NCBI GenBank assembly: GCA_016930915.1
Contig: JAFGFU010000035.1
Coordinates: 1-64,000 of the forward strand
Source: Campylobacterales bacterium
Lineage (GTDB): Bacteria > Campylobacterota > Campylobacteria > Campylobacterales > Sulfurospirillaceae
Reading direction: 5' to 3'
Length of the DNA: 64,000 bases
A program made the position numbers and the translations under genes. Of the stretch, positions 1 through 64,000 are shown piece after piece. The notes below the pieces were generated by a model, which did not search any database, was not told the DNA's origin, and saw only the letters and a list, made by a program, of their open reading frames with translations. Position 1 is the stretch's first letter. Every line of letters starts with the position of its first letter.

Positions 1-87
1 GAAACTGATGAAACTGATGAAACTGATGAAACTGATGAAACTGATGAAACTGATGAAACTGATGAAACTGATGAAACTGATGAAACT
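1..87 (+). repeat. 9-bp tandem repeat coding for (Glu-Thr-Asp)n
   Basis: Nine perfect copies of GAAACTGAT plus a six-base partial copy, continuing past the left edge. The unit is three codons long, so gain or loss of copies keeps the reading frame and only changes linker length. It lies in the variable region of the ChePep-like gene. Confidence 0.97.
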
Positions 88-393
88 TGGGCTGACGCTC
101 CTTTTGTTGGTGAGGCAAATGATATACAAACGGGAATAGACTCTTTGGATGATTTAAGTGAAAATCTTATCAAAAAAGCTTTTGGGGAAGAGTGTGTTGA
201 AGAAGAAAAAAGTGTTGTTGCCTTAGCGAGCCCTTATCAGCAAGACGAAGAGATAGAAGTTATTCGTGGCGAAATTGAGAAAAGTATTTCTAGAAGCATT
301 TCAAGTTTTGCACAAAGTGATATTTTGCGAGAAGCACTGAAAGGAATGCGTATTAATATTTCTATTTCATTTGATGAAAATGAGGCTAAGTGA
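1..393 (+). CDS. ChePep-type chemotaxis regulator, C-terminal end (partial, starts before the window)
   Basis: The frame is open from base 1. It begins with nine copies of Glu-Thr-Asp plus a partial tenth, then an acidic linker, then a compact C-terminal domain ending in SISFDENEAK. The ORF track starts at the internal Met at 145, but the coding frame clearly continues upstream. In Helicobacter (HP0322, ChePep) and Campylobacter (the 'highly acidic protein') a repeat-rich acidic protein precedes gmk, tatA and argS exactly as here. ChePep is an epsilonproteobacterial chemotaxis regulator located at the flagellar pole, with an N-terminal receiver domain, a variable repeat region and a conserved C-terminus. 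Identity is inferred from synteny, acidity and the repeat; the diagnostic N-terminus is outside the window. The stop overlaps the gmk start by four bases. Confidence 0.72.
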   Translation, partial: ETDETDETDETDETDETDETDETDETDETWADAPFVGEANDIQTGIDSLDDLSENLIKKAFGEECVEEEKSVVALASPYQQDEEIEVIRGEIEKSISRSISSFAQSDILREALKGMRINISISFDENEAK

Positions 394-1004
394 AAGGAAA
401 TCTTCTTGTTATCTCTGGACCTAGCGGTTCAGGAAAAAGTTCTTTAATGAAAGAAATTTTGTTGGAAATTGGAGATGCTTATTTTTCTATTTCAAGTACA
501 ACACGACCAATACGTGAAGGTGAAGAAAATGGTGTCAATTATCATTTTATCTCAAAAGAAGAGTTTGAAAAAGATATTGATGCAGGATTTTTTTTAGAAT
601 GGGCAAAAGTCCATGATAATTATTATGGTACATCTCTCAAGCCTATTTTAAAAGAGCTTCAAAAAGGTAGGTTGGTCATTTGCGATATTGATGTACAAGG
701 ACATAAAATTGCTCAAGAGAAGTTTGGGCATTTAATTACTTCCGTTTTTGTCACAACTCCTGATCAAAAAAGTTTACAAGAACGTTTGCTTAAACGAGGA
801 ACAGATAGCCATGAAGTTATTGAGAAACGTTTAGCTAACGCAGTTTCTGAAATGACATGTATTGGCGAATACGATTACGTATTGGTCAATGATGATTTTA
901 AAAAGGCATCAAAAGATTTATTGGCTATTGCACATGCTTCAAGACGAAAAATGTCCTTAATGGATATGAGCGAATTTATTAGTAGATGGGTTAATATTGA
1001 ATAA
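390..1004 (+). CDS. gmk: Guanylate kinase
   Basis: Phosphorylates GMP (and dGMP) to GDP with ATP in the cytoplasm, in the purine nucleotide pathway. The protein is 204 aa, the usual length. The N-terminus has the P-loop ISGPSGSGKSSL (about residues 8-19), followed by the GMP-binding segment STTRPIREGE (about 37-46) and the lid region with RLLKRGTD. The start is GTG at 390, overlapping the upstream stop in GTGA, so translation is probably coupled to the ChePep-like gene. It is followed by an intergenic gap holding the tatA promoter. Confidence 0.97.
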   Translation: MKGNLLVISGPSGSGKSSLMKEILLEIGDAYFSISSTTRPIREGEENGVNYHFISKEEFEKDIDAGFFLEWAKVHDNYYGTSLKPILKELQKGRLVICDIDVQGHKIAQEKFGHLITSVFVTTPDQKSLQERLLKRGTDSHEVIEKRLANAVSEMTCIGEYDYVLVNDDFKKASKDLLAIAHASRRKMSLMDMSEFISRWVNIE

Positions 1005-1034
1005 ATTTCTTTATTTTGGTTTATAAAAAAATGC

Positions 1035-1040
1035 TATAAT
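1035..1040 (+). promoter_or_regulatory. Probable sigma70 extended -10 box upstream of tatA
   Basis: TGCTATAAT, a TGn-extended TATAAT hexamer, sits 45 bases before the tatA ATG. The predicted transcript start falls just before a TTTACATGTAAA palindrome (1055-1066), which would therefore lie in the 5' leader. This is motif recognition only. Confidence 0.6.
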
Positions 1041-1054
1041 GAGCGCTCTTAAAG

Positions 1055-1066
1055 TTTACATGTAAA
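1055..1066. repeat. Highly iterated palindrome TTTACATGTAAA (family entry; first copy)
   Basis: One copy of a palindrome found throughout the window. By hand count there are about 35 TACATGTA cores; about 33 extend to TTACATGTAA and about 24 to the full 12-mer. Approximate starts of the full 12-mers: 1055, 3759, 7842, 9682, 12891, 14981, 18020, 21549, 25075, 27773, 31785, 32572, 34003, 34705, 35099, 38127, 40801, 42337, 42365, 47406, 48556, 50427, 55245, 58719. Shorter forms are near 1847, 7331, 14959, 21317, 23212, 27672, 37755, 37878, 40670, 43937 and 59136. Roughly twenty are intergenic, fourteen are inside genes and one is in tmRNA. Some intergenic copies are extended into perfect palindromes of 18-28 bp. 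Function unknown. Confidence 0.95.
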
Positions 1067-1084
1067 AATATTAAAGGAGAGAAG

Positions 1085-1318
1085 ATGGGTCCAAGTGTTC
1101 AGCAGTTGCTGATTATTTTATTGATTGTTGTATTGCTTTTTGGAGCAAAAAAAATTCCTGAACTTGCTAAGGGGTTAGGCTCTGGTATTAAAAACTTTAA
1201 AAAAGCAGTTAAGGAAGATGAAGAGTCAACTGAAAATGTTGAAAAAGTTGAAGCAAAAGAGACTAAACCAGAAGCGACTGCAACAACCACTTCAGCAGAT
1301 GATAAAAAATCTGTATAA
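1085..1318 (+). CDS. tatA: Sec-independent translocase subunit TatA
   Basis: Pore-forming component of the twin-arginine translocase, which exports folded proteins across the inner membrane. The 77-aa protein has one N-terminal membrane segment ([20 protein letters not shown], about residues 8-27), the FG-x-KKIPEL hinge, an amphipathic helix ([18 protein letters not shown]) and a charged low-complexity tail. A good ribosome site (AAAGGAGAGAAG) precedes the ATG. The position between gmk and argS is conserved in Helicobacter and Campylobacter. No tatBC is nearby. Confidence 0.96.
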
Positions 1319-1327
1319 GGTTTAGTA

Positions 1328-2914
1328 TTGAAAAAATCGGTTATTCGTGCTATTACAGAAAAGTTACAAAGAGAATTTGTTTTAGAAAAACCTGCGAATC
1401 TTTTTTTTGGCCATTATGCTACTCCTATTGCGTTTTCATTAGCGAAAGAGTTAAAAAAATCTCCTATTGCTATTGCTGAAGAGATCTGTGCACAATTTGA
1501 TACAGGGGACATCTTTAAAGAGGTCACTCCTATTAAAGGGTATATCAATTTTAAATTGAGTGAACATTTCTTAGATCAGTATGCTACTTGGGCTATTCAA
1601 AATGAGTCACTTTTTGGAAAAGATGAGAACCATGAATCTATTTTGCTGGAGTATGTGAGTGCTAATCCCACAGGACCTTTGCATATTGGACATGCAAGAG
1701 GTGCGGTGATTGGTGATGCGCTTGCTCGTATTGGTCAACATTTAGGCTATCAAATCACAACAGAGTATTATGTTAACGATGCGGGAAATCAGGTTGATTT
1801 ATTAGGTCTTTCTATTTACCTTGCTGGACGTGAAAATATTTTAGGCTTACATGTAAATTGGCCAGAAGAGTTTTATCGCGGTGAGTATATTGTTGATTTA
1901 GCGCATGTAGCTAAAGCTGAACTGGGAAGCTCTGTTTTCGAAGATGAAGCAAATATCGCTTTGCTCTCAACATGGGGTAAAGATAAGATGTTGGAGCTTA
2001 TTAAGTCCAATCTTGCTGATGTTGGCATTTATTTTGAGCAGTTTGTCAGTGAAAAATCACTGTATGATAAGTGGGATGAGAGTTTTATTAAACTTCAACA
2101 ACATGATAAAACCTATGAAGAGGGTGGTAAGATTTGGATTCGCTCTACTGAAGTAGGGGATGAAAAAGATCGTGTAGTTGTGCGAGAAGATGGCAGACCT
2201 ACCTATTTAGCAGGCGATATTATTTACCATGATAATAAATTTCAACGAAATTATGACAAATACATTAATATTTGGGGTGCAGACCATCATGGCTATATCA
2301 CGAGAGTAAAGGCTGCAATCAACTTTTTAGGCTATGATGAATCAAAACTTGAGGTTTTACTTGCTCAGATGGTTTCACTTTTAAAAGGTGGTGAGCCTTA
2401 TAAGATGAGTAAGCGTGCGGGAAATTTTATTTTGATGAGTGATGTTGTGAGTGAAGTAGGAAGTGATGCTTTACGTTTTGTCTTTTTAAGCAAAAAATCA
2501 GATACACATCTTGAATTTGATGTGGATGTTTTTAAACAAGAAGATAGTAACAATCCTATTTTTTATATCAATTATGCCCATGCACGTATAAACCAGATTT
2601 TTGCAAAAGCTGGAAAAAGTATTGTAGATGTAGAGAACGTTCTTCTTAAAGATATGAGTGAAGATGCACAAAATCTTCTTTTTAGTGCGCTCTTATTGCC
2701 TGAAGTCTTAGAAGATGCGTTTCATTCAAGACAGGTTCAAAAAGTAACAGAGTATCTCAAAAATCTTGCGGCTTCCTTACATAAATTTTACAATGAAAAT
2801 CGTGTTGTAGGAAGTGCGGAAGAGGAAAAATTCTTAAAACTTTTTGCGGTTGTTGCATTGTCACTTCGTGTAGGTATGAAACTCATAGGCATTACAGCCA
2901 AAGAGAGAATGTAG
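1328..2914 (+). CDS. argS: Arginyl-tRNA synthetase
   Basis: Charges tRNA-Arg with arginine using ATP; cytoplasmic class I synthetase. The 528-aa protein has an N-terminal additional domain (residues 1-110), the HIGH signature GPLHIGHARG (about 117-126), the KMSK loop YKMSKRAGN (about 358-366) and a C-terminal helical DALR anticodon-binding domain. The start is TTG at 1328, ten bases after the tatA stop, behind an AAGG ribosome site. A TTACATGTAA palindrome lies inside the gene and encodes LHVN. Confidence 0.97.
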   Translation: MKKSVIRAITEKLQREFVLEKPANLFFGHYATPIAFSLAKELKKSPIAIAEEICAQFDTGDIFKEVTPIKGYINFKLSEHFLDQYATWAIQNESLFGKDENHESILLEYVSANPTGPLHIGHARGAVIGDALARIGQHLGYQITTEYYVNDAGNQVDLLGLSIYLAGRENILGLHVNWPEEFYRGEYIVDLAHVAKAELGSSVFEDEANIALLSTWGKDKMLELIKSNLADVGIYFEQFVSEKSLYDKWDESFIKLQQHDKTYEEGGKIWIRSTEVGDEKDRVVVREDGRPTYLAGDIIYHDNKFQRNYDKYINIWGADHHGYITRVKAAINFLGYDESKLEVLLAQMVSLLKGGEPYKMSKRAGNFILMSDVVSEVGSDALRFVFLSKKSDTHLEFDVDVFKQEDSNNPIFYINYAHARINQIFAKAGKSIVDVENVLLKDMSEDAQNLLFSALLLPEVLEDAFHSRQVQKVTEYLKNLAASLHKFYNENRVVGSAEEEKFLKLFAVVALSLRVGMKLIGITAKERM

Positions 2915-2922
2915 AGTTTTTT

Positions 2923-3756
2923 GTGAGAAAACCGCCTTTAGCTCACTCTTTTTTAAGCCTTTTTATTAAATATCCAAAACTTCTTTTTATCGCTCTCCTT
3001 TTAGGAGGGCTCTCTTATACGTATGAGCTTTTTATTGCTAGAGATACCATGGTATTTCAAGGAATTCCAAAAGCAACAGAAAATAGCTGGAAAACTTTTA
3101 CCCGTATCTTTCGCAATGATGCCTTCATGGTTGGCTATTCTGACATACGGGGAAATCCGTTGTGGGTTGTTTATAAATTGAGTACTCCCAAAGCCTCACA
3201 GCCATTAAAACGTCCTGAAAATTTCACTTCAGATTGGCGAAATCTTAGTTTGATTGCTCCTTCTGATTATACCAATAGCGGGTATGATAGAGGACATATG
3301 GCACCCAATCGAGCCATTGCGCAGCTCTATGGTAAAATAGCACAAGAAGAGACGTTTTTAATGACCAATATTACACCTCAAAAACCTTCTCTTAATCAAA
3401 AACTGTGGCAACGTTTAGAGAGTTTGGAATTTGAAGCGTTTACGCAAAAATTTAAGACCGTATGGGTTTATACAGGACCATTGTTTAATACCAATGTTAA
3501 GCGTCTTAAGAGCTCTTATTGGGTTGCAATCCCTGATGCTTTTTATAAAATTTATGTGGGAATAGAAGCAGATGGAAGTTTGAAAACTTTAGCATTTATT
3601 CTACCTCAAAATGCAAAAGCCAATACACCTCTTGAGAAGTTTATCGTGAGTATTGATACGGTTGAAAAGAGCAGTGGATTTGACTTTTTACATACATTAG
3701 ACGATGGTATTGAAAATGAATTGGAAAAGCAGATCCAAAAAGAGGGTTGGTTTTAA
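2923..3756 (+). CDS. DNA/RNA non-specific endonuclease, membrane-anchored (NUC family)
   Basis: The 277-aa protein has one N-terminal membrane segment (LLFIALLLGGLSYTY, about residues 20-35) and then a Serratia-nuclease-type domain. The signature DRGHMAPN (about 123-130) carries the catalytic His, and FLMTNITPQ is the metal-binding segment after it. The catalytic part is expected on the outer face of the inner membrane or in the periplasm, where such enzymes cut DNA and RNA with a divalent metal. In Helicobacter a membrane-bound nuclease gene (nucT) also lies near gmk/tatA/argS. GTG start eight bases after argS, so probably the last gene of that operon. Confidence 0.9.
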   Translation: MRKPPLAHSFLSLFIKYPKLLFIALLLGGLSYTYELFIARDTMVFQGIPKATENSWKTFTRIFRNDAFMVGYSDIRGNPLWVVYKLSTPKASQPLKRPENFTSDWRNLSLIAPSDYTNSGYDRGHMAPNRAIAQLYGKIAQEETFLMTNITPQKPSLNQKLWQRLESLEFEAFTQKFKTVWVYTGPLFNTNVKRLKSSYWVAIPDAFYKIYVGIEADGSLKTLAFILPQNAKANTPLEKFIVSIDTVEKSSGFDFLHTLDDGIENELEKQIQKEGWF

Positions 3757-3778
3757 TCTTTACATGTAAAGATTAAAA
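3751..3778. terminator. Perfect 28-bp palindrome between convergent genes, likely bidirectional terminator
   Basis: TTTTAATC, TTTACATGTAAA and GATTAAAA run together as a perfect palindrome that overlaps the stop codons of both flanking convergent genes. The A/T-rich ends give U-tracts in both directions. It is one of the extended copies of the TACATGTA family. Confidence 0.65.
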
Positions 3779-4954
3779 TGGCATTTTTACAGATTTATCA
3801 TCTGGGTTTGCAGTGTAATATTTAATACAATTCCTTCCACTATTTTTAGCAGTATAAAGGGCTATATCTGCTTGTTTAAACGCTTCTTGAAAGTTTTGTG
3901 CTTGATGTGCTAAAAGATTGACCCCAATGGAAACACTTACCGAAATAGATTTCGTATCTGAAATCAAAAACTCTGCTGTTTGAATGGCATGAAAAACACG
4001 TTCAATAACGGAAAATGAGACTGCATCATTACTTTTTTTATCAACTTTTACAAGGATAAGAAACTCCTCCCCTCCGTAGCGTATGACACTATCCCCTTCA
4101 CGAATCGTTTGTAAAAGAATATGAGCAATTTGTGTGAGAATTTTATCTCCCGCATCGTGTCCATAAGTGTCATTAATTCTTTTAAAATAATCAATATCCA
4201 GTGCGGCAATAATGTACTCATTTAAGTTGATGAGTTTTTCATATTTTTGAAGGTAATTTCGGTTGTAAACATTTGTGAGTTTGTCGATGAACGCACTTTG
4301 ATTAATGGAACTAAAACGTTTGGTTTGAATGCCAATAAAGAGAAGTACCAGCATGATGACACCCATCATGGCAAAAATGCCATGTTGTATGGTTTGAATG
4401 ATATGATTAATCTCTTGAATTTTATTGATGGAAAAATCAATCGCTAAAATGAGTTCTACACGGTTGTTGTGAAGAATGGGAATTAAATAGCTAAGAGAGA
4501 GCTGATGCAAAAGGGTATGGCGGATAATAAGAGGCTCTTTTGTGCTATAAATGGCAAGCCATTCTGGGCTATCAACATCAAATTTTTGATCTATGAAAGA
4601 TTTTTCTTCATTTAAAGAGGCATCACCTAAAAAGCGAAAAATCCCTCTCTCATCACGGTAGAGAAGATAGGCGTACTTGACATGAGACGTAAGCAGAACG
4701 TTTAGATGTTCTTCAATTTTTTGGTGTATCGATGCATATTTTTTAACACTTTGAACATAATCCTCACTCCCTTTTAAAAGTGATTCAATCGAGTGTGCAC
4801 TGTTGTGCGTGATCGAAAAAATGTCTGAGGTTGCAATTTCAAAAATTTTTGTTTCGATATTTTTTTCTAAACGCATGGTCGCAAACAATAAAAAAATTAA
4901 AATAAGTCCGATAAGTCCAAGTGGTGCAAAGAGATAGAAATTATTTTGACGCAT
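3773..4954 (-). CDS. Membrane diguanylate cyclase with periplasmic sensor domain (GGDEF)
   Basis: Predicted to make the second messenger c-di-GMP from two GTP. The 393-aa protein has a membrane segment at about residues 9-26, a periplasmic sensor region at about 30-190, a second membrane segment at about 193-210, then a GGDEF domain from KLTNVYNRNYL. The active-site motif is RYGGEEF, and the product-inhibition site RxxD (REGD) sits exactly five residues before GGEEF, so both catalysis and feedback look intact. Its ATG shares a base with the upstream stop (TAATG), so it is translationally coupled to the small periplasmic protein and, through that, to the TonB-type receptor. The signal sensed is unknown. 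Confidence 0.92.
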   Translation of the reverse strand: MRQNNFYLFAPLGLIGLILIFLLFATMRLEKNIETKIFEIATSDIFSITHNSAHSIESLLKGSEDYVQSVKKYASIHQKIEEHLNVLLTSHVKYAYLLYRDERGIFRFLGDASLNEEKSFIDQKFDVDSPEWLAIYSTKEPLIIRHTLLHQLSLSYLIPILHNNRVELILAIDFSINKIQEINHIIQTIQHGIFAMMGVIMLVLLFIGIQTKRFSSINQSAFIDKLTNVYNRNYLQKYEKLINLNEYIIAALDIDYFKRINDTYGHDAGDKILTQIAHILLQTIREGDSVIRYGGEEFLILVKVDKKSNDAVSFSVIERVFHAIQTAEFLISDTKSISVSVSIGVNLLAHQAQNFQEAFKQADIALYTAKNSGRNCIKYYTANPDDKSVKMPF

Positions 4955-5409
4955 TAGAAATTCTCGATAAATTGATGAAAAGTTGTGGGTAGGCTAATAG
5001 ATTTTTCCTCAAGTCTTTGATGACTAAAAACAATATTGGGGCGACTCTTATTCCAAAAAAGTGCTCCAAAAAACTTTTTATTTGAGAGAAATTTACGGTA
5101 ATTATTCGTAAAGAAAAGAGTTTTTTTATCTGAAGAACACTCTATAATTTCCTCTTTTTTATTGATAAAGATAAAATTTGCTCTTTCACAATCCTTCGTC
5201 AGTGTAAAATAGTTCGAATAGACCTTCTCTTCAAGCGGTGATATCTTTGGAATAAACAAGATAACATTTTCATCCAAAGACGCGGTGGCAATTTCATAAA
5301 TAATCTTTGCCTCTAATTCGACCTCTTTGGTATAGGGTTCAACCAAGAAGGTGTAGTGTTCTGCATAAGAGAGTGTCCAAAGAGTGAAGATGAAAAAGAA
5401 TGCTTTCAT
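4954..5409 (-). CDS. Small exported protein of unknown function in the receptor/GGDEF operon
   Basis: Protein of about 151 aa with a clear signal peptide (MKAFFFIFTLWTLSYAEH). The rest is mixed charged/hydrophobic with two Cys (in KDCERAN and IECSSD), and a C-terminal part GALFWNKSRPNIVF. I chose the ATG at 5409, which overlaps the preceding stop in TAATG; the ORF track uses a GTG four codons upstream. The setting between a TonB-type receptor and a membrane diguanylate cyclase resembles YfiR-YfiN-type arrangements, where a periplasmic protein controls the cyclase, but no YfiR motif is recognisable. Function is inference only. Confidence 0.75.
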   Translation of the reverse strand: MKAFFFIFTLWTLSYAEHYTFLVEPYTKEVELEAKIIYEIATASLDENVILFIPKISPLEEKVYSNYFTLTKDCERANFIFINKKEEIIECSSDKKTLFFTNNYRKFLSNKKFFGALFWNKSRPNIVFSHQRLEEKSISLPTTFHQFIENF

Positions 5410-7316
5410 TAGAAGACCCACTTAAATGAAACCATAATACTTCTCTCGTTGTCATCCAATGCAAAAAAAGTACTTCCAAAGTTCGTAAAATAGAGTGATT
5501 GTGTTGATTTATCAAGGATATTTGATGCTTTAACGCTGTAACTTAAATCTTTTGTCGCATGATAGGTTGCCCCTAAGCTTAGATCAAAACTATCGGGAAT
5601 TTCCAGCCCTAAATAATCATAGCCGTTTCTGTAAATAATCGAGGTAAAGTAGTCAAATTTTTGATAACCGCCCATAAATTTGATAAATCCGCCTTTAGTA
5701 GCATTATTAATTTGTTCGCTTAGCGTGGATGTATAGTAGTTAAGATGGAGTTTATCTCGCTTGGAAAAGGTGTATTCATAATCAAAAACGAGTCCATCGG
5801 TTTTAATGGTATGGTCAACATTGACAAAACCAACAGGCGTTTGATAGAGAAAATTATCAATTTCCACATGATCGAAGGTGATACCAAATTTTGAATTTCC
5901 AGTGGTATACACCGCTTCAAGGGTATAAAAATAATACTCTTGGGATTTAAGGTTGGGCATGTTTTTGTTGGCATAATCTATGGTGTAAAAAGAGGGCGTT
6001 AGTGCCGTTTGGGTATAAAAGGCTTTAAACCCAAAATGGGATGTGGGCGTATAAATTGTACCGATGCGTAAAAGTTTTTCTGAGGTATCTTCAAGATAGG
6101 CATTACGGTCGTAATAATCAATTTTGGCATTTGCAACCAGTAAAAGCTCTGGATGTAAAGAGTAGCTCTCTTGTAAAAGCACTGAAGAGGTGGTTTCATG
6201 TTTAAAGCTATTGTAATGCTCTATCTCATTGGTTTGGTTTAAAAAATTTGTGCTTTTTCTTTTTAAAACATCGTATGTTTTATGTTTAACATTGAGTGCT
6301 AGAATCAAAGCATTTTCATCACTTTCAAAGGACTTAGAGAGATACGCATTGCTCTTTGTAAAGCGTAAATCTTCTTGAAAGTTTTTGGGGATGCTCCATG
6401 GTATGCTAAGGTCTATGAGCGGTGTAATATTGATACCTTGATCATTGCTTTCCTCGTAGCTTCGCTCGTTGATATCAAAGGAAAAATTGGCTTTGAGTGA
6501 TTTGTCTTCTAATAAAAAGTGTGTGTAATTGAGAAAAAAATCTTTGGAAAGATTTTCTCCATCATTGGGTGTGGAATCGAGTGCAAGCCCTGCATAATTA
6601 CTTTTTGTAATATCTGTGTAGCCTAAATTGATTTTGCTTGTTTCGTTGCTTATATCTGCAAAGAGATAATGTTTCGTTCCATTACTAGTAAGTTTTTGCT
6701 GATTATAGAGGCTTGTTTTTTTAATTTTCTCTTGATTGGCAAAGAGCAGATACGACCAGCCATTTTCAAAAATGTGTGAATTCGTGATACTTTGCGAATG
6801 CCCCGTTTTAGAGGAAAACCATGCGGCAACTTCTGAGCCATCTTCTTTGAGGGCTGATTTTGTGTAGATACGCACAAAATAGATGCCCGTTTCATTGCCA
6901 AAAGAGAAGGAGCTCTCTCCGTAGTAAATTTCAACATGATCCACAAAATCCAAAGGCAGATCGCTCCATGAAAGGGAGGTCGATTGGTCGTAGCCTGAGC
7001 TGATTTCATGGTCATTAATAAAAAAACGAAAGAAGCCACTGGTCGTTGTTTTGGAGCCTGTTAGAGAGTAGTTGGTAAGTCCAAATTGATTGGTGTTGAT
7101 GTTAAAAAGAGGCAACTCTTTGAGGATCTCATTGAGCGTTCGATACTGCATAAGCCGAATCTCTTTTTGAGAGTAAACGACCACATGTCCAATTTTTTCA
7201 TTGACAGTTTCCAACGAATTTTCAGTGGTTGCTTGGTACTCTTCAAGCAGTGTATCTAAGGTGTCTGAGAGAAGCAGACGACTCAATAGTCCAAGAATCA
7301 GTATAGCTCTAAACAA
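5409..7316 (-). CDS. TonB-dependent receptor-like outer membrane protein
   Basis: 635-aa outer membrane protein with a signal peptide (MFRAILILGLLSRLLLSD). An N-terminal plug-like domain (about residues 45-160) contains EILKELPLFNIN and VDHVEIYYGESSFSFG, typical of TonB plug domains. The remainder is rich in alternating aromatic strands as in a 22-stranded barrel, ending in the outer-membrane signature MVSFKWVF. The start codon is TTG, with a TTACATGTAA palindrome 15-25 bases upstream. Together with the two downstream coupled genes it may form a ligand-sensing unit that reports to c-di-GMP rather than a classic iron uptake system. The ligand is unknown, and no siderophore or haem genes are nearby. 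Confidence 0.85.
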   Translation of the reverse strand: MFRAILILGLLSRLLLSDTLDTLLEEYQATTENSLETVNEKIGHVVVYSQKEIRLMQYRTLNEILKELPLFNINTNQFGLTNYSLTGSKTTTSGFFRFFINDHEISSGYDQSTSLSWSDLPLDFVDHVEIYYGESSFSFGNETGIYFVRIYTKSALKEDGSEVAAWFSSKTGHSQSITNSHIFENGWSYLLFANQEKIKKTSLYNQQKLTSNGTKHYLFADISNETSKINLGYTDITKSNYAGLALDSTPNDGENLSKDFFLNYTHFLLEDKSLKANFSFDINERSYEESNDQGINITPLIDLSIPWSIPKNFQEDLRFTKSNAYLSKSFESDENALILALNVKHKTYDVLKRKSTNFLNQTNEIEHYNSFKHETTSSVLLQESYSLHPELLLVANAKIDYYDRNAYLEDTSEKLLRIGTIYTPTSHFGFKAFYTQTALTPSFYTIDYANKNMPNLKSQEYYFYTLEAVYTTGNSKFGITFDHVEIDNFLYQTPVGFVNVDHTIKTDGLVFDYEYTFSKRDKLHLNYYTSTLSEQINNATKGGFIKFMGGYQKFDYFTSIIYRNGYDYLGLEIPDSFDLSLGATYHATKDLSYSVKASNILDKSTQSLYFTNFGSTFFALDDNERSIMVSFKWVF

Positions 7317-7422
7317 GGGAATAAATGTCCTTACATGTAATTATGAGAACTATGAGTATAGGGAAGAGAAGCTTAAGAACATCTATAAAAAAATAAGACG
7401 ATGTAATCTAATGGAGTTATCT

Positions 7423-7833
7423 TTATTTTTTACTAGAACATCGTTTACAAATACCATTCATAACGATAAAACTACTACTAATTTCAAAGCCACTTTGAAA
7501 AAAAATGGTTTCTAAAAGCGGTTTTGTTTCTACAAATATATCTTCTACATTACCACAGTGGGAACATAAAAGATGAATATGTGGAACTTTTTTAATTTCG
7601 TATTTTTGCTTTTGCTGTGGTAATTTAACTTCTTCTAAAATATAAAAGGCAAGTAAATCATGAATATTTCTGTACAACGTGGCTTTAGACATGGTTGGAT
7701 ATTTTTGTAGGATAAGTTCAAAAAGTGTTTCAATATCAATATGCCCATGGGTATCAATACACTCTAAAATAGCCAAACGCTGATGGGTTGATTTTAAATT
7801 ACTTGCTTTTAAAATATCTCTAAATCGTTCCAT
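7423..7833 (-). CDS. Fur-family regulator, probably PerR-type
   Basis: 136-aa metalloregulator. The N-terminal winged helix (residues 1-80) has STHQRLAILECI and SKATLYRNIHDL, the recognition helix of Fur/PerR proteins. The dimerisation domain has HIHLLCSHCG and a second CxxC (GICKRCSS), giving the four-Cys structural zinc site, while HIHL contributes to the regulatory metal site. It is divergent from a cytochrome c peroxidase gene, which favours a peroxide-responsive (PerR) role over iron control. A palindrome (TTTACATGTAAA) lies nine bases upstream of the ATG. Confidence 0.85.
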   Translation of the reverse strand: MERFRDILKASNLKSTHQRLAILECIDTHGHIDIETLFELILQKYPTMSKATLYRNIHDLLAFYILEEVKLPQQKQKYEIKKVPHIHLLCSHCGNVEDIFVETKPLLETIFFQSGFEISSSFIVMNGICKRCSSKK

Positions 7834-7937
7834 ATCTAACCTTTACATGTAAAAAAATATTCTATAAAAACATGGCTTAGTATGTAATTAACAAAATGTA
7901 ACACATGGTTAAATGAAAACTAATTCTAAACAATATT

Positions 7938-7972
7938 AATTACTATTTAAGATAAATATTCTTAAAGTAATT
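7938..7972. promoter_or_regulatory. Candidate PerR/Fur operator upstream of the cytochrome c peroxidase
   Basis: An A/T-rich dyad: TTTAAGA (7946-7952), seven bases, TCTTAAA (7960-7966), nested in AATTACT (7938-7944) and AGTAATT (7966-7972). A TATAAT hexamer follows at 7973-7978, so a bound repressor would cover the promoter. PerR and Fur boxes in this phylum are A/T-rich dyads, but assignment to the adjacent regulator is inference. Confidence 0.5.
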
Positions 7973-7995
7973 TATAATCTTAAAAAGGAGAAGAA

Positions 7996-9024
7996 ATGCA
8001 AATTTCTAAGGTAATTAGTCTTTGTGCACTCAGTGCAACGGTTGTTTTTGGTGCAAGTAGTTTGGTTCAAAAGGTAAAGGATAATGGAATTGAAGCCATT
8101 CCTACGAGTCAATTAGAGATTTTAAAATTGATTGATGATCCCAAAGATCCAATTACCGATGCCAAAGTAGAATTGGGCAAAAAACTCTACTTTGACCCTC
8201 GTATGTCGAAGAGTTCCTTAATTAGTTGTAATACCTGTCATAATTTAGCCTTAGGGGGTGTGGATGGTATTAGTGCAGCCATTGGGCATGGTTGGACAGC
8301 CAATCCTGCACACCTAAACTCTCCAACAGTGTATAACTCTGTCTTTTTTAAAGCACAGTTTTGGGATGGGCGAAGTCCTCACTTAGCGGATCAAGCACAA
8401 GGTCCTGTACAAGCAGGTCCTGAGATGGCCGCACCTCCAAAGTTGGTTGAGCAACGTATTAATTCTATCCCTGAGTACGTGAATGAATTTAAATTTGCGT
8501 ATGGTGATAGTGTTAAAATTACCTTCGAGAAAATTACGGATACTATCGCAACATTTGAAAAAACACTGATTACTCCCTCACGTTTTGATGATTTTATGAA
8601 TGGCAATGATAATGCTCTAAGCAAAGCAGAAAAAGAGGGACTTGAAGTTTTTATGGATAAAGGATGTGCTGCATGTCACAATGGTATTGCCTTGGGTGGT
8701 ACGATGCAACCATTCCAAATTGCTGCAAAATATAAATTTGCTTCTTTAGGAGGGTTTCAAGGGGATAAAGACGGTATGGTAAAAACGCCAACACTTCGAA
8801 ATATCACTGAGACAGCGCCTTACTATCACAATGGTGCGATTTGGACACTCAAAGAAGCCATTCAAGAGATGGGAAGTACACAACTTGGCATTACGATTAA
8901 TGATGTAGAGGCTGCAAAAATTGAAACATTTTTGAAAGCACTCAAAGGAAGAAAACCTGCGGTTACGTACCCAGAATTACCAGAGAGTACAGCAAAAACG
9001 CCAAAACCTGACGCAAAACTGTAA
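7996..9024 (+). CDS. Di-haem cytochrome c peroxidase
   Basis: Periplasmic enzyme that reduces hydrogen peroxide to water using electrons from c-type cytochromes. The 342-aa protein has a signal peptide (MQISKVISLCALSATVVFGAS) and two CxxCH haem sites: CNTCH (about residue 77), the peroxidatic haem domain, and CAACH (about 222), the electron-transfer haem domain. The length matches CCP/MauG-family peroxidases. Ribosome site AAAAAGGAGAAG. Divergent from the PerR-type gene, with a dyad operator between. The c-haems would be attached by the CcsBA protein encoded later in the window. Confidence 0.95.
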   Translation: MQISKVISLCALSATVVFGASSLVQKVKDNGIEAIPTSQLEILKLIDDPKDPITDAKVELGKKLYFDPRMSKSSLISCNTCHNLALGGVDGISAAIGHGWTANPAHLNSPTVYNSVFFKAQFWDGRSPHLADQAQGPVQAGPEMAAPPKLVEQRINSIPEYVNEFKFAYGDSVKITFEKITDTIATFEKTLITPSRFDDFMNGNDNALSKAEKEGLEVFMDKGCAACHNGIALGGTMQPFQIAAKYKFASLGGFQGDKDGMVKTPTLRNITETAPYYHNGAIWTLKEAIQEMGSTQLGITINDVEAAKIETFLKALKGRKPAVTYPELPESTAKTPKPDAKL

Positions 9025-9033
9025 GGTGAATCA

Positions 9034-9060
9034 ACCCTCTTAGGCAAAACCTAAGAGGGT
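9034..9060. terminator. Hairpin terminator between ccp and nadD-rsfS
   Basis: ACCCTCTTAGG, loop CAAAA, CCTAAGAGGGT: a perfect 11-bp stem between two convergent genes, able to serve both. Confidence 0.85.
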
Positions 9061-9071
9061 CTTAATGCTTT

Positions 9072-9953
9072 TTACTCAACGCCCCGTACTTTTTTCATCT
9101 CTTCTTCTCTCTCTTTCAAGAAAAGCTCAAGATTATATTTTTGGCGGTATTGTGGAGTCATAAGATGAATGAGCATATCCCCCATATCAATGACAGTCCA
9201 GTTATCGTCCGCATCAACATTTAAAAAATTCTCACCTGCACCTTTAAGTTCCGTTTTCAGGTGATCTAAGAGTGAAAGCCCGTGTCGCTCACCCATAGTT
9301 GTTGCAATAATGACAGTATTAACAAAATAATCTTTGCCACTCATATCAAAAACTTGAATATCTTCTGCTTTTTTATCACTTAAAGCAGTGACGATTCTTT
9401 CAATTCTATTATCCATTGGATTCCTTGTGTAAAAGGCTATCACTTCATTTTCAATGGCTTTTGGGATAAAACGTTTGTCTAAAAATGAGCGTAGCTTTGA
9501 AGAGCTGATATTAACATGAATTGGTAAAATTTTCAAGTCTTTTGGCGGTATAAATGTTCCTCTTGGTGCGATAACAAATTCAACAAGTGCGCAAAGCTCT
9601 TCATAACGGTTCCATTTAGGAAGGGTTGCATACGAATCACTCCCAACAATGAGATAAAGCTTTGCATTAGGGTAAAGACTCTTTACATGTAAAACGGTTT
9701 CAATGGTGGGAACTTGCCGTTTTTGGTCACATTCATAGGAAAAAATTTCTACTTTTTCCATGCCTTTAAACATTTTAGCAAGCCAGTTTTGGCGCAAAGG
9801 AGCTGGGGCATAAAAGCTATCTTTAAATGGGCTTAAAAAGGTTGTTACAATCAATAATTTGTCAATATCTAAGACTTCAAGGGCTTTAGTAACAATGGAC
9901 TCATGCCCTGTGTGCGGAGGGTCAAACGATCCTCCAAAAATAGCAATATTCAA
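9072..9953 (-). CDS. nadD: Fused nicotinate-nucleotide adenylyltransferase / ribosomal silencing factor (NadD-RsfS)
   Basis: One uninterrupted 293-aa frame with two domains. Residues 1-178 are NadD, which makes deamido-NAD from nicotinate mononucleotide and ATP: FGGSFDPPHTGH is the nucleotidyltransferase GxFxPxHxGH motif, and ISSSKLRSFL is the ISSTxIR-type motif. From MDNRIERIV (about residue 180, coding 9072-9416) the protein is RsfS (Iojap family), which binds L14 on the 50S subunit and blocks subunit joining in starvation; IDMGDMLIHLM is its conserved segment. In Campylobacter these are two adjacent genes. No stop codon separates them here, so this is either a true fusion or a stop codon lost to an error. 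The Met at the junction could still be an internal start. Confidence 0.9.
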   Translation of the reverse strand: MNIAIFGGSFDPPHTGHESIVTKALEVLDIDKLLIVTTFLSPFKDSFYAPAPLRQNWLAKMFKGMEKVEIFSYECDQKRQVPTIETVLHVKSLYPNAKLYLIVGSDSYATLPKWNRYEELCALVEFVIAPRGTFIPPKDLKILPIHVNISSSKLRSFLDKRFIPKAIENEVIAFYTRNPMDNRIERIVTALSDKKAEDIQVFDMSGKDYFVNTVIIATTMGERHGLSLLDHLKTELKGAGENFLNVDADDNWTVIDMGDMLIHLMTPQYRQKYNLELFLKEREEEMKKVRGVE

Positions 9954-10065
9954 TGTCTCTCTCCGTGGACTTTAAACTTTTTTATACATCATTTTTGCTA
10001 AAATGATTCGCTTTTCTACGCAAGAAGTTTAATTAAAAATGACTATTATATCAAAAGGAAGACCT

Positions 10066-11067
10066 ATGGCACTCAAAATTGCTATAAATGGATTTGGTCG
10101 CATTGGAAGATGCGTTGCAAGAATTATTGATTCAAGAGATGATGTTGAGTTGGTATGTGTCAACGATACAGCAGATCGTGCTACCACAAAACAGTTACTC
10201 AAATACGATAGCGTACATGGTGTTTTCGCTGGGCACGTTGAGTTGCTTGAGAATGATTATATGCAAATGGGAAAATCAAAAGTTAAAATGTTTTCTACCC
10301 GTGATCCAAAAGAGCTTAATTTTGCAGATTACGGTGTGGATGTTGTTTTGGAGTGTACGGGTGCACTTTTAACACAAAAAGATACACAAATTTTTATTGA
10401 TAATGGCATTAAAAAAGTGATTCTCTCAGCACCTGCAAAAGATGATACTCCAACCTTTGTCATTGGTGTCAATGAAGATAAATACGCAGGTCAAGCGATT
10501 ATCTCTAATGCCAGCTGTACCACAAACTGTTTAGGACCTGTGGCAAAAATTTTAGACGATGCGTTTGGCATTGACAAGGGCTTAATGACAACCGTTCACT
10601 CCTATACAAATGATCAAAATATTTTAGATGTCAAACACCGTAAAAATGATTTACGTCGTTCTCGTGCGGCTGCGGTTAATATGATTCCTACGACCACAGG
10701 TGCAGCCAAAGCGATTGGGCTGGTTTTACCTCATTTAAAAGGAAGATTACACGGTCAAAGTGTGCGTGTTCCAACACCGAATGTTTCTATGGTAGATTTA
10801 AACGTGGTCGTTAAAAAAGCAACCACCAAAGAAGAAGTCAATGCAATTTTGAGCGAAAAAGCACAGGGTGCATTAAAAGGTATTTTGGAAGTGGATGTTG
10901 AGCAAAGAGTGTCTCAAGATTTTCTTTCTAGCTCATGGAGTTCGATTGTTGCAGTGGATTTAACCCAAGTGATTTGTGGTGATATGATTAAAGTAATGGC
11001 ATGGTATGACAATGAGTGGGGCTATTCAACCCGTTTGGTTGATATGGCATTGCACATTAGCAAATAA
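10066..11067 (+). CDS. gapA: Glyceraldehyde-3-phosphate dehydrogenase
   Basis: Interconverts glyceraldehyde 3-phosphate and 1,3-bisphosphoglycerate with NAD(P). The N-terminal Rossmann motif is INGFGRIGR, and the catalytic cysteine is in ASCTTNC (about residues 152-158). I start at the ATG at 10066 behind AAAAGGAAG, giving MALKIAINGFGRIGR and the usual 333 aa; the ORF track adds nine unlikely residues. First gene of gapA-pgk-tpiA-fabI, the same order as in Campylobacter jejuni. In this phylum the set is mostly used for gluconeogenesis. Confidence 0.97.
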   Translation: MALKIAINGFGRIGRCVARIIDSRDDVELVCVNDTADRATTKQLLKYDSVHGVFAGHVELLENDYMQMGKSKVKMFSTRDPKELNFADYGVDVVLECTGALLTQKDTQIFIDNGIKKVILSAPAKDDTPTFVIGVNEDKYAGQAIISNASCTTNCLGPVAKILDDAFGIDKGLMTTVHSYTNDQNILDVKHRKNDLRRSRAAAVNMIPTTTGAAKAIGLVLPHLKGRLHGQSVRVPTPNVSMVDLNVVVKKATTKEEVNAILSEKAQGALKGILEVDVEQRVSQDFLSSSWSSIVAVDLTQVICGDMIKVMAWYDNEWGYSTRLVDMALHISK

Positions 11068-11077
11068 AGGATAAGGC

Positions 11078-12277
11078 ATGATTCGCTCGATTCGAGACCT
11101 CGATATTGCAGGAAAAAAAGTTTTTATTCGTTGTGATTTTAATGTTCCTTTGGATGAGTTTACCAATATCACCGATGATAGGCGTGTGCGCTCCGCTATT
11201 CCTACGATTCGTTACTGTTTAGATCATGGATGTTCCATTATTTTAGCAAGCCATTTAGGTCGTCCTAAGGGTGCTGTGGAGGAAAAATATTCTCTCGCTC
11301 CTGTGCAGATGAGACTCAAACGCCTTTTGGATAAAGAGGTTATGTTGAGTTCTGATGTGATTGGTAAAGATGCGGTTGAAAAAGCGGCTGCTTTGCAACC
11401 AGGAGAGGTGCTTTTACTTGAGAATTTACGATTTCACAAAGGCGAAACAAGCAATGATGAAGAGTTTGCCAAAGCTTTAGCGGATATGGCGGATATTTAT
11501 ATTAATGATGCGTTTGGTGTTTGCCATAGAGCGCATGCTTCAGTTGAGGCGATTACGCACTATTTCAATGAAAAAACATCGGCTGCTGGATTTTTGCTCC
11601 AGAAAGAAATAGAGTTTTCACGCAATCTGCTTCGTCGCCCTACACGTCCGTTTGTGGCTGTTGTGGGTGGAAGTAAAGTAAGTGGTAAGCTTCAAGCCCT
11701 TGTTAATCTTTTGCCTCGTGTCGATAAACTGGTTATTGGTGGTGGTATGGCGTTTACCTTTTTAAAAGCACAAGGGCTTGATATTGGTAATTCTATCGTT
11801 GAAGATGATTTACTCGATGAGGCGAATCGTGTGATGGAAGAGGCAAAACGTTTGGGTGTTAAAATTTATCTACCTGTAGATGTCGTAGCAGCACAAACCT
11901 GCTCACAAGATGCAACGATTAAGTTTGTCACGGTTCAAGAGATTCCAAAAGGATGGATGGGACTTGACATTGGACCTGCAACTTCACGTCTCTTTAGAGA
12001 AGCCTTAGCAGATGCGCAAACGATTCTTTGGAATGGACCAATGGGTGTGTTTGAGCTTGAGAAATTTTCCAAAGGAAGTTTTAAAATGTCCCATGTGATT
12101 GCGGAGGCTCATGCCACAACCGTGGTAGGTGGTGGAGATACTGCTGATGTGGTTGCTCGTGCTGGGGATGCTGATGAGATGACATTTATCTCCACAGGCG
12201 GTGGGGCTAGTTTAGAGCTTATTGAAGGAAAAGAACTTCCTGGTGTTAAAGTCCTCGCAAAAAGTGAGAACCTCTAA
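11078..12277 (+). CDS. pgk: Phosphoglycerate kinase
   Basis: Transfers phosphate between 1,3-bisphosphoglycerate and ADP; cytoplasmic. The 399-aa length is normal. The N-terminal substrate-binding motif [10 protein letters not shown] (about residues 18-27) and the segment ASHLGRPKG are present, as are [10 protein letters not shown] and the C-terminal nucleotide loop [18 protein letters not shown]. Ribosome site AAAGGATAAGGC before the ATG; ten bases separate it from gapA and two bases from tpiA. Confidence 0.97.
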
Positions 12278-12279
12278 GC

Positions 12280-13829
<1,550 letters not shown>

Positions 13830-13837
13830 GCAAAACT

Positions 13838-14806
13838 ATGAAGCTTGTGCTACAAAAACTTTTGTACGTAGCTCTGATGCTTTGCCTTATTTCGCTTATC
13901 TCTTTTGGGGCTATTCATCTAGCTCCAAACTCTTTTTTTGCCAGTGGTGATTTGAATCCCAATATTACGCCTGAATCCTTAGAGCAACTTAAACGTGTTT
14001 ATGGGCTTGATCAATCTTTATGGATGCAGTTCTTCTCGTGGTTTAAAGCAATCATACAGCTTGATTTTGGCATCTCTTTTGCCAGTGGAAAATTAGTGCG
14101 TGAAGAGATTTTGGAGCGCTTACCTATTACCCTTTTCATGAATGTCATAAGTATGTTTTTTGTTTTTGTGTTAGCCCTTTATTGGGGAATTAAATCTGCG
14201 ATGAGGTCGAAGAGTCTGTATGATAAAACGATTAAGCAGTTTGCATTATTAAGTTATGCAATGCCTTCTTTTTATCTTGCCTTATTGTTAGTTATTTTTT
14301 TTGCAGTTGAGTGGAAGATCTTTCCCCTTTCTGGATTGCATTCACAGGGAATGAACTACGTTGGATGGCGTTATTTTGCGGATGTCGCATGGCATTTGGT
14401 ATTACCTGTTTTTGTCATGATTTTTGGTGGACTTGGTAGCTTGATAATTTATGTGAGAAGTTTGACACTGAACATCTTAAAGAGTGACTATATCTTTTTT
14501 GCACAAAGTAGAGGCGTTGAGGGTAGAGCGCTCTTAATACGCTTTATTTTACCCAATCTTTCTCCTCCTATTGTAACTATGTTAGGGCTTTCTTTGCCTG
14601 GATTAATCGGGGGAAGTGTTATTTTAGAATCTATTTTTGCTATTAATGGCATGGGACTTTTATTTTATCAAAGTGCACTCAGTCGAGATTATCCTGTGAT
14701 TATGGGCATCCTGATAATTTCTTCATTTCTAACGTTACTTGGCAATATAATTGCTGATTTAGTTTTAACAAAACTTAATCCACATTTTAAAAGGAGAACT
14801 CTATGA
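13838..14806 (+). CDS. DppB/OppB-type ABC transporter permease (orphan)
   Basis: 322-aa inner membrane permease of the peptide/nickel (DppB/OppB) family. It has an N-terminal membrane helix, a periplasmic segment and five further helices, with the cytoplasmic EAA-type loop SRGVEGRALLIRFILPNLSPP (about residues 226-246), which contacts the ATPase. No partner permease (DppC), ATPases or binding protein lie beside it; the neighbours are fabI and a tiny lipoprotein. The missing subunits may be elsewhere, or this is a remnant of a larger operon. Substrate unknown. Confidence 0.88.
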   Translation: MKLVLQKLLYVALMLCLISLISFGAIHLAPNSFFASGDLNPNITPESLEQLKRVYGLDQSLWMQFFSWFKAIIQLDFGISFASGKLVREEILERLPITLFMNVISMFFVFVLALYWGIKSAMRSKSLYDKTIKQFALLSYAMPSFYLALLLVIFFAVEWKIFPLSGLHSQGMNYVGWRYFADVAWHLVLPVFVMIFGGLGSLIIYVRSLTLNILKSDYIFFAQSRGVEGRALLIRFILPNLSPPIVTMLGLSLPGLIGGSVILESIFAINGMGLLFYQSALSRDYPVIMGILIISSFLTLLGNIIADLVLTKLNPHFKRRTL

Positions 14807-14952
14807 AATATATTGTAACTATTTTGTTTGTAACGCTTTTAAGCGGATGTGCGACATGGGGTGGTATTAAAAAAGATACACGAGATGGTGCAGAATGGAC
14901 AAAAGAGAAGATCAATCAAGGTGCTTCGTACGTTAAAGAGAAAACAGACTAA
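14803..14952 (+). CDS. 49-aa entericidin-like lipoprotein (absent from the ORF track)
   Basis: A short gene starting at the ATG that overlaps the permease stop (ATGA), behind AAAAGGAGAACT. The product has a lipoprotein signal with the lipobox LLSGC at residues 13-17. The mature peptide CATWGGIKKDTRDGAEW is Trp-, Lys- and Asp/Glu-rich and ends in VKEKTD. Entericidin-family lipoproteins have this size and a similar C-x-n-G-x-D pattern, so that family is my best guess. It is too short for the supplied track, but the coupling, ribosome site and lipobox together support it. Confidence 0.8.
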   Translation: MKYIVTILFVTLLSGCATWGGIKKDTRDGAEWTKEKINQGASYVKEKTD

Positions 14953-14956
14953 ACAA

Positions 14957-14994
14957 TGTTACATGTAAAGTTTTTTAGGCTTTACATGTAAAGA
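14957..14994. terminator. Paired palindromes forming a hairpin between convergent genes
   Basis: Two TACATGTA-family copies 22 bases apart. ACATGTAAAG (14961-14970) and CTTTACATGT (14980-14989) form a 10-bp stem around TTTTTTAGG. The location between the lipoprotein and nusA 3' ends fits a terminator. Confidence 0.6.
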
Positions 14995-14997
14995 GTG

Positions 14998-16119
14998 TTA
15001 TAAATTGCCAAAGAGATTTTTAAGGGCGTTTGGATCACGTTGTGCTTGTTGTTCATCTGAAGATGTTTCTGTGGCAGTAGATGTTCCAGATTCAATGAGC
15101 TCAATTTCCATACCCGTTAGCATTGAAGTAAGACGAATATTGATACCATTTTTTCCAATGGCTTTAGATTTTTGATCGCTTGGAAGAGTGACGATTGCTT
15201 TGCCATTTTGAATTTTTACATTTGAAATAATCGCAGGGCTTAATGCGCGTGAGATAAAAATTTCAGGAATACTTGAAAACTCAATACAATCAATATTTTC
15301 ATTGTGTAATTCTTTGCTTACGGCATTGATTCGAGCGCCTTTTGTTCCAACGGTTGCTCCGACGGCATCAATATTGGGGTGCAAAGACATTAATGAAATT
15401 TTAGCACGATCGCCTGGAATACGTGCGCTTCCCATGATTTTAATCAGCCCATCTTTGATTTCGGGTACTTCTAATTCTAAAAGAGATTCTAAAAATTTAG
15501 GGCTGGTACGGGAAAGTTCGACATACATGCCTTGAGATTTGTCAATGAGGACTTTACGAATGACAGATTTAACGACATTTCCTACTTTAAATTTTTCACC
15601 TTTAATACGGTTTTTACGAGGTAAAACCGCTCTAATCTCATCAATTTCAATATAAGTATTCTCGTCGTTATCAACACGTACAACACTGCCAAAAACGGTT
15701 TTGCCAACTAATTTTTGGTATTTGTCAAAAATATTATTTTCCAATAAACGTTGAATGTGGTACTCTAATTCTCGCTGAAGTGTTGCTGCAGCGGTTCTGC
15801 CTAAATTATCAAGAGGAAGTTCATAGGTCAATTCATCACCAATTTCAATTTCAGGGTCAACTTCTTTAGCCTCTTTTATGGCAATAAAATTTTCATTTCC
15901 CTCCAATAAACGCTCATCATCAGGGCTGACGACAGTAACTTTTTGATAGAGTTTAAGTGTTTTGGTTGCTGGGTCAATTTCAGCGCCATATTCATATTCG
16001 CCACCATAAATTTTCTTAGCGGTTTTGACCAATGCTAGAGTGACTGTATTACGAACTTCGTTAATATCTAAGCCCTTTTCATGGGCAATAGACTCTATAA
16101 TGTCTACAATTTTTTCCAT
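14998..16119 (-). CDS. nusA: Transcription termination/antitermination factor NusA
   Basis: Binds RNA polymerase and nascent RNA to modulate pausing, termination and antitermination. From the ATG at 16119 (AAGGAAACTT ribosome site) the protein is 373 aa: an N-terminal polymerase-binding domain (residues 1-125), an S1 domain (KTVFGSVVRVDND onward) and two KH domains with GTKGARINAVSKEL and the second GxxG in IGKNGINIRL. The ORF track start adds eight implausible residues. It lacks the C-terminal acidic repeats of E. coli NusA, as is common outside gammaproteobacteria. It is divergent from the HP0268-like gene and miaB, an arrangement also seen in Campylobacter. Confidence 0.96.
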   Translation of the reverse strand: MEKIVDIIESIAHEKGLDINEVRNTVTLALVKTAKKIYGGEYEYGAEIDPATKTLKLYQKVTVVSPDDERLLEGNENFIAIKEAKEVDPEIEIGDELTYELPLDNLGRTAAATLQRELEYHIQRLLENNIFDKYQKLVGKTVFGSVVRVDNDENTYIEIDEIRAVLPRKNRIKGEKFKVGNVVKSVIRKVLIDKSQGMYVELSRTSPKFLESLLELEVPEIKDGLIKIMGSARIPGDRAKISLMSLHPNIDAVGATVGTKGARINAVSKELHNENIDCIEFSSIPEIFISRALSPAIISNVKIQNGKAIVTLPSDQKSKAIGKNGINIRLTSMLTGMEIELIESGTSTATETSSDEQQAQRDPNALKNLFGNL

Positions 16120-16379
16120 AAGTTTCCTTAATAAAAGATACATATTTTATATCATGGTGTGATAATCGCAATGATGAAAAATCAAAAAATACATGGAAAT
16201 TTGAACGATTGCGAGATGAAGAAAAATATTATAGCCAAAATCTTCTTGTTTTTTCTTTATAAGAAAGCTTGTTTATGCTCTTAATGAGGAATTTATCGAA
16301 AAAAAAGTATACTTCGCGATATATCTTTGTGCATTTTGGACACATACGATAACTTTCTCGAATAGAAAAGAGGTTTACG

Positions 16380-16622
16380 ATGGAAATTAAATTAGCAAGA
16401 AATGAAATCAATGGAAAACCAAAGACAATTACCTTGGAAAAAGTGACTGAAATTATCGAAAAAGAGGGACAAAAAATATTTTATTTCGATAAAGAGAATT
16501 CTCATAAAGATTTGGTTGCTTTGGTAGAAAATTTTGAAGCCAAAGGGTTTAGTGTTTACCTTCGTGATATTAAATACGGTTTAGGTGAGAGTGATTATAT
16601 GTACGAAGTACACATTTTATAA
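16380..16622 (+). CDS. HP0268-family protein (Smr-like small nuclease family)
   Basis: 80-aa protein of the Campylobacterota-specific family typified by Helicobacter pylori HP0268. Matching features are the N-terminal KLARN, the centre [14 protein letters not shown] and the C-terminal [10 protein letters not shown]0268 is reported to have an Smr-like fold and nicking-endonuclease/RNase activity. As in Helicobacter, it lies directly upstream of miaB; the miaB reading frame begins just after or within its 3' end. The activity of this homologue is inferred. Confidence 0.85.
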
Positions 16623-16632
16623 GGCTTTTATT

Positions 16633-17949
16633 TTGGGTATTAAAGAGGAAAAAAAGCTTTATATTGAAACGCTAGGTTGTGCGATGAATGTGCGTGATTC
16701 TGAGCACATTATTGCAGAACTTGGCGATAAAGAAAATTATGTCTTAACAAGCAACCTACACGAAGCTGATTTGATTTTGGTTAATACGTGTAGTGTTCGT
16801 GAAAAACCTGTGAGTAAACTTTTTTCAGAGATTGGTAAATACAATCTTCAAAAAAAAGAGGGCGCAAAAATAGGTGTCTGCGGATGCACGGCAAGTCACT
16901 TGGGTAAAGAAATTTTTAGACGTGCCCCTTATGTGAGTTTTGTTGTTGGTGCCCGTAATGTTTCTAAAATTTCCACAGCGGTGAACACAGAAAAATTTTT
17001 AAGCGTTGACATTGACTATGATGAGAGCGATTATGCATTTGGTGAGTATCGCAATAATCGCTACAAAGCTTATGTCAATATCTCTATTGGATGCGATAAG
17101 CAGTGTACGTACTGCATTGTGCCACATACCAGAGGTGATGAGATTTCTATTCCTGCAGATTTAATTATTCAAGAAGCACAAAAAGCAGCACAAAAAGGTG
17201 CTAAAGAGATTTTTTTACTGGGGCAAAATGTTAATAACTATGGTAAACGTTTTAGTTCAAGTAGCCATGAAAAAATGGATTTTTCAGATTTGCTCAACCG
17301 TGTCAGTGAAATTGAGGAAGTAGAGCGTATTCGATTTACCTCTCCACATCCTTTGCATATGGATGACAAATTTTTAGAGACATTTGCAAAGAATCCTAAA
17401 GTGTGTAAATCTATGCATATGCCCCTTCAAAGTGGTTCAACTCATATTTTAACGCAAATGAAAAGGGGCTACAGCAAAGAGTGGTTTTTAAATCGAGCGT
17501 TAAAGTTAAAAGAGATGATACCAGATGTTTCTATTAGTACCGATATTATTGTTGGTTTTCCTGGTGAGAGTGAAGCTGATTTTGAAGATACGCTAGATGT
17601 AATGAGGCAAGTAAAATTTGATCAAATTTTTGCATTTAAATATTCTCCTCGTCCTTTAACCAAAGCAGCTGAATTTACCAATCAAGTAGATGTTGAAGTA
17701 GCAGCTGAACGTTTAGAGCGTCTTCAAAGCTTGCAAGATGCCATTTTAGATGAAATTTCTGAGAGTAAAAGAGATAAGGTTTATGCAGTTTATATTGATG
17801 AACTTCGTAACAGTGGCTTTTTAGCAGGACGAACTGACAATAACGCATTGGTTCAAATTAAAGGTGATGAAAATTTATTAGGTCAAACTGTTAATATTAA
17901 AATCACCAATCCCAAACGACTCTCTTTGTATGGCGAAATTGTTCTCTAA
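16633..17949 (+). CDS. miaB: tRNA-2-methylthio-N6-isopentenyladenosine37 synthase MiaB
   Basis: Radical-SAM enzyme that adds the methylthio group to i6A37 in tRNAs reading UNN codons. N-terminal cluster-binding cysteines occur in [16 protein letters not shown] and GVCGC; the radical-SAM motif is CDKQCTYC (C-x3-C-x2-C); a C-terminal TRAM domain follows. I place the start at TTG 16633, behind AAGG eleven bases after the upstream stop, giving [16 protein letters not shown] and 438 aa. The track ATG at 16585 lies inside the HP0268-like gene and adds unlikely residues. Confidence 0.95.
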
Positions 17950-18574
17950 AACATTGAAGCGCAGGCTTTTAGTATGGTTGGTTCCGCCGTTTATTTATCT
18001 TGTTATAAAGCTTCTGTTCTTTACATGTAAAAAAAGATTTTATTTTTCGGTAAATGGCTCTGCTATGCCGAGTATTTATGCTATTTGGCATGGAGAGCTT
18101 TTAATGGCGGCTATGGCGTATACATCGTATTCAAAGCGTGTCAGTATTGATACGATTGTGAGTAATCATTTTGATGGCGAGTTGGTGGCTAAATTGATGC
18201 GTTTATTTGGAGGAGGTACCATTCGGGGGAGTTCTTCCAAAGGGGGTGTCTCGGCACTGCGTCAAGCACTTAAAGCTCTTCAAAATGGACGGGATATTGG
18301 CATTACGCCTGATGGTCCTCGTGGACCTAGGCACAGTGTGGCAGATGGTGCTGCTGCATTGGCTCGGATTAAACGAGTTCCTATTATTACAATGCATTGT
18401 GAGCCATCTTCTTCTTGGAAAATGAAAAGTTGGGATCATTTTTGCATTCCAAAACCTTTTTCTACCTTAGACTTTTATTACAGTGATCCTTTTTATGTAC
18501 ATGAGCTCTCTTTGGATGAGGCCAAAGCTTTGATACAAAAAGAACTGTTAAAACACAATCGTGAATTATCCTAA
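17930..18574 (+). CDS. DUF374 lysophospholipid acyltransferase-family protein
   Basis: 214-aa protein with one N-terminal membrane anchor (about residues 14-32) and an acyltransferase-like domain. The blocks [21 protein letters not shown] and TPDGPRGPR are the signature of the DUF374 family, distantly related to PlsC/LpxL-type acyltransferases that modify membrane lipids or lipid A. The substrate is not known from sequence. It overlaps miaB by 20 bases; the same gene follows miaB in Campylobacter. Confidence 0.85.
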
Positions 18575-18584
18575 TGAAAATGGT

Positions 18585-18627
18585 ACTATTCTTGCTTCAT
18601 ATTTTACGAAACTTAAGCAAGAATAGT
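18585..18627 (+). terminator. Long inverted repeat after the acyltransferase gene
   Basis: ACTATTCTTGCTT and AAGCAAGAATAGT form a perfect 13-bp stem with a 17-base loop, 11 bases past the stop codon. No strong U-run follows. It may be a terminator or a processing site before the next operon. Confidence 0.55.
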
Positions 18628-18688
18628 CTAATATATATTAAAATTCAAATTAACACAAGAGTAATGCAGTGAACAAAGAGAGAGTCGT

Positions 18689-19771
18689 ATGGGCATAAGA
18701 GAGCTCCTTCAAAAAAAATTTCAAAATCTTTTTGTCTCTATTGTATTGCATGAAACAGAATGTTTATTGTATTGCAAAGTCTTTAAAAATAATAGAATTG
18801 AAAAGAGCTTTACCAAAACATTTCCTCTCACACCTCCTGTTGATGCACTCGATAAAGCCATCGAAAATTATTTGGTTGAACTTCAAGATGAATATCAGTT
18901 TGTGTATGTTGCTTATTTGCTTGGAACATTAGGACAAGGTGCTATTGAAGGTACTTCAAGTGCTCATTTTTCTAAACATCATGTTGATATGCAAAGTGTT
19001 CATCATATTACATTTGCAAAGCAGTGGTCAGCCTATGCTTCTTATATTGAAATTAAATGGGCAAAAAATCTTTTTTCCGACGTTGGGTTAGATCTTATCT
19101 ATTCTCCTTTTGTTATTTTAAATGCATGTATTCTCAATGAAAAAGTGCGTTCGAAACCAACCTGTTATATTTTGAATTGCCACGATTTTTTTATTATGGG
19201 TGTCTTTGAAGGGCAACAACTTTATTTTGGTGCTTTTTTTAAAACTCAAAGTGATACCTCTTTTGTGCATACGGAAGATATTGATGATTGGGAACATGAG
19301 CAAGAAGAAGAGAGCATTGTTTCCAAAGAAGAGCTACCTCAATTAAATGTACAAACAAAAGAAAGAGAAGAAGAAATAGACGAACTCAATGAATTTGAAG
19401 AGCTTGGAGAATTGAGAGAATTAGATGATATTGATGCCCTATCGGGTGAAAACACCTTCTCCGACGTCAATACACACACGCTTGGTTATTTTAATGGGGA
19501 AGACGCTTTAAAAGAGGAAGATATTAGCTTAGAGCTATATGGTCGTGATTTGCTGGTATATAAATATTTAAAATCTGCCTTAGAAGAGTATTATCATAAT
19601 CCTTTATATACCAGCCAATTTATTGAAGATATTGTTATTTTTGATGGCTATGAAATTAGCTCGGATTTAATTCATCAAATAGAAGATGAATTAATGATGC
19701 GTGTTGAAGTTCATAAAGTTGATGTAGGTGAACGTATCTGTGATATAGCAATTGAAGAGGTTTTTGGATGA
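18689..19771 (+). CDS. PilM/GspL-like cytoplasmic assembly protein (putative)
   Basis: 360-aa soluble protein heading a coupled three-gene operon. There is no membrane segment. An N-terminal domain with alternating beta strands (VSIVLHETECLLYCKV) and a C-terminal one (IEDIVIFDGYEISSDLI) could form a split actin-like fold as in PilM or GspL. A very acidic low-complexity insert (about residues 205-260) separates them. The following two genes encode PilN- and PilO-like proteins, and this topology (soluble, then two bitopic membrane proteins) is that of the inner-membrane platform of type IV pili and type II secretion. Campylobacter has three uncharacterised genes at the same place. The assignment rests on topology and order. 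Confidence 0.6.
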   Translation: MGIRELLQKKFQNLFVSIVLHETECLLYCKVFKNNRIEKSFTKTFPLTPPVDALDKAIENYLVELQDEYQFVYVAYLLGTLGQGAIEGTSSAHFSKHHVDMQSVHHITFAKQWSAYASYIEIKWAKNLFSDVGLDLIYSPFVILNACILNEKVRSKPTCYILNCHDFFIMGVFEGQQLYFGAFFKTQSDTSFVHTEDIDDWEHEQEEESIVSKEELPQLNVQTKEREEEIDELNEFEELGELRELDDIDALSGENTFSDVNTHTLGYFNGEDALKEEDISLELYGRDLLVYKYLKSALEEYYHNPLYTSQFIEDIVIFDGYEISSDLIHQIEDELMMRVEVHKVDVGERICDIAIEEVFG

Positions 19772-20286
19772 GAAGTTTTATTGCCCCTCGCCCAAAACCC
19801 TTTTTATCGCTTTTTAGTAAAATGTGGATTGTTTTTATTGCTCTTATGTCTTTGTTTATGTTGATGTTTAATTTTTATATTGTTTTTGAGATGCGTTCAT
19901 TTAAGCAAGGCATGATTGACTTAACAAAAGAGCGTGAAATGCTCGAAGTTAAAATTGATGAAAATGATGCAATGATAGGTTCTATTTTACGTCAAAAAGC
20001 ACTTGCGGAAGATATTTTTTCTAACAATACACTTTTAAAAGATAGTATGAACAATCTTTTTGATTTGGTACCTGATCAAATAACATTAAAAAAAGTAGAA
20101 ATGCAGAAGGATTCTTTGATTTTATATGGCATTTCTCCGACTCAAGATGCGTTTAATTTTCTTTTAGCGGCTCCTTTAAAATCAATTTTTCATACCAGTC
20201 AAACGACATTTTATTTAACAAAAGAGGGGTGGTATAATTTTGTGAGTATCAATAAAATCATGAGCGAGGATGAGATACGTGAGTAA
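19768..20286 (+). CDS. PilN-like bitopic membrane protein (putative)
   Basis: 172 aa, with a short cytoplasmic N-terminus containing RPKPFLSLF, one membrane helix (MWIVFIALMSLFMLMFNFYIV, about residues 19-39), a periplasmic coiled coil (about 40-85) and a small alpha/beta domain (DQITLKKVEMQKDSLILYG). This is the classic PilN/GspL-C layout. The ATG overlaps the previous stop (ATGA). It probably pairs with the next gene product. Confidence 0.62.
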   Translation: MRSFIAPRPKPFLSLFSKMWIVFIALMSLFMLMFNFYIVFEMRSFKQGMIDLTKEREMLEVKIDENDAMIGSILRQKALAEDIFSNNTLLKDSMNNLFDLVPDQITLKKVEMQKDSLILYGISPTQDAFNFLLAAPLKSIFHTSQTTFYLTKEGWYNFVSINKIMSEDEIRE

Positions 20287-20818
20287 TCTTGATAGAAGCC
20301 TAGATAAAATTGATATTATGAAATTATTGATTTTCTTGATGATTTTTCTTGTGCTAACTTTTGTGTTCGTTTTTTTACTGATTATCCCACACATTAAAGA
20401 ACACCGTATTTTACAAGCAGAACATAAACGTGTGTTAATCCATAAAACGCGTGTGGAAAATCTTTTTTTAGAGCGAGAATCAGAGCTTTCAAAACTCAAA
20501 ACAGAAAATGCCCATGTGGTCGCTGCATTTAAACACCCTTTTTCTCATGAAGAATTTATGGTGTATGCGAAGAAATTTTTTAGTGATGTTTCGTTGGTTG
20601 AAATTTCAAAAGGTGATTATAAAAAAGAGTTTGTCGAGTATGAGCTGAATGTTACATCTACGCTTAAAACACCGACAAATTTTTATAACTTTCTGGAAGG
20701 CTTAAATCAGTACAGTAGTATTGTACAAGCAGATTTTCCTATTCATTTAGAAGCGACCAAAGAGAGCATTACCTCGATTTTTAAAATCAAAGTGTATGAT
20801 ACGAACGTAACGCACTAG
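20279..20818 (+). CDS. PilO-like bitopic membrane protein (putative)
   Basis: About 179 aa: one membrane helix (LLIFLMIFLVLTFVFVFLLII), a periplasmic coiled coil (HRILQAEHKRVLIHKTRVEN), then a ferredoxin-like periplasmic domain with VEYELNVTSTLKTPTNFYNFLEGL, the pattern of PilO/GspM proteins. I prefer the GTG at 20279, which has GAGG eight bases upstream and overlaps the previous stop; the track uses an ATG nine bases earlier. The 3' end overlaps the convergent tilS by 32 bases. Confidence 0.62.
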   Translation: MSNLDRSLDKIDIMKLLIFLMIFLVLTFVFVFLLIIPHIKEHRILQAEHKRVLIHKTRVENLFLERESELSKLKTENAHVVAAFKHPFSHEEFMVYAKKFFSDVSLVEISKGDYKKEFVEYELNVTSTLKTPTNFYNFLEGLNQYSSIVQADFPIHLEATKESITSIFKIKVYDTNVTH

Positions 20819-21791
20819 GTTCAATACCTGCACTAAAAAGATAAGGGCGTATTTTGTTTGGAATCCCCTCTTTTCTACACGCTTCTTTAAAAAATTTTTC
20901 CATGGGTATGCTAATATAAGGTGCAATAAAAATCTGTTTTTTAGTAAAACAAACTGCAATTTTCCCTCCCACTACGCATGATTTGGTACGTAAAATTTCT
21001 TGACGCTGAGACGCTGAGAGTAATAGTCCTAAGCATTTAACATTTTTATCAATATGGCGAATATTAATTAAATCATCGCGGTCATTAGGAAGTATAAAGA
21101 GCTTTTGAATCTTTTTTTGCGTGTGAGGCAGAAGACGTTTTGCATCAGCACTTAAATACTCAAAACTTTTGGAAATACCCTTTTCATAGTTCTCTAAAAG
21201 AGGTGTTGCAAAGGTATGCCTAAAATGGTTACGTAAATGCTCCAAAGAAGCATTGCTTTCATCTTCAAAATAGCGAATATGGTGTGTTTGAAGATATTTT
21301 TGCAAGACTTCTTTTCTTACATGTAAAAGGGGGCGCACAATGCTATACGTATCTTTTTCATCCCACTCTTGCATTCCCAACAGTTCTACAACGCCAGCAC
21401 CTTTACAAAGTTGCATCAAAAACCATTCCAGTTTGTCACCCAAATGGTGTGCCATGATAAGTGTTTCATAGCCATGTTCGTTGATGAGTGATTCAAAAAA
21501 AGTATAACGAACATGACGTGCGTGATGTTCAAAATTAGAGTTTTCAAGTTTACATGTAAAGGTAAAAAGATGCTTATTAAAGTCTAAAGAGAGCTCTTTG
21601 GCGTACGCTTCTTCTTCATAGCTTTGAGAGCGTGTTTGATAATTGACATGAGCAATATCAAAAGGAATGTGATGTTCGTGAAGTAAAAAGAAGAGGGCGG
21701 TAGAATCTCCACCGCCTGAAAAGGCTAAAATATTCTTAGATTGCCTAAGTCTATTAAGGGTTGCTTCATGCAAGAGCGGTGATGGTTGCAA
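20787..21791 (-). CDS. tilS: tRNA(Ile)-lysidine synthase TilS
   Basis: Converts C34 of the CAU-anticodon tRNA-Ile to lysidine with ATP and lysine, so AUA is read correctly. The N-type PP-loop is [13 protein letters not shown], followed by HVNYQTR and [11 protein letters not shown], all TilS signatures. The track extends to 21869, but that lies deep inside rimO. I favour TTG at 21791 (GGGAG nine bases upstream), giving about 334 aa; a TTG at 21773 is possible. Two TACATGTA copies are in the gene. The tilS-rimO-prfB neighbourhood is shared with Campylobacter. Confidence 0.93.
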
Positions 21792-23076
21792 CGAGTTTGT
21801 CTCCCACAAGTTCTGTGATTTTAGCCTTATAACATGCCCCAATAGAGACATTGTCCACCTCTGAGTCATTCACCAAAATCTCTCCATCAATCTGAGGCGC
21901 CCATAAAAGCTCTCGTGCTCCCATAAAGAGTTCATGTTCACTGCTTTCACCCTCAATCAAGATAAGAACTTCTTTTCCAACTTCTTTTTCAAAACTTTGT
22001 TTGGTTTTGGCTTGAACGATTTTATCGAGTTGTTTAATGCGTTTATTGATGGTTTTAGTGTCAATTTTTTCTTCCATCTCGTACGCACTTGTATCTTCTT
22101 CATCGGAGTAAGCAAAAATATTGACACGGTCAAAATCAAAATGTTTTGCAAAGCTCAAAAGCTCTTCAAACTCAGCATCACTCTCTTCTGGATGTCCCAC
22201 AATAAAGCTGGTGCGAATAAAACTATTGGGTGCTTGACGCATAAGCTCTAACTGTTCAATGATACGCTCTCTTCCTGCTCCTCTTTTCATACGTTTGAGC
22301 ATGGCGTCGCTGATGTGTTGGATAGGCATATCAAAATAGTTATGAAAAAGGGAAGATGCAATAATACGCTCAATCAAAGCGTTTGAAGTGGTGGTTGGAT
22401 AGAGATATAAGATACGTGCACTCTTGATTCCCTCAATTTTTTCAACCGCATCAATGAGCGCAATGAGCCCCTCTTTTTCGCCCATGTCTCTTAGGTATGA
22501 GCTACTATCTTGCGAGATAAAGCTAAAGTCATAAAAACCTTTAGACACTAACGCTTTAACCTCTTTTATCAGAGATTCAAGGGTGCGTGAGTGCAGTTTG
22601 CCCTTAAACCCTGGGATAGCACAAAAACTACACGCTTGATTGCACCCCTCAGAGAGTTTGACATAAGCATGGGCATTGGAGCCTGTAATGACACGCTCTT
22701 CTTCGTTCATCAAGTACGTTGTTGGGGTGAAACGGTTTTGACGCAGGGCAATAATTTCATCAATTTTGTCATAATCGCCCACACCCGTAAACAAATCGAC
22801 TTCTTTGAGTTCTTTGGTTAAATCTTCTTTGTAGCGCTCACTTAAACAGCCCGCCATAACCAACAAGGAGCCTTTTTTACGTGCTTCATGCAGTGAAAAA
22901 ATGGTGTTGAGACTCTCCTCTTTCGCAGGTCCTATGAATCCACAGGTGTTGACAATGAGAACATCGGCTTGTGAGGGGTCATCACACATCTCATACGTCC
23001 GTAATTTTCCTAACATCACTTCACTGTCAACGAGATTTTTATTACAGCCCAGTGAGACTAAATGTAGTTTTTTCAA
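21766..23076 (-). CDS. rimO: Ribosomal protein S12 methylthiotransferase RimO
   Basis: Radical-SAM enzyme that adds a methylthio group to the conserved aspartate of ribosomal protein S12. 436 aa. N-terminal cysteines are in [20 protein letters not shown] and AGCLSERY; the radical-SAM motif is CNQACSFC (C-x3-C-x2-C); a TRAM domain is at the C-terminus. It is distinguished from MiaB by the CNKNxVDSE start. A YcaO homologue, which assists RimO in E. coli, is encoded at 40.7 kb. The gene overlaps tilS by about 26 bases. Confidence 0.95.
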
Positions 23077-23088
23077 GGTTTTCCTTTG

Positions 23089-23910
23089 TTATATCCATAA
23101 ATTATCAATGAGGCGAGTAGTACCCACTTTGGCGCAGACTAAAATAATGCAGTTGCCTAACTCGATGGTAGGTATTGTATCAAAATCACGATTTAAGATT
23201 TCCACGTATTCTACATGTAAAGGTGCAAGTGCCATTCTCATTTCAGCTTTAATTGTCTCACAATCTCTCTCTTTTCCCATGATAGCACGGGAGGCAACTT
23301 TAAGCGATTTAGAGAGCAAAAGAGCTTCGTGGCGCTCTTGCGCATTCAAATAGACATTGCGGCTTGAAAGTGCTAAACCATCATCCTCTCGCACAATTTC
23401 ACACGGAACAATTTCAAGGTCTAAAAAGAGGCTTTTAACCATATTTTGGATGAGATAAAGTTGCTGGGCATCTTTTTTCCCAAAGTAGGCACGATGTGGC
23501 TTGGTGAGATGAAAGAGTTTTAAAACAACCCGTAAAACACCATCAAAATGTCCTGGACGTGCAAGTCCTTCTAGGATGTACGCTTTGGTGTTGGGGGCTA
23601 TAATGCTTGGCTCACATGCACTGTACATCGCCTCTGCGTTAGGCATAAATAAGATATCAACCCCTGCAAGTTCGCAGATTTTGATATCCGCTTGGGTGCG
23701 TTTAGGGTATGTCGCAAAATCTTCCCCTGCTAAAAATTGTGTAGGGTTTACAAATACAGAGACGATGGTATGTTCATTTTGGGCAAGCGATTTTTGAATC
23801 AAGGAGAGATGACCATTATGCAATGCTCCCATGGTAGGAACAAAACCAACACGACCGTTTAAGGCGTATCGTGCTTCTCTAAGCTCTTCTGGGGTATGTA
23901 CTATTTTCAT
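23089..23910 (-). CDS. panC: Pantothenate synthetase
   Basis: Joins pantoate and beta-alanine with ATP to form pantothenate (vitamin B5, CoA pathway). 273 aa from the ATG at 23910 (MKIVHTPEEL); the track start adds fourteen residues not seen in the family. Signatures are PTMGALHNGHLSLI with the HxGH motif, FVNPTQF, and GKKDAQQLYLIQ. It begins twelve bases upstream of rimO on the same strand and is divergent from prfB. No panB or panD is in the window. Confidence 0.95.
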   Translation of the reverse strand: MKIVHTPEELREARYALNGRVGFVPTMGALHNGHLSLIQKSLAQNEHTIVSVFVNPTQFLAGEDFATYPKRTQADIKICELAGVDILFMPNAEAMYSACEPSIIAPNTKAYILEGLARPGHFDGVLRVVLKLFHLTKPHRAYFGKKDAQQLYLIQNMVKSLFLDLEIVPCEIVREDDGLALSSRNVYLNAQERHEALLLSKSLKVASRAIMGKERDCETIKAEMRMALAPLHVEYVEILNRDFDTIPTIELGNCIILVCAKVGTTRLIDNLWI

Positions 23911-23971
23911 TTTAGGCACTTTTGAGTAGAATAATAACTTTAAAGAGCGCATTATAGCAAAAGGAACATAT

Positions 23972-25066
23972 TTGGATAGTTATGAATACACTGAACTTCT
24001 TAAAAAATTAACCACAAAAGTTGATAATATCGCTCAGATTATTAAACCTGAGGATATCACGCAAAGGCTTAAAGAAATTGAAGCAATAGAGCAAGACCCT
24101 GAGTTTTGGAATGATGCCAAAAGGGCGGCTGAAATGCAAAAGGAAAAAACCACGCTTAATTCTCTTTTGAATCGTTATACTAAAGCTAAAAATGTTGTTG
24201 TGGATGCTGTGGATTTGTATGAAATGGCAAATGCTGAAAATGATGAAGCCACAATCGAAGAGCTTTTTAGAGATTCTGAGCGGCTAGAAGAGCATATTAC
24301 TAATTTAGAAATAGCCATGATGCTTAGTGGGGAAAATGACAATAAAAATGCCATTATTTCGATTCATCCAGGCGCAGGTGGGACGGAGAGTCAAGATTGG
24401 GCGAGTATTTTGTATCGTATGTATTTACGTTGGGCGGAGCGCTCAGGGTTTAAAATAGAAGTGCTTGATTATCAAGAGGGTGAAGAGGCAGGACTTAAGG
24501 ATGTCAGTTTCATCATTAGCGGTGAAAATGCATATGGGTATCTTAAAGTAGAAAATGGCATTCACCGATTAGTTCGCATTAGCCCTTTTGATGCCAATGC
24601 AAAGCGCCATACGTCGTTTAGTTCTGTGATGGTTTCACCTGAGGTAGATGATGATATTGACATTGTGCTTGAAGATCGAGATTTGAAAGTCGATACGTAT
24701 CGAGCCAGTGGTGCAGGTGGACAACATGTCAATAAAACAGACAGTGCCATTCGTATTACCCATATGCCAACAGGTATTGTGGTACAGTGTCAAAATGATA
24801 GGTCTCAGCATAAAAACAGAGCTTCAGCAATGAAGATGTTGAAATCTCGTTTGTATGAACTCGAACTTGAAAAACAACAAGCGGAAAAAGATGGGATTGA
24901 AAAGAGTGAGATTGGGTGGGGACATCAAATACGCTCTTATGTTCTAGCCCCCTATCAACAAGTCAAAGACAATCGAAGTAATGTGGCGTATTCGCAAGTC
25001 AATACGATTTTAGATGGCGATATTTCTAAAATGATTGAAGATGTGCTGATTGCACAAAAGCGTTAA
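23972..25066 (+). CDS. prfB: Peptide chain release factor 2
   Basis: Recognises UGA and UAA stop codons and triggers peptide release. 364 aa with the tripeptide anticodon SPF (in [11 protein letters not shown]) and the catalytic GGQ in [15 protein letters not shown]. The start is TTG at 23972. The frame is continuous near codon 25, so the autoregulatory +1 frameshift known from E. coli prfB is absent here. Confidence 0.96.
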
Positions 25067-25095
25067 ATTTTATTTTTACATGTAAAGGAGAAACC

Positions 25096-25419
25096 ATGCA
25101 TAGACAAGCCATTTTAACACAGTTAGGGTATAGCGTCAGTGAAAATACATTAGCACAACTGGAGTGCGTTATTGCCAATACTATAGGATTTGAGCATGTT
25201 GAAAAACATCTCATTACGCTACACGATGCTCTAAAACCCTACTACTCTTTTGTAGCGCTTTCAAGCACGAAAGACTATTTTAAAATCAAAAATGAGGCGC
25301 ACGATACTGAAATGGTTGATGAAGTCAATGAAATGATTACAAAATGGGCTACAAAATATAAAATCACATTGGAAAAAGTTCCTAACAAAAATACGTATTA
25401 CGTTATAGGTTACAAATAA
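25096..25419 (+). CDS. Conserved small protein of unknown function
   Basis: 107-aa soluble protein with ribosome site AAAGGAG, 29 bases after prfB. There is no signal peptide or membrane helix. Mixed helical N-terminus, then KDYFKIKNEAHDTEMVDEVNEM and a C-terminal strand NKNTYYVIGYK. I do not recognise a family. A TTTACATGTAAA palindrome lies directly before the ribosome site, so the site is partly embedded in it. It may be co-transcribed with prfB. Confidence 0.75.
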   Translation: MHRQAILTQLGYSVSENTLAQLECVIANTIGFEHVEKHLITLHDALKPYYSFVALSSTKDYFKIKNEAHDTEMVDEVNEMITKWATKYKITLEKVPNKNTYYVIGYK

Positions 25420-25432
25420 TTAAAGGCAAAAA

Positions 25433-26827
25433 ATGGCAAAACTAAAATATGGAATAATAGCATCGGTTGTGGTAGCGGCTTTAGCGGCAACCCCTTTTGT
25501 TGTTTCACAAAAAATTGATGCATCACTCAAAGAAAAAGCAACGCTTTTAGAGCAAAACGGTTTAAAATCAGAAACGTTAAGCAAAAGTGGTTATTTAACA
25601 ACACAAAGAACTTTTAGCCTTGAAGTGACAGATGGAAAAAAGGCACGTGATTTTTTACTTGCACAATTGGTTGATAAAAATGCACAGTATAAACTTTTTG
25701 CACAAGCGCTTAAAGAAGAGACAGAAGCTGGTATTAATGAGGCATTAAATGGCTTAAAATTTAAAGGTGAGATGGTTCATAGCAATTTGTTGCTAAGCGA
25801 TGTTAAAGTTACACTGACGCTTAATGAACTACCAACGGCTGTTCAAGAAAATCTTCTTCAGGATAAAGAGGCTAGTGCCTTGATTTTACCTCTTTTAACA
25901 CGGGGTGTTTTAGGGATTGATATGCTTTTTGGCAATGATGAAGCGCTTAAAGAGCTTAAACTTAAAGATATTCAAGAAGAGCTTAAAGTTGAGGGTGGAA
26001 CAGTGAATGTGAATACCAAAGACCATACCTTAAAGCTCAATCATCGTGGAGAGAGTGTCTATGGAAGTTTTGGAGTGGGCCATCAGCTTATTTTAACAGA
26101 TATGGAAATGATGAAATCTAAAAGTGAACTCAAAAATTTTATCTATAACTTTACCTACAATAATGAATTTAATAACAAAGCAGATTTGAGTATTGGAAAT
26201 TATGCGCTTGAAATTAAAGATGAATATACCAATCTTAATGCAGGGCTTGGAAGCCTTAAAGCAAACAGTAGTATTGAAGAGCAACAAAAAGAGTTGCAGA
26301 TGAAAGCAGATTATACGTTTGATAAGATTTTTATAGGCGATAATGGTGATGACATTAAACTTGAAAAATTGTTGAGCACTTTCTTTTTAAGAGGGTTAGA
26401 TACTGACGTTGTGAGAAAATTACAAGCCGATTATAATACCTTGATTTTAAATGAAACAGCTCCTTCGGAAGAAGTGTTGCTTAATGACTTGATTGCCTTG
26501 GTTAATCATGGGTTTAAATTTGATGTGGATGTCATGTTGCAAGGCTTAACATATGATGAGGTAAGCTTAAAAGATATCCGTGTTGATACCAAAATAGAGA
26601 TTGCAAAAAACAGTTATACCAATAAACAAAGCCCTTTAGCTCTTTTAGGACTTTTAGAAATTAACTCCAAAGTGAAAGTACACAAAGATGACCGTGCAAC
26701 GCTTGAAAGTCTTCAACTGACCTCAGAAGAAGATTTTGCTCTTGGCAAAGCGGATGGGGATTATTTTGTGTATGAAATTGCTATGAAAAAGGGTGCTATT
26801 AGCGTGAATGGTCAGGTTATTCAGTAG
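25433..26827 (+). CDS. YdgA/DUF945-like envelope protein
   Basis: 464 aa with an N-terminal membrane anchor or uncleaved signal (IIASVVVAALAATPFVVSQKID, about residues 8-29). The rest is a long repetitive beta-rich domain. The segment after the anchor (DASLKEKATLLEQNGL) and the overall length resemble DUF945 (YdgA) proteins, periplasmic beta proteins of unclear function. The family call is by resemblance only. It is followed four bases later by a membrane protein gene. Confidence 0.7.
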   Translation: MAKLKYGIIASVVVAALAATPFVVSQKIDASLKEKATLLEQNGLKSETLSKSGYLTTQRTFSLEVTDGKKARDFLLAQLVDKNAQYKLFAQALKEETEAGINEALNGLKFKGEMVHSNLLLSDVKVTLTLNELPTAVQENLLQDKEASALILPLLTRGVLGIDMLFGNDEALKELKLKDIQEELKVEGGTVNVNTKDHTLKLNHRGESVYGSFGVGHQLILTDMEMMKSKSELKNFIYNFTYNNEFNNKADLSIGNYALEIKDEYTNLNAGLGSLKANSSIEEQQKELQMKADYTFDKIFIGDNGDDIKLEKLLSTFFLRGLDTDVVRKLQADYNTLILNETAPSEEVLLNDLIALVNHGFKFDVDVMLQGLTYDEVSLKDIRVDTKIEIAKNSYTNKQSPLALLGLLEINSKVKVHKDDRATLESLQLTSEEDFALGKADGDYFVYEIAMKKGAISVNGQVIQ

Positions 26828-26830
26828 GGT

Positions 26831-27577
26831 ATGATGCAAACTAAACCACAAACGAATATATTTATTTTAGCTCTAGGTGATAGTTTATCTCCTAGGGTTT
26901 TACTCATCTCTTTGGTCTCTTTTTTATTAACTCTTTTGGTTTTTGTAGGGGCTATTTGGCTTTTATTTGGCGGAATGGGTGCTCTTTCTTTGTGGCTTAG
27001 TGAGAGTTTGCAGAGTTTTGAGGGGAGTTTAGAGCAGAGTTGGCTTTTTGGATTTATCTCTTTAATTTTTATTACCAAAACCTTAGTTTCTGTTCTTTTT
27101 TTCTTTACCTCTGCGATGGTGGTTTATTATCTCTTTTTAATGGTTTATTCTGTTATTGTGGGATTTTTTGCAGGTTATTTTATTGGGGAAATTGCAAAAA
27201 ATTATTATCCTCATGTAGCATTTAAAGGTATTGGTCTTTTAGGATATGTAGGTGTGATGTTAAAGAGTATTCTTGTCACAACGGTGTTATTTATTCTTCT
27301 CTCGCCTTTAGTGTTTATTCCTGTGTTTAATTTTGTATTATTGTTCCCCGTGTTTTATCTTTTTCATAAACTTTTGGTTTTGGATATTTCTTCGATGCTC
27401 AATACAAAAGAGGAGTATAAAGAGTTAAAACGCTTATATGCTAGTCAAATGCGAGGGATTTCATTGCTCTGTTTTGCTATGACGTTTATTCCCTTTGTTG
27501 GTGTGGTGATGTATCCTTATTATGTGATTGTGATGGGTCACTTTATCTTTCGTAAAACGGAGGCATTACGAGCTTAA
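26831..27577 (+). CDS. EI24/CysZ-like multi-spanning membrane protein
   Basis: 248-aa inner-membrane protein with about five to six hydrophobic segments, including VLLISLVSFLLTLLVFVGAIW, VVYYLFLMVYSVIVGFFAGY and ILVTTVLFILLSPLVFIPVF. Length and the layout with the motif FNFVLLFPVFYLFHKLL match the EI24 domain family (CysZ-like) found across Campylobacterota. Function unknown; CysZ itself carries sulfate, but there is no evidence for that here. The stop codon interlocks with the convergent asparaginase-like gene (shared TTAA). Confidence 0.7.
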   Translation: MMQTKPQTNIFILALGDSLSPRVLLISLVSFLLTLLVFVGAIWLLFGGMGALSLWLSESLQSFEGSLEQSWLFGFISLIFITKTLVSVLFFFTSAMVVYYLFLMVYSVIVGFFAGYFIGEIAKNYYPHVAFKGIGLLGYVGVMLKSILVTTVLFILLSPLVFIPVFNFVLLFPVFYLFHKLLVLDISSMLNTKEEYKELKRLYASQMRGISLLCFAMTFIPFVGVVMYPYYVIVMGHFIFRKTEALRA

Positions 27578-28068
27578 CAAGGCTCAAAAATGCCCTTAAT
27601 TCTATTTTTATAAAGCTGTGTGTGTGGTGCAACTTTGCCATGCATAGCAATGTATACGCCTACTTCATTTCTTACATGTAAATCTCCAAGTGCTAACATC
27701 ATATTGGCTGTTGCCTCAATGGGGTCAATACTAAATGGAACCATTGCACCTGTGAGTGTCATAATTTTATTCTTTACATGTAAAGATAAAAATGTGGCTG
27801 TTTTATCCATCGTATCGGTGCCATGAATGATTAAGACTTTTTGAGAAGAAGAGGTTTTAATAGTTTGAGCAAGGTACTCTCTATCGTCATCATTCATCTC
27901 TAAGCTGTCTTTATGAATAAGATTTAAAAGGATGTAAACGGTGTTGGGGCAGTACTGTAAAATTGACTCAATTGCTAGAGCATCTTTGGGAACTTCAAGT
28001 TCACCTTTTAAGGGATTGTATCGTTTGTTAAACGTACCACCAGTGTTTAAGATAAGAATCGTTTCCAT
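27574..28068 (-). CDS. Single-domain asparaginase-family protein
   Basis: 164 aa from the ATG one base after the dnaX stop (METILILNTGGTF); the track start lies inside dnaX. It carries the first asparaginase signature TGGTFNKRYNP with the nucleophilic Thr, the second signature HGTDTMDKTA (Thr-Asp pair) and the Lys before LTGAM. Ordinary L-asparaginases are about 330 aa with a second domain that completes the active site in dimers; that domain is absent. The catalytic half looks intact, so this is probably a distinct short family rather than a broken gene. Two TACATGTA copies are inside. Confidence 0.82.
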   Translation of the reverse strand: METILILNTGGTFNKRYNPLKGELEVPKDALAIESILQYCPNTVYILLNLIHKDSLEMNDDDREYLAQTIKTSSSQKVLIIHGTDTMDKTATFLSLHVKNKIMTLTGAMVPFSIDPIEATANMMLALGDLHVRNEVGVYIAMHGKVAPHTQLYKNRIKGIFEPC

Positions 28069-28069
28069 A

Positions 28070-29710
28070 CTAAACTTTTTGTTGAATTTGAATTTTCTTA
28101 GGTTCAAAAAGCTCTGTGGCACGTTGAATAAAAGGTGTTTTGAGTATATCTGTGGCATCATACTCTTTTTGACCTGCTAATAAATTGCCCGTGGCGCAAC
28201 TTTCACTTTGTGGATTCTGTTCAAACTCTATATTTTCAATCATAGAAGCACTTTGAGGCTCTTCTAGCAAGACTTCATCTTGAATCGGTAGAGAAAGCTC
28301 TGGCTCTACTTTTGTGATGTGAATAGTGGTTTCAAAACCAAACGTATCTTGCACAAAATGGCGAATAATGGCTGAGTTATTTTTGAGAATTTTTCCACTC
28401 TCATCTTTTGCCGTTGAATTTAATGTGAGCGTATGGTCGCTGAAATTTTCAAAACGAATATGATTTGTAAAACATTCTCCTAACTCCACATTACGATCCA
28501 TGAGTTTTTCACACAGACGTGAGAAAAGTATTTCTGGCGTAAGCCCATGGTCGTTTGCATGTAAAGATGTATCGCTTAATGACTCTTCTACTATTTCATT
28601 AGGGGCTGTCTCTTCTTCTGTGTGTAGAGGTTTGCTAGGAAGTCTGAACTTTTCATTTTCCAGTGAATCTATCATCTCTTCAATGGTTTTAATATTGGTG
28701 GCTTCAATCATCTTGAAGAGAACCAATGAAAGCACAAAACCGTTGTTCGCATTAATGTAAAGTAAGCTTTTTGCTTCGCTTAAAATTTTGAAAAAGCGTT
28801 CATATAAAAGGGTAGAAAAGCGTTTGTCTTGTTCAAAAAAGGCATTTTTCAAGTAGGCAATCAACTCATCAAGAACCACTTCGCACTCATAGCTCTCAAG
28901 TTCTTTAATAAGGGCTAAGAGTTCGTTTTTATGACCATTTAAAATAGCACTAAAAATCGTTTCAAGTTGTTTAGGATCTAAAAGTCCCAACATGGTTGCA
29001 ACGTGTTCAGGTGCGATGTAACCTTTGGAGTAAATAATGGCTTGATCCAAAAGCGTTAAGGTGTCACGCAGTGAACCATTTCCTGCGCGCGCAAGCATTT
29101 CCAGTGCCTCTTTTTCGTATTCAATTTTTTCCAAATTTAAGATGTGGCAGAGGTGATTAATGACGTCATTTTGTTTAATTTGTTTAAAGCGAAAGTGTTG
29201 CGCACGGGATAAAATCGTAGCAGGCAATTTTAAAGGGTCTGTCGTTGCTAAAATAAATTTTACATAACTAGGTGGTTCTTCAAGGGTTTTTAAAAGGGCA
29301 TTAAACGCTTGTGTGGTGAGCATATGCACTTCATCTATAATAAAAATTTTAAAGCGAGCAGAGGAGGGTTTGTATTTGGTGCTTTCAATGAGTTCACGAA
29401 TATCATCAATACCTCGATTAGACGCTGCGTCCATCTCAATAATATCTATATGACGGTTTTCATTCGCACTCAAACAATGCTCACACACATCACACGGTGT
29501 GGCATTGGGCCCTTGTTCGCACACCAAAGCTTTGGCAAAAATACGTGCGGTAGAAGTCTTACCACTTCCTCTAAGCCCTGAAAAGAGGTAAGCATGAGAA
29601 AGCCTGTTTTGGTTAAGGGCGGAGGAGAGTGTTTGGGTAATAGCTTCTTGACCAATGAGTGTATCAAAGGAAGAGGGACGGTATTTGAGGGCAAGAACTT
29701 GATGTGGCAC
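28070..29710 (-). CDS. dnaX: DNA polymerase III subunits gamma and tau
   Basis: ATPase of the clamp loader that loads the beta sliding clamp. 546 aa: Walker A in FSGLRGSGKTSTA (about residues 42-54), a four-Cys zinc module (CEQGPNATPCDVCEHC, about 65-80), Walker B IIDEVHML, the arginine finger region TILSRAQHF, then a divergent C-terminal tau-like region. The N-terminus LALKYRPSSFDTLIGQE is typical. Campylobacter also has rho and dnaX adjacent. Confidence 0.96.
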   Translation of the reverse strand: MPHQVLALKYRPSSFDTLIGQEAITQTLSSALNQNRLSHAYLFSGLRGSGKTSTARIFAKALVCEQGPNATPCDVCEHCLSANENRHIDIIEMDAASNRGIDDIRELIESTKYKPSSARFKIFIIDEVHMLTTQAFNALLKTLEEPPSYVKFILATTDPLKLPATILSRAQHFRFKQIKQNDVINHLCHILNLEKIEYEKEALEMLARAGNGSLRDTLTLLDQAIIYSKGYIAPEHVATMLGLLDPKQLETIFSAILNGHKNELLALIKELESYECEVVLDELIAYLKNAFFEQDKRFSTLLYERFFKILSEAKSLLYINANNGFVLSLVLFKMIEATNIKTIEEMIDSLENEKFRLPSKPLHTEEETAPNEIVEESLSDTSLHANDHGLTPEILFSRLCEKLMDRNVELGECFTNHIRFENFSDHTLTLNSTAKDESGKILKNNSAIIRHFVQDTFGFETTIHITKVEPELSLPIQDEVLLEEPQSASMIENIEFEQNPQSESCATGNLLAGQKEYDATDILKTPFIQRATELFEPKKIQIQQKV

Positions 29711-29767
29711 AGTATAACCTTTTGGTGTTTTAGTCAGAGGGAGTGCAAAACAAAGTTTGCACCTCTC

Positions 29768-31144
29768 TTATTCGTTCATAATGGAGAGTAACTCTTCGTT
29801 ATCCTTCGTTTTGAGCATTTTTGCATACAGGAATTTTAAGGCTTCGATATCTTCCATTTGGTTAATAGCACTACGAAGTGCCCATACTTTTTGTAGGGTA
29901 TCGGGGCTTAGAAGAAGCTCTTCTTTTCTCGTTCCTGATTTCATAATATTGACCGCTGGGTAGATTCTACGGTCTGAAATGTTTCTATCTAAGACAATTT
30001 CGCTGTTACCCGTACCTTTAAACTCTTCAAAAATAACCTCATCCATTCGACTGCCTGTCTCAATCAGTGCGGTTGAAATAATGGTTAAACTTCCACCATT
30101 TTCAATATTTCGAGCGGCACCAAAAAAACGTTTTGGTTTGTGAAGAGCGTTGGCATCCACACCACCACTTAAGACTTTACCACTGGATGGGGTAACGGTA
30201 TTGTATGCACGTGCTAGACGGGTGATTGAATCTAAAAGAATAATCACATCTTTGCCCATTTCCACACGGCGTTTTGCTTTTTCAATGACAAGGTTTGCCA
30301 CACGGACATGGTTGGAAGCTGGCATATCAAAGGTGGAGCTATACACTTCGCCTTGAACACAGCGTTGCATATCGGTCACCTCTTCAGGTCTTTCATCAAC
30401 GAGTAAAACAATGAGTTCAGACTCAGGATGGTTACGTGCAATGCCGTGTGCCAACTCTTTCATGAGTTCTGTTTTACCGCTTCGTGGAGGTGCTACGATA
30501 AGTCCACGTTGACCTTTACCCAAAGGAGTAAAAAGGTCTAGCACACGTCCTGTAATTTTCATTGGGTCGTATTCAAGTTTAATTTTTTCAGTTGGATAAA
30601 GGGGTGTTAGGTTTTCAAAAAGAGGTCTTTTTTTACTTTCTGCAAGAGGCAGGTAATTAATCGCTTCAATTTTTAAAAGGGCGTAGTAACGCTCTTGATC
30701 TTTGGGTGGGCGCACTTGACCTGTGACAATATCTCCCGTTCGAAGGGCGAATTTTTTGACTTGAGTGCTGCTCACATACGCATCATTTGCGCTATCAGAA
30801 AAGTTGGCATCCGTGGCACGTAAAAAACCATAACCTTCACCTGCAATTTCTAAAATACCTGTAAAAAGAATGAATCCACCCTGATTGACTTGTGATTTTA
30901 AAATTTCAAACATTAAATCTTGACGTTTAAGTTCATTAGGATTTTCAATGCCAAGTTCTGTGGCGATCTCTAAAAGTTTTTCTAAAGGGATTGTTCTTAA
31001 GTTTTCTATTTTATAACCATCAACGGGGACATGTGTGCGTGATTTGTTATGATGGGCAGGTTTTGTTTGCGCAGAGGTTTGGTTGTTTGAGGTTGGAGTG
31101 TTTCCGCTCATTGTGCCTTCTTTGTATTTGGTTTGATCGTTCAT
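29768..31144 (-). CDS. rho: Transcription termination factor Rho
   Basis: Hexameric RNA helicase that ends transcription. 458 aa: a short disordered Gln/Asn/Thr-rich N-terminus (about residues 1-40), the Rho-N helical domain ([21 protein letters not shown]), the RNA-binding cold-shock fold ([19 protein letters not shown]), then the ATPase with Walker [13 protein letters not shown] and [11 protein letters not shown]. The C-terminal half is strongly conserved with E. coli Rho. Directly upstream of dnaX on the same strand. Confidence 0.97.
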
Positions 31145-31343
31145 GAAGCTAGAGTCTCTGGTAGGGCAGAAATTCCCAAAGATAGAGTTGCTTGATTCGA
31201 TTTTTTATGAGACTACTTTGTGAGAATTCTAAAAAAGTAGTAATGGCGTAATTTTAGTCAAAGTGGGCGGATTTGTCAAGTAAAGCTAAAGTCAAAGTAG
31301 ATAAAATGGGCGCAGAAAAAATTGGATAAAAGAAGTGAAATAG

Positions 31344-32030
31344 ATGAATGATTTGGTGCATTTGGCAATCATAATGGATGGCAATGGTAGGTGGGCAAAA
31401 CGTCAAGGAAAAGAGCGCTCTTTTGGGCATAAAGAAGGGGCAAAAAAAGTCCGTGAAATTACAAAATATGTCTCTAAAATGGGCATAAATTATTTAACGC
31501 TTTACGCCTTTAGTACTGAAAATTGGAACCGTCCAAAAGCTGAAGTGAGTGTCTTAATGAAGCTGCTTTCCAAATACCTTCATAGCGAAATTCCAACGCT
31601 TTTAGAAAACAATATTCGTTTTGATGTCATTGGTGATATGAGTAAGTTTTCAAGCACCTTGCAACATGAAATTGCCTATGCCAAAGAGAGAACGGCGCAT
31701 TGTACAGGGCTTACACAGGTGTTGGCGATTAATTATGGTGCTCGTGATGAGATTGTGCGAGCGGTGAATAAATCTTTACATGTAAACGGAAATATCACGC
31801 AAGAAATACTCGAATCAAACTTAGATACCGCAGGTATGCCTCCTGTTGATTTGTTGATTCGAACAGGAGGCGATTGCAGGCTCTCTAACTTTTTACTTTG
31901 GCAGGCTGCGTATGCGGAGCTCTTTTTTAGTAAAACGCTTTGGCCAGACTTTTCTGTGGGAGAACTTGAGACGATTGTTTCAGAATATGCACAAGCTGAA
32001 CGTCGCTTTGGAAGTGTACTCGAAGCATAA
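31344..32030 (+). CDS. uppS: Undecaprenyl diphosphate synthase
   Basis: Makes C55 undecaprenyl diphosphate, the carrier for peptidoglycan and surface glycans, from farnesyl diphosphate and isopentenyl diphosphate. 228 aa with the signature IIMDGNGRWAKRQG (catalytic Asp at about residue 11), YAFSTENWNRP and the C-terminal RTGGDCRLSNFLLWQAAYAEL. It contains one TTTACATGTAAA, read as LHVN. Confidence 0.96.
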   Translation: MNDLVHLAIIMDGNGRWAKRQGKERSFGHKEGAKKVREITKYVSKMGINYLTLYAFSTENWNRPKAEVSVLMKLLSKYLHSEIPTLLENNIRFDVIGDMSKFSSTLQHEIAYAKERTAHCTGLTQVLAINYGARDEIVRAVNKSLHVNGNITQEILESNLDTAGMPPVDLLIRTGGDCRLSNFLLWQAAYAELFFSKTLWPDFSVGELETIVSEYAQAERRFGSVLEA

Positions 32031-32057
32031 GCGTCCTTGCCAAAGTGCAAGAACGCT
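32030..32057. terminator. Hairpin between convergent uppS and the exported-protein gene
   Basis: AGCGTCCTTGC, loop CAAAGT, GCAAGAACGCT: an 11-bp stem with one internal mismatch, immediately at the uppS stop. Confidence 0.65.
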
Positions 32058-32063
32058 CTGAAT

Positions 32064-32501
32064 TTAAAACGCCTCTTTAAACTCTATTTTAGTAACACTG
32101 AGATTATTTAGATGAATAATCGTTATAAACTCTTCTTTTTTAGGAAAATAAGCCACATCTTTTTCTGTCTCTAAAAGCCCTATAGCATAAGGGTATTTTT
32201 TAAATTTTGGCATCATAAAGAGGCTCATAACCATACTCGGAACAGCGGTTGCATCCATAATATAAAGGGCATTGTTTTCTGTTAAATAATGCGGATGGCT
32301 TTCTAAAAAAGTTTTAATGGAAGAGCCTTGCGCTTGGGTGTAGGCAACAATAATTTGTTGTGTTGCGGGTGTTAGCTTAACTGTTTTTTCAAATTGGTCT
32401 TTAATGATAGGAAATTGAACAGATTCGCCTTCTTTTAGCGTACTGGAAAATAATCCTAAGGGTAACAAGAGGAAGAGGCAGAGGGTATAGAGGTATTTCA
32501 T
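32064..32501 (-). CDS. Exported protein of unknown function, possible cysteine-less thioredoxin-like fold
   Basis: 145 aa from the ATG at 32501 behind AAGGAATCAATC; the track start adds 37 residues of upstream sequence. It has a signal peptide (MKYLYTLCLFLLLPLGLFSS). The mature part begins FPIIKDQFEKTVKL and contains IIVAYTQAQGSSIKTFL and YIMDATAVPSMVMSLFMMPK, an arrangement reminiscent of thioredoxin/peroxiredoxin-like domains but without any cysteine in the mature part. The fold suggestion is weak. Divergent from hcp. Confidence 0.7.
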   Translation of the reverse strand: MKYLYTLCLFLLLPLGLFSSTLKEGESVQFPIIKDQFEKTVKLTPATQQIIVAYTQAQGSSIKTFLESHPHYLTENNALYIMDATAVPSMVMSLFMMPKFKKYPYAIGLLETEKDVAYFPKKEEFITIIHLNNLSVTKIEFKEAF

Positions 32502-32594
32502 GATTGATTCCTTAATAATAATTATTATTTTATTGTATCTTTTATAAGTAAATAATATTTTAACCAGCATCTTTACATGTAAAACATAAAAGTC

Positions 32595-32608
32595 TTGATT
32601 GAGATCAA
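32595..32608. promoter_or_regulatory. FNR/HcpR-type operator upstream of hcp
   Basis: TTGATTGAGATCAA, a perfect TTGAT-N4-ATCAA dyad, the consensus for CRP/FNR-family regulators, centred about 66 bases before the hcp start. Regulators of hcp in other bacteria (FNR, HcpR, NssR in Campylobacter) use closely related dyads. No such regulator gene lies in the window. Confidence 0.75.
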
Positions 32609-32667
32609 TCAATGACGAAAGGATCTCCTCTTGCTAAGATGTCGAAAATTTTGAAAGAGGATAAAAA

Positions 32668-33999
32668 ATGTCTTTAAACATGTTTTGTGATCAATGCTCA
32701 ATGAGCGCAATCGGTGGCTGTGGCTCAAAAGGTCAAGAAGTGGGTACGTGTGGTAAAGATGCGAATCTAGCAAAGCTTCAAGATATTATGATTTATGGTC
32801 TTAAAGGGCTTAGTGCGTACAGAGGTCATGCGAATGAATTTGGCGCCAATACCAAAAAAGTCGATGATGTGATTGCTGAAACGCTTTATTTTACGCTCAC
32901 TAATGTGAATTTTAATTTTGACGACCACATTAAACAACTGATGAAAATCGGCTCTGCGGGTATTGAGATGATGGACATTTTAAGTGAAGCGCACACGTCG
33001 CATTTAGGTATTCCAACACCTGTGCGTATTTCTCAAAACAAAGCAGAAGGTAAAGCGATTTTGGTAAGCGGTCATAATCTTGACATGCTTTTAGAGCTTC
33101 TCAAACAAACCGAGGGCAAAGGGATTAACATTTATACGCACTCTGAGATGATTCCAGCGCACGGGTATCCAGAACTTCGTAAATTTTCTCACCTTAAAGG
33201 GAACATTGGTAAATCATGGTTTGATCAAACCAAACTTTTTGAGGAGTGGGGCGGAACAATTATCGTGAACACCAACTGTATTGTGCCTCCAAAATCAACC
33301 TCAACCTATGTCGATAGACTTTATACCTACGATATTGTTGGCATTAAAGAGGGCAAAAAAATCATTGGAAATGATTTTAGTGAAGTGATTGCTCAAACAC
33401 TCGCACTCCCCGATGTCACAGGATTTGACAGTGATGAGACACTCGTTACGGGTCACCATTACAAAACCATTTTAGGACTTGCTCCACAAATCATAGAAGC
33501 CCTCAAAGCAGGCAAAATTAGCCAGTTTTTTGTTATCGCAGGATGTGATGCTCCTGGCAAGGGTGGTGAGTATTACCGACAGATGGCGGAGAGTTTACCC
33601 AATGACTGCGTAATTTTGACATCAAGTTGTGGTAAATTTAGATTTAACGATATCGACTTTGGAGAGGTTGCAGACACGGGCATTCCTCGCTATTTAGACT
33701 TAGGTCAGTGTAATGACAGTAACGGTGCCGTGCATATTGCTATTGCTTTAGCAAACGCTCTAGGTGTTAGCGTGCATGATTTACCTGTTTCGATTGTTTT
33801 GAGTTGGATGGAACAAAAAGCCGTTCTTATTCTTTTAGCACTCTTTAGCCTTGGCATCAAAAATATCTACCTAGGCCCAAAACCACCACAATTTGTAAAC
33901 GATGATATTTTCGCTTTCTTGCAAGAGAATTTTAACTTGCATTTGACCGATGAAGCGGCATCTGACACCGAGAAATTGTTGATTAAAAAACCTGCGTAA
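32668..33999 (+). CDS. hcp: Hybrid cluster protein (Hcp, prismane protein)
   Basis: Iron-sulfur protein annotated as hydroxylamine reductase and more recently linked to nitric oxide reduction in nitrosative stress. The N-terminal cysteine cluster begins MFCDQCSMSAIGGCG; downstream Cys/Glu ligands of the hybrid cluster lie in VNTNCIVPP, IAGCDAPGKGGEYY and TSSCGKFRF, with LSWMEQKAV near the C-terminus. At 443 aa it is about 100 shorter than enterobacterial Hcp and fits the short class that lacks one helical domain. No hcr reductase gene is adjacent. An FNR-type box precedes it and a strong terminator follows. Confidence 0.93.
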   Translation: MSLNMFCDQCSMSAIGGCGSKGQEVGTCGKDANLAKLQDIMIYGLKGLSAYRGHANEFGANTKKVDDVIAETLYFTLTNVNFNFDDHIKQLMKIGSAGIEMMDILSEAHTSHLGIPTPVRISQNKAEGKAILVSGHNLDMLLELLKQTEGKGINIYTHSEMIPAHGYPELRKFSHLKGNIGKSWFDQTKLFEEWGGTIIVNTNCIVPPKSTSTYVDRLYTYDIVGIKEGKKIIGNDFSEVIAQTLALPDVTGFDSDETLVTGHHYKTILGLAPQIIEALKAGKISQFFVIAGCDAPGKGGEYYRQMAESLPNDCVILTSSCGKFRFNDIDFGEVADTGIPRYLDLGQCNDSNGAVHIAIALANALGVSVHDLPVSIVLSWMEQKAVLILLALFSLGIKNIYLGPKPPQFVNDDIFAFLQENFNLHLTDEAASDTEKLLIKKPA

Positions 34000-34020
34000 A
34001 TCTTTACATGTAAAGAAAAG

Positions 34021-34046
34021 GAAGCCTTGAGAGAGGCTTCTTTTTT
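34021..34046 (+). terminator. Rho-independent terminator of hcp
   Basis: GAAGCCT, TGAGAG, AGGCTTC followed by six T. It is preceded by a TCTTTACATGTAAAGA palindrome at 34001-34016. Confidence 0.85.
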
Positions 34047-34153
34047 GTCTTAACTTTAGAGTGAACGTTAAACGTATAGGCTAGATTTAAAACCAGAATG
34101 AAAAGAGTCCTTTTTGAGTGTATACTTTTACTATCATTTAAAAGGGAGTCACA

Positions 34154-34663
34154 ATGTTCAAAATGTTCATCACTTTCATCTGCTCCTTCTTTTTTTTAGG
34201 CTGTGCAAAACACTATGCACCCCTTCCAACGGTTGAAAACGTTGAGTTGAACCGATACCTTGGCACATGGTATGAGATAGCACGGTTTGATCACTCGTTT
34301 GAAAAAGGCTGCACGAATGTGTCGGCGACATACGCCTTAAATGAAGATGGAAGCATCAACGTCCTCAATCAATGCACCAAAGAAGATGGAACCCACAAAG
34401 AAGCCAAAGGCATCGCCTACGCCGAAGATGCGACACATTCAAAATTAAAAGTGAGCTTCTTTCGACCTTTTTACGGTAATTATTGGGTGTTGATGCTAGA
34501 TGAAAACTACACTTACGCACTCATAGGTGAACCCAGCCGCGAATACCTATGGATACTCTCTCGCTCAAAAAGCATCGATGAAGCGACAAAACGTAAGATT
34601 TTAACCAAAGCGCAAGAGAGTAACTACGATACAAACAAGCTTCTTTGGGTGAAACAGGAGTGA
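34154..34663 (+). CDS. Lipocalin-family lipoprotein (Blc-like)
   Basis: 169 aa with a lipoprotein signal (FICSFFFLGC, lipobox FLGC), predicted to be attached to the outer membrane. The lipocalin signature GTWYEIARFDHSFEKGC lies at about residues 36-52, with VSATYALNEDGSINVLNQC and a C-terminal LWILSRS strand as in bacterial lipocalin Blc. These proteins bind lysophospholipids or other small hydrophobic ligands, often under envelope stress. Ribosome site AAAGGGAGTC. A Met three codons in is an alternative start. Confidence 0.92.
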   Translation: MFKMFITFICSFFFLGCAKHYAPLPTVENVELNRYLGTWYEIARFDHSFEKGCTNVSATYALNEDGSINVLNQCTKEDGTHKEAKGIAYAEDATHSKLKVSFFRPFYGNYWVLMLDENYTYALIGEPSREYLWILSRSKSIDEATKRKILTKAQESNYDTNKLLWVKQE

Positions 34664-34720
34664 GGATAGCGCAACGATTCTTACTTCAAAAATCTGTGTA
34701 ACTCTTTACATGTAAAGAGG

Positions 34721-34750
34721 AGAAAGCTTCGAAAGGGGCTTTCTAATTTT
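34721..34750 (+). terminator. Terminator of the lipocalin gene
   Basis: AGAAAGC, ten-base loop, GCTTTCT followed by AATTTT. Preceded by the palindrome CTCTTTACATGTAAAGAG at 34702-34719. Confidence 0.65.
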
Positions 34751-34766
34751 AGTTTTTCGGATGCGT

Positions 34767-34997
34767 TTAATGCCAACAACATCTATCTTTGTCCCAAAGG
34801 ATGTCTTCGCCTTTGATTTTATTGAATTCTCTTAACACTTTTCTATCAATAGTCAGTGTTTTATGTGTCGTTTCAAAAACAAATTCTTTACCAAATTTGT
34901 CTTTGATAATATCTGCAAGCCCCACCTGAGGCAAAGAGCCATTTTTCTTTATTTCATTTAACATAAAACCAGCAACATCTTTTACGCTCATCATCAT
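34767..34997 (-). CDS. Small DUF6953-like protein
   Basis: 76-aa soluble protein. The pattern VKDVAGFMLNEIKKNGSL, then FGKEFVF, then DRKVLREFNKI and a terminal Trp-rich ILWDKDRCCWH, resembles a small family of unknown function that I know as DUF6953 (ends in a V/I-W-x-RS-x-x-YW pattern). Function unknown. Isolated, with about 200 bases of non-coding DNA on its 5' side. Confidence 0.65.
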   Translation of the reverse strand: MMMSVKDVAGFMLNEIKKNGSLPQVGLADIIKDKFGKEFVFETTHKTLTIDRKVLREFNKIKGEDILWDKDRCCWH

Positions 34998-35156
34998 TTC
35001 CTTTTTTACGCATCGTGTAAGTCTGTTGCATCATACAAAAAATATCATTAAAGAAGAAAAGCTAGCCCGTTAGTGCCTTGAGATTTCTTGCTATTTTGTT
35101 TACATGTAAAGATAGGTATCTTTTTAATTTTTCTTAATGGATTGAATTGGGATGCT

Positions 35157-35180
35157 GAAAAGTTAAAAGTTTAGCCCTCC
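35157..35180 (-). repeat. REP-like repeat, left flank of accessory cassette
   Basis: Read on the minus strand: GGAGGGCTAAACTTTTAACT and a few more bases. It is a relative of the repeats at 36895, 50484 and 52026. It faces the copy at 36895 in inverted orientation. Confidence 0.75.
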
Positions 35181-35199
35181 TTTAATTCATTTTATAGAT

Positions 35200-36306
35200 T
35201 TAATACCCAAACGGTCCGACAGGCTTAACTTTGTACACATTGTCTCTATTGAGCATCTGCTGATTATTGTAGTTTAATTGATTATTCATATTTTGAATAG
35301 ATTGATTTAAGCTATTCCAAGTCGCTTGACTATTTGCCTCTTCTGCAGCAGAAGCTCTTCTTTGTTCTAGCTGTAGCTTTTGCTTTTGAAGTTCTATTTT
35401 TTCTTTTTCAAGTGCTAACATTTTTTCATAAAAATCTTTTTGCATTTGTTCTTGCTGTGTTGATCCATCTTTGTTTTTTCCATTTTTATCATATTTTGTT
35501 AAAGTATCTTTATTGATGCCTTTAGCATTAAAACCTTCACGATTGTAGCCATCCTTGTCGTTGCCAATCTTATCAAAACCATCTTTAGCGAATCCATCTC
35601 TGTCATAGCCATTTTTATCATATTTTGTTAATGTATTTTTATTTAAACCTTTTATGTTAAATCCGTATAGATCATACCCATCTTTGTCAAAACCATTGTT
35701 ATCATAAATAGAAGAATATGCTAGAAGGATCTTAAAACCTTTATTATTACCATCAATTATTTTGCTATCAATATTACATGTTGGAATATCTACTTTTAAA
35801 TTCCATCCAACAGTGCCACCACTATCCACACACAGTTCTTTAAAATAGTCTTTTAATAAAAATCCATTTTTATTTTTACCATTTTGATTAAAACCAAATT
35901 TATCATAGCCATTTTGATTAAAACCATTTTGATTAAAACCTGTTCTGTCATAAATAGTCAAAGTATCTTTATTTATACCTTTAAGGTCAAATCTATCTCT
36001 GTTATAGCCATCTTTATCATAACCTAAATAGTTAAAACCCTGTTTGTCATAACCATCTTTATCGTATAGTGATGAATAATTTGATACTGTTGTGTAACCT
36101 GTTTTTGTATTATATATTTCATTAATTCCTATAGTGCATTTGCATAGACCTTGGTCAGGATATTCTTTAATTTTGCCACCACTTTTTAAACAATCAGTTT
36201 TAAATAAAATATCTTCAGCAGTATTATATCTAGGTGAATTGCTTGCCGTAGAACATCCCACACAAAAAAAGCTTAGTACCAATGAAACATAAAAACTTTT
36301 TCTCAT
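35200..36306 (-). CDS. Lipoprotein with tandem five-residue YDKDG-type repeats
   Basis: 368 aa from the ATG at 36306 (AAGGATTGCTA ribosome site). It has a lipoprotein signal ending in FFCVGC. The mature protein has two similar halves, each a disulfide-type stretch (C-x2-SGG...C) followed by YSS(L/I)YD and a run of five-residue units of the form (Y/F)(D/N)xxG, such as YDKDGYDKQGF and YDRDGFAKDGF, closing with GINKDTLT. The C-terminus is a Gln/Lys/Glu-rich coiled coil (about 275-330) and a PFGY end. No enzyme motif. The Asp/Gly/Asn-rich repeats could bind metal or form a solenoid. It lies inside a segment bounded by inverted REP-like repeats, suggesting accessory DNA. Confidence 0.8.
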   Translation of the reverse strand: MRKSFYVSLVLSFFCVGCSTASNSPRYNTAEDILFKTDCLKSGGKIKEYPDQGLCKCTIGINEIYNTKTGYTTVSNYSSLYDKDGYDKQGFNYLGYDKDGYNRDRFDLKGINKDTLTIYDRTGFNQNGFNQNGYDKFGFNQNGKNKNGFLLKDYFKELCVDSGGTVGWNLKVDIPTCNIDSKIIDGNNKGFKILLAYSSIYDNNGFDKDGYDLYGFNIKGLNKNTLTKYDKNGYDRDGFAKDGFDKIGNDKDGYNREGFNAKGINKDTLTKYDKNGKNKDGSTQQEQMQKDFYEKMLALEKEKIELQKQKLQLEQRRASAAEEANSQATWNSLNQSIQNMNNQLNYNNQQMLNRDNVYKVKPVGPFGY

Positions 36307-36377
36307 TAGCAATCCTTATCATGATTTTTTATTTTAAAGCCATTGTTATAGTAAATTTATTGCTTGATCTTAAACCT

Positions 36378-36548
36378 CTAAATATCCCATGGGCATATTT
36401 TATAATTAAGCCATAATGCAACACCTAAAGAAATGGCAAATCCCATTCCTGTTTCTACTACATGAGGGCTTCCAGCCATACTCATCCAGGCAATAAAAAT
36501 AAAAATCCCAACAATTGATGAAACAATAAATGCAAATTTCTTCTTCAT
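36378..36548 (-). CDS. 56-aa small membrane protein (absent from the ORF track)
   Basis: ATG at 36548 with AGGA seven bases upstream. The product begins MKKKFAFIVSSIVGIFIFIA, one membrane helix, then a short loop SMAGSPHVVETG, a second helix GFAISLGVALWL and a tail KICPWDI. The two-helix hairpin, ribosome site and position inside the accessory cassette support a real gene. Function unknown. Confidence 0.62.
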   Translation of the reverse strand: MKKKFAFIVSSIVGIFIFIAWMSMAGSPHVVETGMGFAISLGVALWLNYKICPWDI

Positions 36549-36644
36549 AAATTAGTCCTATAGCACAAGGCTCTATAAACGATTGATTAAGAATGATACT
36601 AAAGCTAACCTTTTGAATAAATAAGTTCTATAGGACTAGGCATA

Positions 36645-36884
36645 GTGGAAGAAGTAGATATAGATGCTATGCATCAGCAGATTGGTAAAAATGTTGCGAA
36701 GTTGAGAAAAGCAAAGAATTTGAGTCAATTGGATTTATCATTAAAACTCGGACACAAGAGCGTTTCAATCATTGCAAGTGCGGAACGATTCTATAAAAAG
36801 AAACATTTTAATATCGAACATCTTATCAAAATCTCACATATCCTCGAAGTTGATATCTGCGAGTTTTTTAAGCCAATAGAATAA
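36645..36884 (+). CDS. XRE-family (Cro/cI-type) DNA-binding regulator
   Basis: 79 aa with a single helix-turn-helix domain: IGKNVAKLRKAKNLSQLDLSLKLGHKSVS and LIKISHILEVDICEFF, the standard XRE pattern. The start is GTG. Stand-alone XRE proteins of this size often control neighbouring accessory genes; here the candidates are the divergent small membrane protein and repeat lipoprotein. It is the last gene before the right-hand REP-like repeat. Confidence 0.85.
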   Translation: MEEVDIDAMHQQIGKNVAKLRKAKNLSQLDLSLKLGHKSVSIIASAERFYKKKHFNIEHLIKISHILEVDICEFFKPIE

Positions 36885-36894
36885 TCATTATTTT

Positions 36895-36921
36895 AGGGGA
36901 GGGCTTTACTTTTAACTTTTT
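36895..36921 (+). repeat. REP-like repeat, right flank of accessory cassette
   Basis: GGGGAGGGCTTTACTTTTAA and following bases, inverted relative to the copy at 35157. About 20 of 24 aligned bases agree between the two. Confidence 0.75.
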
Positions 36922-36941
36922 ACAGTTCCCTTCTTCAAAAC

Positions 36942-37229
36942 CTACTTCTTATAAGCATTTTCTCTTGATTTGACACTTAATACTAAGATGATAAGTGTGT
37001 CGTTTTCTTTTTTATAGATAAGCCTATACCTTCGGAGTTTGAGTTTATAAATGTCTTCATTGAAACCTTGTATCTTTTTGATTTTTCCTATTTTTAGGAG
37101 TTCCTGTTCGTAGGCGGGAGAGAAGTTTTCACAAAAAGCGTAGAGTGAGTTTTTAATGTAAAGTCTATCGCCAGTGCCTATCGTGTTAAAATCTTTTTTG
37201 ACACTTTTTTCAAACTCCAAAGCGTACAT
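36942..37229 (-). CDS. RelE/ParE-superfamily toxin
   Basis: 95 aa with the fold markers of the family: N-terminal YALEFEKSVKKDFNTI, the central helix pair, then IYKLKLRRYRLIYKKENDTLIILVLSVKSRENAYKK, with the basic strand-loop and terminal R-x3-Y typical of mRNA-cleaving RelE-like toxins. It starts at the base after the antitoxin stop. The pair lies next to, but outside, the REP-bounded cassette. Confidence 0.85.
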   Translation of the reverse strand: MYALEFEKSVKKDFNTIGTGDRLYIKNSLYAFCENFSPAYEQELLKIGKIKKIQGFNEDIYKLKLRRYRLIYKKENDTLIILVLSVKSRENAYKK

Positions 37230-37451
37230 TTAGACATCTATTTCTTTGAAAAACTCATCTGCACCGAGCCTGCCTTCGCTTTCTTGAATCCTTTTTTTTG
37301 CCAGTTGCAAATCTTGATAATCCATGTACATCTCAAGTGCCTCTAAACTAATGGCGTTTTTTTTCTTGCCCAGTTCCTGAGACATCGTTTCTAAATCTTC
37401 CAGGATGAGATGGGGCAACGTAAATGTTGTAGGTTTGACTGTTTTATACAT
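37230..37451 (-). CDS. Antitoxin partner of the RelE-like toxin
   Basis: 73 aa from the ATG at 37451 (GAGG six bases upstream); the track start adds sixteen residues. It has an N-terminal strand TTFTLPHLILEDLETMSQELGKKKNAISLEALEMY, like the ribbon-helix-helix DNA-binding motif, and a C-terminal acidic tail EGRLGADEFFKEIDV that would wrap the toxin. Directly upstream of the toxin, as usual for type II modules. Confidence 0.8.
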   Translation of the reverse strand: MYKTVKPTTFTLPHLILEDLETMSQELGKKKNAISLEALEMYMDYQDLQLAKKRIQESEGRLGADEFFKEIDV

Positions 37452-37495
37452 TTTTGACCTCATTTTATTTTTATATTGGGTTATTGTATGTATTG

Positions 37496-37711
37496 TCAAT
37501 TACAAGAAGCTTCCACCTCAATCACTTCATCCCCCACTTCAATTCTCTCACCCAAAACAATTTTAGCCCGTTTTCGAAGCTCAACTTCACCGTTTCGCTT
37601 TACCACTCCCTCTTCGATGAGCATCTTTGCTTGCGCTCCACTTTCTGCGATACCCGTGACTTTGAGGAGTTTAAAGAGTTCTATGTAGTCTTCTTCTAGT
37701 TCAAATTTCAT
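37496..37711 (-). CDS. S4-domain RNA-binding protein (YbcJ/RlbA-like)
   Basis: 71 aa from the ATG at 37711 (AGGAATAAAA ribosome site). The whole protein is one S4 domain: FELEEDYIELFKLLKVTGIAESGAQAKMLIEEG, VKRNGEVELRKRAKI and VGDEVIEV. Small free-standing S4 proteins of this type bind structured RNA or ribosomal particles; the exact target is not known. Confidence 0.85.
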   Translation of the reverse strand: MKFELEEDYIELFKLLKVTGIAESGAQAKMLIEEGVVKRNGEVELRKRAKIVLGERIEVGDEVIEVEASCN

Positions 37712-37830
37712 TTTTATTCCTAATGATTGATACGCAATCATATCCGAAATTTTCTTTACATGTAACGTTCAAATCTCCTCTAAAGAGAGATTATTCTACA
37801 ATAGTATAAAGAAAAAAAGGATGCCAAACC

Positions 37831-39069
37831 ATGCCATTTTCCACGTTCAAACTCTGCTCACACATTCAAGAAGCGCTTTTACATGTAGGATTTACTCACC
37901 CCACACCCATTCAAGAAAAAGTGATTCCGCTTGTGTTAGAAAAAAAAGACATTCTGGCACGGGCGCAAACGGGAAGTGGAAAAAGTGCTTCGTTTGTTCT
38001 GCCTTTGTTGGAGCTATGGAATGCCCATAAACAAGAGGGCAAAGCGAAAATAAAAGTGCTGGTTTTAACGCCAACCCGTGAGCTTTGTGTGCAAGTGGCT
38101 GAGGCGTTTGAAAGCTTTGGAGCGTTTTTACATGTAAAGCCAAAAGTAGTGAGTGTGATTGGTGGGGAGAAGATTGGGGAGCAACTCTACGACATTCAAA
38201 AAGGGTGCGACATTGTGGTGGCAACCTCAGGACGACTCTTAGATATTATGAGCAAAAAGCAGATTAATCTCTCTCATGTGGAGTTTTTTGTGCTTGATGA
38301 AGCGGATAAAATGCTTGATTTGGGTTTTGAACAAGAGTTAAATGCCATCCTTGAGGTCTTGCCAAAACAACGCCAAAACCTTCTTTTCTCAGCCACCTAT
38401 CCTGAAAAAATGCAGACCATTGCCGCTAAGATAACAAAACGTGCGGTGGATGTGAGCATCGAAGCGGAAGCGCCAACGGTTGAGCGCATCATGCAACGGG
38501 CTGTTGAAGTCAATAAAGAAAACCGTGCGCCATTATTGCGCCACTTGTTGCGTGAAAATAGATGGGAGCTTGTATTGGTTTTTATGGCAAACAAGAGGGC
38601 TACGGATAACATTGCGGTGAAGTTTCGCAAGCATGGTTTTTTGGCCGAATCCTTTCATGGCGATTTGCTTCAAGAAGACCGTGCTTGGACGCTTAAGTCT
38701 TTTAAAGAGCGCAAAATTCGTGTTTTATTTGCCACAGATATTGCCTCACGTGGGCTTGATATTGAAGCGGTGAGTTGTGTGATTAATTTTGATTTGCCGC
38801 GTGCAACGGAAGATTACATCCACCGCATCGGACGAACGGGACGTGCAGGTAAAGAGGGTTTGGCGATTTCGTTTATTGACCATGAAGACAAAGCACACTT
38901 TGCGTTAATTGAAAAGCGTTGTGGGATGTGCGTTGTAAAAGAGCAAATAAAAGGGTTTGAACTCGTAGGCGAAGCACCCAAAAAAGAGAAGGGTGGTGCG
39001 CCGATTAAAGGGAAGCGCAAAAGTAAAAAAGATAAATTAAGAGAACAAAAAGAGGGTGCAAGCGCCTAA
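37831..39069 (+). CDS. DEAD-box RNA helicase (RhlE-like)
   Basis: ATP-dependent RNA helicase, 412 aa, for ribosome assembly or RNA turnover. Motifs in order: Q motif region THPTPIQEKVIP, Walker A ARAQTGSGKSA, PTRELCVQ, TSGRLLD, DEAD (VLDEADKML), SAT, then in the second domain the helicase block FATDIASRGLDIE and HRIGRTGRAG. The C-terminus is Lys-rich (KRKSKKDKLREQKE), an RNA-binding tail. Two TACATGTA copies lie inside the gene, encoding LHVG and LHVK. A 136-bp structured repeat follows the gene. Confidence 0.95.
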   Translation: MPFSTFKLCSHIQEALLHVGFTHPTPIQEKVIPLVLEKKDILARAQTGSGKSASFVLPLLELWNAHKQEGKAKIKVLVLTPTRELCVQVAEAFESFGAFLHVKPKVVSVIGGEKIGEQLYDIQKGCDIVVATSGRLLDIMSKKQINLSHVEFFVLDEADKMLDLGFEQELNAILEVLPKQRQNLLFSATYPEKMQTIAAKITKRAVDVSIEAEAPTVERIMQRAVEVNKENRAPLLRHLLRENRWELVLVFMANKRATDNIAVKFRKHGFLAESFHGDLLQEDRAWTLKSFKERKIRVLFATDIASRGLDIEAVSCVINFDLPRATEDYIHRIGRTGRAGKEGLAISFIDHEDKAHFALIEKRCGMCVVKEQIKGFELVGEAPKKEKGGAPIKGKRKSKKDKLREQKEGASA

Positions 39070-39096
39070 GAGCGCTTGCGTTAAAACGTTTACATT

Positions 39097-39232
39097 AGAT
39101 TTCTTACAAAACTTATTTTGCAAGAAAGAAAAGCACCAAAGGTGCGTGGGCATTCCGCCGAGGAAAACCCAGTGTTAACGTAGCCGTTAGAGCTTTGCTT
39201 TCACGGCGTGTTTAGAGTTCTGAAAGAACTCT
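39097..39232. repeat. 136-bp structured dispersed element, copy A
   Basis: Same length as copy B (46458-46593) and about 86% identical. It starts AGATTTCTTACAAAA and ends with AGAGTTCT, GAA, AGAACTCT. Inside are hairpins GCACC-AAA-GGTGC, TGGG...CCCA enclosing TTCC...GGAA, and GCCGT...ACGGC, plus an invariant CCCAGTGTTAACGTAGCC. The ends form imperfect terminal inverted repeats. It fills the gap between two convergent genes. No coding potential. Confidence 0.88.
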
Positions 39233-39233
39233 A

Positions 39234-40580
39234 TTATAAAAAGATAACTGACATAATCGCCACAATGCTAATGGTAACTAAGCCTTGAATCAGCGTTGCC
39301 ATGGTGTATGCTTTGTAGGATGTTGGAACGTCCATTTGGCTGAAGCGTGAGACGACCCAGAAAAAGCTATCATTTGCGTGACTGATGGTGAGTGCACCCG
39401 CACCAATTGCCATGACGGTTAAGACTTTGCCCATCTCACTATCAAGCCCTAGACTTGCTAAAAGTGGATACATAATGGTTGAGGTCACCACCAGCGCTGT
39501 GGTAGATGAGCCTTGTGCGGTTTTGAGTGCTGCTGCAATGATAAAAGGTACAAAAATACCCAGACTCAAGGTTTGAAGGCTCGCTCCTAAATAATCACCA
39601 ATGCCACTGGCTTTTAGCACCGCACCCAAAGCACCACCCGCACCTGTAATAATGAGAATTTCACCTGAGTTTTTAATGCCCTCACCTACCCAGCCAGAAA
39701 GTGTCTCTTCATTCCATTTTGGTAACAATAAACTAGCAAATAAAACACCGACAAAAAGGGCATTGGCAGGGTTTCCTAAGAAAACAAACACTTTGTACCA
39801 CAGCATATCGCTGGAGGCTTTAAAAGAGAGTTTGACAATGCTTTCCATCGCCATTAACAGTACAGGAATAAAAATAGGCGCAAAGGATTTGAAGGCACTG
39901 GGAAGTTCGCCGTATTTTGCCATAACATCCTCATCTTTTTCCAAATCTACATCAAGGTCTTCGCCACTGGTATAGCGTTTTCCTTGCTTCATCGCCCAAA
40001 AATAACCCGCTAGCATGGTAAACATCGAGATAAAAAGCCCAACAACAATGACAAAGCCCAAATTCCCGACCATTAAATTTCCTGCTGCGGCAATAGGACC
40101 TGGGGTGGGTGGAACGAGGGTGTGTGTGGCAAAAAGCCCTGTGGCAAGGGCTACACTCATCGCAACACCTGAGACTTTAAGTTGTTTGACTAAGGAGCGT
40201 TTGAGTGCGTTTAAAATGACAAATCCGCTATCGCAAAAAACAGGGATGGAGACAATGTACCCAATGATGGACATCGCAAGCACAGGGCGTCTTTTACCCA
40301 CCACTTTTAAGACAACATTTGCCATTTGAACGGCGGCACCGCTTTTTTCAAGCACCACCCCAATGATAGTACCTAACACAATCACAATACCAATGTACGC
40401 CAAAATACCACCAAAACCCGTTGTAATGGTTTTTGCAATCTCTGCGTATTTCATCCCCACACTAAAAGCAATGCCATAGGCTGCAATCAGCAAAGCAAGG
40501 AAAGGGTGTAACTTCCATTTACTCGTTGAAAGTACGATAAAACCAATTGCTACCAGCAAAATCACAATAAGCATTCTCAC
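39234..40580 (-). CDS. GntP-family gluconate/organic acid:H+ symporter
   Basis: 448-aa inner-membrane transporter with about 12-14 hydrophobic segments. GntP-family landmarks are GFGGILAYIGIVIVLGTIIGVVLEKSGAA, SIPVFCDSGFVIL and LVPPTPGPIAAA. Family members take up gluconate or related hydroxy acids with protons. No gluconate kinase or dehydratase is adjacent, so the real substrate may be another hydroxy acid such as glycerate or lactate. The stop lies two bases from the structured element. Confidence 0.92.
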   Translation of the reverse strand: MRMLIVILLVAIGFIVLSTSKWKLHPFLALLIAAYGIAFSVGMKYAEIAKTITTGFGGILAYIGIVIVLGTIIGVVLEKSGAAVQMANVVLKVVGKRRPVLAMSIIGYIVSIPVFCDSGFVILNALKRSLVKQLKVSGVAMSVALATGLFATHTLVPPTPGPIAAAGNLMVGNLGFVIVVGLFISMFTMLAGYFWAMKQGKRYTSGEDLDVDLEKDEDVMAKYGELPSAFKSFAPIFIPVLLMAMESIVKLSFKASSDMLWYKVFVFLGNPANALFVGVLFASLLLPKWNEETLSGWVGEGIKNSGEILIITGAGGALGAVLKASGIGDYLGASLQTLSLGIFVPFIIAAALKTAQGSSTTALVVTSTIMYPLLASLGLDSEMGKVLTVMAIGAGALTISHANDSFFWVVSRFSQMDVPTSYKAYTMATLIQGLVTISIVAIMSVIFL

Positions 40581-40665
40581 TCCTTTTTTAAGTTTTTAAT
40601 TTAAAAACTCTCTTTAAACTAATGGAGGAATTATAGTGTAAAATCTGTGATTTTTAGCGTGATAT

Positions 40666-40683
40666 AGCGTTACATGTAACGCT
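40666..40683. terminator. 18-bp palindrome AGCGTTACATGTAACGCT after ycaO
   Basis: A TACATGTA-family copy with GC-containing arms, three bases beyond the ycaO stop and before gntP. Probable terminator or processing hairpin. Confidence 0.55.
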
Positions 40684-40685
40684 GT

Positions 40686-42308
40686 TTAACGCACTATTTT
40701 TGCTTTTTTGTGCGCTAAGGTATCGTACATTTCAAGCATGTTTGTGTAGTGCTCATGTAAGCTAATATCGATAAAATAAGCTTTTTTATCCAAAATAGCC
40801 TTTACATGTAAAACCTCTTTTTCTCCAAAAAGCGCATAAAATGCAGGAGCATACTCAGACCACTTAAGTTTTTGCAGGCGAAACTGGAGCATTTCACACA
40901 AAAGTATTTTGAGTGGATGGGAGCTTAACTCCAAATACGCAAGCGCTTCTTCCTCATTCCCCAAAAGAAGGTGGAGTTGGGCTTTAAAATCGCACATGTG
41001 AAAGTTTTGCTCAAAAATGACCCCTAAATATTTTTCCATATTTAAAGAATCCTCCAAAGGCTCGACCATCTCTAATAACTCTTCTGGTGTGTGTGCTTGA
41101 AAATAAAGTACAGCATTGCGAATAAATTTTCCCACATTGCGGTTTTGATAGACCATATCTTCAATAGGGTAAACCTCCGAGAGGCTAGGGACAAGCATTT
41201 GACAGGAGTAAAAATCCAAATAGGTATATTCTCTAAGATACATCTCTTTGCCCATCGCTTTAACAATGGCGCATAAAAAGGCGTATTCTGCCTCACTGCC
41301 TTCCCCCTCATACGCCCATGGGCTATAAGGGAAACTTTTGGTTTTACCTAAAAAAGAAAAGCCCATTTTCCCGTTAGAGTCGATGAAATGTGCTTCAAGA
41401 TTGAAGCTATCGCTCACCAGATTCATATCAAAGGTGGGAATTTCAAACGTATCTAAATTTTCTAATCCTCGCCCTTGCATCAGCTCACTCATCGTTCTCT
41501 CTAAACTCACCTCTAAAATAGGATGCGCTCCAAAAGAGACAAAAAGGGTGCCATTGTTGGGGTTAATGAGGGAAATGGCCGTCACGGGAAATCTCCCACC
41601 CAAAGAGGCATCAAGAATGTCTACAATAAATCCAGCACGTCTTAGTGCTTCTCTATCCGTATGAAGTTTTGGAAATTGCTCAATGATTTCCTCAGGGAAG
41701 AGGGGCAGTGCGTAGCCGTTTTTAATAATCTCAAATTTGACATAGCGCTCAAAAATCTCACTGAGCGCTTGTACTTTGGCTTCAGCAGGGGTATTGCCAC
41801 TGGCAAGTCCGTTACTCACATAAAGATTGCTTAAAATATTAATAGGAATGTAGACCCGCTCTTGTGTTAATTCGTTTAAAAAAGGAAGCGCTACGACTTT
41901 ATCTTCGTAATCGCTGTTAAAATCGACAAAGTCCTCATCGCTCATTTCATCATTGGGATTGTAAAGTGCCCTCAAGGAAGCATTCAAATAATCTCCCCCA
42001 AACTCAAATACCTTTTCATCAGGAAAATAAGCACGTTTGGGCAGGTGAAAGTCAATGAAAAAATTGTTCGTTTGAAGCCTCTCAATGTATTCACCCAAAG
42101 CACTGGCCTTAGAAGAAAGAGAGAGTGCGCCTTTGCCATTAGAATAGATATGATTGGGAACACAGGTGGATGCAAGGTTGATAGAGTAGCAGTGGTTGAG
42201 GGGATGCTTCTCTTCTTTAAAATGAAGCCCAAAGTTGAGCTCTTCTAAAATGGCTTGCATCGAGGCAATAGAATTTTCTAACGATTCGTTTTTGGAGAGA
42301 ATGTGCAT
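40686..42308 (-). CDS. YcaO-domain protein
   Basis: 540 aa, close to the size of E. coli YcaO. The N-terminal YcaO ATP-binding domain includes GKGALSLSSKASALGEYIERL (Glu/Ser-rich motif), FLNELTQERVYIPIN, GLASGNTPAEAKVQALSEIFERYVKFEII, a strongly diagnostic segment, and a C-terminal extension (about residues 400-530) with helical repeats. YcaO enzymes use ATP to activate amide backbones; E. coli YcaO assists RimO in S12 methylthiolation, and rimO is in this window. No RiPP precursor or partner genes are nearby, so a housekeeping role is likelier than peptide modification. Confidence 0.9.
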   Translation of the reverse strand: MHILSKNESLENSIASMQAILEELNFGLHFKEEKHPLNHCYSINLASTCVPNHIYSNGKGALSLSSKASALGEYIERLQTNNFFIDFHLPKRAYFPDEKVFEFGGDYLNASLRALYNPNDEMSDEDFVDFNSDYEDKVVALPFLNELTQERVYIPINILSNLYVSNGLASGNTPAEAKVQALSEIFERYVKFEIIKNGYALPLFPEEIIEQFPKLHTDREALRRAGFIVDILDASLGGRFPVTAISLINPNNGTLFVSFGAHPILEVSLERTMSELMQGRGLENLDTFEIPTFDMNLVSDSFNLEAHFIDSNGKMGFSFLGKTKSFPYSPWAYEGEGSEAEYAFLCAIVKAMGKEMYLREYTYLDFYSCQMLVPSLSEVYPIEDMVYQNRNVGKFIRNAVLYFQAHTPEELLEMVEPLEDSLNMEKYLGVIFEQNFHMCDFKAQLHLLLGNEEEALAYLELSSHPLKILLCEMLQFRLQKLKWSEYAPAFYALFGEKEVLHVKAILDKKAYFIDISLHEHYTNMLEMYDTLAHKKAKIVR

Positions 42309-42378
42309 AAAAAGAGTATTCCTTAAAAGTTTTGGGTTTACATGTAAAAAAGCCTTGCGACTTCTTTACATGTAAAGA

Positions 42379-43293
42379 TTATTTTAATGTGGAAAAAAGC
42401 GTGCTAAGATTACCCGCAACGCCTTCTAAAGAGTGTTTTAAATCGGAGGGTATAAAGACCACTTTGCTGTTTGCGGAGTTGGCTAAGGCATGCACACTAT
42501 CAAGGTAGCGTTGGGCTAAAAGGTAACTGGGCGCATCGCCATTTTTGATTTGTGAGGTAATGGCTTCCATCGCTTCTTTATCACCGTAAGCTAAGGCGAC
42601 TTTGGCTTCAGCCTCTTTTCGGGCGGCTTCTAGTTTTCCCTCTGCTTCTAAAATCATGGATTGTTTTAAGCCCTCCGCTTTAGCAATGGCCGCTTGTTTT
42701 TCACCCTCCGCTTTCATAATGAGCGCTTTTTTCTCTCGCTCTGCAGCAGCTTGTTTTTCCATCGCTTCTTGCAAATTATCGCTGGGGCGAATGTCTTGAA
42801 CTTCAACAGCTGTAAGCGATAAGCCCCACTGTTCTAAGTGGTCACTTATCTTCTCTGAGACGGAGGCTTTGATGGCTTCTCTGCCTGAAAGTGAGGCATC
42901 GAGTTCCATATTTCCAATGACAGAGCGAAGTGTTGTTGCTGCCATATTTGCCACAGCCAATTCAAAATTATCAATCGAATAAACCGCTTTAGCAGGCTCA
43001 CTGATTTTGTAAAAGACCACCGCACTAATAATCACCACAGCGTTATCTTTGGTAATGACCTCTTGCGCTTTCATCTGTTGAATCAGCTCTTTGGTGTTCA
43101 GTTTGACTTGCACCTGATCTAAAATAGGAATTAAAAAATTAAGCCCTGGTTTTAAAATGGTGTGAAATTTTCCAAGTCGTTCCACCACCCACTCTTCACC
43201 CTGTGGCACAATGCGAATCATTTGATAGAGCAGATACGCTCCAGCAAGCAGTAAAATCACAAAAAATGAGAGACTAAGGTCAAGTTGGTTCAT
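42379..43293 (-). CDS. SPFH/Band 7 membrane protein (stomatin/QmcA-like)
   Basis: 304 aa with one N-terminal membrane helix (FFVILLLAGAYLLYQMI), the Band 7 domain (VPQGEEWVVERLGKFHTILKPGLNFLIPILD onward, about residues 30-190) and a long Ala/Glu/Lys coiled coil (EKQAAAEREKKALIMKAEGEKQ). Oligomeric membrane scaffold of the stomatin type, often acting with NfeD. The nfeD gene lies immediately upstream on the same strand. Confidence 0.92.
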   Translation of the reverse strand: MNQLDLSLSFFVILLLAGAYLLYQMIRIVPQGEEWVVERLGKFHTILKPGLNFLIPILDQVQVKLNTKELIQQMKAQEVITKDNAVVIISAVVFYKISEPAKAVYSIDNFELAVANMAATTLRSVIGNMELDASLSGREAIKASVSEKISDHLEQWGLSLTAVEVQDIRPSDNLQEAMEKQAAAEREKKALIMKAEGEKQAAIAKAEGLKQSMILEAEGKLEAARKEAEAKVALAYGDKEAMEAITSQIKNGDAPSYLLAQRYLDSVHALANSANSKVVFIPSDLKHSLEGVAGNLSTLFSTLK

Positions 43294-43311
43294 GTAAAAC
43301 TCCTTATACGT

Positions 43312-43749
43312 TTAAATAGGTTTAATGTCTAAATAGTGCCCATGAATGGCAACAATTTCAATGGAAGTCCCAATGTCTAACGTCACATCGGTAACAGTTT
43401 TGGCATCCCATTGGCTGCTTCCAAGTACGGGAACCACAAGCTGCACCCGCCCATTTTTTTCAGGGCTAATGGTTTCAATGACTTTGCCTTTAACCCCAAT
43501 AAATTCATCTGATTGCCCAATTTTAGAGCTAGGAACATCGGCAATGCGTCTTTTTTTAAAGACAATAGCACCCACAAACATACCTAAAAGTGCCACAATG
43601 ATTTGTAAAATAAGAGAATCTTCTATGAAATAAGAAAGCAGTGCTGAGCCAAAAAAGCCCAAGCCTAAAAACGTAGCAAAAAACGTAGGACTGGCAATTT
43701 CAAAGACAATGGCAAACACACCCAAAATTGCCCAAATATACCAAATCAT
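43312..43749 (-). CDS. NfeD-like membrane protein
   Basis: 145 aa from the ATG at 43749 (AGGAG ribosome site); the longer track ORF runs into the tmRNA gene. Three or four membrane helices (WYIWAILGVFAIVFEIASPTF, FATFLGLGFFGSALLSYF, LILQIIVALLGMFVGAIVF) precede a C-terminal OB fold (GVKGKVIETISPEKNGRVQL, WDAKTVTDVTLDIGTSIEIVAI). NfeD short forms accompany stomatin-type SPFH proteins, as here. Confidence 0.9.
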   Translation of the reverse strand: MIWYIWAILGVFAIVFEIASPTFFATFLGLGFFGSALLSYFIEDSLILQIIVALLGMFVGAIVFKKRRIADVPSSKIGQSDEFIGVKGKVIETISPEKNGRVQLVVPVLGSSQWDAKTVTDVTLDIGTSIEIVAIHGHYLDIKPI

Positions 43750-43799
43750 CCATGCTCCTAAAAAGAATTTAAAAGCATTATACAAAAATAAAGAAAGAA

Positions 43800-44176
43800 T
43801 GGTGGAGCTGTGGGGGATTGAACCCCAGTCCAAAAATAGCCACCTATGACGTCTACATGCTTAGATATTGTTGATAGTGTTTAATTTTGCTTCGTACAAC
43901 AATCAGAAAACTACGCAAAACGAGCCTTTAACTTCGTTACATGTAAAGGCGTTCATGTAATATATCTACCATAGCTATGATACCCCTCAAATCTTCCTCA
44001 AGTAGCATTGGAAGGAGGAGCAGTCCTTATGTGTTAAACTTACGCAGCTAGCGCGTAAGCAGGACGATAGTTACTGTTGTTAGCAGTTATTGTTTGAAGG
44101 TTGTGTAACGGAAGACCCTCACTTCCGACATGCAGCCATAAGCTAAAACTACTCCTGTCGAAGCCATGTCAGCCCC
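43800..44176 (-). ncRNA. ssrA: Transfer-messenger RNA (tmRNA)
   Basis: On the minus strand the gene starts GGGGCTGACATGG and ends in GGTTCAATCCCCCACAGCTCC-ACCA, which pair as a tRNA-Ala-like acceptor and T arm, with CCA encoded. The reading frame after GCT encodes the proteolysis tag ANNSNYRPAYALAA followed by TAA, clearly related to the Campylobacter tag (ANNVKFAPAYAKAA). It rescues stalled ribosomes with SmpB. A TTACATGTAAA palindrome-family copy lies within it. About 377 nt. Confidence 0.95.
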
Positions 44177-44254
44177 ATTCGAAGGAACGCAATTCTACCA
44201 TAATAAATGAGAATTTTGCTATAATCCGCATAAATATTAAAGTAAGGATTTCGT

Positions 44255-44761
44255 TTGACAAAAGTTATATCGTCTTTTTTTGTGGCATTTTTAATTTTAG
44301 TACTACAAGGATGTACCACACAACCCTCTGCTCCTAAACCTGAAATTAATACCAAAAATGTGTCCAATGAAAAAAGCAATACCGATCCAAAACTCACAAA
44401 ATTAGTGGGAAAAAATTACATCAAAGGTGTCATTATTGCTTTGAAACAAGGCAGTGATGGAAGAGGGTGGAATTATGAAATCGATGGCATTGAAACCACA
44501 AACGGTAAGTTGCCTCGTGTCAATTTTAACCATAACTCAGTGCTTGCCAATGAAGGTGATTTAGTCTATGCCTCTTTTGATGGTATGCGTGTTTCTGAAA
44601 TGTTTGTGATTAAAGCAGCGTATTTTAAAAATGGTAAGATCAGCCCATCACCAACAACATACACTAAAAAGAAAACAAATACCCCAGAAGCTGCGGGTAA
44701 GCGCAATAAAGCACATCAGGTTTTAGGGGTACCAAAAGAAGAATCTATTAGGTTAAACTAA
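44255..44761 (+). CDS. Lipoprotein of unknown function
   Basis: 168 aa, TTG start behind AAGGATTTCG. Lipoprotein signal ending in LVLQGC. The N-terminal third of the mature protein is a Pro/Asn/Lys-rich spacer; a small beta domain follows (YIKGVIIALKQGSDGRGWNYEI, GDLVYASFDGMRVSEMFVIK), then a basic tail. I do not recognise a family. Confidence 0.8.
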   Translation: MTKVISSFFVAFLILVLQGCTTQPSAPKPEINTKNVSNEKSNTDPKLTKLVGKNYIKGVIIALKQGSDGRGWNYEIDGIETTNGKLPRVNFNHNSVLANEGDLVYASFDGMRVSEMFVIKAAYFKNGKISPSPTTYTKKKTNTPEAAGKRNKAHQVLGVPKEESIRLN

Positions 44762-44828
44762 AGTGTTAACCGATCGTTTACTTTGAGTTTCTATACTTCT
44801 CTTAGCGAATTTCATATTTTCTTCTTAA

Positions 44829-44864
44829 TCTCAAAGAGGCGATCCGCCAAGCGCCTCTTTGAAA
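44829..44864. terminator. Hairpin overlapping the 3' end of the histidine kinase gene
   Basis: TCAAAGAGGCG and, ten bases on, CGCCTCTTTGA form an 11-bp stem that includes the last kinase codons and its stop. It may end transcription of both the kinase and the convergent lipoprotein gene. Confidence 0.6.
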
Positions 44865-46441
44865 CCTTTTTCTATCTCAATCGTAAAAATAGCCCCACCG
44901 TTTTCATTTCGAGCTTCAAGCTTCCCTTTCATACTCTTTTCAATGATTAATTTTGCCATATAAAGTCCAATGCCTGTACCTTCATTTTGCTCTTTCGTGC
45001 TCACATAGGGTTCAAATATTTTTTCTATGGGATGGATGGTAATGCCTCCCCCATTGTCTTTAACAATTAATCGCACCGCATGGGCTGTTTTTTTCAACAA
45101 AATTGTAATTTTTCCTCTAGGGGTTCCTGAAGAGATAATGGCATCTTTTGCATTGGAAAGCAGGTTGAGAATGACTTGTTCGTATTCGCTTTTATACCCA
45201 AGTATCTGAGCATCTTCTTCAATATGCACTTCAATAGCAATATGTTGATTGGTAATAGATTTTCCAATAATGCGCAATACCTCTTCGACAGATTTTTTAA
45301 TGCTAAATGCTTTTTGATCTTTGTTCGGCATAAAAAAATTACGAAAATCATCAATGGTGTGAGACATATATTCAACAATATTTTCAGCCTCAGCGCATTT
45401 TGTTTCCATACTTTTTTGGTCAAGTTTGTGCATGGCGTATTTGAGTTTGAGTGTAATAAGCAGGGCTGAAAGCTGTGAAAGGGGTTGTCTCCATTGGTGG
45501 GCAATGTTGCTAATCATCTCACCTAAAGCAATAAATTTTGCTTTTTGAATGAGAAGTTGTTCTTGTTCTCTGCTTTTTTTAATCTCTTCTTGTACGCGAC
45601 TCTCTAGTGTTCTATTGAGATTTTCAAGTTCCCATGTTTTTTGTTGCACTTGAGCATGATAGCTGTTTAAAAAACGCTCTATGTGTTTTCCAAGCATGAC
45701 CGCAAAAGCGTTAGCAATAAGTGCAAACAGTAAAAAGATAATAATGGCTGAGGTAATTTCTAAATTCATTTTTTGTTTAAAATCAGCCTTTGCCACTTCT
45801 ATTTCTTGATCAATATCATCGGTGTATGCGCCTGCTGCAATAATTAAATTCCACTCTTTATAACGTTTAAAGTAAGAAACTTTAGGACGAATGGCTCCAC
45901 TTTCTGGTTTTTTGTATGCATACTCAACAAAAGAGTAACCTTTTGCATGAATATCTTGTAAAAAGATTTTGCGAAAGGCTTTCCCGTTTTCATCGGTATA
46001 AGAATCAGAGATGTAGTGCCCTTCAAGATCAGGTCGATTGGGATTAATGAGCATTTTTGCAAAATTTTCACCTCCTTCTATATCAATAACTTGATAAACG
46101 AAAATGTAGTTATGTTCTTGCCCACCATAGCGAATGTGACGTATCCAGTCATAGACTTCTTGTTTGAGAATTTCTTCTTCCCTAAGGCTGAGCATGGGTG
46201 TGCGTTTTTTCTTAAATTCAATAAATTCTATAATGGCATCGACTTCTCGTTTGAGAACATTGCGTTTATTTTCAACAAATGTTTTTTTACTGTCTTCAAT
46301 GTGTGCATCTAAAATTTCATACTGTTTGGTAATAAAAAAATAGCCGTTAAAAAGCATCAAAGCACTAATAATAAAGATAGTGCTCACAATAATGATATTT
46401 GAAATATTACTTTCTTTGATGATTTTCACAAAAAACTCCAA
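44831..46441 (-). CDS. Cache-domain sensor histidine kinase
   Basis: 536-aa membrane kinase. The first membrane helix (IIIVSTIFIISALMLFNGYFF) is followed by a periplasmic single Cache-type domain (about residues 45-215, with YIFVYQVIDIEGGENFAKMLINP and KEWNLIIAAGAYTDDID), a second helix (AIIIFLLFALIANAFAV), a coiled coil, the His phosphorylation site in NIAHQWRQPLSQL and an ATPase domain (NLLSNAKDAI, VKDNGGGI, GTGIGLYMAK). The response regulator and TRAP transporter genes are divergent from it, so the likely signal is an organic acid taken up by that transporter. Its last codons overlap a strong hairpin. Confidence 0.92.
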   Translation of the reverse strand: MEFFVKIIKESNISNIIIVSTIFIISALMLFNGYFFITKQYEILDAHIEDSKKTFVENKRNVLKREVDAIIEFIEFKKKRTPMLSLREEEILKQEVYDWIRHIRYGGQEHNYIFVYQVIDIEGGENFAKMLINPNRPDLEGHYISDSYTDENGKAFRKIFLQDIHAKGYSFVEYAYKKPESGAIRPKVSYFKRYKEWNLIIAAGAYTDDIDQEIEVAKADFKQKMNLEITSAIIIFLLFALIANAFAVMLGKHIERFLNSYHAQVQQKTWELENLNRTLESRVQEEIKKSREQEQLLIQKAKFIALGEMISNIAHQWRQPLSQLSALLITLKLKYAMHKLDQKSMETKCAEAENIVEYMSHTIDDFRNFFMPNKDQKAFSIKKSVEEVLRIIGKSITNQHIAIEVHIEEDAQILGYKSEYEQVILNLLSNAKDAIISSGTPRGKITILLKKTAHAVRLIVKDNGGGITIHPIEKIFEPYVSTKEQNEGTGIGLYMAKLIIEKSMKGKLEARNENGGAIFTIEIEKGFKEALGGSPL

Positions 46442-46457
46442 ATTAGATTGCTATAAT

Positions 46458-46593
46458 AGACTTCTTGCAAAACGCATTTTGCAAGAAGGAAAAGCACCAA
46501 GGGTGCGTGGGTTTTCTGCCAAAGATTACCCAGTGTTAACGTAGCCTTTAGAGCTTTGCTTTAAAGGCGTGTCAAGAGTTCTGCAAGAACTCT
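46458..46593. repeat. 136-bp structured dispersed element, copy B
   Basis: Hairpins in order: CTTCTTGCAAAA/TTTTGCAAGAAG (46461-46488, 12-bp perfect stem, loop CGCA), GCACC/GGTGC (46494-46506), TGGG/CCCA enclosing TCT/AGA, GCCTTT/AAAGGC (46544-46568), AGAGTTCT/AGAACTCT (46575-46593). Compared with copy A, at least three stem positions change on both sides at once (T-A to C-G, C-G to T-A, G-C to T-A). It occupies the divergent gap between the kinase and response regulator genes, so one strand is in the 5' leader of each. Confidence 0.88.
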
Positions 46594-46646
46594 AATAAAT
46601 GAGAGACAAATAATAGTCATTCTTTGTTGAAATGTAAAGGGTTCGT

Positions 46647-47321
46647 ATGAATGAGAAAATGTTGAAAAAATTAGAAAATTATAGAGTCTTATACGCTGAA
46701 GATGAAGTGGGTGTACGCAAAAATGTTTGTGAGCTTTTAAGTCTGCTTTTTAAAGAAGTTTACCTTGCAAATGATGGCGAAGAAGCCTATACTCTTTTTG
46801 AAGAGCATAAACCCGATTTAGTGATTACAGATATTAAAATGCCTCGATTAAGTGGAATTGATTTGGTTAAAAAAATACGCCAAAGTGATGAAGAGGCTCA
46901 CATAATTATTATTACAGCGTATACCGAAGTTGATTTTATGTTAGAAGCTATTGAGCTTTCATTGCTTCGTTATATTGTTAAACCCATTACTGAAGCAAAA
47001 CTCTTTGATGCTTTAGAAAAATTTTTACAAGCACGTGAAAAAGAGCATGTTAAAGAATTAGCTCCCCATTGGTCTTACGATTTTCTTCAAAAAAGTGTTA
47101 CGAACGGTACAAATGTGTATGAATTAACAAAAAAAGAGGCAAAGCTTATTGAACTTCTTTTGCAAAAAGATTCTATCATTACCTATGCGGAAATAGAAGA
47201 GAAATTATGGGAAGGTGAGTACATGAGTTTAAACGCATTGCGTTTAATGATTAAAAATTTAAGAAAGAAGTTACCAGAGGGTGTTTTAAAGAATATACAA
47301 GGAATTGGTTACAAATTGTAA
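46647..47321 (+). CDS. OmpR-type response regulator
   Basis: 224 aa: receiver domain (residues 1-125) with acidic pocket YAEDE, phosphoacceptor Asp in LVITDIKMPR, Thr in IIITAYTE and Lys in YIVKPI; then a winged-helix DNA-binding domain (ELTKKEAKLIELLLQKDS, LRLMIKNLRKKLPEG, IQGIGYKL). Divergent from the Cache kinase and directly upstream of dctPQM, so probably the activator of that transporter. The 136-bp element lies between its promoter region and the kinase gene. Confidence 0.93.
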   Translation: MNEKMLKKLENYRVLYAEDEVGVRKNVCELLSLLFKEVYLANDGEEAYTLFEEHKPDLVITDIKMPRLSGIDLVKKIRQSDEEAHIIIITAYTEVDFMLEAIELSLLRYIVKPITEAKLFDALEKFLQAREKEHVKELAPHWSYDFLQKSVTNGTNVYELTKKEAKLIELLLQKDSIITYAEIEEKLWEGEYMSLNALRLMIKNLRKKLPEGVLKNIQGIGYKL

Positions 47322-47484
47322 CATTATTTTTTAAATAAAGTTTAAATTTTGTCATATATGTTACAAAATGAAACCATAGGCTCTTTAAAGAGGAGTAATT
47401 AACTCTTTACATGTAAAGATACATAATTTTGACATAACTATCACATATAATCGCCTTTAGAAATAATACTAAAAGGAGTCAGAC

Positions 47485-48474
47485 ATGACAAAGTTTCTTA
47501 AAGTGATGGCAGCGGCAACGCTTCTTGTTTCATCTGCAATTGCAGCAGAGTACACCATTAAACTTACTCACGTAGTAAGTGCAAATACCCCAAAAGGTAA
47601 AGGTGCTGATTTTTTTGCAAAAAGAGTTGGCGAGCTTACTAACGGTAAAGTGGAAGTGATTGTATTTCCAAACTCTCAACTTTATGGTGATGGCGAAGAG
47701 ATGAAAGCATTGAAATTAGGAAATGCTCACATTGCAATGCCAAGCTTTTCTAAATTTACAAGCATTGTTCCTGAAATGCAACTTTTTGATCTTCCTTTCT
47801 TATTTAGAGATAAAGAGCATCTTTACAAAGTGTTAGATGGAGAAGTTGGACAAATCTTAAAAGATAAAGTGACCAAAAAAGGCTTTGTTGCGCTTGATTA
47901 TTGGGATGCAGGTTTTAAACACCTCTCTTCTAACAAAAAAGCGGTTCTTCTTCCTGAAGATGCAGCAGGTCAAAAATTTAGAATTATGAGCTCACACGTT
48001 TTGGAAGCACAGTTTAAAGCAGTGGGTGCAAATCCTCAAGTTTTACCATTTTCAGAGGTTTATTCAGCGCTTCAACAAGGCGTTGTTGATGGTGCGGAGA
48101 ACCCACTTTCCAACTTCTATACTAAGAAATTTAATGAAGTTCAAACAGATTTAACCCTTTCAAATCACGGATATTTAGGTTACTTGGTCATTATGAGTGA
48201 GAGTTTTTGGAAAAAGTTTCCAAAAGATTTAAAACCAATGGTACTTCAAGCAATGAAAGAAGCAACCGAGTATGAACGAAAAGAAGCAGCCCTTGATGAT
48301 GACGATATGCTTGCAAAAATCAATGAGTATGCTAAATCTACAGGCAATCTTAAAGTTCACACCCTAACAGCTGAGCAAAAAGTTGCATGGCAAAAAGCAA
48401 TGGAAGCCATTTATCCACAGTTTTACAAAACCGTTGGTGAAGACTTAATTAAAAAAGTTCAAGCAGTTAAATAG
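47485..48474 (+). CDS. dctP: TRAP transporter substrate-binding protein DctP
   Basis: 329-aa periplasmic binding protein of a tripartite ATP-independent transporter for C4-dicarboxylates or similar acids. Signal peptide MTKFLKVMAAATLLVSSAIAA. DctP landmarks are VSANTPKGKGADFFAKRV, LFDLPFLFRDKEHLYKVLDG, KFRIMSSHVLEAQFKAVGA (substrate Arg) and LQQGVVDGAENPLSNFY. Strong ribosome site AAAAGGAG. The stop codon is the first base triplet of a 30-bp hairpin, and a second hairpin separates it from dctQ. Confidence 0.94.
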   Translation: MTKFLKVMAAATLLVSSAIAAEYTIKLTHVVSANTPKGKGADFFAKRVGELTNGKVEVIVFPNSQLYGDGEEMKALKLGNAHIAMPSFSKFTSIVPEMQLFDLPFLFRDKEHLYKVLDGEVGQILKDKVTKKGFVALDYWDAGFKHLSSNKKAVLLPEDAAGQKFRIMSSHVLEAQFKAVGANPQVLPFSEVYSALQQGVVDGAENPLSNFYTKKFNEVQTDLTLSNHGYLGYLVIMSESFWKKFPKDLKPMVLQAMKEATEYERKEAALDDDDMLAKINEYAKSTGNLKVHTLTAEQKVAWQKAMEAIYPQFYKTVGEDLIKKVQAVK

Positions 48475-48501
48475 ACTTCTTGCAAAACTGCAAGAAGTCT
48501 A
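48472..48501 (+). repeat. Short hairpin made of the ends of the 136-bp element
   Basis: TAGACTTCTTGCA, loop AAAC, TGCAAGAAGTCTA: a perfect 13-bp stem beginning at the dctP stop codon. Its left 16 bases equal the first 16 of copy B and its right side matches copy B's last bases (TGCAAGAA, CTAATA) with one change. It looks like an internally deleted derivative. Confidence 0.65.
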
Positions 48502-48517
48502 ATAGAATAAACAAGGT

Positions 48518-48550
48518 AAAGGCTCTTTTTAGATAAAAAAGAGCCTTTCT
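48518..48550 (+). terminator. Intercistronic hairpin between dctP and dctQ
   Basis: AAAGGCTCTTTTT, loop, AAAAAGAGCCTTT followed by TCT: a perfect 13-bp stem. It probably terminates part of the transcripts so that binding protein exceeds membrane subunits. Confidence 0.75.
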
Positions 48551-48590
48551 AAATCTTTACATGTAAATACACAATGAAGAAGAAAAAACG

Positions 48591-49154
48591 ATGAGAAAGT
48601 ATTTTACTATCCTAGATTTGGGAGTTATGGCACTCAATAAAAATGTTGCCGTATTTGGTATAACACTAGGTGTCCTCCTAGCGTTTATGAACGTAGTCTT
48701 GCGCTACTTTTTTGAAATGAGTCTTACCTGGGCAGGAGAGCTTACAAACTACTTATTCATGTGGTCAGCGCTCTTTGGTGCTGCGTATGGTTTCAAAAAA
48801 GGAGTGCATATCTCTGTGACCATGCTTTTAGAAAAGCTACCACCGATGATGGCAAAAGTGATTTTAATGGCAGCACACCTTTTTAGTTGTCTCTATTTGG
48901 GATTGATGGCCTATTTGGGTTATGAACTCACGTTGATGATGATCGATTTTGGTGAAATGAGCATTGACCTTGGTGTTCCTATGTGGATTCCACACTTAGT
49001 CCTTCCTTTAGCCTTTGTTGGGGCTTCATTTCGTGCGGGTGAGAAGATATTTGAAGTGGCAGAGATGAATGCAAAAAATGTTGTAGTGAACCATGAATTA
49101 GAAGCGATTAAAGATTCATTAGAGATAAGAGGAGTTAAAGATGTTAATGCTTAG
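48591..49154 (+). CDS. dctQ: TRAP transporter small membrane subunit DctQ
   Basis: 187 aa with four membrane helices (AVFGITLGVLLAFMNVVLRYFF, LTNYLFMWSALFGAAYGF, VILMAAHLFSCLYLGLMAYLGY, WIPHLVLPLAFVGASF) and the DctQ motif LTWAGELTNYLFMW. It bridges the binding protein and the large permease. It overlaps dctM by 14 bases, so translation is coupled. Confidence 0.93.
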   Translation: MRKYFTILDLGVMALNKNVAVFGITLGVLLAFMNVVLRYFFEMSLTWAGELTNYLFMWSALFGAAYGFKKGVHISVTMLLEKLPPMMAKVILMAAHLFSCLYLGLMAYLGYELTLMMIDFGEMSIDLGVPMWIPHLVLPLAFVGASFRAGEKIFEVAEMNAKNVVVNHELEAIKDSLEIRGVKDVNA

Positions 49155-50424
49155 TCTATTTGGATTACTCTTCTTATTGATGTTTTTAGGCGTTCCTGTT
49201 TCGGTCTCTTTGGGCGCAAGTACGCTCATTACGGCATTTTTCTTTACCGAAATGGATTTAATGGGTATTACCTCTCATGTTTTTGATGGTCTCAATAAAT
49301 ACACACTTATGGCAATTCCTATGTTTATTTTGGCAGGCTCATTCCTTTCCAAAGGTGGGGCGGCTAAGCGTATTATTGATTTTGCGCAATCCATTGTGGG
49401 GCATCTCCCTGGGGGACTTCCTATCTCTGCAATTTTTGCGTCCATGATTTTTGCAGCGGTTAGTGGAAGTTCACCTGCAACGGTTGCGGCGATTGGCTCG
49501 GTGATGTTTTCGGCTATTAAAGAAGCAGGCTATCCTAGAGGATACGCCATTGGTACAATCGCAACATCCGGAAGTTTGGGTATTTTGATTCCTCCATCCA
49601 TTGTTTTTATTGTTTATGGTGTAACGGCTGATCTTTCTATTGGAAAGCTCTTTATGGCAGGTGTTATTCCTGGTTTATTGCTGGGTTTTATGCTTATGGC
49701 GTTAACATATGTAGGCGCCGTACGTCTTGGTTTTAAACGACAAGAACCAGCTCCTTTTAAAGTACGTTTACAAAAATTCAAAGATGCTTTTTGGGCGCTT
49801 ATGCTTATTGTTTTGGTTATTGGCGGTATTTACGGTGGTCTCTTTACCCCTACAGAAGCGGGAGCGGCCAGTGCAGTGTATGCTTTTTTTGTTTCCGTTT
49901 TTGTGTATAAAGATTTAAAACTTAAAGATGTTTATTCTATTATATTAGAATCAGCGCTCACCAGTTCAATGATTTTCTTTATTATTGCTAATGCGATGAT
50001 TTTTGCACATTTCTTAACCGATGAAACGATTCCTCAGCAAATTACACAAATGATTATGGACGCAAATGTTGGTCCTATCATGTTCTTGGTTATTGTTAAT
50101 ATTTTATTATTGCTTATGGGGCAATTCATGGAGCCTAGCTCGGTTGTTATGATTACCGTGCCACTGCTTTTGCCTTTGGTTGTTGCCTTAGGAATTGATC
50201 CAATTCACTTTGGTGTTGTTATGATTGTAAATATGGAAATTGGTATGATAACCCCACCCGTTGGGCTCAACCTCTTCGTAGCGGCGGGCATGACAGGACT
50301 GAGCCTCAAAGAAGTTGTCGTAGCATCGCTTCCATGGGTAGCCGTGTTATTTGTAGGACTTCTTCTTATTACGTATATTCCTATCATCTCTTTATGGTTA
50401 CCGCAATTGATGTTTGGCGTGTAA
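49141..50424 (+). CDS. dctM: TRAP transporter large permease DctM
   Basis: 427-aa permease with about 12 helices that moves substrate with sodium or protons. DctM landmarks are PMFILAGSFLSKGGAAKRII, SGSSPATVAAIGSVM, GSLGILIPPSIVFIVYG, TPTEAGAASAVYA and MITPPVGLNLFVAAG. Ribosome site AAGAGGAG inside dctQ. Followed by a TTTACATGTAAA copy and a strong terminator. Confidence 0.95.
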   Translation: MLMLSLFGLLFLLMFLGVPVSVSLGASTLITAFFFTEMDLMGITSHVFDGLNKYTLMAIPMFILAGSFLSKGGAAKRIIDFAQSIVGHLPGGLPISAIFASMIFAAVSGSSPATVAAIGSVMFSAIKEAGYPRGYAIGTIATSGSLGILIPPSIVFIVYGVTADLSIGKLFMAGVIPGLLLGFMLMALTYVGAVRLGFKRQEPAPFKVRLQKFKDAFWALMLIVLVIGGIYGGLFTPTEAGAASAVYAFFVSVFVYKDLKLKDVYSIILESALTSSMIFFIIANAMIFAHFLTDETIPQQITQMIMDANVGPIMFLVIVNILLLLMGQFMEPSSVVMITVPLLLPLVVALGIDPIHFGVVMIVNMEIGMITPPVGLNLFVAAGMTGLSLKEVVVASLPWVAVLFVGLLLITYIPIISLWLPQLMFGV

Positions 50425-50437
50425 TCTTTACATGTAA

Positions 50438-50475
50438 AAGGTAAGAAGGCTCAAAACCTTCTTACCTTAATTTTT
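50438..50475 (+). terminator. Terminator of the dctPQM operon
   Basis: AAGGTAAGAAGG, loop CTCAAAA, CCTTCTTACCTT followed by AATTTTT: a 12-bp perfect stem, directly after a TTTACATGTAAA palindrome. Confidence 0.9.
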
Positions 50476-50483
50476 ATGAACAA

Positions 50484-50548
50484 TTAGGGGTTAGGGCTAA
50501 ACTTTTAACTTTCAGATAAAAAGTTAAAAGTTTAGCCCTGACCCCTAA
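50484..50548. repeat. REP-like inverted pair
   Basis: Two 29-base arms with one mismatch, beginning TTAGGGGTTAGGGCTAAACT and ending in its complement (TTTAGCCCTGACCCCTAA), around a seven-base loop CAGATAA. Each arm is a member of the GGGG-x-AGGGCT-x3-CTTTTAACTTT family also seen at 35157, 36895 and 52026. Palindromic pairs like this resemble REP/BIME units mobilised by RAYT transposases. Confidence 0.85.
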
Positions 50549-50658
50549 TAAGATGTTACAAAGCGATTTCAAAGAGGCTTTTTCCTGAAAGATTTATTGT
50601 AATTTAGAAAATTTTGTGATAGACTTTCCTCGCTTTCAAAAAAATTCAAGGAGACACT

Positions 50659-51960
50659 ATGAAATTAGCTAAACTTAGCTTGGCGGCTATGGTAGTTGCA
50701 GGTCTTGCATCTAGCTCTTTTGCGGCAGATACATTGGCTGACGCATTCAAAAACGGAAAAGTATCAGGTGAGTTAAAAGCATGGTATTTTGACAAAACAA
50801 CTGAAAATGCAACTGGCGATAACAATGCGAATCTTACAAACGTTGGTTTAACCCTAGGTTTTGTAACCGATAGCCTTTATGGTTTCTATGCAGGTGCCAC
50901 ATATCAAGGTAGCTCTATGCCGTTTGTTTCTTCAAGTGATAAATCAGATACAAAGGACGCTTTTAAAAGCCATGAATATGCATCAGGTTCAGTGCTTTCA
51001 GAAGCATATTTAGGGTATAAAATTGGTAAAACCAACGCAAAAATTGGTCGCCAATTTATCTCTACTCCACTTGTAAGTGGTTCAGGCTCTCGTTTCTTTA
51101 AAGAGTCATTTGAAGGTGTGACTGTTGTCAATACTGACATTCCACAAACAACATTGGTTGCTGGTTATGTTAATAAATTCCAAGGTAGAACAAGTACTAT
51201 TTCTGGTAATGGTGATGGTGATGCTCCAACATTTGAAAAAAGTGCAGCATTTAATGGTGCTAGTACACTTTCTTTCGATGGTGCTTATACTGCAGCAATT
51301 ATCAATAAATCAATTACAGGTTTAACCTTAACAGCACAATATGCAGTAGTTAAAGATGTTGTAGATGCTGCTGATGTTGATGTGTACTATACAGAAGCAA
51401 ATTATGTACTTCCAGTTGCAGGCTTTAAACTAGGCTTTGATGCAAACTACAGAGGTTCACGTACTGACACTGGTTTAGACAATCTAAACTACGAAGGTAG
51501 CATGTTCGGTGCGCGTGTATCTATTAAAGAGCTTGCAGGTTTTGGTGCATCATTTGCAGCAACAACAACTAGCAGTAATGATAACGTGATTCTTGGTATG
51601 GGTAATGGAACAAGTACGTATACAGGTACTATGATTCAAGGTTCAGCAGGTTCTACTGCAACAGCAGATACTGATGCTTATAAATTCCAAGTTAATTATG
51701 ATTTCTCAAAAGTAGGCGTAGCAGGTCTTAGTGCAATGGCTCAATACCAATGGACAGATCAAGGACATTCTATCAGCAAAACTACAGGTGCTAAAGGCAA
51801 TGATACAGACTATACCAGTATTGGTGCAGGTGTGTACTACAAAGTGGCTGCGCTTCCAGGTTTAACAACAGGTCTTGAGTATGAGACAAGAGAAGCAGAT
51901 ACAGGAACTACAAAATACGATACAGACGAATTGTGGTTTAAAGCAGGTTACAAATTCTAA
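50659..51960 (+). CDS. Outer membrane porin (first of two paralogues)
   Basis: 433 aa with signal peptide MKLAKLSLAAMVVAGLASSSFAA. The mature barrel has alternating strands and the porin start ADTLADAFKNGKVSGELKAWYF, with SGSRFFKESFEGVTVVNTDIPQTTLVAGYV; it ends in the outer-membrane signature WFKAGYKF. It resembles the OprD-like/major outer membrane porins of Campylobacterota. The second paralogue at 52720 shares the signal peptide and first 38 residues nearly exactly. Probably a general diffusion pore for small anions. Strong terminator follows. Confidence 0.88.
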   Translation: MKLAKLSLAAMVVAGLASSSFAADTLADAFKNGKVSGELKAWYFDKTTENATGDNNANLTNVGLTLGFVTDSLYGFYAGATYQGSSMPFVSSSDKSDTKDAFKSHEYASGSVLSEAYLGYKIGKTNAKIGRQFISTPLVSGSGSRFFKESFEGVTVVNTDIPQTTLVAGYVNKFQGRTSTISGNGDGDAPTFEKSAAFNGASTLSFDGAYTAAIINKSITGLTLTAQYAVVKDVVDAADVDVYYTEANYVLPVAGFKLGFDANYRGSRTDTGLDNLNYEGSMFGARVSIKELAGFGASFAATTTSSNDNVILGMGNGTSTYTGTMIQGSAGSTATADTDAYKFQVNYDFSKVGVAGLSAMAQYQWTDQGHSISKTTGAKGNDTDYTSIGAGVYYKVAALPGLTTGLEYETREADTGTTKYDTDELWFKAGYKF

Positions 51961-51982
51961 TTTGTACGAGATTTAAATCCTA

Positions 51983-52011
51983 AGAGGGTGGCACTCGCCA
52001 CTCTCTTTTTT
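51983..52011 (+). terminator. Terminator of porin gene 1
   Basis: AGAGGGTGGC, ACTC, GCCACTCTCT followed by a T run; one G-T mismatch in the stem. Confidence 0.85.
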
Positions 52012-52025
52012 CTTCCACCCAAAAA

Positions 52026-52053
52026 GGGGTCAGGGCTTGACTTTTAACTTTTA
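52026..52053 (+). repeat. REP-like repeat, single copy after porin gene 1
   Basis: GGGGTCAGGGCTTGACTTTT followed by AACTTTTAA, the same family as the inverted pair at 50484. Porin gene 1 is therefore flanked on both sides by family members. Confidence 0.75.
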
Positions 52054-52137
52054 AATTCAAGCCTCTTATGCTAATCATTCTCTTCTTTACACATTCTATG
52101 CTATAATTGTGGATACATTACAACACAAGGCACTACA

Positions 52138-52365
52138 ATGAAAAAAGCCATTAACATTCGTTTAGATGAAACACTTATCCATGAAATAGATACTTATGCA
52201 AAAGAGTTAGACAGAACGCGTACTTATATCATTGAAAAAGCGGTGGGAGGTTATTTTGATACGTTAGATGAAATGATTTCCGATAAACGCATTGATGAAA
52301 TTAAAAGTGGTCAGATGGAAGTTTTTACCTTAGAAGATGCCGCAAAACGCTTGGGACTTCGTTAA
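52138..52365 (+). CDS. Ribbon-helix-helix (CopG-type) antitoxin
   Basis: 75 aa. The N-terminal RHH domain is KKAINIRLDETLIHEIDTYAKELDRTRTYIIEKAV; the C-terminal tail (EIKSGQMEVFTLEDAAKRLGLR) likely binds the toxin. The stop TAA is immediately followed by the GTG of the toxin gene. A typical type II antitoxin and autorepressor. Confidence 0.9.
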   Translation: MKKAINIRLDETLIHEIDTYAKELDRTRTYIIEKAVGGYFDTLDEMISDKRIDEIKSGQMEVFTLEDAAKRLGLR

Positions 52366-52617
52366 GTGTATCAGATTATTGTTCCAAAAATTGTTCTGAA
52401 AGAACTTGAAAGTATTGATAAAATAAACCAGTTACATATTTTTGAAAAAATTAAAGAGTTAGAAGAAGGCAATTTTTCCAACGATAAAGCACTCAAAGGT
52501 AAATACAAAGGCAAATTTCGAAAAAGAGCGGGGAATTACCGTATTATTTATTTGAAAGAGAATGATTTGGTGTTGATTACGCTGGTGCGTATCGCACATA
52601 GAAGAGAAGTGTATTAG
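52366..52617 (+). CDS. RelE/ParE-type toxin
   Basis: 83 aa, GTG start directly after the antitoxin stop. It has family markers YQIIVPKIVLKELESID, ALKGKYKGKFRKRAGNYRIIYLKENDLVLITLVRIAHRREVY, including the Arg-rich GxYRIIY strand and terminal R-x-x-VY of RelE-like ribonuclease toxins. The pair lies between two porin paralogues. Confidence 0.9.
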   Translation: MYQIIVPKIVLKELESIDKINQLHIFEKIKELEEGNFSNDKALKGKYKGKFRKRAGNYRIIYLKENDLVLITLVRIAHRREVY

Positions 52618-52719
52618 TAGAAGACTATTTTTTCACCACCTCTTTATTTGACTTTAGTCAATTTTTTTGTATACTTCTTTTCGTAACCAAACGGTAACAC
52701 ACATTTTTAAGGAGAAAAT

Positions 52720-53949
52720 ATGAAATTAGCTAAACTTAGCTTGGCGGCTATGATGGTTGCTGGACTTGCATCCAGTTCTTTTGCGGCGGACACTTTGGCA
52801 GACGCATTTAAAAATGGTAAAGTAAGTGGTGCTATTCAAGCATACTACTGGACAAAAGATAAAGATGACAATATTGGCAATGCAGATATCTTTTCAACAG
52901 GTTTAGATTTAAGCTATGAGACTGCAAGTTTTTATGGTTTCAAATTTAAAGGTACCTTCCAATCTTCTTCTTCTCCATTTATAAATGATGATGGTGAAGC
53001 TATGTTTGATGGTGATATGCATGGTTCAGGTGCTGTTCTTTCAGAAGCATACCTTTCTTATACATTAGGTAAAACAACAGCATTGGTTGGTCGTATGTAT
53101 CTTGATACACCACTGGTTGCATCAAGTGGTTCTCGTATGACAAAACAATCTTTCGAAGGTGCTGCAATCATCAACACTGACCTTCCAGATACAACCTTAA
53201 TTGCGGGTTATGTTCAAAAATTCCAAGATAGAACCGATGGTGATGGTAACATTGGTAAATTCTCAAAAACATTTGGAACAGGTTCCGGTGCGAGTGGTGT
53301 AAGTCCTGAAATTGAAGATGGTGCGTTTACAGTAGCAGCGATTAATAAATCAATTGCAGGCTTAACTTTAACAGCAGCCTATGCACAAGCTAACGATTTA
53401 AAAGGTATTATGGATAGATTAAGCATCGCATACGCTGAGGCTGATTATCAAGGTAAAGCAGGGAGCTTTAGCTATGGCTTAGCAGCACAGTACTATTACA
53501 ATGATTTTGGTGGCAATGATACAACCTATGATGCAAATAATTTATGGGCAACAAAAGTAAGTTTAGGTTATGATGCTTTTGGTGCTTATGTAGCGTACTC
53601 AAAAGTCAATGACAAAACGAATGGCTTAGGTGTTGTTTCTGGTCTTGGTGGTGGTGCTGACCTTGCTTACACAGGTTCACCAATTATGTCAAGTAGCTAT
53701 GAAAATGATACTGAAGCCTATAAAGTTGGCGCAACATATGCGATTATGAAAAATGCTAATGTAGGTGTAAGTTATACCGTTAATGATATTGATAGCACTG
53801 ATTATAAAGCAGCATTTGCTGCGATTGAAGCAGACTATGCCTTTGAGGGTGCACTTAAAGGTTTAAGTACAGCTGTCATTTATGAAGACGGTAGCAAAGA
53901 CGCTTCTGGCAAAAGTGCTATGAGACTTAATCTTAACTACAAATTCTAA
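52720..53949 (+). CDS. Outer membrane porin (second paralogue)
   Basis: 409 aa with signal peptide MKLAKLSLAAMMVAGLASSSFAA and the same start ADTLADAFKNGKVSG as the first porin; later shared blocks include GAVLSEAYLSYTLGKT, SGSRMTKQSFEGAAIINTDLPDTTLIAGYVQKF and INKSIAGLTLTAAYA. It ends MRLNLNYKF with a terminal Phe. The surface-loop regions differ in sequence, suggesting divergence of pore or surface properties after duplication. Ribosome site AAGGAG. Own promoter region and terminator, so independently expressed. Confidence 0.88.
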   Translation: MKLAKLSLAAMMVAGLASSSFAADTLADAFKNGKVSGAIQAYYWTKDKDDNIGNADIFSTGLDLSYETASFYGFKFKGTFQSSSSPFINDDGEAMFDGDMHGSGAVLSEAYLSYTLGKTTALVGRMYLDTPLVASSGSRMTKQSFEGAAIINTDLPDTTLIAGYVQKFQDRTDGDGNIGKFSKTFGTGSGASGVSPEIEDGAFTVAAINKSIAGLTLTAAYAQANDLKGIMDRLSIAYAEADYQGKAGSFSYGLAAQYYYNDFGGNDTTYDANNLWATKVSLGYDAFGAYVAYSKVNDKTNGLGVVSGLGGGADLAYTGSPIMSSSYENDTEAYKVGATYAIMKNANVGVSYTVNDIDSTDYKAAFAAIEADYAFEGALKGLSTAVIYEDGSKDASGKSAMRLNLNYKF

Positions 53950-53965
53950 TTCTCTCTTTCGTAAT

Positions 53966-53996
53966 AACCTCGCCTTAGGGCGGGGTTTCTTTTTTA
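53966..53996 (+). terminator. Terminator of porin gene 2
   Basis: AACCTCGCC, TTAG, GGCGGGGTT followed by TCTTTTTT; GC-rich stem, clear T run. Confidence 0.92.
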
Positions 53997-54104
53997 CACG
54001 TTTTTTTCTTCCTGCTTATTTTTTATACACTGCATCTTTCATATGAGATTCGATCTTAAGTAACTTTTTAGTACCATCTTTATCAACTACACTAAGGAGT
54101 TGAC

Positions 54105-55223
54105 ATGAAGAAATTGGCGTTACTTGCTACCTCTGCTGCCGTTTTGGCAACGTTTTCTTATGCGAAAGAGATTAATGTGGGTGTTGTTATGGCGATGAGT
54201 GGACCACTGGCCGCTTATGGACAAACCACCAATGAAGGCATTGAGTTTGCAAATTCATTGCAACCCAAACTTAAAAATGGTGATACCATTAAGCTTATTT
54301 TGGTGGACAATAAAGGCGATAAAGTTGAAACGGCTAATGCTACAACACGTCTTATAAGTTCAGACAAAGTAGTAGGAATCTTAGGCGCACTTACCAGTAC
54401 CAATACGTCACAGGTTATGGCAATTGCTGAGAAAAAAAGTATTCCTGTCATTGCACCTGTTGCAACCAACGATAAACTCACAGAAAATAAAAACTTTGCA
54501 AGTCGTGTTTGTTTTACAGACTCGTTTCAAGGTGAAGTTGTAGCCAATTATGCATTTAAAGACTTAAATCTTAAAACAGCGGTTGTGGTTGTTGATCAAG
54601 CACAAGTGTACTCTTTAGGGCTTGCAAAAGCATTCAAAGAATCTTTTACAAAAAATGGCGGAAAGATTGTTAAAGAGATTAAAGTAAGCTCAGGCGATAA
54701 AGATTTTAAAGCGGTTGTTTCTCAAATCAAAGCGGCAAATCCTGATTTTCTTTTCTTACCAATGTACCATCCTGAAGTTTCTATGATTGCACGTCAAGCA
54801 AAACAAATTGGTTTAAGTAAGCCAATGTTTTCAACCGATGGTGTTGCTAATCAAACGTTTATTGACCTAGGTGGGGACGCTGTTGAGGGACATATGTTTA
54901 CAGACTTCTTTGATTATGGTGCGCCTCCAACTGAGAAATCAAAAGAGTTTATTGCAGCGTATGCGAAAAAAACAGGAAAACAAGAGGTTAACTCTTTTGT
55001 CGCTTTAGGTGCGGATGCGTATAACGTTATGGTGGATGCAATGAATCGTTGTGAAAATCCAGAAGATAGTATTTGTATTAATAACGCTATTAAATCAACG
55101 GTGAATTTTGAGGGTGTTTCAGGTGTGATTAACCTTGATAAAACAGGTAACTCTACCCGTTCTGCGGTTATTAAAGTTGTTACCAATGGAAAAGCGGTCT
55201 ATAAATCAACCGTCAATCCTTAA
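54105..55223 (+). CDS. livK: Branched-chain amino acid ABC transporter binding protein LivK
   Basis: 372-aa periplasmic binding protein with signal peptide MKKLALLATSAAVLATFSYA. Type I periplasmic fold: VGVVMAMSGPLAAYGQTTNEGIEFA, LVDNKGDKVETANATTRLI, VVGILGALTSTNTSQVMAIAEKKSIPVIAPVATN and FVALGADAYNVMVDAM. It likely delivers leucine, isoleucine and valine to LivHMGF, though the family also binds other amino acids. A long palindrome separates it from livH. Confidence 0.93.
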   Translation: MKKLALLATSAAVLATFSYAKEINVGVVMAMSGPLAAYGQTTNEGIEFANSLQPKLKNGDTIKLILVDNKGDKVETANATTRLISSDKVVGILGALTSTNTSQVMAIAEKKSIPVIAPVATNDKLTENKNFASRVCFTDSFQGEVVANYAFKDLNLKTAVVVVDQAQVYSLGLAKAFKESFTKNGGKIVKEIKVSSGDKDFKAVVSQIKAANPDFLFLPMYHPEVSMIARQAKQIGLSKPMFSTDGVANQTFIDLGGDAVEGHMFTDFFDYGAPPTEKSKEFIAAYAKKTGKQEVNSFVALGADAYNVMVDAMNRCENPEDSICINNAIKSTVNFEGVSGVINLDKTGNSTRSAVIKVVTNGKAVYKSTVNP

Positions 55224-55236
55224 TTTTTCTTCATTT

Positions 55237-55264
55237 TCTCTACCTTTACATGTAAAGGTAGAGA
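55237..55264. terminator. Perfect 28-bp palindrome between livK and livH
   Basis: TCTCTACC, TTTACATGTAAA and GGTAGAGA, followed by TTTTAG. It could attenuate transcription after livK so the binding protein is made in excess. Extended member of the TACATGTA family. Confidence 0.7.
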
Positions 55265-55320
55265 TTTTAGAATAGTGCCTATTGTAAGGCATTGTTCTAA
55301 AATTTTTTAGGAGAATCTAT

Positions 55321-56217
55321 TTGGATTTAACAATGTTTATGCAACAAATGGTCAATGGTTTTAGCCTTGGCAGTATGTATGCACTCATTGCTATTGGTTA
55401 TACGATGGTGTATGGTGTATTGCGTCTCATTAACTTTGCACATGGCGATATTATGATGGTGGGTGGTTTTTTAGGATTTTTTGGTATGGAAGTTTTGGGA
55501 CTTCCTTTTGTGGCAGCAGTTCTTTTAGCGATTGTTGGTGCTGCGCTTTTAGGTATGGCAAGCGATAGAGTGGCGTACAGACCCCTTCGTGAAGCTCCAA
55601 AAATTTCGCTTTTAATTACGGCTATTGGTGTGAGCTTTTTTCTTGAAAATGCCTTTAACGTCTTTTTTGGAGGCGTTCCTCGTGCATTTCCTGTGCCTGC
55701 TTACTTAGAGGTGATGGTGGAATTTTTTGGCTTAATGATGCCAATGTCTGCAGTGATTGTTCCTATTATGACAGCGTTTTTATTGAGTGTTATTTTATGG
55801 ATTTTATTTAAAACCAAATACGGTATGGCAATACGAGCACTTGCCTTTGATGTGGGAACGGTAAATTTGATGGGTATTGATGCCAATCGTGTGATTACCC
55901 TTGTTTTTGGAATGGGCTCAGCACTGGCAGCTGTGGGTGGTATCTTTTGGGCAGTGAATTATCCCTCTGTGGAACCAATGATGGGTGTGCTTGTAGGGCT
56001 TAAAGCTTTTGCAGCCGCAGTTGTTGGTGGCATAGGTAGTGTGGGAGGTGCGGTGCTTGGTGGCTTAATCATTGGATTTACTGAAGTTGTTGTCATTGCC
56101 TTTTTCCCAGAACTAGGTGGCTATAAAGATGCCTTTGCATTTATCTTTTTAATTCTTATTTTATTATTTAAGCCTACTGGAATTTTAGGAATTGATTTTG
56201 AAAAGAGTAGGTTTTAA
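55321..56217 (+). CDS. livH: Branched-chain amino acid ABC permease LivH
   Basis: 298-aa permease with about eight helices. Landmarks are VNGFSLGSMYALIAIGYTMVYGVLRLINFAHGDI, the classic LivH N-terminus, and GVLVGLKAFAAAVVGGIGSVGGAVLGGLIIGF near the C-terminus. TTG start behind AGGAG. The livM ATG follows one base after its stop. Confidence 0.95.
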   Translation: MDLTMFMQQMVNGFSLGSMYALIAIGYTMVYGVLRLINFAHGDIMMVGGFLGFFGMEVLGLPFVAAVLLAIVGAALLGMASDRVAYRPLREAPKISLLITAIGVSFFLENAFNVFFGGVPRAFPVPAYLEVMVEFFGLMMPMSAVIVPIMTAFLLSVILWILFKTKYGMAIRALAFDVGTVNLMGIDANRVITLVFGMGSALAAVGGIFWAVNYPSVEPMMGVLVGLKAFAAAVVGGIGSVGGAVLGGLIIGFTEVVVIAFFPELGGYKDAFAFIFLILILLFKPTGILGIDFEKSRF

Positions 56218-56218
56218 G

Positions 56219-57256
56219 ATGCAAGCGATGATAAATAAACATTTTTTAATAAAAGTAGGAATGATTTTAGGAACCGTTTGGTTTATTTGGTTTGCCAATG
56301 GGCATTTTGATGAATACACTGTGAGAATTTTAAATAACATTGCCATTTTTGTTATTTTAGCCGTCAGCTACAATTTGATTAATGGCGTAACAGGTCAGTT
56401 TTCACTTGAGCCTAATGGATTTGTAGCTATTGGTGCGTACGTGACAGCACTTTTACTTATCTCCCCAGATGCAAAATCATATCAGTATGCTATTGCGGAT
56501 CCTTATCCTTTTGTCATGACACTTCAATCAAACTTTGTGGTTGCATTACTTTTAAGTGGTTTGTTGGCAATGCTTTTAGCATTGGTGCTTTCCTTCCCTG
56601 TGTTTCGTGTTCGTGGTGATTATTTAGCGATTGTCACGCTTGGTTTTGGTTTTATTATTAAAATTTTAGCCATTAATCATCCTGAAGTGACGAATGGTTC
56701 TTTAGGACTTAATGATATTCCTGAGTTTTCAAATCTCTATTGGACGGGTGGTTTGGCGATTGTTGCAGTTGTTGTTATACTAAACATTGTGAATTCTAAA
56801 TTTGGTCGTGCCATGAAAGCGGTACGTGATGATGAAGATGCCGCCATTGCTATGGGAGTTAATACCTTTAAAGCTAAAACCTTAGCATTTTGTACCAGTG
56901 CTTTTTTTGAAGGTGTTGGTGGAGGATTGCTTGCAGCACTTTTAACGAGTATTTCACCTGATTTATTTGACTTTTTCTTTACATTTCAACTCTTAATTAT
57001 TATTGTTTTAGGAGGGCTTGGAAGTACAACGGGTGCGATTATTGGTACCGTTTTGGTTATGGGTGGTAGCGAATGGATGCGCTTTTTAGATGAGCCTATG
57101 AATCTTTTTGGGTATGAAACGACAGCGATGCCTGGTATGCGAATGGTTGTTTTTTCTTTAGTTTTAATTTTTATTATGCTTTTTGCTCGTGAGGGTGTCA
57201 TGGGAAAACGAGAATTAACCGACCTTTTTAAATCACGTAAAAAGGGTGGCAAATGA
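56219..57256 (+). CDS. livM: Branched-chain amino acid ABC permease LivM
   Basis: 345 aa from the ATG at 56219; the track start (TTG 56192) overlaps livH and adds nine residues. About nine helices, with the LivM segments SYNLINGVTGQFSLEPNGFVAIGAY, RVRGDYLAIVTLGFGFI, VRDDEDAAIAMGVNTFKAK and IIIVLGGLGSTTGAIIG. It overlaps livG by four bases. Confidence 0.95.
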   Translation: MQAMINKHFLIKVGMILGTVWFIWFANGHFDEYTVRILNNIAIFVILAVSYNLINGVTGQFSLEPNGFVAIGAYVTALLLISPDAKSYQYAIADPYPFVMTLQSNFVVALLLSGLLAMLLALVLSFPVFRVRGDYLAIVTLGFGFIIKILAINHPEVTNGSLGLNDIPEFSNLYWTGGLAIVAVVVILNIVNSKFGRAMKAVRDDEDAAIAMGVNTFKAKTLAFCTSAFFEGVGGGLLAALLTSISPDLFDFFFTFQLLIIIVLGGLGSTTGAIIGTVLVMGGSEWMRFLDEPMNLFGYETTAMPGMRMVVFSLVLIFIMLFAREGVMGKRELTDLFKSRKKGGK

Positions 57257-58020
57257 TTTTAAAAATTGAAAATGTCACTAAAAATTTTGGTGGGGTTAGT
57301 GCTATTAAAGAGACCAGTTTTAGTGTGGCTCCTAAAGAGATTTTTGGGCTTATTGGACCTAATGGCGCAGGTAAAACAACCATGTTTAATATCATTACAG
57401 GCAATTACGAGCCAAGTTCGGGTTCGGTTATTTTTCGTAATGAAGTTTTAAATGGTCTTAAACCCCATCACATTGTGCGTAAAGGCATTGCAAGAACATT
57501 TCAAAATATCAGGCTTTTTTCCAGTATGAGTGTTTTAGATAATGTTTTGATTGGCTTTGATTTTCAAGTACGGTATGGATTTTTAGAGTCTATTATTCGA
57601 TTTCCTCGTTTTTTGAGCGAAGAAAAACGCATTAAAACACGTTCCATGGAGATTTTGGACTATTTTGGGATGAGCGCATTTGCACATGAAAAAGCGGTAG
57701 ATTTGAGTTATGGACAACAACGAAAAGTTGAAATTGCAAGGGCTTTGGCAACAAACCCTGAACTCTTACTTTTAGATGAGCCTGCTGCTGGAATGAATCC
57801 TTCTGAGACAGAGGAGTTAGGAGAGTTGATTAAAAAAGCACGAGTTGACTTTGACCTTACCGTGCTTGTGATCGAGCATGATATGAAATTTGTCAATCAG
57901 CTATGTGACAAAGTGCTTGTTTTAGATTATGGTAAAACAATTTTTGAGGGGAAACCCGCTGATGCTATTCAAGACCCAGAGGTTATTGCTGCGTATTTAG
58001 GAGATTTTCATAATGATTAG
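57253..58020 (+). CDS. livG: Branched-chain amino acid ABC ATPase LivG
   Basis: 255 aa. Walker A is GPNGAGKTT, the signature LSYGQQRKVEIARAL, Walker B LLLDEPAAGMNP, with the LivG-type FQNIRLFSSMSVLDNVLIG loop and a C-terminal YLG end. Its ATG overlaps the livM stop; it overlaps livF by eight bases. Confidence 0.96.
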   Translation: MILKIENVTKNFGGVSAIKETSFSVAPKEIFGLIGPNGAGKTTMFNIITGNYEPSSGSVIFRNEVLNGLKPHHIVRKGIARTFQNIRLFSSMSVLDNVLIGFDFQVRYGFLESIIRFPRFLSEEKRIKTRSMEILDYFGMSAFAHEKAVDLSYGQQRKVEIARALATNPELLLLDEPAAGMNPSETEELGELIKKARVDFDLTVLVIEHDMKFVNQLCDKVLVLDYGKTIFEGKPADAIQDPEVIAAYLGDFHND

Positions 58021-58708
58021 TGTTAAAAATTTACATGTCTATTATGGACTCATTGAGGCAGTAAAGGGAATTGATTTTGAGGTAAAAGAGGGAGAAATTG
58101 TCTCCCTTATCGGCTCTAACGGTGCAGGTAAAAGTTCTACACTTAAGGCTTTACTCAATAGTGTTAAAAAAACAGGCGATATCAATTTTTTAGGGTATGA
58201 CACACGCAATCATAAAACGCACACTTTAGTGCAACATGGACTCTCATTAGTCCCTGAGGGGCGAAAGATTTTTATTAACCTTACCGTAGAAGAGAACCTT
58301 CGTATGGGTGCCTTTAATAACGATGAAAATTATGAGCATTTAAAAGATGCCATGTATGAACTTTTTCCACGTATTAAAGATAAGCGCCATCAACTTGCAG
58401 GAACTATGAGTGGTGGTGAGCAACAAATGTTGGCTATTTCTCGTGCTTTAATGGGTGAACCAAAACTTTTGATGTTGGATGAACCAAGTCTTGGCCTTGC
58501 TCCTAAAATTGTAGGGGAAGTGTTTGAGATTATTCAGCGTTTGAGAGGTGAAGGAATTACCATTCTTTTGGTGGAGCAAAATGCCTTTGCAGCGCTTAAA
58601 ATTTCTGATAAAGCCTATGTATTGGAGAATGGAAAAATTGCTATGAGTGGTGTTGCTTCTGATATGATTGGTGATGATGCCATTCGTAAAAAATACCTCG
58701 GCGGATAA
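58013..58708 (+). CDS. livF: Branched-chain amino acid ABC ATPase LivF
   Basis: 231 aa. Walker A GSNGAGKSS, signature MSGGEQQMLAISRAL, Walker B LLMLDEPSLGLAP, then VEQNAFAALKISDKAYVLENG as in LivF. Ends the livKHMGF operon with a hairpin terminator after a TTTACATGTAAA. Confidence 0.96.
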   Translation: MISVKNLHVYYGLIEAVKGIDFEVKEGEIVSLIGSNGAGKSSTLKALLNSVKKTGDINFLGYDTRNHKTHTLVQHGLSLVPEGRKIFINLTVEENLRMGAFNNDENYEHLKDAMYELFPRIKDKRHQLAGTMSGGEQQMLAISRALMGEPKLLMLDEPSLGLAPKIVGEVFEIIQRLRGEGITILLVEQNAFAALKISDKAYVLENGKIAMSGVASDMIGDDAIRKKYLGG

Positions 58709-58724
58709 GCCAAAAATCTTTACA

Positions 58725-58751
58725 TGTAAACCTCTTTTTTAAGGGGTTTAC
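58725..58751 (+). terminator. Hairpin after livF
   Basis: GTAAACCTCTT, TTTT, AAGGGGTTTAC; one mismatch in an 11-bp stem. The left arm shares bases with the TTTACATGTAAA at 58719. Confidence 0.65.
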
Positions 58752-58827
58752 GCTAACTTTAATGATTTATAAACTATTTACTTTAAAACGGTAACATAAT
58801 CCAATTTTTCTCTAAAAAGGGAGTTTT

Positions 58828-61800
58828 ATGGATTTGGTACTAAAGCGCATTCTTTCCATTAAATCAGCCATTATTTTACTTGTGGTCTTTGGTTTTTTTA
58901 GCGGTTTTGCAACGTTTGTCGAAAATGATTTTGGTGTGGAAACCAGTTGGGCACTTATTTATACTTCATGGTGGTTTGAGCTGGTGCAAGTGGCATTAGG
59001 CGTCATTTTGATTTATAATATTGTGAAATACAAACTTTACACACGTGATAAACTCCCTTCTTTTCTCTTTCATCTTAGTTTTATTTTTATCCTTATTGGT
59101 TCAGGTGTTACACGTTATTTTGGTTTTGAGGGATCTTTACATGTAAGAAATGGTATGCAAGAAAATAAAGTTATGTCGAGTGAGCCTTTTATTAGTGCAA
59201 CCGCATTAAAGGATGATAAAACGTATCAATATAGCCATCCACAATTGATTTCTCAAATTGGTAGTAATAATTTTTCTTTTTCCTTTGATGTCGATGGTGA
59301 AAAAGCAAGTGTAAAGTTCAAAGAGTATTTAACCTATGCAACCAAAAAAACTGTGGATGATCCTGCGGGTGTTCCTATGATTTCAATGATTTTAAGTGGT
59401 TATGGTGAGAGCTTGAGTGTCAATTTAAAAGAGGGGGAGCGTTACGAAACAAGTGAATACATTTTTAGTTTTAACGCAAAGCCTAAAGAGAGCAAAAAAG
59501 AGGAAATCCGAATTAGTTTGGAAGATGGCAAATTTTACTTTATGGCGCCCTCAAATGTTTCATGGTTTAAAATGGTAGAGAATGAGCGTGGTGAATACGA
59601 GGGCAGTAAAAAGCACAATTTTACCACAGGGCAACTCTATACGATTGGGCATATTAATTTTGCTCCTCGCTATATTGGGCTTAAAGGAAAAGAAAAAGCG
59701 GTTGCGGATAAAACACCGATGAATAAAAATAATGCCTTATCTGCTGTGATTGCAGAAGTAAATTTTAAAGGGGAGAGCAAAGAAATTGCCCTTTTTGGTC
59801 AAGGTAAAGGATCACGAGGTGAGTCTGTTCGAGAGATGATTGGAGGCGTACCTTTTGCTTTTGAATGGGGTTCTCAAATTTTCGCACTTCCTTTTTATAT
59901 TAAACTCAATGAATTTCAACTAGAGCGTTATCCCGGTTCAATGTCTCCTATGTCTTATGCAAGTGAAGTTGAAGTCGTTGATGCTGAAAAAGGGGTACAT
60001 ATGCCTTTTCGTATTTATATGAATCATGTTCTTGATTATAGGGGATTTCGATTTTTTCAAAGCTCCTATGATAAAGACGAAAAAGGAACAATTCTATCAG
60101 TTAATAATGACCCTGGAAAACTGCCTACATATTTTGGGTATACACTGTTGTGTTTGGGACTCTTTTTTAACCTTCTCAATGCTAAAAGTCGTTTTAGAAA
60201 ATTAGCTTCTATGGTACAAAAAGATATGGTTAAAATGAACTCTTTATTGATGGTACTTTTTTTAGGTTTTACTTTATCTCAAGGTAGTGTTTTACACGCA
60301 AATACATTGGATGAGAATCTTGACTTTTTAAAACGCTATGATGTCAAACATGCAGATAAATTTGGTCAATTGCTTGTACAAAGTGCTGATGGTAGATTTA
60401 AACCCATTGATACGATTTCAATGGAAATGATTAATAAAGTGTATGCACGCTCAAGCTATGAGGGACTTAGTGCAAATCAAGTCGCGCTGAGTATGATGAG
60501 CTCACCCGCACAGTGGCAAGTAATGCCGATTATTAAAGTATTTCATCCTGAATTGAAAAAGATTTTAGGAATGCGTGCAGATCAAAAGTATGCCTCTTTT
60601 AATGATTTTTTTGAGAAAGAGGGTGATCGTGGCTATAAATTAACAAAATATTCTGAAGAGGCAAATCGTAAAAAACCAGCTCTTCGAAATCAATTCGATA
60701 AAGATATTATTAAAGTTGATGAGCGTGTTAACATCTGTTATATGGTTTATACAGGTGAGATTTTTAGAATGATCCCCAAACAAAATGATGTGGCAAAACG
60801 CTGGTTTGCGCCACAAGATGCGGTGATGCGATTTTCAAAGCAAGAAGGGGATGAAGTAAGAGCGCTAGTTGGTGGTTATTTCGAGGCGATAAGCACTGGT
60901 TTAAAAGAAGGGACTTGGGCTGAAGCGAATAAGGCGGTAGAAAAATTAGGAGCTTATCAAGAACAATATGCCTCTGATATTATCCCAAATGCAAAGCGCA
61001 TTAAAGCAGAAATATTTTTTAATCATGCACAAATTTTTGAAAGATTGACCCCTGTTTATTTGCTGAGTGGCTTAGTATTGCTCTGTTTTATTTTTGCTAA
61101 AATGGTTAAGTCTTCACTTAATATTCGATTTGTAACACAGGTAGTTCTTGGAATTAATGCGCTTGCTTTTTTAGTCCATACCTTTGGATTAGGCCTTCGT
61201 TGGTATATTGCAATGCATGCACCTTGGAGTAATGGCTATGAGTCAATGATATATATTGCATGGGCAATTGCGCTGGCAGGCATTTTCTTCTCACGTCAAT
61301 CAGTTGTTTCTTTGGCATTAACCTCTATTTTAGCAGGTGTAACACTTTTTGTTGCTCATTTAAGTTGGATGGATCCACAAATTACCACATTGGTTCCCGT
61401 TCTCAATTCTTATTGGTTAAATATTCATGTTTCAGTCATTACAGCAAGTTATGGATTTTTGGGTTTATGTGCACTGCTTGGCTTTTTTACATTAATTCTC
61501 TTTCTATTGCGAAGTAAAACCAATACAAAACGCAATAAAGAGCTTGATCGAAATATTGTTGAAGCAACACGTATTAATGAAATGGCAATGATTCTAGGAT
61601 TGAGCCTTCTAACCATAGGAAACTTTCTAGGCGGTGTGTGGGCAAATGAGTCTTGGGGACGTTATTGGGGATGGGATCCAAAAGAGACGTGGGCACTCGT
61701 TTCAATCGTTATTTATGCAGCGATTGTGCATTTTAGATTTGTCCCTAAATGGAATAATCCTTTTGCTTTTGCTGTAGCATCAACACTCTCCTTTGCATCG

Positions 61801-61965
61801 ATTATTATGACCTATTTTGGAGTCAATTTCTACCTCTCAGGTATGCACTCTTACGCAGCAGGGGATCCTATTCCTATTCCACCGTTTGTCTATTATACTA
61901 TTGTCATTGTTGCTTTAGTGATAGCTATTGCTTATCCTAAACGCAATATAGAAAAAACATTGTAA
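58828..61965 (+). CDS. Fused cytochrome c synthase CcsBA (system II)
   Basis: 1045-aa membrane protein joining ResB/CcsB (residues about 1-460) and CcsA/ResC (about 750-1045). It exports haem and attaches it to CxxCH motifs of c-type cytochromes in the periplasm. The N-terminal helices include IILLVVFGFFSGFATFVEND; a large periplasmic ResB domain with GSMSPMSYASEVEVVD follows; the C-terminal haem-binding WWD motif is WGRYWGWDPKETW (about 940-952), with periplasmic His ligands around it. The fusion is characteristic of Campylobacterota. It serves the cytochrome c peroxidase encoded at 8 kb. Contains one TTTACATGTAA core. Confidence 0.96.
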   Translation: MDLVLKRILSIKSAIILLVVFGFFSGFATFVENDFGVETSWALIYTSWWFELVQVALGVILIYNIVKYKLYTRDKLPSFLFHLSFIFILIGSGVTRYFGFEGSLHVRNGMQENKVMSSEPFISATALKDDKTYQYSHPQLISQIGSNNFSFSFDVDGEKASVKFKEYLTYATKKTVDDPAGVPMISMILSGYGESLSVNLKEGERYETSEYIFSFNAKPKESKKEEIRISLEDGKFYFMAPSNVSWFKMVENERGEYEGSKKHNFTTGQLYTIGHINFAPRYIGLKGKEKAVADKTPMNKNNALSAVIAEVNFKGESKEIALFGQGKGSRGESVREMIGGVPFAFEWGSQIFALPFYIKLNEFQLERYPGSMSPMSYASEVEVVDAEKGVHMPFRIYMNHVLDYRGFRFFQSSYDKDEKGTILSVNNDPGKLPTYFGYTLLCLGLFFNLLNAKSRFRKLASMVQKDMVKMNSLLMVLFLGFTLSQGSVLHANTLDENLDFLKRYDVKHADKFGQLLVQSADGRFKPIDTISMEMINKVYARSSYEGLSANQVALSMMSSPAQWQVMPIIKVFHPELKKILGMRADQKYASFNDFFEKEGDRGYKLTKYSEEANRKKPALRNQFDKDIIKVDERVNICYMVYTGEIFRMIPKQNDVAKRWFAPQDAVMRFSKQEGDEVRALVGGYFEAISTGLKEGTWAEANKAVEKLGAYQEQYASDIIPNAKRIKAEIFFNHAQIFERLTPVYLLSGLVLLCFIFAKMVKSSLNIRFVTQVVLGINALAFLVHTFGLGLRWYIAMHAPWSNGYESMIYIAWAIALAGIFFSRQSVVSLALTSILAGVTLFVAHLSWMDPQITTLVPVLNSYWLNIHVSVITASYGFLGLCALLGFFTLILFLLRSKTNTKRNKELDRNIVEATRINEMAMILGLSLLTIGNFLGGVWANESWGRYWGWDPKETWALVSIVIYAAIVHFRFVPKWNNPFAFAVASTLSFASIIMTYFGVNFYLSGMHSYAAGDPIPIPPFVYYTIVIVALVIAIAYPKRNIEKTL

Positions 61966-61975
61966 ATAATCTCAT

Positions 61976-61998
61976 AAAGAGGGGCTTTTTCCCTCTTT
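61976..61998 (+). terminator. Terminator of ccsBA
   Basis: AAAGAGGG, GCTTTTT, CCCTCTTT: an 8-bp stem eleven bases after the stop. Confidence 0.75.
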
Positions 61999-62037
61999 GT
62001 GTGTGCTATAATAGGGAAAAATGTAAGAGGCATCTTG

Positions 62038-62484
62038 ATGCAAGAAAATTATTTGATTATTGGCATTGTTGCCGTTATTATTATTGTGCTTGTCTCTTTA
62101 TTTATTGTGGTCATGAATCTTCAAAAAACGGTGATTGTCGAAAAAAAAACACCTCAAGAGATTAAAGAAGAAGAAGCCAGAAAAATTGCAATAGAAGAAC
62201 TTGTTGAAATTGCAGCAAAGAGAACATCTACTAAAAATGAATTGAGTGCAGCTATTTTAAAAGCAGCCAAAGAGTGCCCTTTCCCGCCTAAAGAAAAAGG
62301 AGCCTTGCCTAAAAGTGCTAAGGTATATCTTAATTTTATTCTATTAATTGCAAGCCATAAAAATACTGATGCTAAAATGATTGCTTTTATGGATACAGAG
62401 CTTAAAAAAGCAAATCCAGAATATAAGCAAGAGATTGATATTTATGAAAATGAAGGAATTCATCAAAGAGGAAATAGAGTTTAG
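62038..62484 (+). CDS. Membrane-anchored protein of unknown function
   Basis: 148 aa from the ATG at 62038 (AAGAGG ribosome site). One N-terminal helix (YLIIGIVAVIIIVLVSLFIVVM), then a charged linker and a helical cytoplasmic domain (KEEEARKIAIEELVEIAAKRTSTKNELSAAILKAAKECPFP). Probably a small bitopic protein. I do not recognise the family. It is followed by the tRNA cluster on the other strand. Confidence 0.75.
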   Translation: MQENYLIIGIVAVIIIVLVSLFIVVMNLQKTVIVEKKTPQEIKEEEARKIAIEELVEIAAKRTSTKNELSAAILKAAKECPFPPKEKGALPKSAKVYLNFILLIASHKNTDAKMIAFMDTELKKANPEYKQEIDIYENEGIHQRGNRV

Positions 62485-62487
62485 AAA

Positions 62488-62562
62488 TGGCGACCCCAGG
62501 GGGACTTGAACCCCCGTTCCCGCCTTGAGAGGGCGGTGTCCTAACCACTAGACGATGGGGTC
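62488..62562 (-). tRNA. tRNA-Glu (anticodon CUC)
   Basis: 75 nt with acceptor GACCCCA/TGGGGTC, G discriminator and encoded CCA. The anticodon loop CTCTCAA gives CUC. It differs from the UUC-type Glu tRNA at 62911 in anticodon loop and T arm. Confidence 0.93.
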
Positions 62563-62587
62563 GCACAAGTGAATACGCTTAGGACAA

Positions 62588-62663
62588 TGGTGACCCGTGA
62601 TGGATTCGAACCATCGACCACCTCCTTAAAAGGGAGATGCTCTGCCGACTGAGCTAACGAGTC
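62588..62663 (-). tRNA. tRNA-Lys (anticodon UUU)
   Basis: 76 nt, acceptor GACTCGT/ACGGGTC, anticodon loop CTTTTAA, T arm GATGG-TTCGAAT-CCATC, CCA encoded. Nearly identical to the copy at 63002. Confidence 0.95.
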
Positions 62664-62720
62664 ATGCTCAGAAAGTTTTATAACAAAACAAACAAATTCT
62701 GAGGGGAAATTTTTAAATCG

Positions 62721-62797
62721 TGGCGCGGCGGACGGGGCTCGAACCCGCGACCCCCGGCGTGACAGGCCGATATTCTAACCAACTGAACTACCGCCGC
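62721..62797 (-). tRNA. tRNA-Asp (anticodon GUC)
   Basis: 77 nt, acceptor GCGGCGG/CCGCCGC, anticodon loop CTGTCAC, CCA encoded. Confidence 0.95.
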
Positions 62798-62804
62798 GCA
62801 TAAA

Positions 62805-62880
62805 TGGTGGTCGCTATAAGACTCGAACTTATGACATCCACCTTGTAAGGGTGGCGCTCTACCAACTGAGCTAAGCGACC
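62805..62880 (-). tRNA. tRNA-Val (anticodon UAC)
   Basis: 76 nt, acceptor GGTCGCT/AGCGACC, anticodon loop CTTACAA, T arm ATAAG-TTCGAGT-CTTAT, CCA encoded. Confidence 0.95.
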
Positions 62881-62910
62881 AAAAGGGAATCACTAAAGAA
62901 GAAATATAAA

Positions 62911-62986
62911 TGGCGACCCCAAGGGGATTTGAACCCCTGTAACCGCCGTGAAAGGGCGGGATCCTGGACCACTAGACGATGGGGTC
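62911..62986 (-). tRNA. tRNA-Glu (anticodon UUC)
   Basis: 76 nt, acceptor GACCCCA/TGGGGTC, anticodon loop CTTTCAC, CCA encoded. The main Glu isoacceptor. Confidence 0.95.
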
Positions 62987-63001
62987 GCACAAATAAAAGA
63001 G

Positions 63002-63077
63002 TGGTGACCCGTGATGGATTCGAACCATCGACCACCTCCTTAAAAGGGAGATGCTCTACCGACTGAGCTAACGAGTC
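63002..63077 (-). tRNA. tRNA-Lys (anticodon UUU), first gene of the cluster
   Basis: 76 nt, acceptor GACTCGT/ACGGGTC, anticodon loop CTTTTAA, CCA encoded. Transcription order is Lys-Glu-Val-Asp-Lys-Glu, suggesting that a Lys-Glu pair was duplicated. Confidence 0.95.
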
Positions 63078-63132
63078 ATTCACCGTTCTTCTCGTAATGA
63101 GGCTGAAATTATAGAGAAAAAAATTTCATTTG

Positions 63133-64000
63133 TCAAGAGTTTTTTTCACTTTTTAAAAAAATATTTTCTCCCACATGTAAAAGTAACTTTATAGCATGGT
63201 ACGCACTTTGAAGTTGGATGTATTCTCTATCACCCTGTAGTAGGAGTCTCTCAATAAGTACGTTACCTTCTTTGTCACGCGCACCTACATAGACAGTACC
63301 CACAGGTTTTTCAACACTTCCTCCTGTTGGCCCTGCAACACCACTCGTGGCAATAGCGTAATCGGAAAGGCTTGCATTTAAAACTCCTTCTAGCATTTCA
63401 CGTACACATAATTCACTCACAGCACCAAATTGTTCTAGCGTTTCAGCACTCACACCTAACCATGACTCTTTAATTTCATTGGCATAACTGATGAGTCCTC
63501 CTTTAAAGATGGCTGAGACACCAGCGTGTTTTGTAAACAGTGAGGCAATGAGTCCGCCCGTACAACTCTCGGCAATGCTGAGTGTCTTATTATGCTCTTT
63601 AAGTTTTTGAATCATATATTCAAGTACATCAGGGTGTTGAATGATTTTATTAGGAAGTAGTGAGGTTGCTGCTTTAAAGAAACTTTCCATATTGCCATAT
63701 TTACTGGAGATAGCTTCAACCATAATCCATCCATCAATAAGTCTGGTAGGCGTGATTTTAATTTCATAATTTTGTGCTAAGGGCTCTAGAAAGATCTTTA
63801 AAGAGTCTTCATCGAGGTTGATAATAGAAAAAAGAGCCGTATTGCTTTTATTTTCGATAAGAATGGCAGGAAGTTTATGTGTTTCTTCAACTTTAATGAC
63901 ATTAATGCGTTTATTTTCACGCACCAGAAGATAGCTATTTTCCTCAAATCTGATTGTTTTGGAAGGAATGAGCATACCACCTTTAAGCTCTAACGCCTCT
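63133..64000 (-). CDS. CinA/PncC-family nicotinamide-nucleotide amidohydrolase (5' end beyond the window)
   Basis: The C-terminal about 160 residues are a PncC/CinA-C domain that deamidates NMN in NAD recycling: SIAESCTGGLIASLFT, FKGGLISYANEIKESWLGV, AIATSGVAGPTGGSVEKPVGTVYVG. Before it lies a domain of at least 115 residues without clear motifs. The track starts at the Met at 63975, but the frame stays open to the window edge (LELKGG precedes that Met) and no clear ribosome site is visible, so the gene is probably cut by the edge and may have an N-terminal molybdopterin-binding-like domain as in full CinA. Confidence 0.85.
   Translation of the reverse strand, partial: EALELKGGMLIPSKTIRFEENSYLLVRENKRINVIKVEETHKLPAILIENKSNTALFSIINLDEDSLKIFLEPLAQNYEIKITPTRLIDGWIMVEAISSKYGNMESFFKAATSLLPNKIIQHPDVLEYMIQKLKEHNKTLSIAESCTGGLIASLFTKHAGVSAIFKGGLISYANEIKESWLGVSAETLEQFGAVSELCVREMLEGVLNASLSDYAIATSGVAGPTGGSVEKPVGTVYVGARDKEGNVLIERLLLQGDREYIQLQSAYHAIKLLLHVGENIFLKSEKNS

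Follow-up and report, generated by a model that had tools for sequence, protein, structure and literature searches.

A miniature inverted-repeat element with a covarying, pseudoknotted core between a sensor kinase and its response regulator in Sulfurospirillum

Introduction

Both miniature inverted-repeat elements (MITEs) and REP repeats are already known; the MITE described here adds a member to the first, and its core adds a structured-repeat variant. The closest described systems are IS5-family insertion sequences (IS) and their MITEs, which our case resembles in a two-ORF DDE transposase (HTH_Tnp_4, DDE_Tnp_4) carried on ~916 bp, in near-identical terminal repeats and in a 3-bp AAT/ATT duplication. 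It departs from them in that the MITE retains only about 20 bp of the IS end, with an interior that is not IS-derived. Correia elements (CREE) of Neisseria are likewise MITEs, bounded by terminal repeats and present in at least tens of copies, and one of them sits directly downstream of the mtrCDE promoter, where RNase III cuts the transcript at its repeats (PMC10969869). That placement just behind a promoter parallels the layout reported below. Correia elements have other ends and another host phylum, and no independent conserved pseudoknot core is described for them in the text consulted.

Two further systems bear on the interior of the element. REP/BIME sequences, associated with RAYT (TnpAREP) transposases, are intergenic, occur in many copies, carry GTAG before a strand-specific hairpin and include some head-to-head pairs, as does our core. 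GTAG and CGTC repeats were listed for Sulfurovum sp. in 2013 (PMC3733652). The Campylobacterota also possess a class of 23S rRNA intervening sequences (PMC2801512), located at helices 25 and 45.

The window analysed here is a 64,000-nucleotide stretch (contig JAFGFU010000035.1, positions 1 to 64,000, forward strand) of a Sulfurospirillaceae genome, referred to as G000. We consider it very probable that an IS5-type MITE, moved in trans and carrying along a phylum-level core, inserted behind the −10 box of a response-regulator gene and would thereby have altered the neighbouring leaders.

Results

The element is a non-autonomous transposon

The element occupies positions 46458–46593 (+ strand, 136 bp) and contains no ORF. 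Its terminal inverted repeats are AGACTTCTTGCAAAA (46458–46472, +), which is close to the IS ends described below, and AGAGTTCTTGCAGAA (46579–46593, −). Hairpin 1 (46461–46488, +) is built from the left end and hairpin 5 (46575–46593, +) from the right end. AAT flanks the element on both sides (46455–46457 and 46594–46596), and the insertion point adjoins an AATAAT repeat, which leaves the exact duplication there slightly ambiguous. A second member of the family, copy A (39097–39232, +), is bordered by an ATT duplication (39094–39096 and 39233–39235) and is 85% identical to the copy at 46458–46593. Both copies fold well below shuffled controls on each strand (z −4.6 to −6.3).

A BLAST search of G000 returned 24 matches, of which about 19 are element copies at 78–96% identity, a number far above chance, and copies are present in all 24 genomes of the genus (Sulfurospirillum). 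When aligned, the copies have sharp ends with the flanking 3 bp repeated. Perfect 3-bp duplications flank 36 of 52 distinct full-length copies, whereas shuffled right-hand flanks gave 14.9 on average and 24 at most. The duplicated triplets are mostly AAT (n = 18) and ATT (n = 13), with few TTT, ATA and TAT.

Orthologous sites were compared between species. The kinase/regulator gap was examined in 22 genomes; it is empty in 19 (62–87 bp) and filled in three (G000, G002 and G020). The difference between filled and empty gaps equals the element plus 3 bp, that is, one AAT. Further filled/empty pairs (L045/L323 and L006/L210, with flanks 94% identical in one of them) gave the same outcome. The three filled-gap copies vary among themselves. 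In G020 (L262), the orthologous regulator gene is apparently frame-broken, with two overlapping matches containing stops.

The earlier note had placed a structured element with the layout of a miniature inverted-repeat element at this position. Its coordinates proved exact and the ends it gave are present; the layout is borne out by the terminal repeats, by the 3-bp duplication, by orthologous sites that lack the element and by an autonomous IS of sister species whose ends match. That the 136-bp element is a non-autonomous transposon, a MITE, is well supported. The target duplication is new relative to that note, as is a mini-element consisting of terminal repeats only. The latter, a 28-bp sequence AGACTTCTTGCAAAACTGCAAGAAGTCT (48473–48500, +) with AAT on each side, lies in the dctP–dctQ gap of the TRAP operon and was not found in the orthologous gap of relatives.

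An IS5-type insertion sequence of sister species shares the ends

In a DDE_Tnp_1 search of the genus, an IS of ~916 bp was found in five sister species (G004, G005, G007, G012 and G022); its termini are AGACATCTTGCAAAACTCA, and AAT/ATT duplications flank it. This IS encodes two ORFs with the domains HTH_Tnp_4 and DDE_Tnp_4/DDE_Tnp_1, and we take it to be a member of the IS5 family, an assignment based on its Pfam domains and on the usual duplication lengths of IS families. Its end shares 21 of 23 bases with the element-family consensus and 20 with the copy at 46458–46593. The ends of the MITE thus resemble those of an autonomous transposon in the same genus. No intact matching IS was found in G000, a draft assembly of 37 contigs, in which the sole DDE_Tnp_1 match is a decayed fragment; a terminal-repeat scan of the same genome returned related short elements and no transposase.

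On end similarity and the shared 3-bp duplication, the IS of the sister species is the likely donor of the element ends, and transposition of the Sulfurospirillum version via IS5-type ends is well supported. The IS5-type transposase would then move the element in trans, generating a 3-bp ANT-like duplication. As a separate candidate, transposases of IS1031 type (DUF4096, PF13340) were searched for; there was no match in the 24 genomes of the genus, which counts against that subgroup only.

A second MITE family was seen alongside the first. Its members are about 165 bp long, with ends AGACTTCTTnCATAACCC and 3-bp duplications (L283–L305; L277, 1488–1640), and occur in 15 of the 24 genomes. The autonomous partner of this family is a sister IS found at L325 and L331, which shares its ends.

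The element lies between two predicted promoters

A kinase ORF (44831–46441, −) and an OmpR-type regulator ORF (46647–47321, +) are 205 bp apart, and the element accounts for two thirds of this gap; the earlier note had it occupying most of the gap. Pfam domains of these ORFs are Cache, HATPase, Response_reg and Trans_reg_C. Downstream of the regulator lie dctP and genes for two TRAP-type membrane proteins.

Extended −10 boxes are in use in Campylobacterota, and a predicted box of this kind, TGCTATAAT, occupies 46449–46457 (+) on the regulator side. The motif TGNTATAAT occurs on the regulator strand of the gap in 16 of 22 orthologues. The first base of the element directly follows this predicted box. 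On the other strand, a predicted kinase promoter (TTTACA-N17-TATTAT; 46610–46638, −) points leftward through the element, and TTTACA-N17-TATNAT is likewise found on the kinase strand in 16 of 22 orthologues. Both promoters are consensus matches, and in a general promoter scan, which also picked up the kinase promoter, promoter-like sites were no commoner than in shuffles. The distance from the predicted −10 box to the regulator start codon is 48–67 nt in empty orthologues and 189 nt in the window. From these positions we infer transcript starts at about 46464 (+), inside the element, and at about 46603 (−), together with an effect on expression.

The element is predicted to lie in the 5′ leaders of both kinase and regulator because opposing conserved promoters flank it. 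The earlier note had placed it, if transcribed, in the leader of one of the two genes; a leader location is favoured by the predicted −10 box upstream and the opposing promoter, which would put it in both leaders. Having inserted downstream of the −10 box of the response-regulator gene and ahead of its expected transcription start, with a promoter facing it from either side, the element would have added about 140 nt of stable stem-loop sequence to each leader, in sense orientation in the regulator mRNA and in antisense orientation in that of the kinase. Locally, this would most likely change how stable the leaders are or how they are processed (e.g., through cutting by RNase III or attenuation), and such a change may shift expression of the kinase and regulator and hence of the TRAP transporter.

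Empty gaps (e.g., L243 and L252) contain a near-perfect palindrome, GAATCA-TAG-TGATTC, between the facing promoters, which is a possible binding site of the regulator judging by its sequence and position. This operator-like palindrome is degraded in the filled genomes, the window included. The degradation fits an alternative in which the element is neutral, a decaying insertion in a tolerant gap with no effect on either gene. We regard neutrality as quite possible, leaning slightly against it. The filled gap is kept in one small group only (G000, G002 and G020), with changes between copies, and the copy in the window has lost one pair of pseudoknot stem 2 (see below). Against neutrality, the predicted promoters, the ribosome-binding region and intact reading frames are kept in G000 and G002, the regulator frame being broken in G020. 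Altered leaders are our preferred reading.

Other repeats were noted in the window. Directly downstream of the TRAP operon is a 30-nt inverted repeat, 97% complementary with a 7-nt loop (50483–50549), parts of which recur at other places in the window. A palindrome, TTTACATGTAAA, was counted 24 times in the 64 kb as compared to 0.04 expected (e.g., 3759–3770, 47406–47417 and 48556–48567), and is also present in loci of other Sulfurospirillum genomes.

The core covaries as a pseudoknotted structure

Inside the terminal repeats is a core of ~90 nt, composed of a hairpin, an H-type pseudoknot, a GTTA mini-hairpin and a GTAG-hairpin. In the copy at 46458–46593, all on the + strand, these correspond to hairpin 2 (GCACC-AAG-GGTGC, 46494–46506), the pseudoknot (46509–46527), the mini-hairpin GTGTTAAC (46533–46540) within the conserved strand TACCCAGTGTTAACGTAG (46527–46544), and hairpin 4 (46545–46567) with GTAG just before it. 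Pseudoknot stem 1 pairs 46510–46512 with 46518–46520, and stem 2 pairs 46514–46517 with 46523–46526. One of the four stem-2 pairs is broken here, which makes this copy of the core somewhat decayed; all pairs are intact in copy A.

Two sets of copies were used to evaluate the structure. In the first, of 72 copies, 93.7% of cells are paired as the named structure requires; shuffles gave 73.7%, and sliding the pairing gave no more than 49.1%. The second set, 39 copies from a covariance-model search of which three are shared with the first, gave 97.0% pairing vs 70.2% and a covariation score of 0.762 vs 0.241. Pseudoknot stem 1 was left out of the model that aligned this second set, and its first pair is GC in 20 copies, AU in 17 and other in one. 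The mini-hairpin pair is UA in 20, CG in 17 and UG in two. The core thus shows strong compensatory covariation, including in the pseudoknot. G-U pairs outnumber A-C mismatches by 99 to 11, which identifies the folding strand and shows that one strand is favoured. A GGG/CCC pairing across hairpin 3, proposed by an energy fold, was rejected: the middle G/A change tracks the loop C/U, as in pseudoknot stem 1, and not the CCC.

Some variation in the core was recorded. Certain Sulfurospirillum copies (L069, L070 and L063 at 1628) hold an additional 17-nt hairpin within hairpin 4, and small hairpin insertions resembling GTGCCCCTTGCGGG are found in Sulfuricurvum and Sulfurimonas copies. In several copies from these two genera (L379, L383, L232, L147 and L169), a conserved module comes after the core, consisting of a hairpin with CCCTTCAT and then TTTTATgaAATAAAATTAAGGA, with a ribosome-binding-like AAGGA at its end.

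The core occurs across the phylum and without the IS5-type ends

The interior core is often found without the element ends, and several copies within Sulfurospirillum itself lack terminal repeats. The earlier note, made from the letters alone, could not reveal the interior as a distinct and widespread core. A covariance model places it in 53 of 298 Campylobacterota genomes and 12 of 58 genera, with 3–59 copies per genome among 24 selected carriers. An 18-base core motif was found in at least 116 stretches of the genome collection. Those listed belong to Campylobacterota (Sulfurospirillum, Sulfuricurvum, Sulfurimonas, Sulfurovum, Hydrogenimonas and others), with the exception of three that come from a single MAG whose label goes no further than Proteobacteria (JAGDMU). 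Searches of plasmid, phage and viral collections matched neither the element nor the 18-base motif, and neither the element nor core copies from eight loci matched an Rfam family. In our reading, the interior of the MITE is this phylum-level structured core, which is also found without IS5-type ends and would have been carried along.

Core copies are intergenic, overlapping predicted ORFs in two of 103 cases, and are oriented without bias relative to their neighbours (same/same 27, opposite/opposite 34, and 21 and 21 for the remaining arrangements; 22, 19, 15 and 13 in the Sulfurospirillum set). Some copies form tandem arrays with a spacing of about 87–102 nt, and some form head-to-head pairs. 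One such pair was observed within the 23S rRNA gene of G264 (L228, 1501–1676), at what we take to be the helix-45 site, in the manner of an intervening sequence. This pair resembles the 23S rRNA intervening sequences of Campylobacterota; the core appears in G264 as a passenger, and most copies differ from that class in being ordinary intergenic sequences. An inverted pair in the 16S–23S spacer of G182 (L234, 1436–1595) terminates at the start of the 23S rRNA model, and four equal-scoring matches suggest one pair per rRNA operon.

How the core spreads

The strand-specific folding favours an intermediate that is single-stranded DNA or RNA. One way to obtain such an intermediate would be for the core to be a REP-like single-stranded DNA structure (GTAG plus hairpin), spread by a Y1/HUH transposase of RAYT type independently of the IS5-type ends. 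The GTAG directly 5′ of the strand-specific hairpin 4, at its foot, corresponds to the REP tag (PMC8266576, PMC3733652), and the strand preference, the unbiased orientation relative to genes and the head-to-head pairs are all REP-like. No REP is assigned to RAYT subclass 2.1, a subclass that is prevalent among epsilonproteobacteria (PMC6006769). Y1_Tnp is commoner in genomes with the core, at 39 of 53 vs 46 of 245 genomes, and at 25 of 39 core-bearing vs 46 of 245 other genomes with the genus itself left out, both counts being uncorrected for kinship. Nonetheless, no Y1_Tnp match was obtained in 14 of the 53 carriers, among them G209 with 18 copies and G182 and G297 with 12 each, and no core lies within about 1.5 kb of any of 20 Y1 loci of the genus. 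REP hairpins measure 20–40 bp (PMC3733652); the core is a far longer conserved unit with additional structured parts, the pseudoknot among them, and does not consist of such a palindrome alone. We did not file the core as a REP because of the 14 carriers without Y1_Tnp, because no core adjoins the 20 Y1 genes and because the association is uncorrected for kinship, and we consider a REP/RAYT origin unlikely. The Sulfurovum GTAG/CGTC repeats of PMC3733652 may include hairpin 4.

The same covariation and highly conserved strand could also reflect a functional non-coding or cis-regulatory RNA under host selection, such as a protein-binding leader, for which the MITE would be a mere carrier. The H-type pseudoknot and the G-U wobbles that follow one folding strand are compatible with this, as are copies in the leaders of operon genes (e.g., dnaK in several Sulfuricurvum genomes) and within rRNA transcripts. 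That copies are randomly oriented speaks against a sense RNA under host selection. Occupancy is also patchy between close species: of eight species read from one genus, G209 and G308 have the core in the grpE–dnaK gap and the other six lack it, five of these having a short gap. Gene context is not shared among copies, and we judge host selection of the core to be quite improbable. Spread through RNA could take the form of a SINE-like element carried by a reverse transcriptase, or of a small self-cleaving RNA arranged in tandem. This would agree with strand-specific folding, the pseudoknot, the tandem spacing and the copies inside rRNA transcripts, but no reverse-transcription signature was seen and Rfam gave no ribozyme match; we consider it very unlikely.

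A further reading, which we put forward tentatively, is that the core could be a new class of mobile, strand-specific, pseudoknotted Campylobacterota element with mobility machinery of its own, acting as folded single-stranded DNA or as RNA, which in Sulfurospirillum would have been captured between IS5-type ends.

Discussion

A search of open-licence papers returned no specific description of such a repeat in Sulfurospirillum or Sulfurimonas, nor of the whole core. A dispersed bacterial repeat with a covariation-supported pseudoknot, found in many genera of one phylum and not in Rfam, appears to be undescribed in that literature. The covariance model allows others to annotate core copies, and the fold raises the question of which enzyme recognises it.

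Should the core prove to be mobile in its own right, the IS5-type ends would constitute a second, efficient spreading route, one that places it in gene leaders such as those of the window. The kinase/regulator gap, with and without the element in sister species, offers a natural experiment in which the effect of the insertion on the two-component system and the TRAP transporter would be measurable.
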